From Tolumonas lignilytica (GTDB lineage Bacteria; Pseudomonadota; Gammaproteobacteria; Enterobacterales; Aeromonadaceae): DNA of 64,000 nt. Positions 1 to 64,000 of this stretch are shown here, one piece after another (the first letter of the stretch is position 1; each line of letters starts with the position of its first letter). Below the pieces are notes generated by a model. That model worked only from the letters and a program-made list of their open reading frames with translations. It did no database searches and was not told the DNA's origin. The DNA lies in contig NZ_AZUK01000001.1 of NCBI RefSeq assembly GCF_000527035.1, positions 248,001-312,000 of the forward strand, written 5' to 3'. The position numbers and the translations under genes are program-made.

Positions 1-1734
1 CAGCGAAAACATGCCGCCATTATCTTTTTCCCGGTTAAAAATATAGCGCCGGTATTTCAGCAACTGCTGCATATAACGGTGCATATCATGATTTTGTTTG
101 GTGGTCGTCCAGTTCATCCAGGTGATATCATTATCCTGACCATAGGCATTGTTGTTTCCGCGCTGGGTTCGCAACAATTCATCGCCCATAGAAAGCATGG
201 GAGTTCCGATAGATAACAGATTACAAGTCAGGAAGTTCTTGGCCTGACGTATTCGTAATGCGTTGATCACCGGATCATCCGTTTCACCTTCTACACCATG
301 ATTCCAACTGTGGTTGTCGTTTGAACCATCCCGGTTATCTTCCCCATTTGCTTCATTATGTTTCTGGTTATATGACACCAGATCCCAAAGTGTGAAGCCG
401 TCATGACAGGTGACAAAATTAATGCTTTTCTCCGGATCGGCATAATGATAGTTATAAATATTCGGGCTACCGATAAAACGGTCGGCAAAGAGATTGATGG
501 TTCCCGGATCGCCTTTAATAAAACGACGGATATCATCACGAAATTGCCCGTTCCATTCTCTCCAACGCGATCCAGCCAGCGATCCAACCTGATAAAGCCC
601 CCCTGCATCCCAGGCTTCGGCAATCATTTTACAATTAGCCAGTACCGGATCAGTATCAATCGCCAGTAGCGTTGGCGGATTGACCAGAGGGTTGCCTTCT
701 TCATCGCGAGACAGAATAGACGCGAGATCAAAACGGAAACCGTCGACATGCATGACATCCCGCCAATAATGCAGACTATCGACGATCATGCGCCGGGTCA
801 CTGGATGTGATCCATTTACCGTATTGCCACATCCCGAATAATTCAGGTTGTGATGCGTCCGGGGATCCAAAATATAGTAGGCTTCGTGGTCAAATCCCCG
901 CCAGCTAAAGGTAGGTCCGTCGCCATCACCTTCTGAAGTATGGTTATAAACCACATCAAGAATGACCTCGATCCCTTCTCTGTGTAAGGCTTTAACCATA
1001 TCCCGGAATTCACGTATCGCACCAGTTCTGCTCTGATCACTGGCATATTGCCGATGCAGCGCAAAAAACGACATTGGTGAATAGCCCCAGTAGTTGCTAT
1101 TACCTGGCGCACACTCCTGTAGATCAAACTGAAACACAGGTAACAATTCGATCGTCGTGATCCCTAATGCTTTAAGGTATGGGATCTTATCGAGCAAGCC
1201 CGTGTAGGTACCGCGGAGTTCCGCACTCAGGCCCGCAGAGGGGTGTTTGGTAAAACCACCGACGTGCAACTCATAAATCACTGAACGGGATAGCGGATGA
1301 TTAGGCGGTTGATCATTTTCCCAATCGTAATGACGGGTATCTACCACCACACTTTTGGCGCAACAATGCAGATTTGAACCTTTTCGGGACGCGGCAAAAC
1401 GACGGTAATTGGAGGGGAAATCAATCAGTAAACCATATGGATCGATCAGTACCTTCTGGGGATCAAAACGAGTGCCCTCATAAGGTCGCCATGGTCCATT
1501 TACTCTGAAGCCATATAATTGACCATCCCCAATACCATCGATCCAGATATGCCAATAATACGCGGTGCGATTGACTTTAGGATTGAGCTGAATGACCATC
1601 GGCTCGACATCATCAGCCGATGAAAACAGCAAGAGTTCGACTGAACAGGCCAGACGAGCCCATAACGCGAAATTGACACCACTGCCTTCGATGGTTGCGC
1701 CAAGCTGTCGACAATGCCCATTGTTGATCTGCAT
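1..1734 (-). CDS. glgX: Glycogen debranching enzyme GlgX, 3' end outside window
   Basis: Hydrolyses alpha-1,6 branches of glycogen limit dextrins in the cytoplasm (GH13 isoamylase-like family). The reverse-strand frame stays open for 578 codons to the window edge, so the C-terminus is missing. An N-terminal CBM48-like part is followed by a GH13 barrel. The nucleophile motif GFRFDLAS puts Asp at residue 336 and AEAWDAGG puts the acid/base Glu at 373; D336 agrees with E. coli GlgX numbering. I chose the ATG at 1734 because GAGG lies 7 nt upstream; ATGs at 1740 and 1749 are in frame but poorly spaced. A terminator lies between it and the upstream gene, so it should have its own promoter or readthrough. 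TreX-type isoamylases are close relatives. Confidence 0.9.
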   Translation of the reverse strand, partial: MQINNGHCRQLGATIEGSGVNFALWARLACSVELLLFSSADDVEPMVIQLNPKVNRTAYYWHIWIDGIGDGQLYGFRVNGPWRPYEGTRFDPQKVLIDPYGLLIDFPSNYRRFAASRKGSNLHCCAKSVVVDTRHYDWENDQPPNHPLSRSVIYELHVGGFTKHPSAGLSAELRGTYTGLLDKIPYLKALGITTIELLPVFQFDLQECAPGNSNYWGYSPMSFFALHRQYASDQSRTGAIREFRDMVKALHREGIEVILDVVYNHTSEGDGDGPTFSWRGFDHEAYYILDPRTHHNLNYSGCGNTVNGSHPVTRRMIVDSLHYWRDVMHVDGFRFDLASILSRDEEGNPLVNPPTLLAIDTDPVLANCKMIAEAWDAGGLYQVGSLAGSRWREWNGQFRDDIRRFIKGDPGTINLFADRFIGSPNIYNYHYADPEKSINFVTCHDGFTLWDLVSYNQKHNEANGEDNRDGSNDNHSWNHGVEGETDDPVINALRIRQAKNFLTCNLLSIGTPMLSMGDELLRTQRGNNNAYGQDNDITWMNWTTTKQNHDMHRYMQQLLKYRRYIFNREKDNGGMFSL

Positions 1735-1794
1735 ACACATGCCTCGCATTTTTGTTGAATACTCATCACCAATGCTTGACTAAGTGTAGTCATA

Positions 1795-1818
1795 AAAAAG
1801 GACAGCTTAAAGCTGTCC
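1795..1818 (-). terminator. Rho-independent terminator of the gyrA-downstream gene
   Basis: Read on the minus strand, GGACAGCT-TTA-AGCTGTCC forms an 8-bp perfect stem and is followed directly by six T. It lies about 25 nt past the stop of the secreted protein at 1843-2511 and probably ends the gyrA transcript too. Confidence 0.85.
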
Positions 1819-1842
1819 TCTGATATGTCACCGGCCCAAGAA

Positions 1843-2511
1843 CTAATTAGCCAGTTGCTGACAATCCAGTTTGGCGTCATCCCAGTATAGGGTCGCGATA
1901 TGTTTACCTTCTACAACCGTCAGATTGTGAGAGTTATATTTCACACCACGGCTTAACGGCCCCATAAACGCATCCCGGTATTGACCATTGTATTTAACAA
2001 TCACCGCCGGTAATGTGGTGGCATAGAACGTCAGCCAGGCATCGCGTTTATCTGCCCCACACTGATAATGAATCGGCCCTTCTTTAGGCACCAACTCAAA
2101 CTGAGCCTGTAACTCGGATAGCCGTTCCATGTATGAAAGCTCAAGACACATTTTCAGGTCTTTATTTTTCATACAGTTATCATGTCTATCCAACCAGGCT
2201 TGCTGACCTTTCTGCAAGTCATACTGTGGATAATCTGCCTGCTTAGCTGGCAAATCTTTCATCAGCTGGCGGATTTCACCATCCAACTTGGTCAGGATTG
2301 GCCGTTCACAGAAGGCATCCAAGAGAGGATCTTTTACTTCGTTGCAATTCGGCTTTTTCTTAAATGTCTGCTCCGTAATTGCATATTTCGCCATCATCTC
2401 CGGCGTAACCGCAGAGGGTTTCGCCGGGATAGCGGAATCAGTTGCAGCCATAGCGACAGTTTGAATTCCACTAAACAGTGTCACTGCTAACCAGAATTTC
2501 CATGCGTTCAT
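1843..2511 (-). CDS. Exported LprI-like plus MliC-like protein (putative lysozyme inhibitor)
   Basis: A 222-residue exported protein. Residues 1-22 form a signal peptide ending in VAMA. Residues about 50-140 are Cys-rich and helical (motifs DAFCERP, QQAWLDRHDNC, KMCLELSY) and resemble the LprI / DUF1311 family. Residues about 145-222 carry the MliC-type pattern: YQCGADKR, a central LPAVIV strand, GVKYNSHN, and a final Cys in LDCQQ. Both families are known or proposed to block lysozymes in the periplasm, so a defence role against host or phage lysozyme is inferred. It starts 23 nt after gyrA, with AGAGG 9-10 nt before the ATG, and is followed by a terminator, suggesting co-transcription with gyrA. 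Confidence 0.75.
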   Translation of the reverse strand: MNAWKFWLAVTLFSGIQTVAMAATDSAIPAKPSAVTPEMMAKYAITEQTFKKKPNCNEVKDPLLDAFCERPILTKLDGEIRQLMKDLPAKQADYPQYDLQKGQQAWLDRHDNCMKNKDLKMCLELSYMERLSELQAQFELVPKEGPIHYQCGADKRDAWLTFYATTLPAVIVKYNGQYRDAFMGPLSRGVKYNSHNLTVVEGKHIATLYWDDAKLDCQQLAN

Positions 2512-2533
2512 GAACTACATCCTCTCCCTGAAC

Positions 2534-5116
2534 TTATTCAGTTGGCGACACATCAGACAAATCGACATCACCGTCAGACTCATCGCCTTCCGGTTCAGCC
2601 ACACGTTCTAAACTGACCAGTTTTTCGTCATCACCAGTACGGATCAAACGAACACCAGCAGTATTACGACCGATTAAGCCAACTTCTGCCACGCGGGTAC
2701 GAACCAGTGTGCCGGCATTGGTGATCAGCATGATTTCATCGGATTCATCAACCTGAATAGCACCAACCACTTTGCCATTACGTTCGGTGACCTGAATCGA
2801 AATCACACCCAGTGTTGCACGGCTCTTCACAGGATATTCATCCAATGCGGTACGTTTGCCGTAACCATTTTCTGTTGCCGTCAAAATCGCGCCACCATTT
2901 TGCGGAACGATCAGTGATACCACTTTATCGGTCTCACCCAGTTTCATGCCTCGAACCCCTGTTGCGGTTCGACCCATCGCACGAACATCATCCTCATTGA
3001 AACGGACCACTTTACCTGCATCAGAGAACAGCATGATTTCATTATTACCATCGGTAATGGCAACACCAATCAGTGCATCCCCTTCATTCAGGTTAATCGC
3101 CCGGATCCCGGATGACAGTGGGCGAGAATAAGCAGACAACTCGGTTTTCTTCACGGTACCGTCTGCGGTAGCAAAGAAGACATATTTGTCATCATCGTAA
3201 GATTTAACCGGCAATATCGCAGTGATACGCTCGTTTTCATCCAACGGCAGCAGGTTGATGATCGGGCGACCTCGGGCCGTACGGCTAGCTTCCGGTAACT
3301 GATACACTTTCAGCCAGTAAACTTTACCCAAGGTGGAGAAGCAGAGGATCGTATCGTGCGTATTGGCAACCAGCAATTGCTCAACGAAATCTTCATCTTT
3401 TACTTTCGCCGCCGCTTTACCGCGACCACCACGTCGTTGCGCTTCATAATCCGACAATGGTTGATATTTCACATAGCCTTCGTGAGACAGCGTGACAACC
3501 ACATCTTCTGGTGTGATCAAATCTTCCATATTGATTTCGACGCTAGCAGCCTGAATTTCAGTCCGACGCGCATCACCAAATTGAGACTTCACATATTCCA
3601 GCTCTTCGCGGATCACTTCCATCAAACGCTCAGTGCTTGCCAGAATGTACAGTAATTCGGCAATTTCATTCAGCAGTTCACGGTATTCTTCCAGAATTTT
3701 CTCATGTTCCAGACCCGTCAGTTTATGCAGACGCAGATCCAGAATGGCCTGAGCCTGTTGTTCAGTCAGGAAGTAGTGTCCGTCACGGATACCAAATTCA
3801 GGTTCCAGCCATTCAGGACGCGCCGCATCGTCACCGGCACGTTCCAGCATTTCTGCTACTGCGCCCAACGCCCAACCGCGAGAGACTAACCCCTGTTTCG
3901 CATCAGCAGGGCTTGCTGAGTTTTTGATCAGCTCAATGACCGGATCAATATTGGCCAGCGCAATCGCCAGACCTTCCAGAATATGCGCCCGATCACGCGC
4001 TTTACGCAGTTCAAATACGGTACGACGCGTCACCACTTCACGGCGATGGTCGATGAACGCTTCCAGCATCTCTTTCAGTGTCAACGTTTTCGGCTGGCCG
4101 TTCACCAGCGCCACCATGTTGATACCGAACACATTCTGCATTTGCGTGTGGGTATAGAGATTGTTCAGAATGACCTCTGAGACTTCACCACGACGCAATT
4201 CAATCACAACACGCATACCGTCTTTATCAGACTCATCTCGCAGTGCTGTGATCCCTTCAATTTTCTTGTCTTTGACCAGCTCGGCAATTTTTTCGACCAG
4301 ACGAGCTTTGTTGACCGTGTAAGGCAACTCGGTAACGATGATCGATTCTTTACCGTTTTTCTCGTCAGTCTCAATCTCTGTACGTGCACGCACATAGATC
4401 TTACCGCGACCGGTACGATAGGCATCAATGATACCGGAGCGACCGTTGATGATACCGCCAGTCGGGAAATCTGGCCCCGGAATCAGCGGTAACAGCTCAT
4501 CGACCGTCAGCGATGGGTTTTCCATCAACGCTAAACAGCCGTCAACAACCTCGGTCAGATTATGTGGAGGAATATTAGTCGCCATACCTACCGCGATACC
4601 TGAAGAGCCATTGATCAGCAGGTTAGGGACTTTTGTTGGCAATACCGCAGGGATCTGTTCAGTGCCGTCATAGTTAGGCACCCAATCCACGGTTTCTTTT
4701 TCCAGATCCGCCAACAGTTCGTGTGAAATCCGGTCCATACGAATTTCGGTATAACGCATGGCCGCTGCCGAGTCACCATCGACAGAACCGAAGTTCCCCT
4801 GACCATCGACCAGTGTATAACGCATGGAAAAATCCTGCGCCATACGAACAATCGTGTCATAAACCGCCGAGTCACCATGCGGATGATATTTACCGATAAC
4901 GTCACCGACGACACGGGCTGATTTCTTATAAGGTTTATTCCAATCGTTACTCAGCTCATGCATTGCGAACAAGACACGACGGTGAACAGGTTTTAACCCG
5001 TCACGCACATCGGGCAATGCACGCCCCACGATAACACTCATCGCGTAATCGAGATAAGAGTTACGCAACTCGTCTTCGATATTTATCGGGATGATCTCTT
5101 TGGCCAGATCGCTCAT
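2534..5116 (-). CDS. gyrA: DNA gyrase subunit A
   Basis: The DNA cleavage and religation subunit of gyrase; with GyrB it introduces negative supercoils. The 860 residues are close to the 875 of E. coli. The catalytic Tyr122 sits in [10 protein letters not shown]. The quinolone-resistance region reads [10 protein letters not shown], so Ser83 and Asp87 are the susceptible wild-type residues with E. coli numbering. The C-terminal pinwheel contains the GyrA box QRRGGRGK, and the protein ends in an acidic tail. It is divergent from ubiG across a 162-bp spacer holding a clear promoter. The LprI-MliC-like gene follows on the same strand. Confidence 0.98.
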
Positions 5117-5163
5117 ATAATTATGTATTCCTACTTCAAGCTACTTGAAAGCAATGGTCGCGA

Positions 5164-5192
5164 ATTCTATCACAAATGATGGATTTCCCCAA
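5164..5192 (-). promoter_or_regulatory. Probable sigma-70 promoter of gyrA
   Basis: On the minus strand TTGGGG (-35, plus positions 5187-5192) and TAGAAT (-10, 5164-5169) are separated by exactly 17 bp and point at gyrA about 48 bp away. The -10 matches 5 of 6 consensus bases; the -35 is weak, as in many gyrA promoters. Confidence 0.6.
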
Positions 5193-5230
5193 TCGCGAAC
5201 AGATCACCTGTTTTAAGCTAACTCCTTGGA

Positions 5231-5236
5231 TATAAT
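5231..5236 (+). promoter_or_regulatory. Candidate -10 element of ubiG
   Basis: A perfect TATAAT lies 43 bp before the ubiG start and is followed by a GC-rich stretch (GCGCGG). No good -35 hexamer is visible at 16-18 bp, so activity is uncertain. Confidence 0.4.
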
Positions 5237-5278
5237 GCGCGGATTCCAACAGCAAACTGTCATGAAGGGCAGCTCACG

Positions 5279-5977
5279 ATGAACGTTGATACACAGGAAA
5301 TTGCCAAATTTGAAGCTATCGCCAGTAACTGGTGGGATCCGCATGGTGAATTCAAGCCCTTACATCTGATGAATCCGCTGCGTTTACAGTGGATTGCCGA
5401 TCATTGTGACGGTCTGTTTGGCAAACAAATTCTAGATGTAGGCTGTGGTGGCGGCATTCTGAGTGAGAGCATGGCAAAACAAGGCGCCCACGTTCTTGGC
5501 GTGGATATGGGAAATGAACCCTTGCAGGTAGCGCGTTTACACGCGTTAGAACAGGGTGTGAAAATCGACTATCAGCGCATTACCATTGAAGAATTAGCCG
5601 AACAACGCCCCGCCTCGTTTGATGTGGTGACCTGTATGGAGATGCTGGAGCATGTGCCTGACCCGGCATCTATCGTACGTGCCTGCGCCAAATTAGCCAA
5701 ACCGGGTGGAAAATTATTTTTTTCCACGATCAATCGCACCAGACAGTCATGGTTGTTGATGATTCTGGCGGCCGAGCAAATCCTGAAAATCGTTCCGAAG
5801 GGAACGCATGATCATAAAAAATTTATTCGTCCGGCAGAATTGATCCGTTGCTGTGACAGCGCTAACCTCTTCACCCGAAAGGTCGCGGGGGTTCGCTATA
5901 ATCCACTGACCGAGCATTTTAAGTTATCGGGTGACGTTTCCGTGAATTATCAGATTTTCTGTGAAAAACCATTATGA
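5279..5977 (+). CDS. ubiG: Ubiquinone biosynthesis O-methyltransferase UbiG
   Basis: A SAM-dependent methyltransferase that performs both O-methylation steps of ubiquinone synthesis. The 232 residues match the family length. SAM motif I is [13 protein letters not shown] (about residues 57-69), and the N-terminal block [19 protein letters not shown] is typical of UbiG. The stop overlaps the start of the next gene (ATGA), so the two are translationally coupled. The gyrA/ubiG divergent arrangement is common in gammaproteobacteria. Confidence 0.96.
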
Positions 5978-6642
5978 TGTGTTCCCGTTTCTCTGCTGTG
6001 TTGTTTGATCTGGATGGTACGCTGCTGGATACTGCGCCGGATCTCGGTGCAGCCGCCAATCATGTTCTGACGCAGATTGGCAAAGCGCCTCTGTCGGATC
6101 AGGTTATCCGACAAACCGCATCCGATGGCGCTTTAGCATTAATTAAAGCCGGACTTTCTGAAGCAGAGCAGACTGAGCATGACCTGACGGTTTTGCGACA
6201 GCAGTTATTAGATCATTACGCCCAACATTTATATGTGGGAACACGCCCTTATGACGGCATGGTCGAACTGATTGGCTGGTTGAATACCCGCGCGATTCCA
6301 TGGGGGGTGGTTACAAATAAACCGGCCTTTCTGACAGAACCATTGCTGGCTCAGGTCATTGAATTGCCACAATGTGCTGTTACAGTCAGTGCCGATACTC
6401 TCCCGGTGCGTAAACCAAATCCGGAACCATTATGGTATGCCTGTCATCAGATTGGTGTATCATCGGCCAATTGCCTGTATGTGGGCGATCATATTCGCGA
6501 CATTGAAGCTGGCCGAAATGCCGGAATGACGACTGCAGTTGCTAGCTGGGGTTATCTCGCGCAAGACGAAAATGTATCTTGTTGGAATGCCGATATTGTA
6601 TTAGCAGACCCACATCATCTGCTGGCCTGGCTGGCAAGCTAA
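5974..6642 (+). CDS. HAD-family phosphatase, Gph or MupP type
   Basis: A 222-residue HAD hydrolase. Motif I is [16 protein letters not shown] with both aspartates, motif II is VVTNKP, and motif III/IV is [17 protein letters not shown]. It fits the phosphoglycolate phosphatase family (Gph). In Pseudomonas the orthologue directly downstream of ubiG is MupP, the N-acetylmuramate 6-phosphate phosphatase of the cell-wall recycling pathway; the same overlap with ubiG here makes MupP a serious alternative. Sequence alone does not separate the two. The start overlaps the ubiG stop by 4 nt. Confidence 0.85.
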
Positions 6643-6663
6643 CCTGCTATTTTTCATCTGATA

Positions 6664-6690
6664 AGCAGCGTTGAACCGCGCTGTTTATTT
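6664..6690 (+). terminator. Weak terminator-like hairpin after the ubiG operon
   Basis: AGCAGCG and CGCTGTT pair over 7 bp (one G-U) around an 8-nt loop and are followed by TTATTTTG. It stands 22 nt after the phosphatase stop. The T tract is interrupted, so termination may be partial. Confidence 0.45.
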
Positions 6691-6754
6691 TGTAACGTCC
6701 TGTGATTTACTGCTAATTTTTTCATCAACCAGTTTTTGTCAAGCTATCACTTTC

Positions 6755-6802
6755 ATTCTTTATGTTGTATTTTATATACATCATAGACACTACATATTGT
6801 GT
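6755..6802 (+). promoter_or_regulatory. Tandem NrdR-box-like sites upstream of nrdA
   Basis: The downstream site ACACTACATATTGTGT (6787-6802) is a near-perfect NrdR box. An upstream match ATTCTTTATGTTGTAT (6755-6770) agrees with the consensus at 11 of 16 positions by eye. They start 32 bp apart, close to three helical turns, which is the usual spacing for cooperative NrdR binding. Repression of nrdAB-yfaE by NrdR is therefore likely. Confidence 0.7.
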
Positions 6803-6829
6803 TTTTCATAAACAACTACGGGAGTCACC

Positions 6830-9106
6830 ATGACAGCTAGCCTGATGGTCACGAAACGGGATAATCATACCGAAGCACTGGATCTGGATAAAATTCACCG
6901 CGTTGTCACTTGGGCCGCAGAAGGTCTACAAGACGTGTCGGTTTCACAAGTTGAACTGAGCGCGCACATCCAATTCTACGACGGTATTCGCACGTCTGAT
7001 ATCCATGAAACGTTGATTAAATCAGCGGCGGATCTGATTTCCGAGCAGGCTCCCGACTATCAGTACCTGGCTGCACGCCTCGCGATGTTCCATCTGCGTA
7101 AAAAAGCCTATGGTGGTTTTACTCCTCCGTCACTGTTTGACCAAGTTAAAACACAGGTGGAAGCTGGTCGTTACGACCAGCAGTTACTGACCGATTACAG
7201 CCAAGAAGAGTTCGATCTGCTGGATAGCTATCTGGTGCACGATCGCGACATGCATTTTGCTTACGCCGCAGTTAAACAACTGGAAGGTAAATACCTGCTG
7301 CAAAACCGTGTGACCGGCGAAATCTACGAAAGCCCGCAGTTCCTGTATATGCTGGTGGCGGCATGTCTGTTTGCTAAGTACCCAAGAACTACGCGTCTGG
7401 ATTACATCAAACGTTTTTACGACGCGGTTTCTACCTTCAAAATTTCGCTGCCGACACCAATTATGTCAGGCGTGCGTACCCCTACCCGTCAATTCAGCTC
7501 TTGTGTGTTGATTGAATGTGGCGATAGCTTAGATTCCATTAATGCAACTGCCTCTTCTATCGTGCGTTATGTTTCTCAGCGTGCTGGTATTGGTATCAAC
7601 GCCGGCCGCATTCGTGCGCTGGGGAGTGAAATTCGTGGTGGTGAAGCGTTCCACACCGGTTGTATTCCATTCTATAAATACTTCCAGACTGCAGTGAAAT
7701 GTTGCTCTCAGGGCGGCGTGCGTGGTGGTGCAGCCACTGTGTTCTACCCACTGTGGCATCTGGAAGTCGAATCACTGCTGGTATTGAAAAATAACCGTGG
7801 TGTGGAAGAAAACCGCGTTCGTCACATGGACTACGGTGTGCAGATCAACCGTCTGATGTATCAGCGTCTGATCCAAGGCGGTAACATCACGCTGTTCTCG
7901 CCATCCGATGCACCAGGTTTATACGATGCTTTCTTTGCGGATCAGACTGAATTTGAACGTCTGTATCTGCAATATGAACAAGACCCAGCGATCCGTAAAC
8001 GTCAGATCAAAGCTGTTGAACTGTTTTCATTGCTGATGCAGGAACGTGCCGGTACAGGTCGTATCTACATTCAAAACGTCGATCATTGCAACACACACAG
8101 TCCGTTTGACCCAGCGGTTGCGCCGATCCGCCAAAGCAATTTGTGTTTGGAAATCGCGCTGCCAACTAAAGCACTGGATCATTATCTGGATGAAAAAGGC
8201 GAAATCGCCTTGTGTACGCTGTCAGCATTTAACTTAGGTGCTATCGAATCACTGGATGAATTGGAACCACTGGCTGAACTGGCAGTGCGTGCACTAGACG
8301 CGTTGCTGGATTATCAGGATTACCCAATTCCAGCAGCTAATAATGGTGCAATGTGGCGTCGTCCGTTAGGTATCGGTGTTATCAACTACGCCTACTATCT
8401 GGCGAAAAACGGTGTGCGTTACTCCGATGGTTCAGCGCTGGGTCTGACGCATCGTACTTTCGAAGCAATCCAATATTACCTGCTGAAAGCCTCGGTAAAA
8501 CTGGCCAAAGAATCTGGCGCTTGCCCGCGTTTCAATGAAACCATGTATGCACAGGGTATTCTGCCGATCGATACTTACAAACGAGATCTGGATGACCTGT
8601 GCCAAGAGCCATTACATCTGGATTGGGAAACACTGCGCAGCGAAATCAAACAGCACGGTCTGCGTAACTCCACACTGACAGCACTGATGCCATCTGAAAC
8701 CTCAAGCCAGATCGCTAATGCCACCAACGGCATTGAACCGCCACGTGGCTTGATCAGCGTGAAAGCATCAAAAGACGGCATTTTGCGTCAGGTTGTGCCT
8801 GATTACACGGAACTGAAAGATAACTACGAGTTATTGTGGAACCAACCAAACAATGATGGCTACTTGCAATTAGTCGGTGTCATGCAAAAATTCGTCGATC
8901 AGGCGATTTCTGCCAACACCAGCTATGACCCAAGCCGGTTTGATGGCCATAAAGTGCCGATGAAGCAATTGCTGAAAGATTTGTTAACTGCCTACAAATA
9001 TGGTCTGAAAACACTGTATTACCATAACACACGAGACGGTGCTGACGATGCGCAGTTACAAGCTGCGCAAGCTGACGATTGTGCCGGCGGGGCATGTAAG
9101 ATTTAA
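6830..9106 (+). CDS. nrdA: Class Ia ribonucleotide reductase, alpha subunit NrdA
   Basis: The catalytic subunit reducing ribonucleoside diphosphates to deoxy forms. 758 residues. An N-terminal ATP-cone (residues about 5-95) gives dATP/ATP activity control. The active-site cysteines are in SSCVLIECGDS and LCTLSAFNLG; the NLCLEI motif carries the Asn, Cys and Glu of the radical site. The C-terminal tail DDCAGGACKI has the Cys pair that exchanges with thioredoxin or glutaredoxin. A good SD (GGGAG, 6 nt spacing) precedes the ATG. It leads the nrdA-nrdB-yfaE operon and is preceded by NrdR-like boxes. Confidence 0.98.
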   Translation: MTASLMVTKRDNHTEALDLDKIHRVVTWAAEGLQDVSVSQVELSAHIQFYDGIRTSDIHETLIKSAADLISEQAPDYQYLAARLAMFHLRKKAYGGFTPPSLFDQVKTQVEAGRYDQQLLTDYSQEEFDLLDSYLVHDRDMHFAYAAVKQLEGKYLLQNRVTGEIYESPQFLYMLVAACLFAKYPRTTRLDYIKRFYDAVSTFKISLPTPIMSGVRTPTRQFSSCVLIECGDSLDSINATASSIVRYVSQRAGIGINAGRIRALGSEIRGGEAFHTGCIPFYKYFQTAVKCCSQGGVRGGAATVFYPLWHLEVESLLVLKNNRGVEENRVRHMDYGVQINRLMYQRLIQGGNITLFSPSDAPGLYDAFFADQTEFERLYLQYEQDPAIRKRQIKAVELFSLLMQERAGTGRIYIQNVDHCNTHSPFDPAVAPIRQSNLCLEIALPTKALDHYLDEKGEIALCTLSAFNLGAIESLDELEPLAELAVRALDALLDYQDYPIPAANNGAMWRRPLGIGVINYAYYLAKNGVRYSDGSALGLTHRTFEAIQYYLLKASVKLAKESGACPRFNETMYAQGILPIDTYKRDLDDLCQEPLHLDWETLRSEIKQHGLRNSTLTALMPSETSSQIANATNGIEPPRGLISVKASKDGILRQVVPDYTELKDNYELLWNQPNNDGYLQLVGVMQKFVDQAISANTSYDPSRFDGHKVPMKQLLKDLLTAYKYGLKTLYYHNTRDGADDAQLQAAQADDCAGGACKI

Positions 9107-9114
9107 GCATATAT

Positions 9115-9133
9115 GGCCTCTCACTGAGAGGCC
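9115..9133 (+). promoter_or_regulatory. Hairpin in the nrdA-nrdB spacer
   Basis: GGCCTCTC-ACT-GAGAGGCC is a perfect 8-bp stem with a 3-nt loop, 8 nt after the nrdA stop. It is followed by TTAATACTTATAA rather than a T run, so it looks like an mRNA-stability or partial-termination element. Confidence 0.6.
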
Positions 9134-9160
9134 TTAATACTTATAAGCAGGAATAGAATA

Positions 9161-10294
9161 ATGGCGTACAGCACTTTCTCAAAACAACCGAACGATGCCC
9201 GCAAAGAGCCGATGTTTTTTGGCCAGACCGTTAACGTGGCACGTTATGACCAACAAAAATACGAAGTTTTCGAGCGCCTGATCGAAAAACAACTCTCATT
9301 TTTCTGGCGCCCGGAAGAAGTAGATGTTTCGCAAGATCGCATCGACTATCAGGCACTGCCACCGCATGAGCAGCATATTTTTATTTCCAACCTGAAATAT
9401 CAGACTCTGCTGGATTCTATTCAGGGTCGTAGCCCCAATGTGGCATTGTTACCATTAGTTTCCCTGCCAGAGCTGGAAACCTGGATCGAAACATGGGCAT
9501 TTTCTGAAACCATTCATTCTCGTTCCTACACCCACATCATCCGTAATATCGTGAATGATCCGGCAGTAGTTTTCGATGATATCGTGGTCAACGAACAAAT
9601 CATCAAACGTGCGGAAGATATCGCCGGTTATTACGATGAACTGATTGAGCTGACTCAATACTGGCAGCTGCTGGGTGAAGGCACGCATCTGGTCAATGGC
9701 AAAACCGTGGTGGTTTCACGCCGCGAGCTGAAAAAGAAACTGTATCTGTGTCTGATGAGCGTAAATGCGCTGGAAGCGATCCGTTTCTATGTCAGTTTTG
9801 CTTGTTCTTTTGCCTTTGCCGAGCGTGAGCTTATGGAAGGTAATGCCAAGATCATCAAAATGATAGCCCGCGATGAAGCACTGCATTTAACCGGTACACA
9901 GCACATGCTGAACATTCTGCGTGAAGGCAGTGATGATCCGGAAATGGCTGAAATTGCCCGTGAATTGCACCACGAGTGTTTTGAATTATTCAAAACAGCA
10001 GCGGAACAAGAAAAAGAGTGGGCAGCGTATCTGTTTAAAGATGGCTCTATGCTCGGTTTGAACAAAGATATTCTGTGCCAGTACGTCGAGTTTATTACTA
10101 ACGTGCGGATGCAAGCGGTTGGTTTGCCGTTGGCCTTTGATGCTGATCGTCAGAATCCACTGCCGTGGATCAACACTTGGCTGAATTCTGATAACGTGCA
10201 AGTTGCACCGCAGGAAGTCGAAATCAGCTCTTATCTGGTAGGTCAGATCGATGCTGAAGTAAACCCGGATGATCTTGGTGATTTCCTGCTGTAA
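9161..10294 (+). CDS. nrdB: Class Ia ribonucleotide reductase, beta subunit NrdB
   Basis: Carries the diiron centre and tyrosyl radical that start catalysis in NrdA. The 377 residues match E. coli NrdB (376). The radical Tyr lies in [14 protein letters not shown], and iron ligands are visible in [17 protein letters not shown] and [15 protein letters not shown]. The C-terminal region (DLGDFLL) is the NrdA docking tail. AGGA lies 10 nt before the ATG. A hairpin separates it from nrdA and yfaE follows. Confidence 0.98.
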
Positions 10295-10334
10295 TCTTGC
10301 GTGAATATCACGCGATAGGAAAAAATCTGACACA

Positions 10335-10676
10335 ATGAAACGGGAAAGTGTCGCACGGGGCAAAGTGACCATAATAACCCCGCATACCACGTTTAAGCTT
10401 TCCAGCGGCGAAAGTCTGCTGGATGGCTTGTTACGTACCGGCCATCAAATCGAGTATCAATGCCGTAATGGTTATTGTGGTGCTTGCCGCTGTAAGCTGG
10501 TGTCTGGAGAAGTGAGTTATCCTACCCTGCCACTGGCTTTTATTCCTGCCGGAGAGGTACTTACATGTTGTGCTAAACCAGAATCAACGCTAGTGCTTGA
10601 TCTGCCCGCCGCGGAAAACGCGACAACCGCGAAGACGAATGAAATAAAGAAAGAACAGATCCCGCATACTGTTTGA
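10335..10676 (+). CDS. yfaE: 2Fe-2S ferredoxin YfaE, NrdB cofactor maintenance
   Basis: A small plant-type ferredoxin thought to supply electrons for maintaining the NrdB diiron-tyrosyl cofactor. The cluster ligands are in CRNGYCGACRCKL (C-x4-C-x2-C), with the fourth Cys in EVLTCCAKP. At 113 residues it is longer than E. coli YfaE (84), with about 25 extra C-terminal residues rich in Ala, Thr and Lys. The ATG used here has only a distant SD; a GTG at 10365 preceded by CGGGG would remove ten N-terminal residues and aligns better with the E. coli start. Third gene of the nrd operon. Confidence 0.9.
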   Translation: MKRESVARGKVTIITPHTTFKLSSGESLLDGLLRTGHQIEYQCRNGYCGACRCKLVSGEVSYPTLPLAFIPAGEVLTCCAKPESTLVLDLPAAENATTAKTNEIKKEQIPHTV

Positions 10677-10714
10677 TGTTAGCCTAAGCATCTCTGTCAT
10701 ACGGGAGCACTGAT

Positions 10715-11365
10715 ATGTTTGGAATTCACGATCTCACGCTATTCATCATCTCTGGTTTTTTACTCAACGTAATGCCTGGCCCAGACTCATTGTTGATCAT
10801 GTCCAAAAGTGCCTCCCACGGATGGCGCGCAGGTAGTATCGCCTCATTAGGGATTGGCTCTGGTGTGTTCGTGCATGTATTGGCCGCAGCCTTAGGTTTA
10901 TCTGCAATCTTGGCCAGCTCCTCCACGGCTTTTACCGTTGTAAAATATATCGGTGCCGCCTACCTTGCTTATATCGGCGTTGTAGCCTTGCTTCAGAAAT
11001 CAAAAACTAACTCAGCTGCAGCATCACAAGAAAAATCATTACTCACGGCCCCTCTTTCCATGCGGGCAGTGTATTGGCAAGGTTTTTTAAGCAATGCGTT
11101 AAATCCTAAAGTAGCCCTGTTTTTCCTGGCTTTTGTTCCGCAATTTATCAATCACGATGCCTCCAGCAAAGCGTTGGCATTCATCATTCTTGGTCTGATT
11201 TTTAATTTTAACAGTATGTTGTGGTGTCATTTTCTGGCCGTTTCTACCTCTTTGGCCAGTAAACGCCTCAAAGTCAGTCACACCGTTAGTTTTTGGCTGA
11301 ATAAGATGATTGGCACACTGTTTATTGCGCTCGGCATGAAATTAGCCTTAGCAGCAAAAAACTAG
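10715..11365 (+). CDS. LysE/RhtB-family amino acid exporter
   Basis: A 216-residue inner-membrane protein with about six hydrophobic segments. The N-terminal block FLLNVMPGPDSLLIMSKSASHGWRAG contains the PGPD signature of the LysE/RhtB superfamily, whose members export amino acids or homoserine lactones; the substrate cannot be told. GGGAG lies 7 nt before the ATG. It is closely similar to the protein at 45680-46321 in the same window (both start MFGIHDL), so the two are paralogues. Followed by a hairpin at 11390-11409. Confidence 0.88.
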   Translation: MFGIHDLTLFIISGFLLNVMPGPDSLLIMSKSASHGWRAGSIASLGIGSGVFVHVLAAALGLSAILASSSTAFTVVKYIGAAYLAYIGVVALLQKSKTNSAAASQEKSLLTAPLSMRAVYWQGFLSNALNPKVALFFLAFVPQFINHDASSKALAFIILGLIFNFNSMLWCHFLAVSTSLASKRLKVSHTVSFWLNKMIGTLFIALGMKLALAAKN

Positions 11366-11389
11366 CCTAACGAATATGAGCTTATTTTT

Positions 11390-11409
11390 GCTATCATTTC
11401 TGTGATAGC
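11390..11409 (+). terminator. Possible terminator hairpin
   Basis: GCTATCA-TTTCTG-TGATAGC forms a perfect 7-bp stem but is followed only by TTGAAAG. On either strand it is a weak terminator at best. It separates the LysE gene from the secDF locus. Confidence 0.35.
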
Positions 11410-11433
11410 TTGAAAGTAGTTAACGGGGTTTAG

Positions 11434-11847
11434 TTGCGGTATTTCATGGATAAATTCAAGTGGTTCGTCATCGCGTTCGTCCTCGGACTGACGCTGTGCA
11501 CCCATGCGTTTTATCCGGCAAAAATCGACTTGTCGTCATCCGTATCGCCAATCACCCCCCAGCAACAACTGGCTGATAATCTCGGCACATTTAAATTTAT
11601 TACCAGTAATCAGCAATTACGGTTACGCCTGAGTTCTGTCATCAATGATGATGACGAATCAAAACCGGTACTGTTTGATTTAGTTAAAACCTGGGGCGGC
11701 GATGTCATCGCACTGCTGCTGGCCGGGTTAATTCTACTCATCACCCCGCTATTACAAAAATACAATGCCAGTGCGCTAGCCTGTTTTCCGGCTGCTTACT
11801 GGAACCTTAAAAATCTCCAGTTCCGCTTTTCTCATTCCAGAAACTAA
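11434..11847 (+). CDS. Small exported membrane protein, candidate secDF regulator
   Basis: 137 residues with no family I can name. The chain opens with a Sec-type signal or anchor (about residues 5-25 of this frame, ending in THAFYPA), has a soluble middle (about 27-88), a strong second membrane segment (GGDVIALLLAGLILLITPLL, about 88-107) and a roughly 30-residue C-terminal tail. The start is a TTG with GGGG 6 nt upstream; an ATG at 11446 is also possible. It sits 73 nt before a second-copy type secD that has no visible SD. This position matches VemP, the Vibrio arrest peptide that senses Sec activity and controls secDF2. No sequence identity to VemP is claimed; the role is inference. Confidence 0.6.
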   Translation: MRYFMDKFKWFVIAFVLGLTLCTHAFYPAKIDLSSSVSPITPQQQLADNLGTFKFITSNQQLRLRLSSVINDDDESKPVLFDLVKTWGGDVIALLLAGLILLITPLLQKYNASALACFPAAYWNLKNLQFRFSHSRN

Positions 11848-11920
11848 TTTTTTCACTGTACGTCTATAAACGCTCTGTGCCTGATTTCACGTCGGCGTAG
11901 CGATTATTTCATCTCAAAAT

Positions 11921-13735
11921 ATGAATCAGACTATGATGAAAAAAAATGAAAGTCTCATCAAAAACCGGATGAGCAAATGGCAATATGCCCTTTTAGCGTT
12001 GATATTTATCACTTTTAGCTTTTATTCACTGCCCACCTTCTTTGGCGAACGACCAGCCTTGGGCCTGCATTACGAACAGGCATGGGCTGGCAACGATAAA
12101 AATATTCTGCAGGAAAATCAGATCTCACCGGAAACGGTGATTCAATCGGCAGATAAAACATTACTGGTTTTTTCGTCACAAGCCGATCAGCAACGAGCCA
12201 AACAACTACTAGAACTGAATGGTTATGATAGTAGTCAACTCACTCTCGAATTTTTCTCTGACTCACCGGGTTGGATGCAATCGCTGGGTGCCGCGCCGAT
12301 CCGGTTAGGACTCGATCTCCGCGGTGGTTCTCAGCTGTTAATGGCAGTGGATACCGACTTTATCGTTAAAAATCACACGCGTAATCTTGCCGATACACTA
12401 CGCACTGAGTTTAAAAAAGAGAACTTACGCGGCACAACAATCACCGCCAATATCGATGAAGTGCAGATCACGTTACCAACCACACAGGAAATCAGCCCTT
12501 GGCTTAAGATTATCCGTCAGGAAACCACAGGCCAGACTAACCCTTGGATTTCACAACGCGAAGATAACCGAATAACGCTGCGGTTGAGCGAAACGGAGCG
12601 CAATACTCTGATCAACAATGGCGTGACGCAGAATCTGTCGATCCTGAAAAAGCGCATCCATGAACTTGGGATCGTCGAAGCTTCCGTGCAGCGCCAAGGG
12701 CAAAATGGTATCCGGATCGAACTGCCGGGTGTTCACAATCCGAAACAAGCCAAAGATGTGATTGGTGCCACCGCATCATTAGCTTTTTATCAGGTGAGTC
12801 ATACAGGAAGTTACCAGCTACAGGATAAATCGGCTCGTAACATCAACATGATGCGTGAACCGGTGTTGAGTGGTGAACATATTGTCGATGCGCGCGCCAG
12901 TGCCGATGAAATGGGCCGTCCACAAGTGAGCATTGTGCTGGATAAAACCGGTGGCGATAAAATGAATTGGTTCAGCAGAAATAATGTCGGTCAGGCTATG
13001 TCGACGGTGTTTACTGAATATAAAAATGCGCCTGATGGTTCATTAAAGGCCAACAGTCAGGTGATTAATGTTGCCACCATTCAAACTACATTGGGTAACC
13101 AATTCCGTATTACCGGGCTTGATAGTCTGAGCGAAGCACAGGAGCTGTCGATGTTGTTGCGAGCCGGTGCATTGACTGCGCCACTCAAGATACTCGAAGA
13201 ACGCTCGATTGGCCCGACGTTAGGTATGGAAAATATTAAAGCCGGATTCAGTGCCTTAGCCTTCGGTATGGTCGGCATGATGCTGTTTATGCTGGTGTGG
13301 TATCGCCGCTTTGGCTGGGTCGCCATCGTCGCGCTGATCACGAACTTACTGATGCAAGTTGGCTTGTTAGCCCTCTTACCCGGAGCAGTATTAACGCTGC
13401 CCGGCATTGCGGGGTTAGTGCTTACGGTGGGGATGGCCGTTGACACGAATGTGCTGATTTTTGAGCGGATTAAAGATCGTCTGCGCGAAGGTGGCAGTCT
13501 GGCGAATGCCATCGATTTTGGTTATCGCTCGGCATTTGTCACCATTTTTGACGCCAATATTACCACGCTGATCAGCGCCATTGTGCTCTACAGCATTGGT
13601 TCAGGTCCTCTGCAAGGCTTTGCTATTACGCTGATCCTAGGTCTTATTTCCAGCATGATCACCGGTGTCTGGGGCACCAGAGCGATTATCAATCCTATCT
13701 GGGGAAGAAGCTCCCTGAAACTGCTGCGGGTATAA
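11921..13735 (+). CDS. secD: Protein translocase subunit SecD (second-copy type)
   Basis: Works with SecF to pull exported proteins across the inner membrane using the ion gradient. 604 residues: TM1 near the N-terminus, periplasmic P1 domain with GLDLRGGSQLLMAVD, then five C-terminal TM segments. The conserved TM4 Asp is in VGMAVDTNVLIFERIKD. There is no yajC, tgt or queA nearby, so this is probably not the main secDF locus; a paralogous secDF2 as in Vibrio is likely. None of the possible starts (11921, 11933, 11969) has an SD; the ATG at 11969 aligns reasonably with E. coli. AATCAG at the 11921 start can pair with CTGATT at 11881-11886. secF follows after one base. Confidence 0.9.
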   Translation: MNQTMMKKNESLIKNRMSKWQYALLALIFITFSFYSLPTFFGERPALGLHYEQAWAGNDKNILQENQISPETVIQSADKTLLVFSSQADQQRAKQLLELNGYDSSQLTLEFFSDSPGWMQSLGAAPIRLGLDLRGGSQLLMAVDTDFIVKNHTRNLADTLRTEFKKENLRGTTITANIDEVQITLPTTQEISPWLKIIRQETTGQTNPWISQREDNRITLRLSETERNTLINNGVTQNLSILKKRIHELGIVEASVQRQGQNGIRIELPGVHNPKQAKDVIGATASLAFYQVSHTGSYQLQDKSARNINMMREPVLSGEHIVDARASADEMGRPQVSIVLDKTGGDKMNWFSRNNVGQAMSTVFTEYKNAPDGSLKANSQVINVATIQTTLGNQFRITGLDSLSEAQELSMLLRAGALTAPLKILEERSIGPTLGMENIKAGFSALAFGMVGMMLFMLVWYRRFGWVAIVALITNLLMQVGLLALLPGAVLTLPGIAGLVLTVGMAVDTNVLIFERIKDRLREGGSLANAIDFGYRSAFVTIFDANITTLISAIVLYSIGSGPLQGFAITLILGLISSMITGVWGTRAIINPIWGRSSLKLLRV

Positions 13736-13736
13736 C

Positions 13737-14663
13737 ATGATGAATCTATTTCGTACTTTAACGCTAACCCATTACCGTTATGCCGGGCTGATGCTCTCTG
13801 TCATTCTAACCCTGCTTTCCGTCATTATTCTTTCTATCTACGAGCTCCACCTTGGTCTTGATTTTACCGGTGGTGTATTGCTGGAACTTAAAATTCAGAC
13901 CTTAAAAAGTGCCACCGAGCTAAATACCATTCTTAATTCATCATTAGCGAATTTTGTGCAGTTGCAATACAACGGCATTCCTGGTGAGTGGCTGGTGAAA
14001 TTACCGCCGCAGGAAAATGGCTTTGTTGCCACTGAATTGGTGAAGCAAATCAGTGCTGATTTAAATCTGCCGGTTGAATTAAGTAAAACGACCATTGTCG
14101 GGCCTCAGGTCGGCGCTGATCTCTTTGAGCAAGGGTTATTAGCGCTCTTAGCGGCTTCAGTCGCGATCTCGGTTTATCTGGCATTCCGGTTTGAATGGCG
14201 ACAAGCGATTGGGGTATTACTGTCTGTTTTACATGATGCGGTAATTGCTTTGGGTTTGCTGGCATGGATGCAAATCGAGTTTGATCTGAATGTCATCGCT
14301 GGTCTGATGGCCGTCATCGGTTATTCGCTCAATGACAGTATCGTGATCTCAGATCGATTACGCGACTTACTGCGCAGCCCTACGGCGACAGACATTTATC
14401 AATGTTCAAACAAGGCAATCAAGGCCACCTTCAGCCGAACTTTGATCACCTCAGGAACCACCTTATTTACCGTCAGTGCATTACTGTTATTTGGTGGCGA
14501 AGCGCTGTTTTCTTTTTCTTTTACACTGTTTATCGGGGTATTAGTGGGTACCGTCTCATCGATTACCATCGCATCAACGGTGCAGGAATTGTTGGGGTTA
14601 AGCGCCGAAGCATACCAAAAGAAAGAAGTGATTAACGATGACGGAATAACGGAATCACTCTGA
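13737..14663 (+). CDS. secF: Protein translocase subunit SecF (second-copy type)
   Basis: Partner of SecD in the SecDF complex. 308 residues with six TM segments, the LGLDFTGGVLLEL block after TM1, and the RND signature VIGYSLNDSIVISDRLRD. It begins one nucleotide after the secD stop and is followed by a strong terminator. Divergence of this pair from canonical SecDF is my impression from the sequences and was not measured. Confidence 0.92.
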   Translation: MMNLFRTLTLTHYRYAGLMLSVILTLLSVIILSIYELHLGLDFTGGVLLELKIQTLKSATELNTILNSSLANFVQLQYNGIPGEWLVKLPPQENGFVATELVKQISADLNLPVELSKTTIVGPQVGADLFEQGLLALLAASVAISVYLAFRFEWRQAIGVLLSVLHDAVIALGLLAWMQIEFDLNVIAGLMAVIGYSLNDSIVISDRLRDLLRSPTATDIYQCSNKAIKATFSRTLITSGTTLFTVSALLLFGGEALFSFSFTLFIGVLVGTVSSITIASTVQELLGLSAEAYQKKEVINDDGITESL

Positions 14664-14674
14664 TTTTGAATCAC

Positions 14675-14711
14675 CATCAGGGTTTATTACTTAATAGACC
14701 CTGATGTTTTT
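14675..14711 (+). terminator. Rho-independent terminator of secDF
   Basis: CATCAGGGT pairs perfectly with ACCCTGATG across a 14-nt loop and is followed by TTTTT. It starts 11 nt after the secF stop. Confidence 0.88.
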
Positions 14712-14957
14712 CAGCAATAACAGTGCTTAAACGATCTTTTTCTGCCACCAGCTAAAGATAAAAACAACAACCCAGCCAGCAATTTACAACGCTGATTAAT
14801 TGATAGCGCGTGCAGTGTTAAATTTACTAATGAAATTAACGTCTCCGCATTACCATCAAATGAATGAGCTGCGCTCTAATTCAAAACACATTGAAATGTA
14901 ACGAATATCTACACAGAACTAGAAACCGCCGCTTCTAGCTCTGTGTAACCCCACGGT
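14712..14957. other. AT-rich spacer with a strong inverted repeat
   Basis: No coding frame looks real here. The notable element is an almost perfect 14-bp inverted repeat at 14911-14924 / 14933-14946 (ACACAGAACTAGAA against TTCTAGCTCTGTGT, one mismatch) around an 8-nt GC-rich loop. It lies just past the stop of the minus-strand gene at 14958 but has no T run, so it is not a textbook terminator. Confidence 0.55.
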
Positions 14958-15434
14958 TCAATCGTTCTTTACCACCGACAATGACGGTCTTTTTTTGACC
15001 GGAGGTTCGACAGAATCGATTGGTTCCTCTTCCCTTACGAAGTAGTGAAACGGTTGCGTATCGACGAGTTCCTTGCCATTCAGGCCATTCAAACTGATCA
15101 ATTGATCCGTACTGAAGGAAATCTGTGTCACCACATTCTGAATCCTGCATTCAAAACTGATGACGTTCTCGTTATGAATGAAATATTTCATCGCCATCGG
15201 CGTCAGCGACAGCGTCACAAACCATAGACTGTCTTCTTTATGTACATGCGGCACTAGTGGTGCCGGGATCCATGGGCTCAGTTTGAATTCACCCTGCTCA
15301 TCAATACATGATGCCAAAACCACAGCATGAATACTCTTTACCTCATCATTCTGACACATGTCTTCATAGACAATATCGAATACTGCAGAATTGATTTTTG
15401 CACATCGCTGAATTTGGTGCTCAATACTAGTCAT
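14958..15434 (-). CDS. SspB-like protein, putative ClpXP adaptor
   Basis: 158 residues resembling stringent starvation protein B, which tethers ssrA-tagged proteins to ClpXP. Residues about 75-120 (VTLSLTPMAMKYFIHNENVI, then SFECRIQNVVTQISFS) line up with the SspB core segment around IVLNIAPRAVGN and VRFNARFGGIPRQVSV. After an acidic, variable linker the chain ends RPSLSVVKND, close to the E. coli ClpX-binding tail RPALRVVK. The usual sspA partner is not next to it, and it is divergent from normal SspB, so it may be a second adaptor. GAGG lies 6 nt before the ATG. Not proven; the N-terminal 60 residues match nothing I know. Confidence 0.65.
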   Translation of the reverse strand: MTSIEHQIQRCAKINSAVFDIVYEDMCQNDEVKSIHAVVLASCIDEQGEFKLSPWIPAPLVPHVHKEDSLWFVTLSLTPMAMKYFIHNENVISFECRIQNVVTQISFSTDQLISLNGLNGKELVDTQPFHYFVREEEPIDSVEPPVKKRPSLSVVKND

Positions 15435-15560
15435 GATGTCCTCTAATGATGGCTTAATGAATCGACTATCAATTTAAAAATGTAACATTGCCGGTTTCAT
15501 CCATGAATTCTCTCGGAGTGATTATACTTTCTAGTAGATATGGCCTTGTCGGAGTTTTCC

Positions 15561-15923
15561 ATGATCGAACTTTTACCCAACCTTCCTGACAATATTGTCG
15601 GATTCTCTGCTTCAGGGAAAGTCACCGCCGATGATTATGAAACCGTGATTATCCCCGCAATTGAAGCATCCTTCAGCAAATATCAACAAATCCGGGTGAT
15701 ATATCAGCTTGGCTCTGCGTTCACCGGTTTTTCCGCAGGCGCCATGTGGGATGACATGAAAGTAGGATTGTCCCATTTTAAGCAATGGGAAAAAGTAGCG
15801 CTCGTGACGGATCATGAATGGATTGCCGGAACCACCCAATTCTTTGGCTTGATTATGCCCTGTCCGGTTCAGGTATTTGCAGAAAAAGAATTGGATCAGG
15901 CTCTCCAATGGATCACGAGCTGA
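15561..15923 (+). CDS. SpoIIAA-like (STAS/SEC14-type) protein
   Basis: 120 residues of the SpoIIAA-like family found widely in proteobacteria, with a Rossmann-like alpha/beta STAS/SEC14 fold. Typical elements are the start IELLPNLPDNIVGFSASGKVT, the EKVALVTDHEWI strand-helix and a C-terminal FAEKELDQALQWI helix. Function is unknown; a lipid or small-molecule binding role is only a family suggestion. I use the ATG at 15561 because CGGAG stands 6 nt upstream; an in-frame ATG at 15540 has no SD. Confidence 0.82.
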   Translation: MIELLPNLPDNIVGFSASGKVTADDYETVIIPAIEASFSKYQQIRVIYQLGSAFTGFSAGAMWDDMKVGLSHFKQWEKVALVTDHEWIAGTTQFFGLIMPCPVQVFAEKELDQALQWITS

Positions 15924-15962
15924 TGTATTCGTCATCCCGATACAGAACGAGATGACACATGA

Positions 15963-16640
15963 TTATTCTTTTTTATGTCGGGATTTAAGCATCAGATAAC
16001 GTTCCCGAAATACAGAAAACCAGTCTTGCAGTACAGTTGCAGCAGCAAGATCTCCCTGCTGCTGCAACAGGCAAGCCGCGACTTCTGCAGTGCATAAATG
16101 GTTATCATGCGCGGCCACCCGGAGTCGATAAGCCGATAATGTATCCGGCTGAACAGAAATAACCGGAAATCCATCCAGATACGGACTTTTACGAAACATT
16201 TTCCGTGCTTCGCTCCAGGTACCATCCAGCAATATATAAAGTGGTCGTTTCGATAAACTGTTTGCCGATATCAGAACCTGCCGCGCCTCATCTTCTCTGA
16301 CATAACTCTCGGGAAATACAACGACCGGTGAATACAACGGATTACGTAACAACGCCAAAAAATCCGAATCAGGATTAGTGCGAGACCACATAAATGCCGA
16401 TGTATTTTCAGGAAATACATCGGCGATCAACCGGCCGGTGTTGGATGGTTTCATCGGCTCCGTGTCATACATCAGCAGACAAAAATCAGCCGCAGGTATG
16501 GCCGTGGGTTTCAGTGCACAAGCGCAATGAATTTCGGCCAAACCACAGCCTTCACAGCGAATAATGGAACCACCTCTTGCCTGAAACGGGCGGGTAGCGA
16601 CCGCAATGCGTTGCCGTCTGAGTCGTTGAAATGCATTCAT
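15963..16640 (-). CDS. tapT: tRNA-uridine aminocarboxypropyltransferase (DTW protein, TapT/YfiP)
   Basis: A DTW-domain enzyme that transfers the 3-amino-3-carboxypropyl group from SAM to uridine 47 of tRNAs. 225 residues, close to E. coli YfiP/TapT. The zinc-binding N-terminus is CEGCGLAEIHCAC (C-x2-C-x6-C-x-C). The family signature appears as LLDGTWSEARKM followed by HLCTAEVAACLL. No SD is visible before the ATG, and the terminator of a putative sRNA lies only 15-25 nt upstream, so expression may depend on readthrough or on a promoter I do not see. Confidence 0.88.
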   Translation of the reverse strand: MNAFQRLRRQRIAVATRPFQARGGSIIRCEGCGLAEIHCACALKPTAIPAADFCLLMYDTEPMKPSNTGRLIADVFPENTSAFMWSRTNPDSDFLALLRNPLYSPVVVFPESYVREDEARQVLISANSLSKRPLYILLDGTWSEARKMFRKSPYLDGFPVISVQPDTLSAYRLRVAAHDNHLCTAEVAACLLQQQGDLAAATVLQDWFSVFRERYLMLKSRHKKE

Positions 16641-16654
16641 GTCGTAAAACCGAG

Positions 16655-16686
16655 AAAAATAAAAGGGGTAACCTTTCGGTTACCCC
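16655..16686 (-). terminator. Strong terminator of the GcvB-like RNA
   Basis: Nine-bp perfect stem with a GAAA tetraloop, followed on the minus strand by TTTTATTTTT. No protein gene lies upstream of it on that strand, which is what first pointed to an RNA gene. Confidence 0.88.
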
Positions 16687-16823
16687 CAAAAACGAGGCAC
16701 TGACAATATCAGCAAAAAGAAAGCCCTTTCAACTGGTTTTAGTGGGGGTGAATCACCGACAACCACCTGGGGGCAACAACACACAACAACAAAGGAAACA
16801 CGAAGACAGAGCAGATGCTGAGT
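16655..16823 (-). ncRNA. Candidate GcvB-like Hfq-dependent small RNA
   Basis: The minus strand of this gene-free stretch has the architecture of GcvB. A TATACT (-10) at 16831-16836 would start an RNA at about 16823. A GU-rich single-stranded run (TTTGTTGTTGTGTGTTGTTG, about 16774-16793) contains TGTTGTG like the GcvB R1 seed. It is followed by a GGTGATTCACC hairpin, then GAAAGGGCTTTC with five T, as in the mid-molecule GcvB hairpin. It ends in a strong terminator: GGGGTAACC-GAAA-GGTTACCCC then TTTTATTTTT (16655-16686). Predicted length is about 170 nt; E. coli GcvB is about 206. The -35 is poor (TGGACA at 20 bp). No gcvA gene is adjacent. Confidence 0.58.
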
Positions 16824-17091
16824 CAATATGAGTATATTTGATCCGGATAGAACAAATGTCCAGCAGTTTTTGTAATTTTTTTACGAACAAAAATAATTTT
16901 TTGGTTAAATAACCAACTTGATTACCGCGTTTTTTGCTTCAGATCATTTTATGACAGTGATTTATATCGTTTTAATTTCATTTATGTAAGCAAATTACAA
17001 AACAACCAATTACAAGTTGAACAGAAGAGATGGGTTTGTTGGCGGGGTTAGGTATAATTACTAATGTCTATTACAAAGGAATTAAATCTAA

Positions 17092-19083
17092 GTGACAGAA
17101 CTAGCTGCTGAAGCCCTTCTTCCCGACTTTTCAGATTTGTCGTGTGAAAAACTATCCGCTGTTCAACCAATTAGTTTTGCAGAGACGCAGGAACGCGCCG
17201 CTTCGGCCATTTTACGTCTCAATACGGCCAGTCAAAGTTGTCCTGCCTTGTTGTTAAGCGGTTATCCCGGCGTTAACTACGAACAGGTCATTATGGATCT
17301 GATTGATGACTGCCCTAGCCCGTATAATCGAAGTTTTGACCTTTGTTATACCGAAAACCTGAAAAACCCGTTTCGGCCGATCTGGTTAAAACTGAAAGCA
17401 GGTTCAGGGCTGGAATTCTGTGAATTATTGGACGATTTGTTCAAATTGCTCCGTCTACGTCTCGACGCAGAAGCACTGGTAAACAAGATCCTGCGAAAAC
17501 AAGACAATGACGAGAAAATAGCAGAATATCTCACCGAACTCTCTGCCCACGTCGCTCAAGATGGTGTCTTTACGCATCCCATCTTAATGAATCTGATGAT
17601 TCATCAGCTACAACAGCAACCGCCGGTTATCTATGCCCGTGATTTAACCTGGCGCTCTTTATTTGGCGCCATCAATTACGTCACAGAACAAGGTTCCGTA
17701 TACAGTAACCATCATCTGTTGGAACCTGGACTGTTGCGCGAAGCCAATGGCGGTTATCTGATCATTCCGGTCGACGAATTACTCATGAAACCGCAGCTCT
17801 GGTTCAAGCTGCATAATGCCTTGACGACCGGATATCTGGATTGGTCATCCCCCGAAGATACGCCGCCACAAACACCTTTCTTCCAGCCGGAAGTGACGCC
17901 GCTGGATATCAAATTAATTCTGGTGGGTGATCGGGTTTCTATTGCAGAATTTAACCTGCTGGATAATGAATTTTCTGAAAAAACCTTTTTACGTACTGAT
18001 TTGGTTACTGAATTTCCTTATGAAGATGATACAAAGGATCTGTTCATCGGTTTACTCAGTCATATTCGTCATCATTGGAATTTACTGGATTTTGACACTT
18101 CAGCGATTAAAGAATTGATGCGGTTCTCATGCCGTCTGTGTGAACATCAACGGATATTGTCGCTGGCAGAAAACCAACTGGTCGCACTGATGCAATTGGC
18201 AAATAGCATTGCGACAGAGCAAGGCGCGGAATTGGTTGCCGTGCAGCATATTAAAGCCGCTTTGGCAGAACAGGAATATCGACTCAACTACATCGTTGAA
18301 CAATCTGACCAAGGCATTGTAGACGAGCAAATCCTGCTGCAAACAGAAGGCGAAGTTGTTGGTCAAATCAACGGGCTCTCGGTTATTCAGATCATGGGGC
18401 ACCCTTACGACTTTGGTGAACCCGTCCGCTTAACGGCAACGGTACATATGGGCGATGGTGATGTCTCCGATATTGAGCGTAAAGCAGAATTAGCCGGGCA
18501 TATTCATGCCAAAGCCATGATGATTATTCACGGCTATCTTTCCACACTGTTCGGTGCAGAGAACCCCTCACCGCTTTCCGCCAATCTGGTGTTTGAGCAA
18601 TCCTATAGCGAAATAGATGGGGATAGTGCCGCATTGACCGGTTTGTGTGCCCTGCTTTCTGCACTGGCTCAACAACCCATCTTCCAACATCTGGCCGTTA
18701 CCGGCGCCGTGGATCAGTTTGGGAATGTTCAGCCGGTTGGCGGTCTTAACGAAAAAATCGAAGGGTTCTTCCGTGTCTGTTCCATTCAAGGTTTAAATGG
18801 TAAGCAAGGCGTTGTTATTCCTGATACCAATCGCCTGCAATTAATCTTGTCTGATGAGGTCATTGATGCGGTCAAAAATGGACAATTCCATATTTACCCG
18901 GTCAGCCATGTAGAAGAAGCCGTTGAATTACTAATGGGCTGCCCTGCGGGCTCAATTGATGATGAACAGACACTTTTTGGCCGGATCCGGCAACGATTAG
19001 ACGATCTGAATGGCTCAGGTCGCAGAAATGGGCTATTCAGCACACTTTTCCGTAGATTACATTCACTGGTTGGACTTGCTTAG
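17092..19083 (+). CDS. Lon-like ATP-dependent protease LonH/YcbZ
   Basis: 663 residues of the YcbZ/LonB-like family, next to fabA as in E. coli. The C-terminal Lon protease domain has the Ser-Lys dyad: DGDSAALTG (Ser512) and GGLNEKIEGFF (Lys555). The N-terminal AAA-like part is degenerate: the expected Walker A reads LLLSGYPGVNYEQ, without GK[ST], so ATP hydrolysis is doubtful. The start is GTG with AAGGA about 12 nt upstream. Substrates in cells are unknown to me. Confidence 0.9.
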   Translation: MTELAAEALLPDFSDLSCEKLSAVQPISFAETQERAASAILRLNTASQSCPALLLSGYPGVNYEQVIMDLIDDCPSPYNRSFDLCYTENLKNPFRPIWLKLKAGSGLEFCELLDDLFKLLRLRLDAEALVNKILRKQDNDEKIAEYLTELSAHVAQDGVFTHPILMNLMIHQLQQQPPVIYARDLTWRSLFGAINYVTEQGSVYSNHHLLEPGLLREANGGYLIIPVDELLMKPQLWFKLHNALTTGYLDWSSPEDTPPQTPFFQPEVTPLDIKLILVGDRVSIAEFNLLDNEFSEKTFLRTDLVTEFPYEDDTKDLFIGLLSHIRHHWNLLDFDTSAIKELMRFSCRLCEHQRILSLAENQLVALMQLANSIATEQGAELVAVQHIKAALAEQEYRLNYIVEQSDQGIVDEQILLQTEGEVVGQINGLSVIQIMGHPYDFGEPVRLTATVHMGDGDVSDIERKAELAGHIHAKAMMIIHGYLSTLFGAENPSPLSANLVFEQSYSEIDGDSAALTGLCALLSALAQQPIFQHLAVTGAVDQFGNVQPVGGLNEKIEGFFRVCSIQGLNGKQGVVIPDTNRLQLILSDEVIDAVKNGQFHIYPVSHVEEAVELLMGCPAGSIDDEQTLFGRIRQRLDDLNGSGRRNGLFSTLFRRLHSLVGLA

Positions 19084-19140
19084 TCATCATATGTTGGGTA
19101 GATTCTCCAGTTCAAAATTGACTATAAGGATTTGATAAGC

Positions 19141-19698
19141 GTGTCAGTAGATATGACTAATACAGCAAACGTATCCCTGTGCGATCAGGGCCGTAACAGT
19201 TTCACCAAAGAAGACCTGCTGGCGTGTAGCCGTGGTGAGTTATTCGGTGAAGGTAATAGCCAGTTGCCAGCACCGAATATGCTGATGATGGATCGCATTG
19301 TAAAAATTACTGACACCGACGGTGCGTTTGAAAAAGGCGAAATCGTTGCTGAGCTGGATATCACACCAGACTTATGGTTCTTTGACTGCCACTTCCCTGG
19401 CGACCCTGTCATGCCAGGCTGTTTGGGTCTGGATGCGATGTGGCAATTGGTTGGTTTCTTCCTCGGCTGGAAAGGCGGCCCGGGTAAAGGTCGTGCATTA
19501 GGTGTCGGTGAAGTGAAATTCACAGGGCAGATCCTGCCAGGCGCGAAAAAAGTAACCTATAAAATTCAGATGAAACGCGTCATCATGCGTAAACTGATCA
19601 TGGGTATTGCTGACGGCGTAGTGGAAGTGGATGGTCGTCCAATTTATTCTGCGACTGATCTGAAAGTAGGTTTGTTTAAAGATACTTCTTCGTTCTAA
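19141..19698 (+). CDS. fabA: 3-hydroxydecanoyl-ACP dehydratase/isomerase FabA
   Basis: Dehydrates 3-hydroxyacyl-ACP and isomerises trans-2 to cis-3 decenoyl-ACP, the branch point to unsaturated fatty acids in type II synthesis. The active-site His is in [19 protein letters not shown], whose Asp is the second catalytic residue. I start at the GTG at 19141, 10 nt after AAGGA; an ATG at 19153 is possible. The result is 185 residues against 172 in E. coli, with a longer N-terminus. The stop codon lies inside the first copy of a 17-bp tandem triplication. Confidence 0.96.
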
Positions 19699-19739
19699 TA
19701 TTCAGTTCGTTCTAATATTCAGTTCGTTCTGATTTTCAG
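19689..19739 (+). repeat. Three tandem 17-bp repeats over the fabA stop codon
   Basis: TTCGTTCTAATATTCAG occurs twice exactly (19689-19705, 19706-19722), and a third copy (19723-19739) differs at two positions. The first copy includes the fabA stop codon, so the repeat arose by duplication of the gene end and does not alter the protein. Confidence 0.92.
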
Positions 19740-19753
19740 CTACCGCTGAAAGT

Positions 19754-19780
19754 AAAAAGGCTCACATAGTGAGCCTTTTT
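19754..19780. terminator. Bidirectional terminator between fabA and rmf
   Basis: AAAAAGGCTCAC-ATA-GTGAGCCTTTTT is a perfect 12-bp symmetrical hairpin with A and T flanks, able to stop transcripts from both convergent genes. Confidence 0.92.
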
Positions 19781-19794
19781 ACATGAATTTGTGA

Positions 19795-19971
19795 TTAATT
19801 AACCATATATCCCTGAGCGCGTTCATCTACCGCGTCTCGCCAGCCACCCAGCCAATAGCCTCTTGCATCTATACATTGATAAGGACAGAGCTCTTTAGAA
19901 CGCCCAGCTAATCCAGCCTGGTACCCTTTAGTACGCGCTCTTTCTAAACGATCTCTTTTCTGTCTCTTCAT
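19795..19971 (-). CDS. rmf: Ribosome modulation factor
   Basis: A 58-residue basic protein that dimerises 70S ribosomes into inactive 100S particles in stationary phase. The N-terminus MKRQKRDRLERA and the block GYQAGLAGRSKELCPYQ are nearly identical to E. coli RMF (55 residues). I start at 19971, where AGAGGA stands 9 nt upstream; an ATG at 19995 would add eight residues not found in the family. The fabA-rmf neighbourhood is conserved. A terminator-like hairpin lies only about 30 nt upstream of the start. Confidence 0.95.
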   Translation of the reverse strand: MKRQKRDRLERARTKGYQAGLAGRSKELCPYQCIDARGYWLGGWRDAVDERAQGYMVN

Positions 19972-19995
19972 ACTGATTAATCCTCTTTTCCACAA

Positions 19996-20031
19996 TGAAA
20001 AAAGACGACAGATTTGTATTTCTGTCGTCTT
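19996..20031 (-). terminator. Terminator-like hairpin in the rmf leader
   Basis: On the minus strand AAGACGACAGA-(8 nt)-TCTGTCGTCTT forms an 11-bp perfect stem followed by TTTTTT. It can end the DUF3466 transcript, but it also lies inside any rmf leader, because only about 25 nt remain before the rmf start. Confidence 0.8.
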
Positions 20032-20123
20032 AAGTGATATCGGATTAACGCATGGAGATCAATAGAGGATCGCTAGTTTTTTGTGCTGAAACCCAATTTA
20101 ATCATCTCATCATGACAATCTGA

Positions 20124-21818
20124 TTAAGATTTCTTTACAAAACGGCGGTATTGTCCTACCACTGCCGCACCTGCCATCATCAGCAGACCCCAGATACCAA
20201 AACTACCACCACCACTGCTGGCACCGTAGTCAAAAACAGGTAATTGGTTAGTGACAACATAAGACGATGGAACATCACCGCTGCTGAAAGCGTAATTTTT
20301 ACTCAATTTAACCACCACATTGGTGCCGTTTGTTAAATTTGACCAATCACTATAATTGTCAAACCGGCGAGCAGAAGCCAAGATCGTACCATCATCTAAA
20401 ATGTCGTTGGCATACTCAATGTAATAGTATTTGCCATTCTGAACACAAGTTTTGGCACTGGCGCTATTCAGACCACAAATCAAATCATTGATGGCATAAC
20501 GATTGCCTGAAGTAATGTTATACAGGAAGGCCTCTTGCAAACGCGGCACAGAACCATAAACCGGCTGTGTTGTTTCACTGCGTTCATCAGTCCAACCCAC
20601 CACCTGATCATTATTGTTCAGTGCAGCAGCTTCAGAATCTACCCCATCGGTTGAAACAGGAATGCTTGTGGAGGTAATGGCACCACTCGCATACTTGGCG
20701 ATGAACATTTGAGTTGGGTAATTACGGCTCACTAATTTGCGATAAACCCGGTTGCCCACAATATAGCCGTTGGTATTGATATCTACCGCCCAGCTGTGGT
20801 CAATTGGATTATCTTTATCGTTTGTACCAGGATTATCACCAGAGTTGCTAAAAATAAGGCTTGTTGCCGGTGTGGCAGAAAGCGAACCGGTTCCCAAATT
20901 CCAGAAGGTAGCCAGATTCTTCGGTTTAGCACTGTAGCCTTCTGTGGCTGAGTACCCGACCGCAACATATTGGCCATTGACATCAGCCACCTTCATTGCA
21001 CTGGCAGTGTATGGATAAGAAGTGGAATAAGAGGTGTTATACGATGCAGCAAGCTGGGTTGATGTTACAACGCCAGAAGAGTTCAATAACCAGAAACCGG
21101 CTTGCGTCTCATAGCCAGGGCAATACGCTGAGTTCGATGATAGTGACGAGTTGCTGTAACAGTAACTGAACGCACTGTCCTTTTTCGCACCCGCTGTTCC
21201 CAGAACCAAGTAGTTAGACCCTACAGGGGTAATATCATAGGCAGAAGCGAAGGCATAATCGGTACCGGAGGTAACATCTACGGATGACCCAGACAGCGTG
21301 GCAACCGCCTTTCTCTGATGGCTGGTCAGACTGACATAACCGACAGACTGTGTCGCAGTACTATCCCGACTGTAGCGCGTAACCACACCGACAGATTCAG
21401 CATTGGTATCCGTTGTCACTGAACCTGATGCCACACCACTGGCTGTAATGCTATAGGTTTGATCGGCATTATTGCTTAAATCAGCAAACCACTGTGTTGC
21501 CGTATTAGTTTTATTTAAATAGGCATCACAAGTTGCACTGGATAATAAATTAGTACATCCATTTTCATAGTTATAGCGATGAGCCAGATCCATTCCAGTC
21601 GGGGCCATGTGGAAATAAGAGTACCAGTTACTGGTTACTGCGATCGTGGCGACGTTATTGCCATCACCTGAGATACTCAATGCCCACGGACCAAAATTGG
21701 CATTTCCCCGGTTGGCGGCGGTGGCAACTTCAGTAATTGAATAAAACGGAGCTTGATCAGCCAGAGCCGCACCAGCCAGCAGCAAAGGTAGCATTGCTGC
21801 AATTCGGGTCATTTTCAT
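20124..21818 (-). CDS. DUF3466 family exported protein with GlyGly-CTERM-like tail
   Basis: 564 residues, rich in Ser, Thr, Asn and Tyr, with a signal peptide (MKMTRIAAMLPLLLAGAALA) and a C-terminal sorting signal: SSGGGS, a hydrophobic segment FGIWGLLMMAGAAVV, then RRFVKKS. This is the GlyGly-CTERM layout processed by rhombosortase and linked to type II secretion in Vibrio, Shewanella and Aeromonas. The body matches the DUF3466 family, whose function is unknown; repeated short motifs (SAVDINTNGYIVGN-like, ALNNNDQVVGW) resemble beta-propeller blades. It lies 6 nt after uup on the same strand. Confidence 0.8.
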   Translation of the reverse strand: MKMTRIAAMLPLLLAGAALADQAPFYSITEVATAANRGNANFGPWALSISGDGNNVATIAVTSNWYSYFHMAPTGMDLAHRYNYENGCTNLLSSATCDAYLNKTNTATQWFADLSNNADQTYSITASGVASGSVTTDTNAESVGVVTRYSRDSTATQSVGYVSLTSHQRKAVATLSGSSVDVTSGTDYAFASAYDITPVGSNYLVLGTAGAKKDSAFSYCYSNSSLSSNSAYCPGYETQAGFWLLNSSGVVTSTQLAASYNTSYSTSYPYTASAMKVADVNGQYVAVGYSATEGYSAKPKNLATFWNLGTGSLSATPATSLIFSNSGDNPGTNDKDNPIDHSWAVDINTNGYIVGNRVYRKLVSRNYPTQMFIAKYASGAITSTSIPVSTDGVDSEAAALNNNDQVVGWTDERSETTQPVYGSVPRLQEAFLYNITSGNRYAINDLICGLNSASAKTCVQNGKYYYIEYANDILDDGTILASARRFDNYSDWSNLTNGTNVVVKLSKNYAFSSGDVPSSYVVTNQLPVFDYGASSGGGSFGIWGLLMMAGAAVVGQYRRFVKKS

Positions 21819-21824
21819 TAGCTA

Positions 21825-23741
<1,917 letters not shown>

Positions 23742-23744
23742 TTC

Positions 23745-25874
23745 TTATGCTTGCCCGTGGTCAGTGGTTGCGTGACGGATCAGCCAGCAGTTGTGGATCT
23801 GCGGGTTACGTGCAAAATCTTTCGGTAAGGTTTTGGCACTGATATTTTCTGCCGCCAACCCGATAGCTTCCAACCCGGCAAAATCCATCTTGAAATGCCG
23901 CTTGTTATTCGAGAATACGATAAGCCCGCCTGGATTCAGGATGTTTTTCAGCATCGTCATCACATCGATATGATCCCGTTGGACATCAAAGGTATCGTCC
24001 ATTCGCTTGGAATTGGAGAAGGTCGGCGGATCGATAAAGATCAGATCGAAGGTCTGTTCACAATGACGTAACCAATCCAGACAATCGGCCTGTTCAAACT
24101 TATGTTGCCAGCCAGTCAGACCATTGTGACGCATGTTGTCACGCGCCCAGTTGAGATAGGTGCGGGACATGTCCACGGTGGTAGTCGTGCGCGCACCACC
24201 GAGCCCGGCGTGAACAGATGCGGTGCCAGTATAGGAGAACAGATTCAGGAAATCTTTGCCTTTCGCCAGTTGTCCCAGCATACGGCGGGTATAACGGTGA
24301 TCGAGGAACAAGCCGGTATCGAGATAATCGCGCAGGTTGACCAGAAACTTCGCGTTGTACTCTTTCACTTCGAGTAACTGCCCTTCGGCGTTCAGTTTCT
24401 GATATTGCGATTCGCCTTTCTGACGTTCACGTACTTTCAGGATCACGTTCTTACCCGGCACACCGGTGACTTCAATCGTCGCCTGCATCAGATCCAGTAG
24501 ACGTTGACGTGCTACATGCTCCGGAATGGTTTTCGGCGGTGCGTATTCCTGAATGACCAGATACTCACCATAACGATCGATAGCAACATTATAGTCTGGC
24601 AAATCGGCATCATACAGACGGTAGGCGTCGATGCCTTCTTGTTTGGCCCATTTATCTAACGCTTTGATATTTTTCTTCAGTCGATTGGCAAAATCTTCCG
24701 CCACCATTTTCTGGGAAGCAACGGAGTTTTCGGCAATCTGGTAGTTACGGAGCTGACATTCCAGCGCACCGTTGAACAGACGGTATTGTTTTTCTGCACG
24801 CAGACGCAGACAACTTAGCAGTTCAGGCGATGCAGACAGGATCGTGACTTTCCAACCCTGAAATTGGGTACGCAGGGCATTGCCGAGGCTTTGATAAAGT
24901 TTCAGCAGTTCCGGGAATTCGCCCAGACGTTCGCCGTATGGCGGGTTGCTGATCAGGAAGCCTTTGCTGCCCGGCCATGGATTATTCAGTTTCATTACAT
25001 CCGCCTGTTCAAAGCGGATCAGATCACCGACCCCCGCCCGATTGGCGTTCGTTTTGGCGCGTTGCAGTACACGATTATCCAGATCAAAACCAACAAAACG
25101 ATCCGGCTGTTGCAGCGCTTCTTTATGCCCGCGTTTGGCACGTACCGAGGCTTCGGCAAACAGCGGTTGCCAGACTTCCGGCTGATGTTGCAACCAGTGT
25201 TCAAACCCAAAACGACGACGCAACAATCCTGGAGCCATATCGCAAGCCTGCATGGCCGCTTCGATCAGTAAGGTACCGGAGCCACACATCGGATCTAATA
25301 GCGGTTCATTTTGCCAGCCACTCCGGGCCAGCACGGCGGCCGCCAGATTTTCTTTTAATGGCGCTTCACCGGTTTCATCACGATAGCCGCGCTGATGCAG
25401 TGCCGGGCCGGATAAATCGAGCGAGACGCTGACGGTTTCTTTCTTCCAGTGCACCAGCACGCGGGCATCAGGAATTTTTTTATCGACCGAAGGACGAACA
25501 CCCCCGCGTTTCATAAAACGATCGACGATCGCATCTTTTACTTTCAATGCGCCGTACTGGGTATTATTGATGGCTTTGGATGTGCCGGAAAAATCAACCG
25601 CAAAGGATTGATCCACCGAGAAATGCGTTTCCCACGGCACATTGAAACAACCAAGGTAGAGATCTAAATCGGTATCGGCCCGAAAGGACGTTAAAGACAG
25701 TGCGATACGGGAAGCATAACGACTCCACAAACATGCCCGGTATGCCACCTCCAGCTCACCACTAAACGCGACACCGGCAACGGTTTCTTTTACGTCAGAT
25801 GCGCCCAGTTGGGATAGTTCAGCAGCCAGTATAGATTCTAACCCTTTCGGGCATGTTGCAAAAAAGTCAGCCAT
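23745..25874 (-). CDS. rlmL: 23S rRNA methyltransferase RlmKL
   Basis: A fused enzyme making m2G2445 (RlmL half) and m7G2069 (RlmK half) in 23S rRNA. 709 residues: a THUMP domain (about 45-155), an RlmL methyltransferase with DPMCGSGTLLIEA and the catalytic SNPPYGERLG, then the RlmK domain with LNLFSYTGTASVHA and FIDPPTFSNSKRM. The length agrees with E. coli RlmKL (702). First gene of the rlmL-uup-DUF3466 unit. Confidence 0.96.
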   Translation of the reverse strand: MADFFATCPKGLESILAAELSQLGASDVKETVAGVAFSGELEVAYRACLWSRYASRIALSLTSFRADTDLDLYLGCFNVPWETHFSVDQSFAVDFSGTSKAINNTQYGALKVKDAIVDRFMKRGGVRPSVDKKIPDARVLVHWKKETVSVSLDLSGPALHQRGYRDETGEAPLKENLAAAVLARSGWQNEPLLDPMCGSGTLLIEAAMQACDMAPGLLRRRFGFEHWLQHQPEVWQPLFAEASVRAKRGHKEALQQPDRFVGFDLDNRVLQRAKTNANRAGVGDLIRFEQADVMKLNNPWPGSKGFLISNPPYGERLGEFPELLKLYQSLGNALRTQFQGWKVTILSASPELLSCLRLRAEKQYRLFNGALECQLRNYQIAENSVASQKMVAEDFANRLKKNIKALDKWAKQEGIDAYRLYDADLPDYNVAIDRYGEYLVIQEYAPPKTIPEHVARQRLLDLMQATIEVTGVPGKNVILKVRERQKGESQYQKLNAEGQLLEVKEYNAKFLVNLRDYLDTGLFLDHRYTRRMLGQLAKGKDFLNLFSYTGTASVHAGLGGARTTTTVDMSRTYLNWARDNMRHNGLTGWQHKFEQADCLDWLRHCEQTFDLIFIDPPTFSNSKRMDDTFDVQRDHIDVMTMLKNILNPGGLIVFSNNKRHFKMDFAGLEAIGLAAENISAKTLPKDFARNPQIHNCWLIRHATTDHGQA

Positions 25875-26022
25875 TCGTCTCTAATTCATTGGAACAAATA
25901 AACGCGCATTATAGCTGTGAATTGCTAAAACAGATATGAATTGCAAACAAGTTACTGTTTGCTGGAATTTAGAACGAATTGCTAACTTATTGAGCACTTG
26001 ATAAATAATCGGGAAATAACGC

Positions 26023-26051
26023 TTGCCATCCGTGACGGGGATCACTACTAT
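26023..26051 (+). promoter_or_regulatory. Promoter of tRNA-fMet
   Basis: TTGCCA (26023-26028) and TACTAT (26046-26051) are 17 bp apart and are followed by a GC-rich discriminator GCGCCCC, as at stringently controlled stable-RNA promoters. The tRNA begins 12 bp further on. Confidence 0.7.
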
Positions 26052-26063
26052 GCGCCCCATTGA

Positions 26064-26140
<77 letters not shown>

Positions 26141-26145
26141 AATTT

Positions 26146-26175
26146 AAAGGCCACCTAAACAGGTGGCCTTTTTTA
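26146..26175 (+). terminator. Terminator of tRNA-fMet
   Basis: AAAGGCCACCT-AAAC-AGGTGGCCTTT with a 6-7 T run, beginning 6 nt after the tRNA. Confidence 0.92.
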
Positions 26176-26533
26176 TTTCCCTCAACGCGCCCTTTAGGGC
26201 AACGACATTCCCGGATCGAACCCCTATTTCACATTGTGATCAAGCTGTTCTCCATGCCATAGGCAACGTAAGTGAACACACCAAAGTAGTCATTATGGAT
26301 ATGGCTGTTCAGGATATTGCAATAAACATGGACTTCATTCAGTGTGCCGGAGACTTTTTTGACCAGACAGTATGATTCGGCGTCGTGAAATTCCAGATAA
26401 CCAATTTTACTTTGTTGTGGTTGTAAAGTTCGTTTTGAATCGATGTCAACGGCACACTGATCTTCTGTTGTGTCACTCCTTTCTCTGCTTCTGAATAGAC
26501 TCAGCCTCCGGATGGAGGCTTTTTTATGCATAT
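26176..26533. other. Spacer without a convincing gene; plus-strand terminator at its end
   Basis: No frame here looks coding: the 100-codon minus-strand frame at 26229-26531 lacks an SD and resembles no family. A clear terminator on the plus strand, GCCTCC-GGAT-GGAGGC then TTTTTTAT (26502-26525), has no protein gene before it, so a small RNA ending there is possible. A CTTTGTTGTGGTTGTAAAG hairpin lies at about 26390-26408. I see no promoter I trust. Confidence 0.5.
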
Positions 26534-27430
26534 CTACAACGAGGTTAAAGTCAGTTTCTCTTTGAGAAAATCAAGCCAGACGCGCAATCGAGGGTTTCTC
26601 TGTGCATCACTGTAAAACACGGCATTGATCGGGCGGCACGCGCCACTGTTCAATTCTGTCAGCAATTCCTGCAATTGACCTGACTGCCGATCTGGCCCAG
26701 TCATAAAATCGGAAAGACAAGTAATTCCCTCCCCGGCCAGAGCCAGTTGTCGCAGCGTTTCACCACTACTCGCTTTTAACATCGGTTTGATCTGTAACCA
26801 ATCACCCTGTTCGTGGTGCAAAGGCCATAAATTCAAATTTTCCGCGCCCGAAAAACCCAGCAAACAGTGCTGAGATAATGCGTCGATAGAATTCGGAAGG
26901 CCTTTCCGATTCACATAGTCTGGAGATGCCAGAATGCGTAAGCGAGAACAACCTAACGGTAGCGCACGTAATCCCGAATCAGTCAGTTCACCAATGCGGA
27001 TAGCAACATCAACCCGTCGTTCCAACAGATTAATAAACCCGTCTGAGCTCTCCAACTGCAGTTCAATTAAAGGATAACGCTGCCGAAACTCACCAATTAA
27101 CGGCACCAATTGATGCAAAATAAATGGCGAAGCTGCATCAATGCGTAATATCCCTTCAGGTGTTGCTTTGCGGGACAACAATGCAGCTTCTGCATGTGCC
27201 ATTCTCGCTAAAATCGCAGCCGCCTCTTCATAAAACCACTGACCTTCTTCCGTCAATGTAAATCGCCGGGTAGTTCGGTTTAACAACGTGGTCGCCAGTT
27301 TTGCTTCCAGCTTTTTTAACCCGCGACTGACTATCGCATTATCAATACCGAGATTATCAGCCGCCTGCCGAAAACTACCGGCATCGACAATAGCCACAAA
27401 TAAAGCCAGCTCTTCAGAATTCGCGCTCAT
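26534..27430 (-). CDS. LysR-family transcriptional regulator
   Basis: 298 residues: an N-terminal winged helix-turn-helix (LALFVAIVDAGSFRQAADNLGIDNAIVSRGLKKLEA is the core) and a C-terminal effector domain with the usual IDAASPFILHQLVPLIGEF start. It is divergent from an MFS transporter gene across about 110 bp, so it probably controls that gene. I start at 27430 (MSANSEEL); the ATG at 27442 overlaps an ATGAC...GTCAT inverted repeat (27441-27445 / 27466-27470) that could be its operator. The effector is unknown. Confidence 0.88.
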   Translation of the reverse strand: MSANSEELALFVAIVDAGSFRQAADNLGIDNAIVSRGLKKLEAKLATTLLNRTTRRFTLTEEGQWFYEEAAAILARMAHAEAALLSRKATPEGILRIDAASPFILHQLVPLIGEFRQRYPLIELQLESSDGFINLLERRVDVAIRIGELTDSGLRALPLGCSRLRILASPDYVNRKGLPNSIDALSQHCLLGFSGAENLNLWPLHHEQGDWLQIKPMLKASSGETLRQLALAGEGITCLSDFMTGPDRQSGQLQELLTELNSGACRPINAVFYSDAQRNPRLRVWLDFLKEKLTLTSL

Positions 27431-27542
27431 TATTGACACCATGACAATTATTTTATGATTTTATAGTCATTTTTATCATCAAAGTGCAAGCACATACTGT
27501 TATCCATCGCCGAAATATGGCATTCATGATGAGGAGAACATT

Positions 27543-28724
27543 ATGCCACTTGCACTATTTGCACTGACGATCAGTGCATTCGCTATCGGTGCGACTGAAT
27601 TCGTGATCGTCGGCTTAATACCGGTCATCGCGCAACAATTGCACATCACCTTACCCTCGGCAGGTTTGCTAGTGAGTTTATATGCAACCGGAGTGGCGAT
27701 CGGTGCACCAGTGCTCACAGCTTTAACTGGCAAAATACCCCGGAAATGGTTGTTTTGCGGTCTGATGACGCTTTTCATCATCGGTAATTTATTGGCATGG
27801 CAGGCCACCAGTTACAACACTCTAGTCATTGCCCGTATTTTAACCGGCTTAGCCCATGGCGTTTTCTTTTCCATTGGTTCAACAATTGCGACCAGTCTGG
27901 TACCTAAAGAAAAAGCCGCGAGCGCCATTGCCCTCATGTTCAGCGGGTTAACGGTCGCGTTAGTCACTGGTGTTCCACTCGGCACATGGATTGGACAAAC
28001 CTTTGGCTGGCAAGAAACTTTTCTGGCTATGTCATTACTGGGTGTCATTGCCTTAGTGAGCAGTTTGCTGTTGATACCAACGCAGATCCATCACACAGCA
28101 CCCGCGTCTTTTCATCAACAACTGGCCGTCTTAACTCACCCTCGTCTGTTATTAGTCTATGCTAAAACAGCATTAGGTTATGGCGGCACATTTACAGCCT
28201 TTACTTTCCTCGCTCCGATCCTGCAAAAGATCAGCGGTTTCTCAGCCGGAAGTGTCAGCCTGATATTGCTGATTTACGGTGTATCTGTCGCGGTGGGTAA
28301 TATCTGGGGAGGAAAGCTTGCAGACCAGAAAGGCGTTCTACCAGCCTTAAAGATCCTCTTTGCTGGGTTAGCGATCGTGTTGTTCAGTCTGACATTTACT
28401 GCGGGAAATCAAATCACCGCCTTACTAACTGTGCTGATCTGGGGGGCATTTTCCTTTGGCAATGTTCCAGGATTGCAGGTTCTAGTGGTTAAGCAGGCCC
28501 AGCGGTTTACCCCAAAAGCCGTTGATGTTGCATCAGGCTTAAACATTGCCGCCTTTAATGTTGGGATTGCATTGGGCTCGATTGTCGGTGGCACAGTAGT
28601 CCGTCACTTAGCTCTCATCGATACTGCTTGGGTCGGTTGCCTCATTGTATTAACCGCACTGGTGCTCACTTTTATCAGTGAATATCTGGAACGGCGCGAT
28701 AAAACTCAATATGTACAATCGTAA
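27543..28724 (+). CDS. MFS transporter, YdhP/AraJ type
   Basis: 393 residues with 12 hydrophobic segments. The start ALFALTISAFAIGATEFVIVGLIP, and the loop 2-3 region TGKIPRKW, are typical of the YdhP/AraJ drug:proton antiporter subfamily. The substrate is unknown. It is divergent from a LysR gene and is followed by a hairpin (28795-28823). GAGGAG lies 8 nt before the ATG. Confidence 0.87.
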   Translation: MPLALFALTISAFAIGATEFVIVGLIPVIAQQLHITLPSAGLLVSLYATGVAIGAPVLTALTGKIPRKWLFCGLMTLFIIGNLLAWQATSYNTLVIARILTGLAHGVFFSIGSTIATSLVPKEKAASAIALMFSGLTVALVTGVPLGTWIGQTFGWQETFLAMSLLGVIALVSSLLLIPTQIHHTAPASFHQQLAVLTHPRLLLVYAKTALGYGGTFTAFTFLAPILQKISGFSAGSVSLILLIYGVSVAVGNIWGGKLADQKGVLPALKILFAGLAIVLFSLTFTAGNQITALLTVLIWGAFSFGNVPGLQVLVVKQAQRFTPKAVDVASGLNIAAFNVGIALGSIVGGTVVRHLALIDTAWVGCLIVLTALVLTFISEYLERRDKTQYVQS

Positions 28725-28794
28725 CGAACGTCTTGCCAACCCCGCTTTTGCTCCTGAGAGGGATTAAATCCGCCAAGACTTTCCCCCATCAGAA

Positions 28795-28829
28795 GGCAGG
28801 AACTTTTATGCATCGTTCCTGCCTGTTTC
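28795..28829 (+). terminator. Probable terminator of the MFS gene
   Basis: GGCAGGAAC and GTTCCTGCC form a perfect 9-bp stem around an 11-nt loop, followed by TGTTTC. The T tract is short. Confidence 0.6.
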
Positions 28830-28841
28830 ATATTCTCAGAT

Positions 28842-29303
28842 TTAACGGCGGGAACGACGACGCTGGAGTTCTTCCGCCGCATTTTGCCCCCGAACCGTTT
28901 CGGCCAATTCCGTAGGCACAATGGTCATTCCGATTGGAGCTAAGGCTATACCCGCTAATTTCAGATGCTGAATTGCAAATGGAATACCGATGATCGTGAC
29001 AAAACAGGCAACCGCCGAACAAAGATGCCCTATCGCCAACCAGATCCCGGCAAACAGAAACCAGATTATATTGCCGATCAAACCAAATGCCCCCGTACCA
29101 ATATCTTCTTGTAAGTAAAGATCTTTACGGCTCACCGCTTCTTTTCCAAATGGAAAAAACGAAAACTGACCTATGACAAAACAGGCTTTTGCCCAAGGGA
29201 TGCCAACAACCGTTACCAATGCCAGTAAACCCGCCAGCCACCAGCCGATGCCCATCAGAACACCACCAAAAACAAACCAGATAAGATTTCCAATCAGACG
29301 CAT
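28842..29303 (-). CDS. yccF: YccF-family inner membrane protein
   Basis: 153 residues of two tandem YccF domains (motifs LIGNLIWFVFGG and LIGNIIWFLFAG; TVVGIPWAKACF and TIIGIPFAIQHLKLA), each with two membrane segments. In E. coli YccF is a 148-residue inner membrane protein of unknown function, long linked with yccS. The C-terminus is Arg-rich. GGAG lies 7 nt before the ATG. Confidence 0.88.
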   Translation of the reverse strand: MRLIGNLIWFVFGGVLMGIGWWLAGLLALVTVVGIPWAKACFVIGQFSFFPFGKEAVSRKDLYLQEDIGTGAFGLIGNIIWFLFAGIWLAIGHLCSAVACFVTIIGIPFAIQHLKLAGIALAPIGMTIVPTELAETVRGQNAAEELQRRRSRR

Positions 29304-29426
29304 GGTTTTCTCCTCATTGAACTGGACACCGCCACCAATTCGCTTGGTGCTACACGCAATCTAAGACACAGTCTACGCGTCTATTCTGTGGCATAATAAC
29401 GAGATCAAACAGCGATTTTTTCCCTC

Positions 29427-30056
29427 ATGACGACCTCATATCATATTCCTGCCACAGAAAATCAGTTCGAATTTGAAATCAAACGCAGTCAGTTTATCTG
29501 TTACGCCAACCATGCCAGTGATCGGGACACGGCAGAACACTTTATTCGCACCATCCGCGCCCAACACCCACAGGCGCGTCATGTGTGCTGGGCTTATATT
29601 GCCGGAGCGCCTGATTCTACCATCATGTCAATGAGCGATGACGGCGAACCCAGTGGCACCGCAGGCCGCCCCATGCTCAAAATATTGCAGCATAGTGGTC
29701 TGGGTGAAATTGTGGTGGCCGTAGTCCGATATTATGGCGGGATTAAACTCGGAACGGGGGGTTTACAACGTGCCTATTCAGACGCCGTTACTGGTGCGTT
29801 GGAAAACCTATCCCTTAAATTGAAAATTCATCGGGTCAAAGTAGAGCTACGCTATGATTACGCTCAGGAATCCGCCGTACGATATGTGTTAGGTCGTTAC
29901 GATATAGAAGAGCAACAACCGCATTTTGATACGCAGATCTTAATGACATTACAACTTGCCACCGCACAATGGGATGCGTTTAAAACAGAACTGACAAATT
30001 ACAGTGCAGGAGCAGTAAAAATTAATTTGATCACTGCCCCATCAATTGCGAATTAG
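29427..30056 (+). CDS. yigZ: YigZ/IMPACT family protein
   Basis: 209 residues: an N-terminal IMPACT/UPF0029 domain (FEIKRSQFICYANHASD, PQARHVCWAYIAG, SDDGEPSGTAGRPML, VVAVVRYYGGIKLGTGGLQRAYSDA) and a C-terminal DUF1949 domain. The exact role is unsettled; eukaryotic IMPACT acts in translation control. No SD is visible before the ATG. The 3' end overlaps that of the convergent HD-GYP gene by 4 nt. Confidence 0.92.
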   Translation: MTTSYHIPATENQFEFEIKRSQFICYANHASDRDTAEHFIRTIRAQHPQARHVCWAYIAGAPDSTIMSMSDDGEPSGTAGRPMLKILQHSGLGEIVVAVVRYYGGIKLGTGGLQRAYSDAVTGALENLSLKLKIHRVKVELRYDYAQESAVRYVLGRYDIEEQQPHFDTQILMTLQLATAQWDAFKTELTNYSAGAVKINLITAPSIAN

Positions 30057-31258
30057 AAAAACTTACTGATATCAATCCCGAACTCTTTCGGATCAACCGC
30101 ACATTCGATCTCTTCTGTAGGAGAACGAGCCAGATCGATCATCTTAACATCCAGATAATGTTTTCCGACCGTGCTATAGATGATCTTAACGACGGGTTGT
30201 AACGGCGCGCTGTCGTTACGTTCAATCACAATCGCTAATTTACCACTCTTGAGTTTCACCAGCGTACCCGTTGGGTGAATCCCCATGCATTTAATAAATT
30301 TGCTCACTAGCAATTCATCAAACTGAGTGCCGGAACCCTGCAGCAAAATACGGAACGCTTGTGTAGCCTGCATACCCTTTTTATAACAACGGTCGGCAGT
30401 CAGTGCATCATAGACATCGACAATGGTGCTCATGCGAGAGACAAGGCACAATTCCAACCCCTGTAGCCCACGCGGATACCCCAACCCATCCAGACGTTCA
30501 TGATGATTAGCCAGCACAGTCCGCATCGTCTTGGTGATCCCTTCTGCCTTGTCCAGGATCTGGATGCCATATTCGACATGCGTTTTCATGATATCGAATT
30601 CTTCTGGTGTCAATCGTCCCGGTTTGTGCAACACCTCATCGGGAATCATGACCTTGCCGGTATCATGCAGAAGCCCGCCCACCAGCAGTTCTTTAATCAT
30701 TTGGCGAGATAACTTCAGATAGCGTCCAAAATTGGCCAGTAACATACCCACATTCAGTGAGTGTTCCATCAAATAGGTATCTTTATCACGGATGCGGGAC
30801 AGATAAATCATGGCATCCGGATTAGTGAAAATAGAATCCACCAACTCATCCGCCATCTCTTCCAATGGGGCGATATCAACCACTTCACCCTTTTTCAATG
30901 AAGCCAATAATTTGGTTTGCAGCGTTTTCGCTTCAGCATACAACTTCTGAGTTTGTTTACGTGCTTCCGCTTTTTCAAACGATGACATGATCTCCTGAGA
31001 CTGCGGCGAAGGCGCTAGATTTGACTCCGGGTTCTCAAGTATCTCTTCCTGTTGATGTTTGCTGCGGGTGAGATCAATTTTGACTTCCAGCACGCCCATT
31101 GAACGCAAAGAACGGCACGTTGTAGCACTGGAAACCAACCCTGGTTTAAACTCAATATCACCGGTTTGTCTAGTGACAGAGACAACGAACATCCCCAGTT
31201 TGATGTCTTGAATGGAGATATTTTTAAATTTTGCAGTCGATAATTGAGATGTCGACAT
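30053..31258 (-). CDS. HD-GYP domain phosphodiesterase
   Basis: 401 residues: an N-terminal DUF3391-type domain (about 1-150) and a C-terminal HD-GYP domain that hydrolyses cyclic di-GMP. The metal and signature residues are intact: LLHDTGKVMIPDEVLHKPG, then HHERLDGLGYPRGL. It is likely to lower c-di-GMP and promote motility. I start at 31258, with AGGG 7 nt upstream; an ATG at 31282 lacks an SD. It is the counterpart to the diguanylate cyclase at 46514, but they are far apart. Confidence 0.92.
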   Translation of the reverse strand: MSTSQLSTAKFKNISIQDIKLGMFVVSVTRQTGDIEFKPGLVSSATTCRSLRSMGVLEVKIDLTRSKHQQEEILENPESNLAPSPQSQEIMSSFEKAEARKQTQKLYAEAKTLQTKLLASLKKGEVVDIAPLEEMADELVDSIFTNPDAMIYLSRIRDKDTYLMEHSLNVGMLLANFGRYLKLSRQMIKELLVGGLLHDTGKVMIPDEVLHKPGRLTPEEFDIMKTHVEYGIQILDKAEGITKTMRTVLANHHERLDGLGYPRGLQGLELCLVSRMSTIVDVYDALTADRCYKKGMQATQAFRILLQGSGTQFDELLVSKFIKCMGIHPTGTLVKLKSGKLAIVIERNDSAPLQPVVKIIYSTVGKHYLDVKMIDLARSPTEEIECAVDPKEFGIDISKFF

Positions 31259-31371
31259 TGATAACCCTGTCAGCACGAACATATAACTTCAGCACATTAA
31301 AATACCCTTCGCACTACAAAAGCAATACACTACACAATAATTAACTGAACGTTTCACAAATTTGGCAAATA

Positions 31372-32067
31372 ATGCGCTTAGACAAACATCTTCATCAATG
31401 TATTGGAATTTCTCGCTCTCAGGCCTCGCAACTCATCCGGGCAGGCCGAATTACCATTAACGGAGTGGTTATCAAGAGTGGTGCACAGCATGTATCTGAA
31501 TTGGATCACATCTTATTAGATGGCGACCCGTTTGATGCGCCAGGAGAGAAACACCATTACTTTATGCTGTATAAGCCACAAGGCTATGTTTGTACCAATG
31601 AAGATGCCCATCATCCCAGCATTACCAAGTTATTCGACCTGCCTCATGCGAACAAATTACATAGCGCAGGCCGTCTTGATGTTGATACGACCGGATTAGT
31701 CTTAGTCACCAACGATGGTCAATGGTCACATCGCGTCACGGCACCGCGTAAACAATGTGATAAAACCTATCGTGTCTGGCTGGCCGAACCTATCTCTCCA
31801 GACACTGAAGAGCACTTTGCTAAGGGGATTTTGCTAAAAAGTGAGTCTCAACCAACTCGTCCGGCTCAATTGGAAATCATTACAGCCACAGAGGCGTTGC
31901 TGACCATTCATGAAGGCAAATATCATCAGGTAAAACGCATGTTTGCTGCCGTCGGCAATCACGTGACGCAATTACACCGAGAACGGATTGGCAGCTTAAT
32001 ATTGGATCCCACCCTCACGGAAGGCCAATATCGAGAATTAACACCCGATGAGATCCAACTCTTTTAG
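31372..32067 (+). CDS. rsuA: 16S rRNA pseudouridine(516) synthase RsuA
   Basis: Makes the single pseudouridine at position 516 of 16S rRNA. 231 residues: S4 domain (about 1-60: RLDKHLHQCIGISRSQASQLIRAGR), then the RsuA catalytic domain with the Asp in HSAGRLDVDTTGLVLVTNDG and the KTYRVWL strand. Its length equals E. coli RsuA. It ends one base from the convergent EamA gene. Confidence 0.93.
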   Translation: MRLDKHLHQCIGISRSQASQLIRAGRITINGVVIKSGAQHVSELDHILLDGDPFDAPGEKHHYFMLYKPQGYVCTNEDAHHPSITKLFDLPHANKLHSAGRLDVDTTGLVLVTNDGQWSHRVTAPRKQCDKTYRVWLAEPISPDTEEHFAKGILLKSESQPTRPAQLEIITATEALLTIHEGKYHQVKRMFAAVGNHVTQLHRERIGSLILDPTLTEGQYRELTPDEIQLF

Positions 32068-32068
32068 T

Positions 32069-32953
32069 TTAGCGGGCCAGCACCAGCGCCGTTCCACAAA
32101 CGACTAATATCGCCCCGACCCAAGAACCCGTACTGGGCCTGTGTCGGGTGAAAAACCAAAGCAGTGGCAAGAGCATGACGGGTGATGTCGATGACATGAT
32201 GGCAACCAGCGTCACATTGCCATGTTTTAATGCAAAAAGGAAAATGGTCATGCCCAATGCCATGGCCAGAAAACCATTCAATGCAATAATGCCCAAAACC
32301 CGCATATTCATCGGCGATACCGCTTTACTGAAAGGAAAGCGGGCAAATCTTAATCCCACATGTGCAGACAGTGCGACCACCATTCGGACACACGAAGCCG
32401 CAATAGGATCAGCTCCCTCCATCATCACGGGTTTCGCAATGATCGTACCTAATGACTGACACAATGCGGCAATCAGTCCTAGACCCAGACTCAACCACAA
32501 TGCCCCATGGGTATATTCCAGTTTTTGGGGTTTAGAACCACTGAATGCGACAGCAACCAATACCCCGGAAAAAACAAAAGCAGCCCCCGCCCAACCTTGC
32601 AACGAAAGTCGTTCATGGAATAACCAGATACCAAATATTGCAGAAAATGCTGCATGAGTGGCGAAAAGCAAACCGGCTCGACGCGGCCCGATCCGATTCA
32701 TACACGCATAGAGACAGGTATCGCCAATAAAAATGCCGATCAGACCCGAGCTTGCCATCATGCCCATTTGTGTCAGTGATAGCGAATGAAAACCGCCGCT
32801 TACAAGGCTCATCACGCCCAACATCACACTCACACATGCCATACGCCATCGGCTAAATGCAAACGTTCCAAGATGACGAGCCGGTATGACCGATAACAAA
32901 CTGGCACTCGCCCACAAGAATGCAGACACCAATGCCAGCCATTCCAACGACAT
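32069..32953 (-). CDS. EamA/DMT-superfamily transporter
   Basis: 294 residues with ten predicted membrane segments in two EamA repeats (first from about residue 5, second from about 150). The drug/metabolite transporter superfamily exports metabolites or drugs; the substrate is unknown. GAGG lies 6 nt before the ATG. Downstream of pilU on the same strand but separated by a hairpin. Confidence 0.88.
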   Translation of the reverse strand: MSLEWLALVSAFLWASASLLSVIPARHLGTFAFSRWRMACVSVMLGVMSLVSGGFHSLSLTQMGMMASSGLIGIFIGDTCLYACMNRIGPRRAGLLFATHAAFSAIFGIWLFHERLSLQGWAGAAFVFSGVLVAVAFSGSKPQKLEYTHGALWLSLGLGLIAALCQSLGTIIAKPVMMEGADPIAASCVRMVVALSAHVGLRFARFPFSKAVSPMNMRVLGIIALNGFLAMALGMTIFLFALKHGNVTLVAIMSSTSPVMLLPLLWFFTRHRPSTGSWVGAILVVCGTALVLAR

Positions 32954-32974
32954 AACAACCTCTATAAAATACAG

Positions 32975-32996
32975 CAGACCGGCAAAAGCCGGTCTG
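32975..32996 (-). terminator. Hairpin after pilU
   Basis: CAGACCGGC-AAAA-GCCGGTCTG is a perfect 9-bp stem between pilU and the EamA gene. No T run follows on the minus strand except a distant TATTTTATAG, so termination may be partial. Confidence 0.5.
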
Positions 32997-33019
32997 AAAG
33001 CAAAACAATGCGCAGAAAA

Positions 33020-34177
33020 TCAGAAAAAATCAGGTTCATCGCGTTTGACGGGATCCAACTCCCAATTCAACGCTTCACCTTTAACTTCCAGAGCGCCTTT
33101 TTCATCGTGTAACTTGATCTTCAGTTTCAGGTTGTTAACCGAATCGGCATTACGCAGCGCCTCTTCCTCATTAATGACACCTTCGCAATAAAGCTCAAAC
33201 AAACACTGGTCAAAGGTTTTCATCCCCAGATTGGTCGATTTCTCCATGATTTCTTTGATATTGGCGAAATCCCCCCGGCGGATCATATCCTGAATGGTTA
33301 CCGTGCCCAGCATGATTTCTACGGCCGCTCGCCGTTTACCATCGATAGTTTTTACCAAGCGCTGAGAAACAAAAGCCTTCAGATTGTTACCCAAATCGTT
33401 CATCAACTGAGGGCGACGCTCTTCTGGAAAAAAGTTAATAATACGGTCTAACGCCTGGTTGGCATTGTTTGCATGCAATGTCGAGATCGCCAAGTGCCCG
33501 GTTTCCGCAAAAGCCAGCGCATGTTCCATGGTTTCCCTATCACGAATTTCCCCAATCAAAATAACATCCGGTGCCTGACGCAGTGTATTTTTCAAGGCTG
33601 CATGGAAACTGCGGGTATCCACCCCCACTTCACGCTGATTAATGATGCTCTTTTTATGCGGGTGAACATACTCAATGGGGTCTTCAATGGTGATAATATG
33701 TCCACTGGTATTTTTATTTCGGTGATCAATCAGCGCTGCCAGTGATGTCGATTTCCCTGAACCGGTTGCGCCCACAAATAAGACCAACCCGCGCTTTTCC
33801 ATAATGACATCCAGCAACACTGGCGGAAGTTTTAACTCCTCAAATGTTGGAATATCTAATTTGATGTTACGGGCGACGATCGCAATTTCGTTACGCTGGC
33901 GGAAAATATTGATACGGAAACGACCTACTTTGGGCAGAGATAATGCCAGATTCATTTCGAGTTCTTTCTCAAAAATGGCTTGTTGTTCTGCATCCATAAT
34001 ATCGTCGGCAATAGCAGCAACCTCACCCGGTTTCATTGGCAATTCTTGAATGGGTGTCAGCACACCATTAAATTTAATACTGGGTACCGCACCTGTTGAA
34101 AGATATAAGTCCGAACCATTCTCAAAGGCCAGCTTAATCAACATATCCAGAAATTCCATCGATTCAGGAACAGCCAT
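33020..34177 (-). CDS. pilU: Type IV pilus retraction ATPase PilU
   Basis: 385-residue hexameric secretion ATPase that assists PilT in retracting type IV pili. Walker A is GATGSGKST, the Asp box is TIEDPIEYVH, Walker B is VILIGEIRDRETM, and the His box is TGHLAISTLHANN. The longer C-terminal tail (about residues 345-385, ending KRDEPDFF) favours PilU over PilT. I start at 34177, where GGAG stands 7 nt upstream. pilT itself is not adjacent, although pilT-pilU are usually paired. Confidence 0.88.
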   Translation of the reverse strand: MAVPESMEFLDMLIKLAFENGSDLYLSTGAVPSIKFNGVLTPIQELPMKPGEVAAIADDIMDAEQQAIFEKELEMNLALSLPKVGRFRINIFRQRNEIAIVARNIKLDIPTFEELKLPPVLLDVIMEKRGLVLFVGATGSGKSTSLAALIDHRNKNTSGHIITIEDPIEYVHPHKKSIINQREVGVDTRSFHAALKNTLRQAPDVILIGEIRDRETMEHALAFAETGHLAISTLHANNANQALDRIINFFPEERRPQLMNDLGNNLKAFVSQRLVKTIDGKRRAAVEIMLGTVTIQDMIRRGDFANIKEIMEKSTNLGMKTFDQCLFELYCEGVINEEEALRNADSVNNLKLKIKLHDEKGALEVKGEALNWELDPVKRDEPDFF

Positions 34178-34355
34178 ATAACATCTCCATATCAAGCTAT
34201 ATCTTCTATTCTGGTTTATTTTGCTGGTTTATTTAAGTCATCCGCCAGAAATATATAGATAAATTTGTAAAGGGCGCATCTGTGACCAAAGAGACACTCG
34301 TAAATGAATAACCTGCTCTATACTTTGGGTAGCAAAACTGGATCTGGAGGTTGAT

Positions 34356-35222
34356 ATGTGGCAATCCATTACAATGCAAATCTCCGAATGTATGGACGCT
34401 CCATTTACTATCGAAAAACGGCAGTTATTGCTACATACTCAGGATTCTAATTACTATCGGATCACCGACCTGAAACAAGCGATCTCCTTCATCGTTCGGG
34501 TCACACCCAAATCTATGGCCACAAAATTTGACATCGTGACCCGGAATTTGGCATTGATGTCAGATTGGTTGCTTTCACCACCCATCATTCTTTATGGTTC
34601 AACAGCAGATCAGTGCTTTTCCGTCTTTAAGCCGTTTGACGTTGACGAATGTTTACCCTTACCCAATGAGTGGTACGAATTAGGTAAACAATTTGCCCGA
34701 ATGCATCAAAATTGCCAGCAGGGTATGTATGGCTGGGAAGAAGACACCTTCATATTTCAACAGATCCAGCCTAATCGCTGGCAAAAAAACTGGGCCTCTT
34801 TTTTCTCTGAACAACGGATCGGTTGGCAATTACAACTACATCAGGAAAAGGGAAAAAACCTCATTAATATTTCTGATCTCACCAGTGTCATCCATCGCCT
34901 GTTACATCACCACCACCCAGAACCATGCCTGTTGCATGGTCAGTTAGTGCCGGAAAATATTCTGGTTACCAGTACCGGTTTATTTTTGCCAGACAATGCC
35001 TGTTATTGTGGTGACCGCGAGGTAGATCTGGCTTGGCTGATGACATTTAGCACCGGCTATGACGATTTTTTACGCGGATATACCGAAATATGGCCATTAC
35101 CTCCAGACTATGAAATCCGACAGCAAATATATGCACTCTATCCGTTATTAGTGCAGTTACATTATTCACCGGCACTTGAAGCGAGGGTTCACAACCATAT
35201 TGCGCTAATTTTAGCCATCTGA
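34356..35222 (+). CDS. YniA-like fructosamine-kinase family protein, probable pseudokinase
   Basis: 288 residues clearly homologous to E. coli YniA: WQ at the start, QQx[18 protein letters not shown] and [12 protein letters not shown]. YniA-type kinases phosphorylate ketosamines or related sugars. Here key residues differ: the catalytic motif HGDLxxxN reads HGQLVPEN (Asp replaced by Gln196) and the ATP-anchoring Lys in FFVK is Arg (FIVR, residue 48). The metal-binding Asp (213) is kept. The chain may therefore be inactive as a kinase. It has a strong SD (GGAGG). Confidence 0.82.
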
Positions 35223-35292
35223 TAGCGATAAACTGGCGAGTTTGTCGACTTATGGCTATAGTGTCGCGATTTCAACTGACAGGTATTTACCG

Positions 35293-35502
35293 ATGAAACA
35301 CCTCGCCTACTGCGAAAAAATCAGGGAGGTTTACAGTCAAATCGGGAGTGGTGATCAAGGCTATATGCCTAAAGCAATCAGTGTCGTACTGAAAACGCTT
35401 GATGACATCGCTCAAAATCCAGATTTGCCTGAAGACGTCCGCAATAAAGCTGCATTTGCCGCAGCAAATCTACTCATCAGTGATTACTCTGAAGACGCCT
35501 GA
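35293..35502 (+). CDS. yaeP: YaeP/UPF0253 family protein
   Basis: 69 residues matching the UPF0253 family (E. coli YaeP, 66 residues): [22 protein letters not shown] and [15 protein letters not shown]. Function unknown; small helical protein. I start at the ATG at 35293; the longer frame upstream has no family match. The stop codon lies within the terminator stem. Confidence 0.9.
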
Positions 35503-35517
35503 ATATCAGGCGTTTTT
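35495..35517 (+). terminator. Terminator overlapping the yaeP stop
   Basis: ACGCCTGA-ATA-TCAGGCGT, an 8-bp stem followed by TTTT; the yaeP TGA stop (35500-35502) is part of the stem, so ribosomes finishing yaeP could affect folding. Confidence 0.85.
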
Positions 35518-35558
35518 ATTCTCCATTACACCCAATTACTCCAATGAAAGGTCATGTC

Positions 35559-36923
35559 GTGATTCATTACCAGTTGGAAATCCGCCGTCTTGTCCGGTTG
35601 GCCTTCCCTATTCTTCTTGCGCAAATCGCCCAAACCGCCATGACACTGGTCGACACGATTATGGCTGGTCGATATAGCGCCATTGACTTAGCGGCCATTT
35701 CTGTCGCCAGTAGTTTCTGGTTGCCCATCGTCTTGACCAGCCAAGGCATCATCATGGCGTTAACCCCGATTGTTGCTCAACTCAATGGGGCACAAAGAAA
35801 GGCGGAAATCCCCAATGCTGTCGTTCAGGGTTTATGGTTAACCGGGTTCGTGTTAATTCCCGCCGCATTGCTTCTTTATTACAGCCCGTTATTGCTTCAT
35901 TGGATGGATGTATCCAGCGTGATGGCTGATAAAACAACACGCTATTTACACGCCATGCTACTTGGGCTACCGGCCTATTTGTATTATCAGGTATTACGTA
36001 ATTATGCCGAAGGGCTATCACATACCATTCCCGGTATGTGCATCGGATTTGCAGGTCTCCTACTCAACATTCCATTAAATTATCTCTTTATTTACGGAAA
36101 ATTGGGCTTCCCTGAATTAGGCGGTGTAGGTTGCGGTTTTGCATCTGCCGGTGCCATGTGGTTTATGGCGATTGCGATGACAGTTTATGTTTTGAAATCA
36201 GCCCAATACCAAGAATGCCGATTATTCCAACATATGATTAATGTGCAATGGACGAGCATTATCAGGATATTTAAATTGGGCGCTCCCATCGCCTTGGCGC
36301 TATTTTGTGAGGTAACCCTTTTTACTGTAGTAGCCTTATTACTGGCACCACTAGGGCCGGAAATTGTCGCCAGTCATCAGGTCGCGCTCAATTATTCTTC
36401 ACTGATTTTTATGCTTCCGCTTTCACTGGGATATGCTGTTACTATTCGCGTTGGCCACACCATGGGAGAACAGCAGCCACAGCAAGCTAAAGTAGCTGTA
36501 TTCAGTGGGCTCATTGTTGGCCTGTGCATCACCACACTGACAGCGTCAGCAACCATCCTGTTGCGACAATGGATTGCAACCCAATATACCGATGACCCAT
36601 CCGTCATTGCATTAGCAGCTCATCTCATTATTTTTGCCGCTGTCTATCAATTTTCTGACACCGTACAAGCTATCTCATCGGGCGCATTGCGTGGTTTTAA
36701 AGATACCCGGATCATTTTCATGATCACCTTACTGGCATATTGGATGATTGGCGTACCAACAGGTATTGTGCTTGGCCTTACCGACTGGTTAGTTCCGCGA
36801 ATGGGGCCTCAGGGGTTTTGGATCGGTATTATTTTGGGGCTTACAACCGCTGCAACGTTATTAGCCATACGTTTAAGAAAGACCTTACAAAAAACGCTCA
36901 GGCCGCTTGCACTTTCACAATAA
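35559..36923 (+). CDS. norM: MATE-family multidrug efflux pump NorM
   Basis: 454 residues with 12 membrane segments, a cation-coupled exporter of dyes and fluoroquinolones. The first segment PILLAQIAQTAMTLVDTIMAG and the later GALRGFKDTR motif are typical of NorM. I use the GTG at 35559 because AAAGG stands 7 nt upstream; an ATG at 35544 is in frame but lacks an SD. It is followed by a bidirectional terminator shared with zapC. Confidence 0.92.
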   Translation: MIHYQLEIRRLVRLAFPILLAQIAQTAMTLVDTIMAGRYSAIDLAAISVASSFWLPIVLTSQGIIMALTPIVAQLNGAQRKAEIPNAVVQGLWLTGFVLIPAALLLYYSPLLLHWMDVSSVMADKTTRYLHAMLLGLPAYLYYQVLRNYAEGLSHTIPGMCIGFAGLLLNIPLNYLFIYGKLGFPELGGVGCGFASAGAMWFMAIAMTVYVLKSAQYQECRLFQHMINVQWTSIIRIFKLGAPIALALFCEVTLFTVVALLLAPLGPEIVASHQVALNYSSLIFMLPLSLGYAVTIRVGHTMGEQQPQQAKVAVFSGLIVGLCITTLTASATILLRQWIATQYTDDPSVIALAAHLIIFAAVYQFSDTVQAISSGALRGFKDTRIIFMITLLAYWMIGVPTGIVLGLTDWLVPRMGPQGFWIGIILGLTTAATLLAIRLRKTLQKTLRPLALSQ

Positions 36924-36936
36924 CGCCAAAAACAAC

Positions 36937-36975
36937 GAAACCGGTTATTCACGTGAATACCGGTTTCTTTCTTTA
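36937..36975. terminator. Terminator between norM and zapC
   Basis: GAAACCGG...CCGGTTTC with an inner ATTCAC/GTGAAT extension, one bulged base, and T-rich flank CTTTCTTT on the plus strand; TTGTTTTT follows on the minus strand. Confidence 0.8.
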
Positions 36976-36997
36976 GCGATCCAGCAAGGATCTATCA

Positions 36998-37537
36998 TTA
37001 AGCCATTTTAGACAGATATTTAACTGCCGCCTGATATGGCAACAATTTATTATTCATCATTTTGCAGACAGCAGACTGTTTCAATACTTTTTCAGTATCT
37101 AATTGAATTGATTGACCAATAACAATACACAAGGATGCTTTGTCGCCTGGAGATATCACCATGACATCGCCATAGGTATGCTCAGTGACAACAGAGAACA
37201 CTTCACCCAACGCCGGTTCATCAGACAACATATCAACATCCTGATAATACCAACTTTGACTGACCAACGGTTTAGTGTATTTAACCGCAGCAACCGCATT
37301 TAAAACAATCTGGACCCGTTCAGGATCCGTAAATGGAAACTCCCCGAGGCATTCCAAAAAATGAAAATAGAGAGAAGAGTCATCTAATGAAAATGATTCA
37401 GTAAAAGCACTCTTAAGTAGCAATTGTTTTGCAGGGATTGCCACTGTGAACTGCATATCATCAGTTAAATCGAGTAAAAGAGTTTGGCGCTGCTCATCAA
37501 ATATCCAGCGCCAACTCTCATCAGGAACCAATATCAT
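36998..37537 (-). CDS. zapC: Cell division protein ZapC
   Basis: 179 residues. ZapC binds FtsZ at the division ring and stabilises filaments. The start MILVPDESWRWIFDEQ aligns with E. coli ZapC (MRIKPDDNWRWYYDEE), and blocks LLLDLTDDMQF and KMMNNKLLP agree too. I therefore start at 37537; an upstream ATG at 37594 would add 19 residues. Next to pyrD on the same strand, as in E. coli. Confidence 0.9.
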   Translation of the reverse strand: MILVPDESWRWIFDEQRQTLLLDLTDDMQFTVAIPAKQLLLKSAFTESFSLDDSSLYFHFLECLGEFPFTDPERVQIVLNAVAAVKYTKPLVSQSWYYQDVDMLSDEPALGEVFSVVTEHTYGDVMVISPGDKASLCIVIGQSIQLDTEKVLKQSAVCKMMNNKLLPYQAAVKYLSKMA

Positions 37538-37620
37538 CCGTTTGCTCTCTATCCCATTTTTTTCCTTTATAAAACAAACTGGAATATTTTTCAAACAGAC
37601 AATGAAAATTTATGCAAATA

Positions 37621-38634
37621 TCAGATGTTATTTACAATGTTTTTTACCAAATCAGGTCCGTGATAAATAAATCCGGAATAAATTTGGACTAATTGGGCAC
37701 CTGCTTGCATTTTTTCTCTGGCCGCCATTGCAGAGTCAATGCCACCCACACCGATAATCGGAATTTGCCCTTTCAAATATTCATGCAGTGAACGGATAAT
37801 TTCCGTGCTCTTATTTTGCAAAGGACGACCACTTAAACCGCCTGTTTCTGCCGCATGAGGCATATCGTGGATCAATGTACGATCCAGTGTCGTATTGGTC
37901 GCAATCACACCATCGATCTCATACCGCAATAATGATTCTGCAACTTGTTTTAATTCCTCCGACGAGAGGTCTGGGGCAATTTTGACTGCCAGCGGTACAT
38001 ATTTATTATGTTTTTCCGCCAGTTCTTTTTGGCGCTCTTTCAACGCCTTTAATAAATCATCTAATGCTTCACCATACTGCAACTGGCGTAAATTAGGGGT
38101 ATTAGGTGATGAAATATTTACCGCAATATAACCTGCATAGGCATAGACTTTATCCATACAGATCAAATAATCATCTTTCCCATTTTCTATGGGCGTATCT
38201 TTATTTTTACCAATATTAATGCCAAGAATACCTTTATAGTGGCTCTTTTTGACATTTTCGATCAGATTATCAACGCCTTTATTATTAAAACCCATCCGAT
38301 TAATAATACCTTGCGCAGGAATGACGCGAAAAATACGCGGCTTATCATTTCCCGGCTGTGGACGCGGTGTGACAGTGCCGACTTCGATGAAACCAAATCC
38401 CATTGCACCGAATGCGTCGATAGCATCGCCATCTTTATCTAACCCAGCCGCCAACCCAACAGGGTTATCAAACTTAAGCCCCATCACTTCAACAGGGCGT
38501 GACGGTAATTTATTCCGGAAAAACAATTCAAAGGGCGTTCCGCCCATCCATGCTAATTGATGGATACTTAATTCATGAGCAACTTCCGGATCAAGTTTGA
38601 ATAAAAAATGGCGAGCTAACGGGTAATAAAACAT
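37621..38634 (-). CDS. pyrD: Dihydroorotate dehydrogenase (quinone), class 2
   Basis: Membrane-associated FMN enzyme oxidising dihydroorotate to orotate with quinone, the fourth step of pyrimidine synthesis. 337 residues. N-terminal quinone-tunnel helices ([21 protein letters not shown]), [17 protein letters not shown], the catalytic Ser in [15 protein letters not shown] and [15 protein letters not shown] for FMN phosphate. The ATG at 38634 has GAGAGG 6 nt upstream. zapC follows. Confidence 0.96.
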
Positions 38635-38760
38635 CAAAATCCTCTCTCGAATGCGATGGCATCTCAGGCATTTATTCCTTTCCGTGCCATTTTATCCCGA
38701 AAAGCAGCCAGATGCATCTTTAGACATTTTGTATGAAAATTGTTAAACAAATGAGGATGA

Positions 38761-38991
38761 TTAACTTATCTGTTCTATTACAGAAATTCGATTGTCTGTA
38801 TCGATCACCATTCGGAAACGTCCTTTTATTCCAATTTTCGAAATAAATGGCCGTAAATGGTAAAAAGGGAACTGCAGTCGAGCCCCCTGTTCTGAAACGA
38901 CAGAAATAGCTTCCAAGGTTCCCTGATAGAACTTCAAAACATCATCCGAAGAGATATCAATACGGAATGTATAAATCATAAAAACATTCAT
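38761..38991 (-). CDS. DUF2835 family small protein
   Basis: 76 residues matching DUF2835: YTFRIDISSDDVLKFYQG, LQFPFYHLRPFISKIGIKGRF and a final RISVIEQIS. Function unknown. The gene lies between pepN and pyrD, as I recall for Vibrio. The ATG at 38991 is used; the one at 38979 (MIYTFRID) fits the usual family start better. No clear SD for either. Confidence 0.82.
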   Translation of the reverse strand: MNVFMIYTFRIDISSDDVLKFYQGTLEAISVVSEQGARLQFPFYHLRPFISKIGIKGRFRMVIDTDNRISVIEQIS

Positions 38992-39024
38992 TATCAGGCG
39001 TGATATACACGCCCGATAATAAGT

Positions 39025-41622
39025 TTACTCCGCTAATGCCCGGGAAACTTTTTCAAACAAATCACGTGATAAATCAGGTTGTCCCGCCAATTTTTGCAGC
39101 TCTTGTTTCATGAGTCCCTGACGGACTGTGTCAAAACGCTTAAATTGCAACAGTGGCGTAATCAGGCGAGACGCAACCTGAGGATTACTCTTGTTCAATT
39201 GCGCCAGAATTTCACCCAGGAAAACATAACCTGAACCATCAATAGCATGAAAACGATATGAATTTGCCGCACTGAATGTACCAATCAGTGCACGCAATCG
39301 ATTGGGGTTTTGCATACTAAAAGATGGATGTGTCAGTAGTGATTTAACCGTACTCAAACAATTAGCCGATGGTGATGTTGCCTGCAAACGGAACCAATTA
39401 TCCATAACTAAGCCATCTGTTTTCCATTTTGCTTCAAATGCCAGCATCATTTCTGCAAAGATGGATAACTCGCCCTGCTTGGCCGCCTGCATAGCAGCTA
39501 ACACATCTGTCATGTTATCAGCAGACTGATAATGGGAAAGAATAATATGCTGATCACGCTCATTGCCATGAATGGCCAGATACATCAAACAAACTGAAAC
39601 AAGATCTCGTTTGGCAATATCGCTCTGGATTAATTGATACGCCCCCGTTTTATTCGACTGATAGGACTCCATAAACAGCTCATGTAATTGCGTCGCGATT
39701 GCGTTTTCAATGAAGCACTTAACTGCATGTATCGCATCTATATCGATATCATCAAACAGCTCGGCCATACTGCTTTCGGAAGGAATGCGGAATATTTCAG
39801 CGACTAATGATTTATCTAATGTCTGATCTCGTAAAAGCTCTGCAAACACAGAAAATAAACTTGGTGGCAGTATTAATTCTTTATTTTGCTGGAATCGTTC
39901 TACATTCAGGCGAATATATTTATTCAACAACGTTTGTGCGGCATCCCACCGGATAAACGCACTCTTTGAGTGTTGAATTAATAGGAATAAATCTTGATCC
40001 TCATATGTAAACTCCAAACGAACAGGTGCCGAAAAATCCTGTAACAACGCTACAACCGGTTTGTCAGCCACATCCGAAAACACAAACACTTGCTGCTCTT
40101 GGGTGACATTTAACACTTGGTCATATTGTTCGCCGAGATATTCGCCATATTTATTATACAAAGCAACACTTAAGGGAATATGCAATGCCTGCTTATCTGC
40201 TTGGCCTTTCGTTGGGGGGGTATGCTGCTTAACAGTTAACTTATATTGTTGATTAACGGCATCAAATTCGTCTGTGATGTTTAAAACCGGGGTTCCCGAT
40301 TGTGAATACCAGCGCCGGAACAGAGTGAGATCAATGCCGGATGCATCCTGCATAGCCTGCACAAAATCATCACAGGTCACTGCCTGACCATCATGGCGGG
40401 ACACATAAAGCGCCATACCTTTCTGGAATAAGGTTTCGCCCAATATGGTATGCAGCATGCGGATCACTTCCGAGCCTTTTTCATATACCGTTAATGTATA
40501 GAAATTATTCATTTCCATGACAACATCCGGTCGGATCGGATGCGACATCGGACCAGAATCTTCCGCAAATTGAGGGCCACGAATAATTTTTACATTTCGT
40601 ATGCGATTGATCGTTCTTGAACCTAAATCGGAAGAAAATTCCTGATCCCGGAATACTGTTAACCCTTCTTTTAGACTAAGTTGGAACCAGTCACGACAAG
40701 TAATACGATTTCCAGTCCAGTTGTGGAAATATTCATGACCGATCACCCGTTCAATATCAAAATAATCGGTATCGGTGGCTGATTCAGGATTGGCGAGCAC
40801 AAATTTGGAATTGAAAACATTTAATCCTTTATTTTCCATAGCCCCCATGTTGAAAAAATCAACGGCGACAACCATGTAAATATCAAGGTCATATTCCAGT
40901 CCGAACCGTTGTTCGTCCCATGCCATCGATTTTTTCAAACTGTTCATTGCATGCTGACTACGGTTTAGATTGCCTTTATCAACAAACAACTCCAGCGAAA
41001 CTGTACGTCCGCTTTTCGTGGTGAACGTATCCTTTAATACATCAAAATCACCGGCAACTAGCGCAAACAAATAGCAAGGTTTCGGATACGGATCACTCCA
41101 CATAACCCAGTGAGAACCATCTAAATTATCGCCAGATGCAACGCGATTACCATTTGATAAGAGAATGGGATATGCCGCTTTATTGGCAGTGATCTTGGTG
41201 GTAAACCGGGCCAATACATCTGGCCGGTCCAAGTAATACGTAATACGTCTGAAGCCTTCTGCTTCGCATTGGGTGCAGAAAGCGGCTCCTGACTTATAGA
41301 GCCCTTCCAAAGCGCTGTTAGCTGCCGGGTTGATTTCAGTTTCAATTGTTAATTCAAACGAATCAGGCACATTATCAATATGCAGTTGATTATTTTCCAG
41401 CCGATATGTGGCTTCTTTTTTATCCACTCGAACTGAAAGCAAAATTAATTCTTCACCATCAAGCACCAGAGAATTCTTATGATTACCTTCTCTGCGAACC
41501 TGGCTGACTGCGATCACCTTAGTGTGGTTTTCATCCAGCAATATATCTAAATCAATCTGTGTGATGACAAAATCGGGCGTTTGATAGGCTAAACGATGTT
41601 TTTCTTTCGCTATAATGGTCAT
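39025..41622 (-). CDS. pepN: Aminopeptidase N
   Basis: 865-residue M1 zinc metallopeptidase that removes N-terminal residues during cytosolic peptide turnover. The GAMEN exopeptidase motif is in FNMGAMENKGLNVFN, the zinc site is VIGHEYFHNWTGNRI, and the downstream Glu is in LKEGLTVFRD. The length is close to E. coli PepN (870). AGAGG lies about 8 nt before the ATG. Confidence 0.97.
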   Translation of the reverse strand: MTIIAKEKHRLAYQTPDFVITQIDLDILLDENHTKVIAVSQVRREGNHKNSLVLDGEELILLSVRVDKKEATYRLENNQLHIDNVPDSFELTIETEINPAANSALEGLYKSGAAFCTQCEAEGFRRITYYLDRPDVLARFTTKITANKAAYPILLSNGNRVASGDNLDGSHWVMWSDPYPKPCYLFALVAGDFDVLKDTFTTKSGRTVSLELFVDKGNLNRSQHAMNSLKKSMAWDEQRFGLEYDLDIYMVVAVDFFNMGAMENKGLNVFNSKFVLANPESATDTDYFDIERVIGHEYFHNWTGNRITCRDWFQLSLKEGLTVFRDQEFSSDLGSRTINRIRNVKIIRGPQFAEDSGPMSHPIRPDVVMEMNNFYTLTVYEKGSEVIRMLHTILGETLFQKGMALYVSRHDGQAVTCDDFVQAMQDASGIDLTLFRRWYSQSGTPVLNITDEFDAVNQQYKLTVKQHTPPTKGQADKQALHIPLSVALYNKYGEYLGEQYDQVLNVTQEQQVFVFSDVADKPVVALLQDFSAPVRLEFTYEDQDLFLLIQHSKSAFIRWDAAQTLLNKYIRLNVERFQQNKELILPPSLFSVFAELLRDQTLDKSLVAEIFRIPSESSMAELFDDIDIDAIHAVKCFIENAIATQLHELFMESYQSNKTGAYQLIQSDIAKRDLVSVCLMYLAIHGNERDQHIILSHYQSADNMTDVLAAMQAAKQGELSIFAEMMLAFEAKWKTDGLVMDNWFRLQATSPSANCLSTVKSLLTHPSFSMQNPNRLRALIGTFSAANSYRFHAIDGSGYVFLGEILAQLNKSNPQVASRLITPLLQFKRFDTVRQGLMKQELQKLAGQPDLSRDLFEKVSRALAE

Positions 41623-41823
41623 TGCATCACCTCTGGCAGAAATCTATTCCACGTCATGAAATCATTATTTACTTCAATAGCAAAGCAATTCCTCTTCACT
41701 TTTTCACAATCAGCCAGCATACTGAAGACGGCAGGAAGCATGTTTTATATACATATGTAAGTGTGTATCCGATGTTTACTTTTTTGTTAAGCATCCTTCT
41801 TAGTCATAAGCGGAGCAACTCGA

Positions 41824-42471
41824 TTGATTAGTGTATTTCTGGTGGATGATCATGAGCTGGTACGCACAGGCATTCGCCGCATACTTGAAGATGTTCGGGG
41901 TCTGAAAGTAGTTGGTGAGGCAGTGAGTGGGGAACAAGCAGTTCAATGGTTGAGAGAAAACCGCGCTGATGTTGTCCTGATGGACATGAACATGCCTGGT
42001 ATTGGTGGCCTAGAAGCAACAAAAAAAATATTACGCTTTAATCCCGACATAAAAATTATTGTATTAACTGTACAAACAGAAACTCCCTTCCCTCTTAAAG
42101 TTATGCAAGCGGGTGCCGTTGGTTATTTAACCAAATGTTCAGCACCGGACGAAATGATCCAGGCAATTCGCTCCGTCAATTCGGGACAACGTTACATATC
42201 TCCGGAAATTGCACAGCAAATAGCCTTGAGCCAAGTCTGCACACCGACGACGGACAATCCATTTAAAACCCTTTCTGATCGCGAAATGCAAATTACCATG
42301 ATGATCACCAAGGGGAATAAAGTTCAGGACATTGCAGAACGTCTCAATTTAAGCCCTAAAACAGTCAACAGCTACCGATATCGTCTTTTTGAAAAGCTGA
42401 ACATTAATGGTGATGTTGAGTTAACCAGAATGGCAATCCGTTATGGAATTTTGGACGCGGAAACCTTGTAA
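41824..42471 (+). CDS. uvrY: Response regulator UvrY/GacA
   Basis: 215-residue NarL-type response regulator of the BarA/GacS system that activates csr-type small RNAs. The receiver domain has Asp54 in VVLMDMNMPG; the C-terminal LuxR-type HTH is KVQDIAERLNLSPKTVNSYRYRLFEKL. The start is TTG with GGAG 8 nt upstream, and E. coli UvrY begins at exactly this point (MINVLLVDDHE). The uvrY-uvrC-pgsA-tRNA order equals that of E. coli. Confidence 0.95.
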   Translation: MISVFLVDDHELVRTGIRRILEDVRGLKVVGEAVSGEQAVQWLRENRADVVLMDMNMPGIGGLEATKKILRFNPDIKIIVLTVQTETPFPLKVMQAGAVGYLTKCSAPDEMIQAIRSVNSGQRYISPEIAQQIALSQVCTPTTDNPFKTLSDREMQITMMITKGNKVQDIAERLNLSPKTVNSYRYRLFEKLNINGDVELTRMAIRYGILDAETL

Positions 42472-42489
42472 GCATCCAAAGGATCAGCA

Positions 42490-44334
42490 TTGAAAGAGAC
42501 TATATTATCTGAGTTTGATTATCGTAGATTTCTCAAAGTCGTGACCGAACAGCCTGGTGTCTACCGTATGTTAGACAACACAGGCTGTATTATTTATGTT
42601 GGGAAAGCCAAAAATCTTAAGAAGAGACTCTCTTCTTATTTTCGAACCAATGTAGATAGTGCTAAAACCAGAGCGTTAGTCAGCAACATTGCTGATATTC
42701 AGGTTACGGTGACGCTGACCGAAACAGAAGCACTCATTCTTGAACACAATCTGATTAAACAGCATCGTCCCAAATACAATATTCTTCTGCGCGACGATAA
42801 ATCCTACCCATATATATTTTTATCATCACACACACATCCTCGACTCAGTTTGCACCGAGGCACCCGAAAACTTAAAGGTGAATATTTCGGCCCCTATCCC
42901 AGTGGTTACGCCGTCAAAGAAAGCCTGCATGCCATACAAAAAATCTTTCCGATCAGACAGTGCGAAGATTCTTTTTATGCAAACCGGTCCCGACCTTGTT
43001 TGCTTTATCAATTAAAGCGTTGTAGTGGTCCGTGCGTGCCGGGTTTGGTGAGCGATGAACAATATGCTGAGTACGTCAATCTGGCTCGCATGTTTCTGCA
43101 AGGAAAAGACCAACAAGTCATTACCTTGCTCGTGGATAAAATGGAAAAAGCCAGCAATGAACTGCGTTTTGAAGATGCCGCTAAATTACGAGATCAAATC
43201 TCAAACATGCGGAAAATTCAGGAGCAGCAGTCAGTCAGTGGCAACATATTTGACGACTTGGATATTATTGGAACTGCGATCAGAAATGGCGTAGCCAGTG
43301 TGCATGTTCTGTTTATTCGGCAAGGTAAGGTTTTAGGAAGCCGAAATTACTTTCCATCGATCCCCACCGATAGCGATCTATCTGAATTACTCTATGCTTT
43401 TGTACAACAATTCTACTTGGCTGACATCTCAGGAAAACAATTACCCAAAGAGATCATCCTTGATCATAAATTAGATGATGAAGATGGTTTATCTGACATG
43501 CTTAGCCAAATTGCGGGCGTTAAGGTAAGAATTACCAGCCGGACAAGAACAGAGCGCGCCAGATACAGCCAATTGGCAACGACCAACGCAGAAACCGCAC
43601 TAACCAGTAAATTGGCACACAAAACGACGGTTGAACAACGATTCCGACAATTGCAGGAAGTATTAACACTTACTTCGCCGATAAAAAGAATGGAGTGTTT
43701 TGATATCTCCCATACGCAAGGCGAAGCCACTGTAGCCTCCTGTGTTGTATTTGATCGCGATGGCCCCAAAAACAGTGACTATAGGATCTTCAATATAGAG
43801 GGGATCACGCCAGGTGATGATTATGCCGCGATGAAACAAGCACTGTTCCGCCGATTTAACAAACAACAAGACCAGGAGAAGATCCCGGATATTTTGTTTA
43901 TTGATGGCGGATTGGGTCAACTAAAACAAGCCGAAGCTGTCATTTCAGAGTTAGCACCCCTATTACAGAAACAACCGCTACTCATTGGTATAGCAAAAGG
44001 GGAATCAAGAAAGCCAGGGTTAGAAACACTCATTTTTGGGAAAACACATGCTGAGATACACCTACCGGCAGATATGCCTGCGTTACATCTAATCCAACAT
44101 ATTCGAGATGAATCTCATCGTTTTGCCATTACTGGGCATAGACAACGCCGGAACAAGAAAAGAACAGAAAGCTTACTCGAAACAGTGCCAGGGATCGGAG
44201 CTAAACGCCGCCAGACATTATTAAAATTTATGGGCGGATTGCAGGAAGTCATGAAAGCCACTCCCGATGAATTAGCTAAAGTTCCAGGCATAAGCCCTGC
44301 CTTAGCACGTGTTATTTATGATACCTTACATTAA
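42490..44334 (+). CDS. uvrC: Excinuclease ABC subunit C
   Basis: Makes both incisions in nucleotide excision repair. 614 residues: GIY-YIG nuclease (about 15-95: [22 protein letters not shown]), UvrB-binding UVR segment (about 205-240), RNase H-like 5' nuclease ([23 protein letters not shown]) and two helix-hairpin-helix motifs at the end ([26 protein letters not shown]). The start is TTG with AAAGGA 6 nt upstream. Gap to uvrY is 18 nt. Confidence 0.96.
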
Positions 44335-44355
44335 AAATCGTCTGGATCGCTGAAC

Positions 44356-44907
44356 ATGTTAAACATTCCCAATATATTGACTTTATTCCGACTAGCCCTG
44401 ATCCCCGTTTTTGTTGTCGTATTTTATTTTCCTGTCGAATGGAGTTACTTTGCCGCCGCTGTTTTTTTCGTGCTGGCGGCAATTACAGACTGGTTTGATG
44501 GTTATCTGGCCAGACGCCTGAACCAAAGCACACCGTTCGGTGCATTTTTAGATCCTGTAGCTGATAAAGTCATGGTCGCAACAGCTCTTGTTCTGATTGT
44601 CGAGCACTACAGCTCCGTATTTGTCACCATCCCCGCCGTCATTATGATAGGCCGTGAGATTTTGATATCGGCATTGCGTGAATGGATGGCCGAATTAGGA
44701 AAAAGAGCCTCGGTTGCGGTAGGTTTAGCAGGCAAATGGAAAACGACAATCCAAATGATGTCACTGACCGGGCTGATCTGGCAATACAACATATGGATGA
44801 TCTGGGCGGCCTATGTCTTATTGTATATTGCTGTAATTTTGACCTTTTATTCAATGATGCAATATCTAAAAGCAGCAAAACCAGAGCTATTACGAACAAT
44901 AAAGTAA
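44356..44907 (+). CDS. pgsA: Phosphatidylglycerophosphate synthase
   Basis: Transfers phosphatidyl from CDP-diacylglycerol to glycerol 3-phosphate, the first step to phosphatidylglycerol and cardiolipin, in the inner membrane. 183 residues with the CDP-alcohol phosphotransferase signature [11 protein letters not shown] then [10 protein letters not shown]. Located 21 nt after uvrC, as in E. coli. Confidence 0.96.
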
Positions 44908-44955
44908 CGTATTGCGTAAAAAAACGCCGAACAATCTCATTAACAAGAAATGATA

Positions 44956-44983
44956 TTGACTCTCCGTCAGATATATATAGAAT
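44956..44983 (+). promoter_or_regulatory. Promoter of the tRNA Gly-Cys-Leu operon
   Basis: TTGACT (44956-44961) and TAGAAT (44978-44983) are 16 bp apart; the first tRNA begins 15 bp after the -10. Confidence 0.65.
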
Positions 44984-44998
44984 TCAACGACATTGAAA

Positions 44999-45074
<76 letters not shown>

Positions 45075-45078
45075 ATTA

Positions 45079-45152
45079 GGCGCGTTAACAAAGCGGTTAT
45101 GTAGCGGATTGCAAATCCGTCTAGCCCGGTTCGACTCCGGGACGCGCCTCCA
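45079..45152 (+). tRNA. tRNA-Cys (anticodon GCA)
   Basis: 74-nt cloverleaf with encoded CCA; anticodon loop ATTGCAAAT. It follows tRNA-Gly after 4 nt. Confidence 0.98.
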
Positions 45153-45157
45153 GATTT

Positions 45158-45244
45158 GCCGATGTGGTGAAATTGGTAGACACAAGGGATTTAAAATCCC
45201 TCGCTGGTTACAGCGTGCCGGTTCGACTCCGGCCATCGGCACCA
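45158..45244 (+). tRNA. tRNA-Leu (anticodon TAA)
   Basis: 87-nt class II tRNA with a long variable arm, encoded CCA, anticodon loop ATTTAAAAT. It follows tRNA-Cys after 5 nt. Its 3' end marks the border to the accessory region and may be an attachment site. Confidence 0.98.
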
Positions 45245-45301
45245 TTATTTTTCAATGACTTACGAAGTTTTCATCCTCCATTTTTTCCTTATTTTCCTTC
45301 T

Positions 45302-45333
45302 TGGGGAACGGCTGGGGAACAAACGTGGGGAAC
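45302..45333 (+). repeat. Three TGGGGAAC direct repeats beside tRNA-Leu
   Basis: TGGGGAAC occurs at 45302-45309, 45313-45320 and 45326-45333, with 3- and 5-nt spacers, 57 nt after the tRNA-Leu end. Short closely spaced direct repeats at this place look like arm-type binding sites of a tyrosine recombinase. No integrase gene is present, so the element would be a remnant. Confidence 0.55.
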
Positions 45334-45416
45334 AGAATTTTCCCGACCCCGCTATCTATTCATTATTTCTGAATTTTTATTCTAAAATTTAATACCTAAT
45401 TCCTCTGTTGATTTGG

Positions 45417-45613
45417 TCATTTTTTATTTTTATTCTGCTCATACACCCATTCCTGAAGTTCCCAATAATTCTGAAATGTGACATTGCATGTTCAACATCT
45501 TGCGACCACTGTTTTGTTTTGATTTGCTCTATCGCATTAAACCGCGCGGGCATGTCTGATTTTTTCTTAATATTACTGTAACTCCTATGTGATAGTTTCT
45601 TTGAAAACCGCAC
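45417..45613 (-). pseudogene. Possible frameshifted small protein gene
   Basis: The minus-strand frame from 45613 reads to DVEHAMSHF, then turns into a Gly/Arg-rich low-quality tail. Shifting one base in ATGTCACATTTCAG restores a plausible end, FQNYWELQEWVYEQNKNKK and TGA at 45417-45419. This suggests a roughly 65-residue protein or C-terminal fragment broken by a single-base change. Family unknown to me. Confidence 0.35.
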
Positions 45614-45679
45614 TTGATTATGTTCTCTGATTGACTGATCTTAAAATTTGATATTTCTGCGCTAAACCCAGAGGTTCAT

Positions 45680-46321
45680 ATGTTTGGTATTCATGATTTA
45701 GCTTTATTTATTATTTCCGGCTTTCTTCTAAATTTAACCCCTGGTCCTGACTCCATTCTCATCATGTCGAGAAGTGCCTCTAACGGTTGGCGTGCGGGTT
45801 CTGTTGCAGCTTTCGGTGTTTGTACTGGTTGTTACGTACATGTGTTTGCTGCGGCGCTTGGTCTTTCCGCGATTCTGGCCAGTTCAGCAACTGCTTTCGC
45901 AATTGTTAAATTAATCGGGGCTGCTTATTTGGTTTACATGGGTTTGTCAGCTTTATTTCCCCGTTCAAAAGCTAAAGCGGAACAATCTTCAAACAAACGC
46001 AAAATACAATTGAGTCACAAGTCCATATTCATTCAAGGCTTTCTATCAAACGCCTTAAATCCGAAAGTAGCCTTATTTTTCTTGGCATTTGTTCCTCAGT
46101 TTATCGACCATAATGCACCAAACAAAGCGTTTGCATTCCTTGCTCTCGGCTCTATATTCATTTTCAATAGCCTTATTTACTGCAATCTGCTGGCTGTGTT
46201 CACTGCTTTTGCAAGTAGCCGTTTAAAAGTCAGCCAATCTATTAGCAATTTACTGAATAAAACTATCGGTGCTTTGTTTGTTTCATTCGGGCTGAAATTG
46301 GCTTTTATGACAAGAAGTTAA
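45680..46321 (+). CDS. LysE/RhtB-family amino acid exporter, second copy
   Basis: 213 residues, paralogous to the protein at 10715-11365: both begin MFGIHDL and share LFIISGFLLN, PGPDS, AAALGLSAILASS and GFLSNALNPKVALFFLAFVPQFI. Six membrane segments. Substrate unknown. AGAGG lies 6 nt before the ATG. It stands at the start of the accessory region behind the tRNA cluster. Confidence 0.87.
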   Translation: MFGIHDLALFIISGFLLNLTPGPDSILIMSRSASNGWRAGSVAAFGVCTGCYVHVFAAALGLSAILASSATAFAIVKLIGAAYLVYMGLSALFPRSKAKAEQSSNKRKIQLSHKSIFIQGFLSNALNPKVALFFLAFVPQFIDHNAPNKAFAFLALGSIFIFNSLIYCNLLAVFTAFASSRLKVSQSISNLLNKTIGALFVSFGLKLAFMTRS

Positions 46322-46388
46322 CAAAAACTTAATGTGGGATGGTTTTCAACTGCCCCATAAGTAAAAGTGAAATTCCCTTGGAGAATTT

Positions 46389-46517
46389 GTGTATAAAAAC
46401 ATAGAAGACGCAATGATCGAGCACGCTCGTTACAGCGCCCAGGGAGATAGTGCATGTGTGGAGTTAGGCTTCTCTCACCATAAGCCTCTCATCGTTTCTA
46501 ACATGAGTGCCTCATGA
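46389..46517 (+). CDS. 42-residue ORF coupled to the diguanylate cyclase
   Basis: A GTG-started ORF of 42 codons (MYKNIEDAMIEHARYSAQGD, ending VSNMSAS) with GGAG 5 nt upstream. Its stop overlaps the ATG of the GGDEF gene (ATGA), and that gene has no SD of its own, so the small ORF probably drives its translation. The product is soluble and unlike any family I know. It could be a leader, or a partner of the cyclase. Confidence 0.5.
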   Translation: MYKNIEDAMIEHARYSAQGDSACVELGFSHHKPLIVSNMSAS

Positions 46518-47662
46518 GCCTCCTCCCTCTTGACTTGCCGACTGTTATTCTGGTCTACAACACCTCTCTGGTTGCGGGCGCTTCAAGCATGCTTCATATC
46601 CGTCGCCAGTCGTGCAGACCACGTGGCTTGGGGTATCTGGCTGCAGCCTACCTGTTGTTGGCGATTGGCTCAGCCGTCGCCTGGGGAGGGGAGCACGCTG
46701 TTCTATCCATGTGGTTGTGGACGCACGGCAGTCTGTTGCTGGGTTTGATCGCCTATACGCTATTTTGGGCCGGCGTACGTCAGTTTAGTGGGCGAAGGCA
46801 AGTCCCTTGGCGCACCGTTTTACTGCTGCCAGCGAGCGTGGTTCTGCTGGGTGTTGTGACCGGTTTTCCCTTGCAGAACCTCTGGAGAGCGGGCGCTTTT
46901 CATGCCGCAGCGACATTGGCACTGGGAGCTTGCGCCTTCGAGATGCTGCGCGATTATCGTCAAGAACGATTGTCGTCACGCACGCTGTTGGCCGCCTTGC
47001 TGGCATTGAGCGCGGGGATTTATGCCCTGCGACTGGCCTATATCGTTGCGGGCACGGCGGGACCAACCGGGTTTGCCTGGTCTTTCTATGTGCTGGTTTT
47101 TTGTTACTTTGGAATTGCCTTCGCGGTCGCCACCATGTCAAATGAGCGCGCTGAAGTTCGGCTGGAACTCGCAGCGCTGACTGATCCGTTGACAGGCATT
47201 GGAAACCGACGTTGGCTGGAGCAGCGTCTGCCCGTTGAGTTGCCCGTCCAGAGCGCCATCGCGCAACTGGACCTTGATCGGTTCAAACACATCAATGATC
47301 GATTTGGTCATGCCGCGGGCGATCATGTGTTGGTCGCCTTTGCCCATTGTTTGCAAGAACAGCTACGCGGTTCGGATCTGCTGGCCAGAACCGGCGGAGA
47401 AGAGTTTGTGCTCTACCTTCCTGTCGTGACGCAGGCAGATGCACTGGCGATATGTCAACGGTTACGTGAAAAAGTAGCCGCATTGCGCATAGACCATGAG
47501 GGCGAGCTTGTTCCGGTGACCGTCAGCATCGGCATTGTCTGGGTAGACAGTGCTGGCACAAAGTCAGAGACGTGGCTCAAGAAAGCCGATGCGGCCATGT
47601 ACGAAGCCAAACTCGCGGGCCGTAACCGGGTAGTTGTTGCCAGTCAAACAAAACCTCTATGA
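46514..47662 (+). CDS. Membrane-bound diguanylate cyclase (GGDEF)
   Basis: 382 residues: about six hydrophobic segments (residues 8-215), then a GGDEF domain that makes cyclic di-GMP. The catalytic loop is RTGGEEFVLYLP (GGEEF at 294-298, an active variant), the substrate part is DLDRFKHINDRFGHAAGD, and an inhibitory site RGSD (285-288) stands five residues before it, so product feedback is likely. The gene is visibly richer in G and C than its AT-rich neighbours, which suggests transfer. Translation appears coupled to the overlapping 42-codon ORF. Confidence 0.92.
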   Translation: MSLLPLDLPTVILVYNTSLVAGASSMLHIRRQSCRPRGLGYLAAAYLLLAIGSAVAWGGEHAVLSMWLWTHGSLLLGLIAYTLFWAGVRQFSGRRQVPWRTVLLLPASVVLLGVVTGFPLQNLWRAGAFHAAATLALGACAFEMLRDYRQERLSSRTLLAALLALSAGIYALRLAYIVAGTAGPTGFAWSFYVLVFCYFGIAFAVATMSNERAEVRLELAALTDPLTGIGNRRWLEQRLPVELPVQSAIAQLDLDRFKHINDRFGHAAGDHVLVAFAHCLQEQLRGSDLLARTGGEEFVLYLPVVTQADALAICQRLREKVAALRIDHEGELVPVTVSIGIVWVDSAGTKSETWLKKADAAMYEAKLAGRNRVVVASQTKPL

Positions 47663-47954
47663 GCCCTAACCCACTGGTATGGCGGCCTCTGAGCAACTCA
47701 TCGTTTGGTTCCACTGGTGATGACTCCCACTGCCCGCTCGTTAAATGAAAATATGTGAACAGTCCTCAAATTTCGCTGATTCAATATTGTTGGCAAGTAA
47801 TTCCGCGCGGTTGTTTAAAGTAGGCGTAGTTGCAACGTTGAAACCCGTTCACTTTGTTCACTGGACGGCACTATGTACCTCCGTTTAGCCGATAGTTATG
47901 AGACCGTAAGCATAACCGGCTCGATTTCTGCCATTTCACGCTAAATAATTCACT
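47663..47954. other. Spacer with no recognisable feature
   Basis: About 290 bp between the cyclase gene and the NifW-like gene. I find no convincing frame, tRNA, or terminator with a T run. Composition is close to the cyclase gene at the left end and becomes more AT-rich to the right. Confidence 0.5.
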
Positions 47955-48230
47955 CTAGCGGCGTTGGCAAGTTGTACATCCTCGACATGCTGAACGAGTA
48001 GTTTTATCTAGTCTTCCTCGCTGAATTTTACAGTAAGCATTTTTCAACACACGTCGACATGCAAACCAATCTGTTGGCTTTTCCAAGATCAAGTAGCCGT
48101 TGAAACGTTTTACTAATTCTATACGGTATTCATCTATGAATTTCGTGTCATACCCAATCTCAAAATAATCCAGTGCTTGCTCTATTGAAGTGAAGCTAGT
48201 TATGGTTTTTTGAATGTCGATCTGGCACAT
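47955..48230 (-). CDS. NifW-like protein (nitrogenase-stabilising family)
   Basis: 91 residues. The stretch SFTSIEQALDYFEIGYD, then EYRIELVKRFNGYL, and RRVLKNAYCKIQR match the NifW pattern (S.E..L.FF.V.YD....N..R..IL.RF..YL, later a LL..AY..F block). NifW stabilises or protects the MoFe protein of nitrogenase. No other nif gene is in this window, so it is an orphan here. The C-terminus CRGCTTCQRR (three Cys) is unusual. The start has no good SD. Assignment is from remembered family patterns. Confidence 0.55.
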   Translation of the reverse strand: MCQIDIQKTITSFTSIEQALDYFEIGYDTKFIDEYRIELVKRFNGYLILEKPTDWFACRRVLKNAYCKIQRGRLDKTTRSACRGCTTCQRR

Positions 48231-48319
48231 TTCAATTCATTATTTTGAGATAGAGAAACTCAAAAATAACACATGTCTGAGGCCATCAATGTGTTTTGCA
48301 TCAAGCAAGAGAATGAGTA

Positions 48320-48568
48320 ATGAATAAATCAACTGACTACTGGTTCCCAGCAAAGCGTTATGGATGGGGCTGGGGCATGCCAGTTACCTGGCAAGGTAAA
48401 GTAGTCTTTGTCGCGTTTTTTGTATTGCTAGCAATCGGAGCATTTACTCTGTTGCCACGATATGGCCAACTATGTTTTATCATCTACACCGTCTTTCTAA
48501 CTATTATTTTGATGATAATTTGCTGGCTCAAAGGAGAACCGCCCAAATGGCGGTGGGGTAATAAATGA
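48320..48568 (+). CDS. Small inner membrane protein, unknown
   Basis: 82 residues: the N-terminal block WFPAKRYGWGWGMPVTWQG, two membrane helices (about 28-46 and 50-68) and a C-terminal cytoplasmic end KGEPPKWRWG. Proteins of this layout occur widely in proteobacteria without assigned function. The stop codon TGA coincides with the left end of a decayed IS element. Confidence 0.7.
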   Translation: MNKSTDYWFPAKRYGWGWGMPVTWQGKVVFVAFFVLLAIGAFTLLPRYGQLCFIIYTVFLTIILMIICWLKGEPPKWRWGNK

Positions 48569-49177
48569 TCTGACCCGACATTACTGGATACCTCATTAAA
48601 CGAGTAAAATAACTCATAGAGGTGGATCATGACCAAAACTGCAACCGAACAGAAAAAGATCCAGACTCAATATTCTCAGATTTTTATGCTGATTCATAAA
48701 AGCAAATTTTACTTATCTGCTATGTGTAGTGTCCGGAATATTTCTCGGAGTGGCTTTTATCATTAGCTGAATGCAAGCAACAAACATTATATGCGGCAAC
48801 AAGCGCAACAAGGTCTTCATTATAACCGTAAAATGATGTCCACAAGCCAAAATGACAAGGATTACGAGCAAAAGTAGCCCGTAAATTCAAAGCCACCACG
48901 TAAAGCAATCACAACTTACCGATTGCTGAAAACCTGTTGAAACAGAACTTTCATACCAGTCAGTCGAATCAAAAATGGGTCGGAGACATTACGTACCTAT
49001 GGATAGATGCGGGCGGGCTTTATAAGGTTGTTGTTATAATAATGCCTGTTCTGAAAGCTTTCCCCACAGTCTGAAGGTAGAAGCAATCCATGGGGAAGGA
49101 TTTAAAACCTGAGCACAGATGAGTTTGAACAACAGACGATAGCTTAACCGTGTGTCCAACATTGCCAGGCTAGATCA
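48566..49177 (+). mobile_element. Decayed IS3-family element
   Basis: The ends form imperfect inverted repeats (TGATCTGACCCGACATTACT at the left; about 17 of 25 positions pair with the right end at 49153-49177, which ends TAGATCA). The OrfA start is visible as MTKTATEQKKIQTQYS (from 48629), then the frame breaks. OrfB remnants read [23 protein letters not shown] (two pieces of at most 20 residues: [28 protein letters not shown]) and [11 protein letters not shown]. About 610 bp remain of an expected 1.2-1.3 kb; it cannot move. Confidence 0.8.
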
Positions 49178-49332
49178 AAGTCCATATAACCCTTGACCAC
49201 CCAACAGTACGAAAAGTCGGCGACGCTACCGTGTTTACAAATGACAAGCTCACTGTGGCATGGTCAAACACCCGTGTACTCATGGTTTCGGGCATGAACC
49301 AACTGCATCCCACGCAACTCGTCAGTAAGTGA
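49177..49332 (+). pseudogene. C-terminal fragment of a gene cut by the IS element
   Basis: Directly after the right IS end the frame reads KVHITLDHPTVRKVGDA, then TVFTNDKLTVAWSNTRVLMV, and ends QLVSK before TGA at 49330-49332. It looks like a real protein tail (beta-rich, ending in a helix) but has no start. The parent family is not recognised. Confidence 0.4.
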
Positions 49333-49434
49333 AATGTATTGCCACAACTAGCATCGATTAAAGCACACAACCACCCCAAAAATGATAATAAGAATTATAC
49401 TTAAATAGCCCACCTCTCCATTAAGGAGAAACAC

Positions 49435-49807
49435 ATGTCCGCTATTGCTCATGGTTTACAACAGATTAAAGTGGTTGCATTAGCTGTGTCCGATCTCAGT
49501 CGAGCTCAGCAATTCTATGGAGAAATCCTTGGCCTTCCACCTGCATATGAAGGAGATGTTCTTATTGGATATTCCATTGGTGAAACCATTCTCATGTTAA
49601 AAGAAAATTGGTACGGAACTCCGACAACAAACCCCAACCCTCGAATCACTCTCGCTACAGCTTACGCGCCTGATACTGCCGCATTTTTAAAAGCACAATG
49701 TCACCATCTCCGACCCTGTAGAAGAAGTCGATGAAGGCTATTACGTCGGTAGCTTTTTAGATAGTGAGGGGAATAAACTTTGGTTCTGCTCCCCTACTGA
49801 GAAATAA
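49435..49807 (+). pseudogene. Frameshifted VOC/glyoxalase-family gene
   Basis: From an ATG with AAGGAG the frame reads a VOC domain (IKVVALAVSDLSRAQQFYGE, ILGLPPAYEGD) up to AAFLKAQ, then ends in a short false tail at 49734. In another frame the missing end continues NVTISDPVEEVDEGYYVGSF, LDSEGNKLWFCSPTEK and stop at 49805-49807, including the typical G-[ST]-F-x-D-x-[ED]-G-N motif. One missing base near 49702 explains it. It is a recent pseudogene or a sequencing error. Family members are metal-dependent glyoxalases or dioxygenases; function unknown. Confidence 0.78.
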
Positions 49808-49901
49808 AACCACACCACAACATGGGTACATACGAATCCCAGCCCTCATGTATTCCCATGACGTGGGGATATATATTCCGATCACAGGAGATTTGACTGC
49901 A

Positions 49902-50375
49902 ATGGCTAACCGTACACCTATTAATGCAAAACAAATTCCCGAACACTCGGCAAAATCTCTTTACCCAGAACCTTTCGCTTTGATGGTTAAAAATCGTACC
50001 AGAAGAAAATTAGGTGACTACTTTGGTCTCACTAATTTTGGCATCAACTTTACGACTCTTGCACCGGGCTCAATATCTGCGCTAAAGCATCATCATTCCA
50101 AACAAGATGAATTCATTTATATCATTTCAGGTACACCGGTTTTGGTTTATGGCGATGATGAATTCCTGCTTTCCCCGGGTGATTGTTTCGGTTTCAAAGC
50201 AAACAACGGCATTGCTCATCAATTGCTTAACAGATCGTCTACAGAAGTAACATATATCGAAGTTGGTGATAGAACCCCGGCTGACACTGTTGAATATCCT
50301 GATGATGACTTGGCTTTAGTTCAAAAAAACGATGGCGCATGGTCTGTGTTACATAAAGACGGTTCACCTTATTAA
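49902..50375 (+). CDS. Cupin-domain protein
   Basis: 157 residues with one cupin barrel. Motif 1 is APGSISALKHHHSKQDEFIYIISG (His, His, Glu metal ligands), motif 2 is LSPGDCFGFKANNGIAHQL (His). It could bind a metal and act on a small molecule or bind a ligand; no substrate can be told. The ATG at 49902 has AGGAG 11 nt upstream. It may have been in an operon with the VOC gene just before it. Confidence 0.8.
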   Translation: MANRTPINAKQIPEHSAKSLYPEPFALMVKNRTRRKLGDYFGLTNFGINFTTLAPGSISALKHHHSKQDEFIYIISGTPVLVYGDDEFLLSPGDCFGFKANNGIAHQLLNRSSTEVTYIEVGDRTPADTVEYPDDDLALVQKNDGAWSVLHKDGSPY

Positions 50376-50616
50376 AACGTTTTCACTGCACTGAAGATTG
50401 AGCTTGAAGGATGTATCCCGATCGAAAGAAAGTGGGCAGATGGTGGTATAGACAGCATCAGATATTTATTTAATTTTGTTCTCAAAAATAGTTTAAGAAA
50501 CTATAAATATATATATAACCTAGAAATTAAAGGCATCTATTATTAGTTTCATAAAACACCAATAAAATTAATGAACGGATAGCTTTTCTGTATTTGCTGT
50601 CGTTTGGAGATAACAC
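50376..50616. other. AT-rich spacer without recognised features
   Basis: No supported gene. The left 100 bp has a short coding-like run but no start or family match; the right part is very AT-rich and could hold the promoter of the MgtC-like gene. Confidence 0.45.
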
Positions 50617-51870
50617 ATGACGTATTTTCCTTGGTTATCCCCTGATGGGGAACGTATGGTATTCGTCTTATTTCTTTCGTTCCTCATTGGCTTGGAACGA
50701 GAAGAACGTAAATCTCACGACAGTTATGCCTTCGGAGGCGTTCGTGCTTTTCCGTTAATAGGTCTAATTGGTTATGCCATGGCCGCACTATCTAATGGAG
50801 AGTTATTACCTCAGGTTCTGGGTTTTGCGGTAGTCGCCGGATTTCTTGTCATTTCATATTGGCACAAATTATCTAGAACCAGCGCATCGGGCGTGGCTTC
50901 AGAGATGTCGGGGTTGGTCACTTATCTCGTCGGTGTCTTGGTTTATCGGGAAATGTTTTGGATTGCGACCACACTGACGGTAGCCAGTCTCTTACTACTG
51001 GAACTTAAAGCTCGCCTAGAAGCATTGGCACAACGCATTGAAACCACAGACATTTTAAATTTTGCCAAGTTTCTTTTGTTATCTGCTGTGATTTTACCCT
51101 TGTTACCGGATACGCCGTTCAGCAAATTCCAAATAAATCCTTTCAAAATATGGTTAGTCGTCGTCGCTGTAAGTGCCGTGTCCTATGGCAGTTACGTGCT
51201 GCAACGCCTGACCAAAGGTCAGGGTGGCATTTTATTGTCAGCACTGCTTGGCGGTGCATACTCCTCCACCGTAACAACGGTCGTTCTTGCTCGCCGAGCC
51301 AAACAGGAAGAACAGGCCTATCTGTTTTCAGGCAGTATTCTTATTGCTTCTGGGGTCATGTACTTACGCTTGGCGATCCTACTTGCGCTATTTAATCGAG
51401 AATTAATGAGCCTGTTAGCGCCACCATTTATGATTTTGGCGGTGGTTGCAATCGTTACCGGGTGGTTATGGTCAAAGCTCGAAGACAAAACAGCATTGAA
51501 AGAACGAGATACTTTTGAAGCGAAGAATCCGTTGGAAATCAGTACAGCACTCTTATTTGCTGCACTTTTTGTCACCATGTTAATTGCAACACATCTGGCG
51601 ATCACATATCTTGGTGAAAACGGCGTATACACACTGGCTTCGATAATGGGTGTGACAGATGTTGATCCCTTCATTATGGGTATGACGCAAGCAGACCCTT
51701 CGTTAACCCCCATACATGTTGCTGCATCCGGGATTTTGGTAGCGGCAGCCAGCAACAACGTTGCAAAAGGTATTTATGCCTATGCTTTATCATCACGCCG
51801 CGTTGGTATGCAAAGCCTGTTTTTTCTGCTGGCATTGGCCTTGTGTGGTTTAATACCGATGTTTCTATAA
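50617..51870 (+). CDS. MgtC/SapB-DUF4010 family membrane protein
   Basis: 417 residues with about a dozen membrane segments. The N-terminus has the MgtC/SapB motif FLIGLEREER and GVRAFPLIGLIGY; the C-terminal half is DUF4010 (GGAYSSTVTTVVLARRAK, VTDVDPFIMGMTQ). Function unknown; MgtC relatives affect magnesium and phosphate physiology. GGAG lies 8 nt before the ATG. Confidence 0.85.
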   Translation: MTYFPWLSPDGERMVFVLFLSFLIGLEREERKSHDSYAFGGVRAFPLIGLIGYAMAALSNGELLPQVLGFAVVAGFLVISYWHKLSRTSASGVASEMSGLVTYLVGVLVYREMFWIATTLTVASLLLLELKARLEALAQRIETTDILNFAKFLLLSAVILPLLPDTPFSKFQINPFKIWLVVVAVSAVSYGSYVLQRLTKGQGGILLSALLGGAYSSTVTTVVLARRAKQEEQAYLFSGSILIASGVMYLRLAILLALFNRELMSLLAPPFMILAVVAIVTGWLWSKLEDKTALKERDTFEAKNPLEISTALLFAALFVTMLIATHLAITYLGENGVYTLASIMGVTDVDPFIMGMTQADPSLTPIHVAASGILVAAASNNVAKGIYAYALSSRRVGMQSLFFLLALALCGLIPMFL

Positions 51871-52002
51871 GTGATGTTATTAACCAACCGAGATTTTCGC
51901 CCATGCAGGCCGTCCAAATAAATATCTAATTACGACCTTTTTCTTCCCTTTTTTTCTTATCTGTATTTAAATTCCAACTATCTGAAATTTTGGAATATTC
52001 CG

Positions 52003-52524
52003 ATGATAGAGTTTATTCGAAAAATTACCCAAAACCGCATAGCATGGGCTATCTTGTTTGGTTCAACCCTCTTTCTTGAAATTTGTGGCATGGTTTTTCA
52101 ACATGTCATGGGGCTTCAACCCTGCGTCATGTGCATTTATCAACGCATCGCGATTTTGGGTATTATGAGTGGTGCCATAATTGGTTTTCTTAACCCCAAA
52201 AATCTGCTTGTTCGCTGGAGTGGCTTATTGATCTGGGCTTACTCATCCGTAGAAGGTTTGCGTCTTGCCTTACGTCATACTGATATCCAGCTTCACCCTT
52301 CGCCATTTAATACTTGCGATCTGTATGTTGCCTTTCCACAATGGTTGCCGCTGGATCAATGGATGCCTTGGTTTTTTAAAGCCACAGGTGATTGTTCTGA
52401 AATTCAATGGCAATTCTTGACCTGGGTCATGCCACAATGGCTAATTGTTGCTTTCGGGATTTATACAGTCACTAGTTTCATTGTGATTGCCAGTAATCTA
52501 ATTAAAGGACGGTGCTGTGGATAA
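52003..52524 (+). CDS. dsbB: Disulfide bond formation protein DsbB
   Basis: Inner membrane protein that reoxidises DsbA and passes electrons to quinone. 173 residues, four membrane helices. Both Cys pairs are present: C41-x2-C44 in QPCVMCIYQR, and C105 and C131 in the second periplasmic loop. Numbering is nearly that of E. coli (41, 44, 104, 130). The end overlaps the MoxR start by 8 nt, tying disulfide formation to the Bat operon. Confidence 0.95.
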   Translation: MIEFIRKITQNRIAWAILFGSTLFLEICGMVFQHVMGLQPCVMCIYQRIAILGIMSGAIIGFLNPKNLLVRWSGLLIWAYSSVEGLRLALRHTDIQLHPSPFNTCDLYVAFPQWLPLDQWMPWFFKATGDCSEIQWQFLTWVMPQWLIVAFGIYTVTSFIVIASNLIKGRCCG

Positions 52525-53518
52525 TATATACAACGAACAACAGCCAACAATAACGGAAAACGCTTGTCTTGCAGGCATAGCAACAGTAAAACAATTTCTA
52601 AACCAGCAAATTATTGGTCAGCAACACCTGATCGATGGTTTGTTAATTGCGTTGCTGGCTGATGGACATATTCTTGTTGAAGGCCCCCCAGGATTAGCAA
52701 AAACGCGTTCCATCAAAATGCTGGCCAGTTGTGTAGAGAGTCACTTCCACCGAATCCAGTTCACACCTGATTTGCTGCCTGCAGATTTAACTGGGACTGA
52801 AATATACCGTCCACAAAACGGCACATTTGTATTTCAACCGGGTCCGCTCTTCAACGAAATAGTACTGGCGGACGAAATTAATCGTGCGGCCGCCAAGGTC
52901 CAGAGTGCTTTATTAGAAGCCATGGAAGAAAGACAGGTTACGATCGGCCGAAAAAGCTACCATCTGCCGCCATTGTTTATGGTCATGGCGACACAAAATC
53001 CATTAGAGCAAGAAGGCACATATCCTTTACCTGAAGCTCAGTTGGATCGGTTCATGCTGCATCTAGAAATCGACTACCCTACTGCAGCCGATGAGCTGAA
53101 TATATTACGACTCAATCATGCTGAAAGCCGGGCAGAAGAAACACCTGATGCACCCAAACTCACCCAGCTTCAGATTTTTGCCTCCCGGCAATATGCGTTG
53201 CAAGTGATCGCATCAACGCCGATTGAAAACTACATCGTCAATTTGGTGACAGCGACTCGCCATCCACAAGCGTATGATCCAGATCTGGCCCGATGGATAG
53301 CTTATGGTGTTAGTCCGCGTTGCAGTATTGCTTTATTGCGATGCGCCCGTGTGCGTGCATGGCTGGCGGGAAGAAACTACGTCACGCCTGATGATATACA
53401 ATATTGCATCTACCCTGTCATGCGGCATCGACTCATACTTACCGTTGAAGCTGAAGCAGACGGTATTACTACTAAAGATGTCATATCCTTGCTACTTCAA
53501 AAGGTTGTTGTGGCATGA
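52517..53518 (+). CDS. MoxR-family AAA+ ATPase (BatR type)
   Basis: 333 residues: Walker A VEGPPGLAKT, Walker B VLADEINRA, sensor MATQNPLEQEGTYPLPEAQLDRF. MoxR ATPases act as chaperones with VWA-domain proteins encoded beside them. The GTG start lies inside the dsbB end. First specific gene of the moxR-DUF58-DUF4381-batA-batB/C-batD set; tight overlaps indicate one transcript. Confidence 0.93.
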   Translation: MDNIYNEQQPTITENACLAGIATVKQFLNQQIIGQQHLIDGLLIALLADGHILVEGPPGLAKTRSIKMLASCVESHFHRIQFTPDLLPADLTGTEIYRPQNGTFVFQPGPLFNEIVLADEINRAAAKVQSALLEAMEERQVTIGRKSYHLPPLFMVMATQNPLEQEGTYPLPEAQLDRFMLHLEIDYPTAADELNILRLNHAESRAEETPDAPKLTQLQIFASRQYALQVIASTPIENYIVNLVTATRHPQAYDPDLARWIAYGVSPRCSIALLRCARVRAWLAGRNYVTPDDIQYCIYPVMRHRLILTVEAEADGITTKDVISLLLQKVVVA

Positions 53519-54393
53519 AATTAAACGACGGCATTACGCTCACTCTGGACGATTTACTGGCTGTTTCCGTTAATGGGAGTCGTATTGCCGCTCGTCTTTC
53601 CGATGGCTGGCGCACGGGTGCACACCTTTCACGTAAAAAAGGACGCGGCATGGAATTCGCCGAGGCGCGTCCTTATATGATTGGTGATGATGTCAGGAAT
53701 ATGGATTGGAAAATAACCGCAAGAACCGGAAAGCCACATACTAAACTGTTTCGGGAAGAGCGCGATCGTTCAGTTTATATCTTATTAGATTTATCCCGAG
53801 AAATGTATTTCGGTTCAAAAGGACAACTAAAATCACGATTAGCATCCTTAGTTGCTGCTGCAGTGGCTTGGTATGCCCTAAAAAATGGTGACAAGGTTGG
53901 CGGTTTGATATTGAGCGGAGACCGTACGACCATACAATCCCCGATAAGTCATCGCAAAGGAGTTTTGTTATGGTTAAAAAAAATTATCGAAATATACACC
54001 GCAGGATTACACCACAAACCATCTCCTAGCGATTTGAATGAATCACTGAATACCCTTGGCAATATGTTACGGCCAGGAGCACGGCTTGTGGTCATTAGTG
54101 ATTACTATCAATTATCCCCCAAAGCATTTTTAATGATCCGTTATCTCAGAAAGCGTCATGAAGTTAATCTTATCCAAGTTTATGATGCATTAGAGCGACA
54201 TATAGAAGGCGACGGAATCTTAGGGGTAACCAATAATAAAGAATCAGGTCTCTTACTTGCTGATGATGAGTTCAGAAATGATTTCTCCCGCGTGGCTAGT
54301 TTTCGACAATTTGAACTGGAAAGAAAGCTCTGCAGTAATAGCAAGCAGTTACTCGCATTTGATGCATCTAAATCATTAACAGAACAACTATAA
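53515..54393 (+). CDS. DUF58 domain protein
   Basis: 292 residues with the DUF58 core: RPYMIGDDVRNMDWKITART and the VWA-like ILLDLSREMYFGSKGQLKSR. Members usually partner MoxR ATPases. It has no membrane segment. Start overlaps the MoxR stop (ATGA); the next gene begins immediately after its stop. Confidence 0.92.
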   Translation: MKLNDGITLTLDDLLAVSVNGSRIAARLSDGWRTGAHLSRKKGRGMEFAEARPYMIGDDVRNMDWKITARTGKPHTKLFREERDRSVYILLDLSREMYFGSKGQLKSRLASLVAAAVAWYALKNGDKVGGLILSGDRTTIQSPISHRKGVLLWLKKIIEIYTAGLHHKPSPSDLNESLNTLGNMLRPGARLVVISDYYQLSPKAFLMIRYLRKRHEVNLIQVYDALERHIEGDGILGVTNNKESGLLLADDEFRNDFSRVASFRQFELERKLCSNSKQLLAFDASKSLTEQL

Positions 54394-54858
54394 ATGAAAG
54401 CGCCGATTGATAAATTACACGACATTTTACCCGGGCCTGATATTGATGCCTTCAATAAGAACAGCATCATTTTTATTGCTATTTTTATAGCGATAATTTT
54501 GATTTTTTTATTATACACCACTTATACAAAAATCCCGCAATACAAATTTCATTTACACGCAAATCGTGAGTTACGATATATCTTCAAAAATAAGCAAGAC
54601 AAGTACATCCCTTGCATTAATATCTTTCTAAAGAAAAGTGCATCTCATTTTTGGGAACGTGAAAAATTTGCAAAATTACATACCAGAGAGTGGCTCCAAT
54701 TTCTTGATAATCATTCATCTTGCAATTTTCTTCAATATGCAGAAAGTTGGGAAATTTGGTCGTATTCTGTAATTACGCCTTCAGATAAAGAAAAAAAGGC
54801 TATTTACAATGAATGTAAACGATGGATTAAAGCAATAAAAAATAGGAGACCATTGTGA
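54394..54858 (+). CDS. DUF4381 family membrane protein
   Basis: 154 residues: a short N-terminus with LHDILPGPDI typical of DUF4381, one membrane helix (about 24-42) and a cytoplasmic helical domain (LHTREWLQFLD). Function unknown; a standing member of this operon. ATG directly follows the DUF58 stop and its own stop overlaps the batA GTG. Confidence 0.88.
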   Translation: MKAPIDKLHDILPGPDIDAFNKNSIIFIAIFIAIILIFLLYTTYTKIPQYKFHLHANRELRYIFKNKQDKYIPCINIFLKKSASHFWEREKFAKLHTREWLQFLDNHSSCNFLQYAESWEIWSYSVITPSDKEKKAIYNECKRWIKAIKNRRPL

Positions 54859-55799
54859 TCACTTTTGCTTGGCCATGGTTTGCCTGTATCTTACCTTTAC
54901 CGCTTTTTGTCTGGTGGTTAATCAAACCGAAACAAAACCAGCATCTGATTATATATGCGCCAACACTCCCCTATTTTTCCAAAAAACTCACAGGAGATAC
55001 ACCCCGTCATTTTTGGACTCGCATATTATTAGTCCTCTGTTGGATATTACTGGTCATTAGTTTATCTCGCCCTCAATTACTAGATAATCCTATTGTACAG
55101 ACATCTCCTTCTCGTGATTTGTTGTTGGCCATCGACTTATCAAAAAGTATGCAGATCAAAGATATGTCTTTGAATGGCCAGCCAGCTGAACGACTGGAGA
55201 TGGTTAAATCTTACTTACAATCATTCATTAAACAGCGTCAAGGCGATCGCATCGGAATTATTCTTTTTGCAGATCATGCTTATCTGATGGTGCCATTTAC
55301 TCAAGACTGGCAAGCGGCAAGGCAATTGCTCAGCGAAGTAAATTATGGCCTTGCAGGTCAATTCACAGCGATTGGGGAAGCGATCACTCTTGCCGTCAAA
55401 CGCACGCTACACGAACCAATTAAAAACAAAATCTTAATTTTATTGAGTGATGGCCGGGATACAGTCAATACCCTTCAACCTCTTGATGCAGCCGCATTAG
55501 CTAAAGCCAGTGGGTTAAAGATCTATACAATAGGAATAGGATCAGACCCTAGCGAAACTCAAACTGAAAGCGATTTAGACGAAACCACTCTAGAATCAAT
55601 AGCAACTATGACTGGAGGGCAATATTTCAGAGCACGCAGTGAGCAGGATTTATCAGAAATATATCAACAAATAAATCTTATTGAACCGCTATCACTAAAA
55701 ACAGTAACCTATCAACCATATAAAGAATTACTGGTGTGGCCGCTCTCCTGCCTAGTAGGTCTCATGATGTTATTGCTTTGGATGTTAAAAAATGACTGA
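54855..55799 (+). CDS. batA: BatA-like VWA membrane protein
   Basis: 314 residues: an N-terminal membrane region (two helices, about 5-22 and 57-73), a VWA domain (about 85-285) and a last helix. The metal site is intact: LLAIDLSKSMQIKDM (DxSxS), FTAIGEAI (Thr) and ILLSDGRDTVN (Asp). Bat proteins (Bacteroides aerotolerance) support oxidative-stress tolerance in some bacteria. GTG start overlapping the previous stop; it overlaps the next gene by 8 nt. Confidence 0.9.
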   Translation: MITFAWPWFACILPLPLFVWWLIKPKQNQHLIIYAPTLPYFSKKLTGDTPRHFWTRILLVLCWILLVISLSRPQLLDNPIVQTSPSRDLLLAIDLSKSMQIKDMSLNGQPAERLEMVKSYLQSFIKQRQGDRIGIILFADHAYLMVPFTQDWQAARQLLSEVNYGLAGQFTAIGEAITLAVKRTLHEPIKNKILILLSDGRDTVNTLQPLDAAALAKASGLKIYTIGIGSDPSETQTESDLDETTLESIATMTGGQYFRARSEQDLSEIYQQINLIEPLSLKTVTYQPYKELLVWPLSCLVGLMMLLLWMLKND

Positions 55800-57240
55800 T
55801 ATTATTTTTCTGAGACCCTATGCATTTGCATTAACAATTCCATTATTCATATTGTTTTATTTCGTGTCGTCAAGAAAGAAAAAACAGCAAAGTTATATTT
55901 CATTGCATTTATTGTCATATCTAACCCAAAGCACACCTCGCGAATCGAAAATAAATATTCCCTTGTTATTATTTGTTTTTTGCATTTTATCAATTATAGC
56001 CCTTGCAGGTCCTGCACTACCGCAAAAAACAACATTAGTAAAAAGCAATACCTACAGTATTGTCTTGGTTGGCATGGATAAAACAATGTATGCGGATGAT
56101 ATTAAACCATCCAGACTGATACTAACAAAACAAAAAATAGATCATTTCCTGACAGTAAATCCTTCAACCAATACTGCTTTAATTGCTTTTTCCGGTTCTG
56201 CACATATTATTTCACCGTTTACTGATGATCATGGCACTCTTATTCATTTCATTGATGCGTTGAATCCATCAATTATGCCAGAATCCGGCTCGAATATAGT
56301 AGAAGCAATAAAACTTGCTGCATCAATGGTTTCCACTCTGAAGCAAAACACCCCCATAAAAATCATTCTCGTTACTGACCAACTGACCAGTTTACAGTCT
56401 GAAAAAATAGTCAGTTACATTAAACCTCTCGGTTGGCCAATAGATATCGTATCAGTTGGCACATTGACAGGCTCCGTAGCACTCTTACCCTCTGGTGGTT
56501 TATTACGAACCCCTTCAGGTCAACTTATCGTAGCTAAAACACCAATGGCTGTATTAGCTGATACTGCAAATAGGCTTGGTGGAAAATTAATTGACATTAA
56601 GAATCTAGATAAAATTGAAATAAATGATAGTTTTAGTGCAAAAAATAACGCGTCTAAAGACATCATTATATATAAAGAAATTAGTTATTATTTTTTGCTT
56701 CCACTCATCATATTAGCCCTATGTTTCCGCCAAGGTTATATATTGTGTCTTGTGTGTCTGCTTTATACTCCAAAACAAATTTATGCTAAAGATTTAGCAA
56801 TGGATTTATATAAGCAAGGCCACTATCAGCAAGCGGGAGATGAGTTTCAAGACTATACATGGAAAGGAAACGCCATGTACCGCTCGGGAAATTTTGAAAA
56901 AGCCATTCAATTCTATGAAAAAGTAAATACTGCAACGGCATATTATAATAAAGGGAATGCGCTTGCCCATTTGGAAAAAATAAAAGAAGCCATCACAGCA
57001 TACAATCATGCTCTCCAACTCAACCCTCAATTACAGGAGGCAAAAGATAATAAAAAGCTTCTTGAAGACTGGTTAAAGAATCAATCATCAGAAAACAAAA
57101 CGGATGAAGCAATTACAGAGTTAGAGAAAAAAAATGGTAACCTTGAGAAAGCTCTTAATTTTTTAAGAGCACTGCCTGAAGAGCCTGGCAATCTGTTGCA
57201 AAAACGATTACAACTACAACAAAAGAACAAATCTAACTAG
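55792..57240 (+). CDS. BatB-BatC-like fusion: VWA plus TPR protein
   Basis: 482 residues: membrane helices near 8-25 and 55-75, a VWA domain (about 85-275), another helix (about 298-325) and TPR repeats (about 335-420: AMYRSGNFEKAIQFYEKVN, AYYNKGNALAHLEKIKEAIT). The VWA metal motif is degenerate: where BatA has DLSKS, here it reads GMDKT, so metal binding is doubtful. It combines BatB and BatC. The C-terminal tail is charged. AT-rich. Confidence 0.88.
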   Translation: MTDIIFLRPYAFALTIPLFILFYFVSSRKKKQQSYISLHLLSYLTQSTPRESKINIPLLLFVFCILSIIALAGPALPQKTTLVKSNTYSIVLVGMDKTMYADDIKPSRLILTKQKIDHFLTVNPSTNTALIAFSGSAHIISPFTDDHGTLIHFIDALNPSIMPESGSNIVEAIKLAASMVSTLKQNTPIKIILVTDQLTSLQSEKIVSYIKPLGWPIDIVSVGTLTGSVALLPSGGLLRTPSGQLIVAKTPMAVLADTANRLGGKLIDIKNLDKIEINDSFSAKNNASKDIIIYKEISYYFLLPLIILALCFRQGYILCLVCLLYTPKQIYAKDLAMDLYKQGHYQQAGDEFQDYTWKGNAMYRSGNFEKAIQFYEKVNTATAYYNKGNALAHLEKIKEAITAYNHALQLNPQLQEAKDNKKLLEDWLKNQSSENKTDEAITELEKKNGNLEKALNFLRALPEEPGNLLQKRLQLQQKNKSN

Positions 57241-57249
57241 GTCATAGCC

Positions 57250-58857
57250 ATGAAACTTATTCGTATGAACTTATATGGCTTGGCATTTTTTTGCGGCATT
57301 TCATTGTGTTCATCGCAAGTCTTAGCTGTTCAAATATCCAGCAAAATTGACAATCAACAGATCTCCTTAGGTCAAAGTTTCACTTATACTATTACCGCCG
57401 ATGAAAACCTTAGCAATGACGCGTTAGATATTCGCCCCCTTTTTAAAGACTTTATCATTGGTAATCTGCAAATTACCCATCCCAGCACAACAGAAACTGT
57501 CTGGATAATCCCACTACAACCGGTTGCGGCAGGTGATGTCATCATTCCCGCATTACAAATTGCAGATACGCAATCTGAACCGCGTACACTTAATGTAATA
57601 GATGGAAACACACAAAGTCCATCTAACAACACTGTATCTACAGCGTCAGAGTCAGAGCTTATACCTCCGCCTCATTTGATAGAATCTCAAATCAGTACAA
57701 ATACGGCCTATCCAAATGAGATAATTAATTATTCCGTCACACTGGTTAAACGGGCAGATCCTGAAAATAAGCCCCCTATTGTGCCTTCAGTCAAGGAATT
57801 AACAATCGTTCCTGTTGGCCAACCAACTGAAGACAAAGAAATATTTGCTGACCATTATCAGGAAACGTTAACCTATCAATATATTTTAATTCCGAAAACG
57901 ACTGGCACCATAAACGTACCCGGCTTTGCTATTGCCTCTGATAACACACAAAAATCAGCCGATCAGATTATCGAAATCAAACCAATTCCCACATCATTTC
58001 AGGGAAAAGATAATGATTGGTTGCCCAGCGAAGGAATTACACTGGAAGAACGTTGGGAGCCACAAACCAGCTATGCAAAAATAGGACAACCCATAACTCG
58101 TATTATTACTTTAACAGGCATAAATAATACTCCTGAACAATTGCCCTCATTAGCTTTACCTGAATTGTCGAATGTTCGTGTTTATAGTGATGGGCAGAAA
58201 AGTGATCAACAATTACAAAATGGTATGTTAGTCAGTCAAAAAACCTTCAAGCAAGTTTTTGTGCCTGAGAAAAATACCGCATTTGTTGTACCTTCACTCA
58301 CATTAAATTGGTGGAACACCATTAGTGATCGCGCCCAAGTTGCGACATTGGACGAACGGAAATTTCAGGCGTCAGTGATCAAGGAAACTAAATCAGTTAC
58401 AGTCACCACCCCTGCAATATCAAAACATATAACAGCCTCTCGCGATTGGCATTTTATAATATCAAAAATACTTATCACACTCGGCTTTTCCATTGCCATG
58501 ACAACGCCTGTCATTGCTGTCATTTGGTATAATCGGAAGAGAATACGGGCTCGACGTAAGTTGAATCTGTATTGGCAGGATCTGCAGCACGCCTGCATCA
58601 ATAATGATGCTATGCAGACTTATCAAGCTCTGCTAGCTTGGGCTTCTTGCCGCTGGCAAATGATATTCACTAATGTTGAAATGCTGCCTTTCTACTCAAT
58701 ACTGAAAATAGAATTAGATTCATTGCAGTCAGCCTGTTTCAGCGAGGAAACAACAAGCTGGAATGGAAAAAAATTAGCGCAAGTTTTACGGCGAGTTAAA
58801 AAAATACAAATAAAATCAATACCATCAGAAGCCCGCACTGATGAGTTCAGCTATTGA
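57250..58857 (+). CDS. BatD-like exported membrane protein
   Basis: 535 residues: a signal peptide (ending SSQVLA), beta-rich oxygen-tolerance domains (about 30-395: VQISSKIDNQQISLGQSFTY, FKQVFVPEKNTAFVVPSLTL), one membrane helix (about 405-425) and a cytoplasmic helical tail. Assigned to the BatD family by layout and position at the end of the moxR-bat operon. The operon ends at the shared terminator with ihfA. Confidence 0.88.
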   Translation: MKLIRMNLYGLAFFCGISLCSSQVLAVQISSKIDNQQISLGQSFTYTITADENLSNDALDIRPLFKDFIIGNLQITHPSTTETVWIIPLQPVAAGDVIIPALQIADTQSEPRTLNVIDGNTQSPSNNTVSTASESELIPPPHLIESQISTNTAYPNEIINYSVTLVKRADPENKPPIVPSVKELTIVPVGQPTEDKEIFADHYQETLTYQYILIPKTTGTINVPGFAIASDNTQKSADQIIEIKPIPTSFQGKDNDWLPSEGITLEERWEPQTSYAKIGQPITRIITLTGINNTPEQLPSLALPELSNVRVYSDGQKSDQQLQNGMLVSQKTFKQVFVPEKNTAFVVPSLTLNWWNTISDRAQVATLDERKFQASVIKETKSVTVTTPAISKHITASRDWHFIISKILITLGFSIAMTTPVIAVIWYNRKRIRARRKLNLYWQDLQHACINNDAMQTYQALLAWASCRWQMIFTNVEMLPFYSILKIELDSLQSACFSEETTSWNGKKLAQVLRRVKKIQIKSIPSEARTDEFSY

Positions 58858-58909
58858 TATTTTCATCACCGATCTCGAAGCTCTGTGTATTCGGTGAACA
58901 GTCGGAAAT

Positions 58910-58939
58910 AAAAAAGGCCAGTTACACTGGCCTTTTTTT
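58910..58939. terminator. Bidirectional terminator between the bat operon and ihfA
   Basis: AAAAAAGGCCAG-TTACA-CTGGCCTTTTTTT, a 12-bp stem with A and T flanks. It overlaps the ihfA stop codon by two bases. Confidence 0.92.
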
Positions 58940-59255
58940 ATTCATCGTCAACTTCGTCGTCTTCAACAGGTCTCGCATGCTCAACCCGTGATTTTAACTT
59001 TTGACCTGGGCGGAAAGTAACCACCCGTCTGGCTGTGATAGGGATATCCTCACCAGTTTTTGGATTTCGACCCGGCCGTTCATTTTTTGTCCGGAGTTCG
59101 AAATTACCAAAGCCAGATATCTTCACCTGCTCGCCATTTTCAAGGGCCAAGCGGATATCTTCAAAAAACGTTTCAACCAATTCTTTGGCGTCACGTTTGC
59201 TTATTCCCAACTCAGTAAAGAGATGTTCTGCAATATCGGCTTTGGTCAAGGCCAT
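58938..59255 (-). CDS. ihfA: Integration host factor subunit alpha
   Basis: 105-residue DNA-bending protein forming IHF with IhfB. Characteristic blocks: [40 protein letters not shown] (the beta-arm Pro intercalates in the minor groove) and [19 protein letters not shown]. The acidic tail (VEDDEVDDE) is a little longer than in E. coli (99 residues). The ATG lies 2 nt after the pheT stop, as in E. coli. Confidence 0.97.
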
Positions 59256-59257
59256 AG

Positions 59258-61648
59258 CTAGTCCCTCAAAGTAGCATTGAACTCTACTCGGAGTGCTTCA
59301 ACAACACGTTCCATTGTTTCGGCAATCTCCTTATCTTCCAGCGTACGTTCTACATTCTGCAGAACCATACTGAAGGCCAGACTTTTTTTCCCATCCGGCA
59401 CACCAGTACCCTGGTATGTGTCAAATAAGTTTATGCCAACTACATGATTTCCGCCAACTTTTCTTGCAGTTCGAAGAATATCATCTGCAGAAATTGCTTG
59501 GTCGACCACAATTGCCAGATCGCGACGGTTACCAGGGAATTTTGATACTTCAGCAAAAACTGGGATATTTCTCTGCAGAATCGCAGCTAATTCCAGTTCA
59601 AATACAATGGCTTTGCTCTTCAGTCCCAGTTTTTTCTCCAGTGATGGATGAACCACACCGATGTAACCTACTGATTTACCATTGAATTCTATTGAAGCTG
59701 ATTGTCCAGGATGCAAAGCTGGATGTTCACAACGCACAAAACGATAAGCCTCAGCATTCGCCGTCAGTTCCAATAATGCCTCGACATCGCCTTTCAGATC
59801 GAAGAAATCAACCGCACGGTTAGCAATTGTCCAACTTTCATCTGCCGCATTACCAGTAATAACCCCAGCCAGCATTGCTTCCTGACGAATACCATTTTCT
59901 GCACTAGCATCGCGAATAAAACGCAGGCCAGATTCAAACAGACGAACACGACTCTGTTGGCGATTTTGGTTGTAAACCACGGCGCCCAGCAGGCCCGGTA
60001 ACAAAGACACACGCATCGCCGACATATCCGACGCAATCGGATTTGGCAGAACGATTGGATCCGCAGTTGGTTCTAGCAATGACAGAACTTTAGGATCAAC
60101 AAAGCTGTAGGTAATGGCTTCTTGGAAACCACGATCAACCAACAGATCACGCAAGCGTTTCAGCGGTTGTTCGGCCTCTTTATGCTCAGACATGGTCAAA
60201 TGCGCTTCTGGGGCAATATTCGGAATATTGTCATAACCGTAAATACGCGCAATTTCCTCAACCAAGTCTTCTTCAATAGCTATATCAAAGCGCCAGCTTG
60301 GAACAGTTGCCTGCCAACCGGTGTCTGTCGCAATGACAGCTAAACCCAGACGAGTCAGAATATCGGTGACTTCCGCATCATCGAACGCCATACCAACCAG
60401 ACGGGTCAGTTTTTCACGACGCAGTGATACCGTTTTAATTACTGGTAGTGCATCTGTTGTTGTCTGATCAATAACAGGACCACAGCTACCACCACAGATC
60501 TCCAGCAACAACGCTGTAGCACGTTCCATGGCTTTATACTGTACCTGTGAGTCGACACCACGCTCAAAACGATGGGATGAATCAGTACGCAGACCATAGG
60601 CACGTGCACGGCCTGTGATAGACAACGGTTGGAAGAACGCACATTCCAGCATAATGTCAGTTGTCGTTTCAGCATCAACTCCGGTATCAGCTCCACCGAA
60701 AATACCCGCCATCGCGATCGGACCACGATTGTCCGCAATGATCAATGTATCGTCACGCAGAGATACTTCCGTTTGATCCAACAATGTCAGTTTTTCACCA
60801 GCGGTCGCACGACGAACCTGAATTGCTCCCTGCAACTTAGCCAGATCGAAGGCATGCATCGGCTGGCCCAGTTCCAACAGGACATAGTTTGTAACGTCAA
60901 CAATCGGATCGATAGAGCGCAGCCCACAACGACGCAGACGCTCCTGCATCCATAATGGGGTTTCCGCTTTTACATTCAGACCACGCAGAACACGACCTAA
61001 ATAGCGCGGGCAATCTGCGGTAGCTTGAACATTAATTGGATAGATATCGGTCAGAGTAGCTTCAACAGCTTTAATTTCCGGCTCTTTCAGCTCACACCGG
61101 TTTAATACTGCAATTTCCCGAGCCAGACCCAGCATACCCAAACAATCAGCACGGTTAGCCGTCAGGTCGACTTCGATACAAGAATCGTTCAGCGACAAGT
61201 ATTCACGAACATCAGTACCTATTGGCGCATCAGAAGGCAGCTCAATAATACCGCTGTGATCAGAACCGATGCCTAATTCAGCGAATGAACACAACATACC
61301 GTGAGATGGCAAACCACGCAGCTTCGCTTTTTTGATAACAAAATCGCCGGGTAATACCGCACCAACGGTAGCAACCGCAACCCGTAACCCTTGACGGCAA
61401 TTTGGTGCACCACAAACGATATCCAGCAGTTCGGATTCACCAACGTTGACTTTAGTGACACGAAGTTTGTCTGCATCTGGATGCTGAGCACATTCAACGA
61501 CTTCGCCGATAACCACACCGTTAAATGTACCGGCTACAGGCTCAATGCTATCGACTTCAAGGCCAGCCATTGTGATCTGTGCGGCTAGCGCTTCTGCAGA
61601 CAAGGAGGTAGGAACCAGCTCATCAATCCAGGCTTTATTGAATTTCAT
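59258..61648 (-). CDS. pheT: Phenylalanyl-tRNA synthetase beta subunit
   Basis: 796 residues. Domain order: N-terminal tRNA-binding domain (about 40-150, [20 protein letters not shown]), B3/B4 editing domain (about 210-385), B5 (about 400-470), core (about 480-685) and the C-terminal anticodon-binding FDX-ACB domain (about 700-795, [13 protein letters not shown]). Part of the alpha2-beta2 enzyme charging tRNA-Phe; the length is near E. coli (795). 12 nt after pheS. Confidence 0.98.
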
Positions 61649-61660
61649 GTTGATTGATCC

Positions 61661-62725
<1,065 letters not shown>

Positions 62726-62737
62726 TCATAACCGCCT

Positions 62738-62764
62738 AGTATAAATCGGGAATTAGGTGATCAA
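62738..62764 (-). promoter_or_regulatory. Candidate pheST promoter
   Basis: On the minus strand TATACT (62738-62743) is preceded by TTGATC (62759-62764) with a 15-bp spacer, about 95 bp before pheS. The spacer is short, so strength is uncertain. Confidence 0.4.
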
Positions 62765-62871
62765 AAGGCTGAATCACAGATTCAGGTGTTATGAAGACGA
62801 TTAACAGGCAGTTCCTGAGTCAGGAAAAGATAAACAGGGCAAATATCAATAAATTGGCCAGAAATAGAGAT

Positions 62872-62897
62872 AAAAAAAGGGAGGCAAATTGCCTCCC
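62872..62897 (-). terminator. Terminator of infC-rpmI-rplT
   Basis: GGGAGGC-AATTT-GCCTCCC on the minus strand, then seven T. It lies 18 nt after the rplT stop and separates it from pheST. Confidence 0.92.
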
Positions 62898-62914
62898 TCT
62901 TCGCACTTGTTCAA

Positions 62915-63271
62915 TTAAACCAGAGCGGCTTTCGCTTTCTCTACCAGAGCGGTAAAGGTCGCTTTGTCATGAACTGCGATATCGGAAAGGATCTTACGAT
63001 CGATTTCGATAGAAGCTTTCTTCAGACCGTTGATGAAACGGCTGTAAGACAGACCGTTTTGACGAGCTGCTGCATTGATACGTGCAATCCACAGTTGACG
63101 GAATTGACGTTTCTTCTGACGACGGTCACGGTAAGCATACTGACCAGCTTTAGTAACTGCTTGAACAGCTACGCGGTAAACACGGGAACGAGCACCGTAG
63201 TAACCTTTAGCCGCATTCAGAACTTTTTTGTGACGCGCACGAGCAGTCACACCACGTTTAACTCTTGGCAT
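62915..63271 (-). CDS. rplT: 50S ribosomal protein L20
   Basis: 118 residues, basic, nearly identical to family members ([46 protein letters not shown]). L20 is needed early in 50S assembly and in E. coli represses its own operon by binding the mRNA between infC and rpmI. Confidence 0.99.
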
Positions 63272-63286
63272 TTGTCAATCCTTCCC

Positions 63287-63484
63287 TTATGCGTATGGCA
63301 GCATTCTTGAAACTTGAGCCAAATCAGCTTTGGCAACCATGCCAGGCGCACGCAGGTGACGCTTACGCTTGGTAGTTTTCTTGGTCAGGATGTGACGTTT
63401 GTTGGCGTGTTTGCACTTAAAACCACCGGAACCGGTTTTTTTGAAGCGCTTAGCAGCACCACGGTCAGTTTTCATTTTTGGCAT
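63287..63484 (-). CDS. rpmI: 50S ribosomal protein L35
   Basis: 65 residues: [36 protein letters not shown] lies 6 nt before the ATG. 15 nt before rplT. A terminator-like hairpin lies in the spacer to infC. Confidence 0.99.
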
Positions 63485-63525
63485 TACGAACTCCGCATTG
63501 TGTTTGCCAGTAATGTAATCAGGCG

Positions 63526-63554
63526 AAAAAAACCATCAGATATAAATCTGATGG
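63526..63554 (-). terminator. Terminator-like hairpin between infC and rpmI
   Basis: On the minus strand CCATCAGAT-TTAT-ATCTGATGG (9-bp perfect stem) followed by seven T, 23 nt after the infC stop and 42 nt before rpmI. It would end or attenuate infC transcripts before rpmI-rplT. Confidence 0.85.
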
Positions 63555-63576
63555 CCTTTTTACTTGTTTGGCCTAA

Positions 63577-64000
63577 TTACCGTTTTTTAGGGGCCAGCAT
63601 CATGACGGCTTGGCGACCTTCCACTTTCGGGAAAGACTCCACTACAGCAAGCTCTTCCAGATCGTTTTTAACACGTTCCAGAACATTCATGCCGAGGTCT
63701 TGATGCGCCATTTCACGGCCGCGGAAACGCAGCGTTACTTTGGCTTTATCCCCTTCTTCAAGAAAGCGAATCAGGTTGCGTAGTTTTACCTGATAATCAC
63801 CTTCATCAGTTCCAGGACGGAATTTAATTTCCTTGATCTGGACCTGTTTTTGCTTTTTCTTCTGTTCTTTAACAGATTTACTCTTTTCGTAGAGGAATTT
63901 GCCAAAGTCCATAATACGACAAACTGGTGGTTCAGCGGTAGGGCTGATTTCTACCAGATCGACGCCGGCTTTAATTGCAGCATCCAATGCCTCTTCAATA
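63577..64000 (-). CDS. infC: Translation initiation factor IF-3, 5' end outside window
   Basis: The 141 C-terminal residues of IF-3, cut by the window edge. Visible are the end of the N-domain ([19 protein letters not shown]), the linker ([18 protein letters not shown]) and the whole C-domain ([18 protein letters not shown]). IF-3 controls start-codon choice and keeps subunits apart. Its start (often AUU in this family) is beyond the window. Confidence 0.98.

Follow-up and report, generated by a model that had tools for sequence, protein, structure and literature searches.

The secD2-secF2 operon of Tolumonas lignilytica is preceded by a short open reading frame, and the question raised by this locus is whether the ORF encodes a sensor of protein export that controls the operon by ribosome arrest, as VemP does in Vibrio. 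We analysed a stretch of 64,000 nucleotides, here called the window (contig NZ_AZUK01000001.1, positions 248,001 to 312,000). A preliminary description of this DNA had proposed that the ORF is a candidate arrest peptide upstream of a second secDF, and either a non-homologous or a diverged counterpart of VemP. VemP, its motif and its RNA switch have already been described (PMC5449182, PMC7897499, PMC11470409, PMC10987492). The coordinates of the features that matter for the argument are collected in Table 1.

Table 1. Features of the upstream ORF (uORF), of the secD2-secF2 operon and of the spacer between them in the window, with one example of an nqrE-linked uORF.
Feature	Position	Strand	Basis or remark
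Upstream ORF, probable diverged VemP relative	11434..11847	+	TTG 11434 or in-frame ATG 11446; 137 or 133 aa
N-terminal signal or anchor segment MDKFKWFVIAFVLGLTLCTHAFYPAK, end approximate	11446..11523	+	hydropathy, alignment
Second transmembrane segment (TM2), residues 85-103 of the 133-aa form	11698..11754	+	hydropathy
C-terminal tail	11776..11844	+	register with VemP
5' arm of predicted start-hiding helix	11848..11865	+	begins right after the uORF stop codon
3' arm of predicted start-hiding helix	11928..11944	+	covers ATG 11933 and most of ATG 11936
secD2	11921..13735	+	starts 11921, 11933 or 11936
secF2	13737..14663	+	profile match
nqrE-linked uORF, example	L080:2965-3462		nqrE after it

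The upstream ORF is a real coding gene, with a dS of 1.34 and a dN of 0.18 between the window and T. osonensis, and it is conserved in both Tolumonas and Aeromonas. Sequence and hydropathy confirm the architecture given in the preliminary description, i.e. 137 codons with an N-terminal hydrophobic segment, a second hydrophobic segment and a 30-residue tail, ending 73 nt before ATG 11921. The best 19-residue Kyte-Doolittle window of the second segment reaches 2.37 (codons 89-107 of 137), and by its hydropathy the N-terminus has the character of a Sec signal, as in VemP. No Pfam or NCBIfam family matches the ORF at E 1, the best PDB sequence matches are unrelated enzymes at E 1, and none of 358 pattern matches on viral contigs is a relative. 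The best Pfam match over a 15-row alignment, HEPN (5 rows, best E 0.027), was taken as chance. A scan of 11300-12000 for consensus promoters found none; in Tolumonas (11380-11434 in the window) and at several Aeromonas loci, a TGTGATAGCTTG-like stretch lies just 5' of the uORF and is perhaps a promoter element.

The second secDF was borne out as well: the SecD of the window lies over the cut-off of NCBIfam NF009545 (732.2 vs 728 bits), and the genome holds another SecD (G000:C1:464938-466782) that is under the SecD2 cut-off. Like VemP, the uORF is located directly before a secD2-secF2 pair of the PRK12933 (NF009545) type. The starts at 11933 and 11936 align with the Aeromonas start MRKK, and the sequence ahead of 11921, 11933 or 11936 contains no Shine-Dalgarno-like run, as had been stated. 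In a SecD tree of 49 rows (10 Aeromonadaceae SecD2, 22 secD2 rows from other families, 2 further copies from family f10 and 15 SecD1), the Aeromonadaceae SecD2 proteins group with the VemP-associated SecD2 proteins and are split from SecD1 at 100/100; SecD1 is the sole outgroup and the tree shows only the side on which the SecD2 of the window falls. The stem of the Aeromonadaceae SecD2 proteins is long (1.05).

How widely does a VemP-type uORF accompany this kind of secD2? A secD2-type match over the cut-off is present in 73 of 295 genomes, and, outside the Aeromonadaceae but within the order, the upstream side was read at 50 secD2-type loci. At 42 of these, a uORF carries R...[WA][KR]..N..[YF] near its end; as this selection motif demands R and N, the counts of these two residues in the 42 VemP rows hold by construction. 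The uORF of the Vibrio-type locus L022 matches the VemP chain in PDB entry 5nwy with E 8.7e-59. Tails from family f6 and some loci of family f22 read RISGWKVSNLQYRFSQQAA, LRLGGWKDANLRYRFSQQAA and HRIAGWKESNILYRFISQADA. Eight loci fall outside the motif set (L020, L099, L108-L110 of family f16, and L111-L113, which are second copies in family f10). A 2024 paper states that the vemP-secD2/F2 operon is specifically conserved among Vibrio (PMC11470409); going beyond that statement, our loci suggest that the operon occurs in several families of the order, and the Aeromonadaceae loci suggest a strongly changed branch of it.

Two side observations belong to this survey. The VemP-motif uORFs before secD2 span eight families (f2, f6, f7, f10, f12, f13, f17 and f22; loci L017-L046, L095-L107 and L114). 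The uORFs before secD2 in L108, L109 and L110 have a VemP-like middle and a degenerate arrest motif, and are perhaps another rewritten branch.

Because position and profile-profile evidence are taken together, we regard homology of the aeromonad uORF and VemP as very probable, the ORF of the window being apparently a strongly diverged relative. Aligned profile to profile, the two sets give E 2e-4 and a score of 31.7, with at most 15.4 in 60 column shuffles, and the alignment spans the part from the signal to TM2. The last 40 residues score 18.9 (at most 10.3 in 100 shuffles) and the last 60 residues 19.0 (at most 16.2 in shuffles); the E value of 1.6e-5 that hhalign gives for the last 30 residues is no clean test, 1/100 and 3/300 column shuffles having scored an impossible ~130. 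The tails lead in the same direction: among the 42 VemP tails the window tail matches L017 best, with one in 1000 shuffled tails as good, and for the Aeromonas tail of L005 against the same 42 the figure is 14 in 1000. Ungapped alignment places WNLKNLQFRFS of the window over WKVSNLQYRFS of family f6, and the tails of the window, a genus g5 locus and an Aeromonas locus are PAAYWNLKNLQFRFSHSRN, FWNRKHLQYRFTHTAA and HRHRLQRQHLQYRFSQSHLA, respectively. Run on the 42 VemP rows, the aeromonad profile has L017 and L026 at the top (E 0.018 and 0.027 for 1000 sequences). The VemP profile ranks the uORF first among 701 ORFs of the window (E 0.061) and a tail-only VemP profile ranks it fourth, and in a VemP profile search of the whole genome the uORF is absent even at E 10. 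The idea of a VemP counterpart is thus upheld in part. The place of the ORF before secD2, the SecD tree, the profile-profile alignment and the in-register tails make "diverged" a better term than "non-homologous", but of the five motif residues the ORF has lost two, the genome search misses it and 15 Aeromonas loci gave no sign of the RNA switch.

In the register with VemP (VemP residue numbering from PMC5449182), W143 corresponds to W119 of the window, N147 to N123, Y150 to F126 and Q156 to R132, and R139 and K144 correspond to P115 and N120. Measured against RxxxWKxxNxxY, the window sequence PAAYWNLKNLQF keeps the W, the N and the aromatic residue, and R and K are gone. None of the 41 distinct secD2-linked aeromonad rows has kept R139 or K144, and W143 is replaced in 36; the W is kept in 5 rows, the N in 3, the aromatic residue in 41 and the RF that follows it in 41. 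W143A is arrest-defective in Vibrio VemP (PMC11470409), and PMC10987492 reports that rows with a missing or partial VemP motif were removed.

The other change is TM2. With a KD19 threshold of >=1.6, it is present in 43/44 secD2-linked aeromonad rows and 10/11 nqrE-linked rows (see below), and in 2/42 VemP rows. In the secD2-linked set it ends 30-39 residues ahead of the C-terminus, a narrow spacing, and with an N-in signal its orientation would be N-out/C-in. According to PMC10987492, a secretion signal tolerates different distances to the arrest site, but a type I (N-out/C-in) TM segment has to lie at the right one. This rule and the narrow spacing together suggest that insertion of TM2 may be part of sensing.

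The phylogenetic distribution of the uORF follows that of secD2. Homologues ahead of secD2 are found in Tolumonas, Aeromonas and a third genus; relatives occur in 16/61 genomes, the genome of the window counted, with a SecD2-like frame downstream at all 16 loci. In the genomes checked, uORF and secD2 come, go or decay together. Five of 11 Tolumonas genomes have secD2 (four over the cut-off and G004 at 718 bits) and the same five have the uORF, which in G001 is cut by a contig end to its last 21 codons; the six without secD2, two of them at least 99% complete and four at 63-87%, give no uORF match. Among 37 Aeromonas genomes, 36 have a uORF match. In the remaining one, G334, there is no uORF match and no secD2, only the canonical secD. 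One of the 36, G030 (C57, L083), is counted through fragments: uORF, secD2 and secF2 are all fragmented there, a joint decay of the three. Seven genomes of genus g2 from the same family yield neither a secD2 over the cut-off nor a uORF match.

Conservation within the ORF gives a divided answer for the tail, which the preliminary description had named as a feature to check. In both secD2-linked Aeromonas sets (0.074 and 0.064) and in the nqrE-linked set (0.109), pN reaches its minimum over the last 15 columns, so that among Aeromonas species the tail does show the smallest nonsynonymous rate; ranked by pN/pS, the minimum falls on the block preceding these columns in one Aeromonas group and on TM2 in the nqrE-linked set. 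The Tolumonas sequences show no such pattern, their tail being no more conserved than the rest of the ORF. In the 15-row alignment, the middle of the protein forms a conserved block with the consensus DDGxxKFVGSHQxHLLRLE, and TM2 holds an invariant L, L and G.

If translation of the uORF controls secD2, the spacer RNA may carry the switch. In the window the predicted helix pairs 11848-11855 with 11937-11944, 11857-11860 with 11932-11935 and 11862-11865 with 11928-11931; in folds of four lengths, 14 of the 16 pairs have a probability of at least 0.9 and the other two 0.57-0.71. The secD2 start region is unpaired at 0.13, with 5/500 spacer shuffles as low. When a ribosome covers the RNA through 11853, the edge that corresponds to R132 in the P site in the Q156 register, this value rises to 0.39, and 2/500 shuffles gain as much. 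The overall fold is only modestly above chance (z -1.71, 14/200 shuffles as good), and 192/2000 spacer shuffles contain some 8-base complement of 11921-11960. The preliminary description had pointed to another pairing. The hexamers CTGATT (11881-11886) and AATCAG (11924-11929) are present and complementary as described, but in folds of four lengths they pair with a probability of 0.00, and CTGATT turns up in 72/2000 spacer shuffles; this pairing was rejected.

The RNA behaviour of the window is shared by its close Tolumonas relatives L003 and L008 and is weak and flank-dependent in T. osonensis; in genus g5, L016 has a strong switch (0.18 to 0.44, 0/60 shuffles) and L014 has none. These runs cover 21 of the 41 aeromonad loci with a secD2 start (45 were considered, 4 without a start). 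The 15 Aeromonas loci computed show no clear effect of stall-coupled opening, and RNAalifold on two Aeromonas groups gives hairpins with no evident link to the stall site. As a control, a like model was applied to 35 of the 42 VemP loci (the other 7 lack an ATG; for L096 and L098 the chosen start is apparently wrong). A stall-dependent gain matched by at most 1/25 shuffles was found in 17 of these 35, including L022 (0.23 to 0.50) and L023, and the 18 without a strong gain include most of family f2, with long spacers. Since only 17/35 VemP loci show the gain, its absence in Aeromonas is weak evidence against a switch.

Aeromonas also offers a view of the uORF in a second setting. In 22/37 genomes, a second and diverged uORF match lies elsewhere, and its profile matches Aeromonas only (100 genera, 295 genomes). 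Eleven of the 22 loci were examined (L077-L082, L089-L092 and L094), and all 11 have an nqrE-like frame after the uORF; the two frames tested pass the TIGR01940 cut-off. In 16 Aeromonas genomes searched with TIGR01940, the five with an extra nqrE are the five with the second copy. The frame upstream, which we take to be RecJ, ends less than 300 nt from the uORF in 8/11 loci and about 2 kb from it in 3. The tails keep HLQ(Y/F)RFCH in 10/11 rows and RF in 11/11, the comparison with VemP profiles is not significant (E 0.067), and the spacers of the 6 of 11 loci computed show no consistent RNA switch. Since SecD2 is not a neighbour at these loci, the copy can be taken, at the level of sequence, as support for a regulatory tail. 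In the genus of the window, G004 and G007 have an NqrE that passes the TIGR01940 cut-off, and G000 and G002 have just lower-scoring relatives.

In total, we suggest, with a probability of roughly 0.64, that the ORF is the Aeromonadaceae VemP, i.e. a nascent-chain export sensor for secD2-secF2 that includes both arrest and control of secD2. The in silico basis comprises coding, synteny, the SecD2 side of the tree, remote VemP similarity, the conserved tail, the narrow spacing from TM2 to the end and the helix in the window; stalling, release by force and regulation are what we infer for the aeromonad uORF. In this proposal, (i) the ribosome would stall near the end of the ORF with R132 in the P site and N133 in the A site, by the VemP register, (ii) the stalled ribosome would cover the U-run after the stop codon, break the helix and free the secD2 start, (iii) the Sec machinery would move the periplasmic loop and insert TM2, and the resulting pull on the chain would release the arrest, and (iv) once the arrest is released the ribosome would terminate, the helix would close and secD2F2 would fall silent. 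A further step is possible but doubtful: the Aeromonadaceae VemP may have been converted from monitoring export to monitoring membrane insertion, with a new arrest core (H/N-L-Q-Y/F-R-F) on which the TM segment, some 30 residues ahead of the stall site, would pull; in Aeromonas, a duplicated copy of this device may have been recruited to control a solo nqrE. If this is true, the nqrE device would be an arrest peptide of the Sec-monitor type that targets a respiratory membrane protein.

Other readings of the same data have to be weighed against this one. A descendant of VemP could have given up arrest and become a small two-TM membrane partner of SecD2F2. The loss of R139 and K144 in 41/41 distinct rows and of W143 in 36/41, the acquired TM2 with its invariant L, L and G in 15 rows, the conserved block in the middle of the protein and the RNA switch that was not seen in the 15 Aeromonas loci all speak for such a partner. 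We nevertheless consider it unlikely: in the Aeromonas sets pN is lowest at the C-terminal end and not in the membrane part (by pN/pS, the neighbouring or the TM2 block is slightly lower in 2/3 sets), RF is kept in 41/41 rows and also in the 11/11 nqrE paralogues, where SecD2 is not a neighbour, and the window keeps the W, the N and the aromatic residue together with the predicted start-hiding helix.

The ORF could also be an arrest peptide without relation to VemP, which arose independently in the same place and has a tail that resembles VemP by convergence. Repeated emergence of arrest peptides ahead of sec genes is assumed in PMC10987492, and the single-profile searches are not significant; but VemP-motif uORFs occupy this very place before SecD2 across the order and the similarity extends beyond the tail into the part from the signal to TM2, which makes convergence improbable. 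Any ribosome at the stop codon would transiently melt the helix, and on that ground one can conceive of a leader that acts by coupling only, its translation or the end of it opening the spacer with no arrest or sensing; as such a leader would need neither a conserved C-terminus nor a signal sequence nor a narrow TM2 spacing, we give it hardly any weight.

For the VemP-type sensor that we favour, what appears to be new, as judged from sequence comparison, is a rewritten VemP with a built-in TM segment in the Aeromonadaceae. The main text of PMC10987492 mentions neither Aeromonas nor Tolumonas nor nqr, and among the matches listed in literature searches on VemP with Aeromonas or Shewanella, on nqrE leader or arrest peptides and on secD2/secDF2 in Aeromonas or Tolumonas, no title or abstract deals with such uORFs. 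If the Aeromonadaceae branch still stalls ribosomes, an arrest motif can be rewritten while its position and target stay the same, and a TM segment can act as a sensor. With the nqrE-linked copy, a move of such sensors to genes beyond the Sec system can be put to the test.

Three kinds of known systems provide the frame for comparison. ApdA, ApdP and the RQH family are likewise encoded by small ORFs with a localisation signal and a conserved C-terminus before secDF; they carry RAPP-like motifs, of which the window tail PAAYWNLKNLQFRFSHSRN has none. MifM, the YidC monitor of Bacillus, offers a parallel for TM2, as PMC10987492 describes an optimal spacing between a type I (N-out/C-in) TM segment and the site of arrest, and the spacing of TM2, with the orientation that we propose, is narrow; MifM differs in that it precedes yidC2 and has its segment at the N-terminus, and we claim no sequence relation between the two. 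Closest is VemP, the secretion monitor of secD2F2 in Vibrio alginolyticus. Unlike VemP, the aeromonad uORF does not keep R139 and K144, nearly all Aeromonas rows are also without W143 and N147, a TM segment lies 30-39 residues from the C-terminus, and the sequence similarity is remote only. Like VemP, it stands before a secD2F2 of the same family, and the window shares with VemP an N-terminal signal-like segment, an in-register tail with W, N and aromatic residue (the aromatic one is followed by 7 residues in the window and most often by 8 among the VemP rows), and an RNA predicted to hide the start of secD2.
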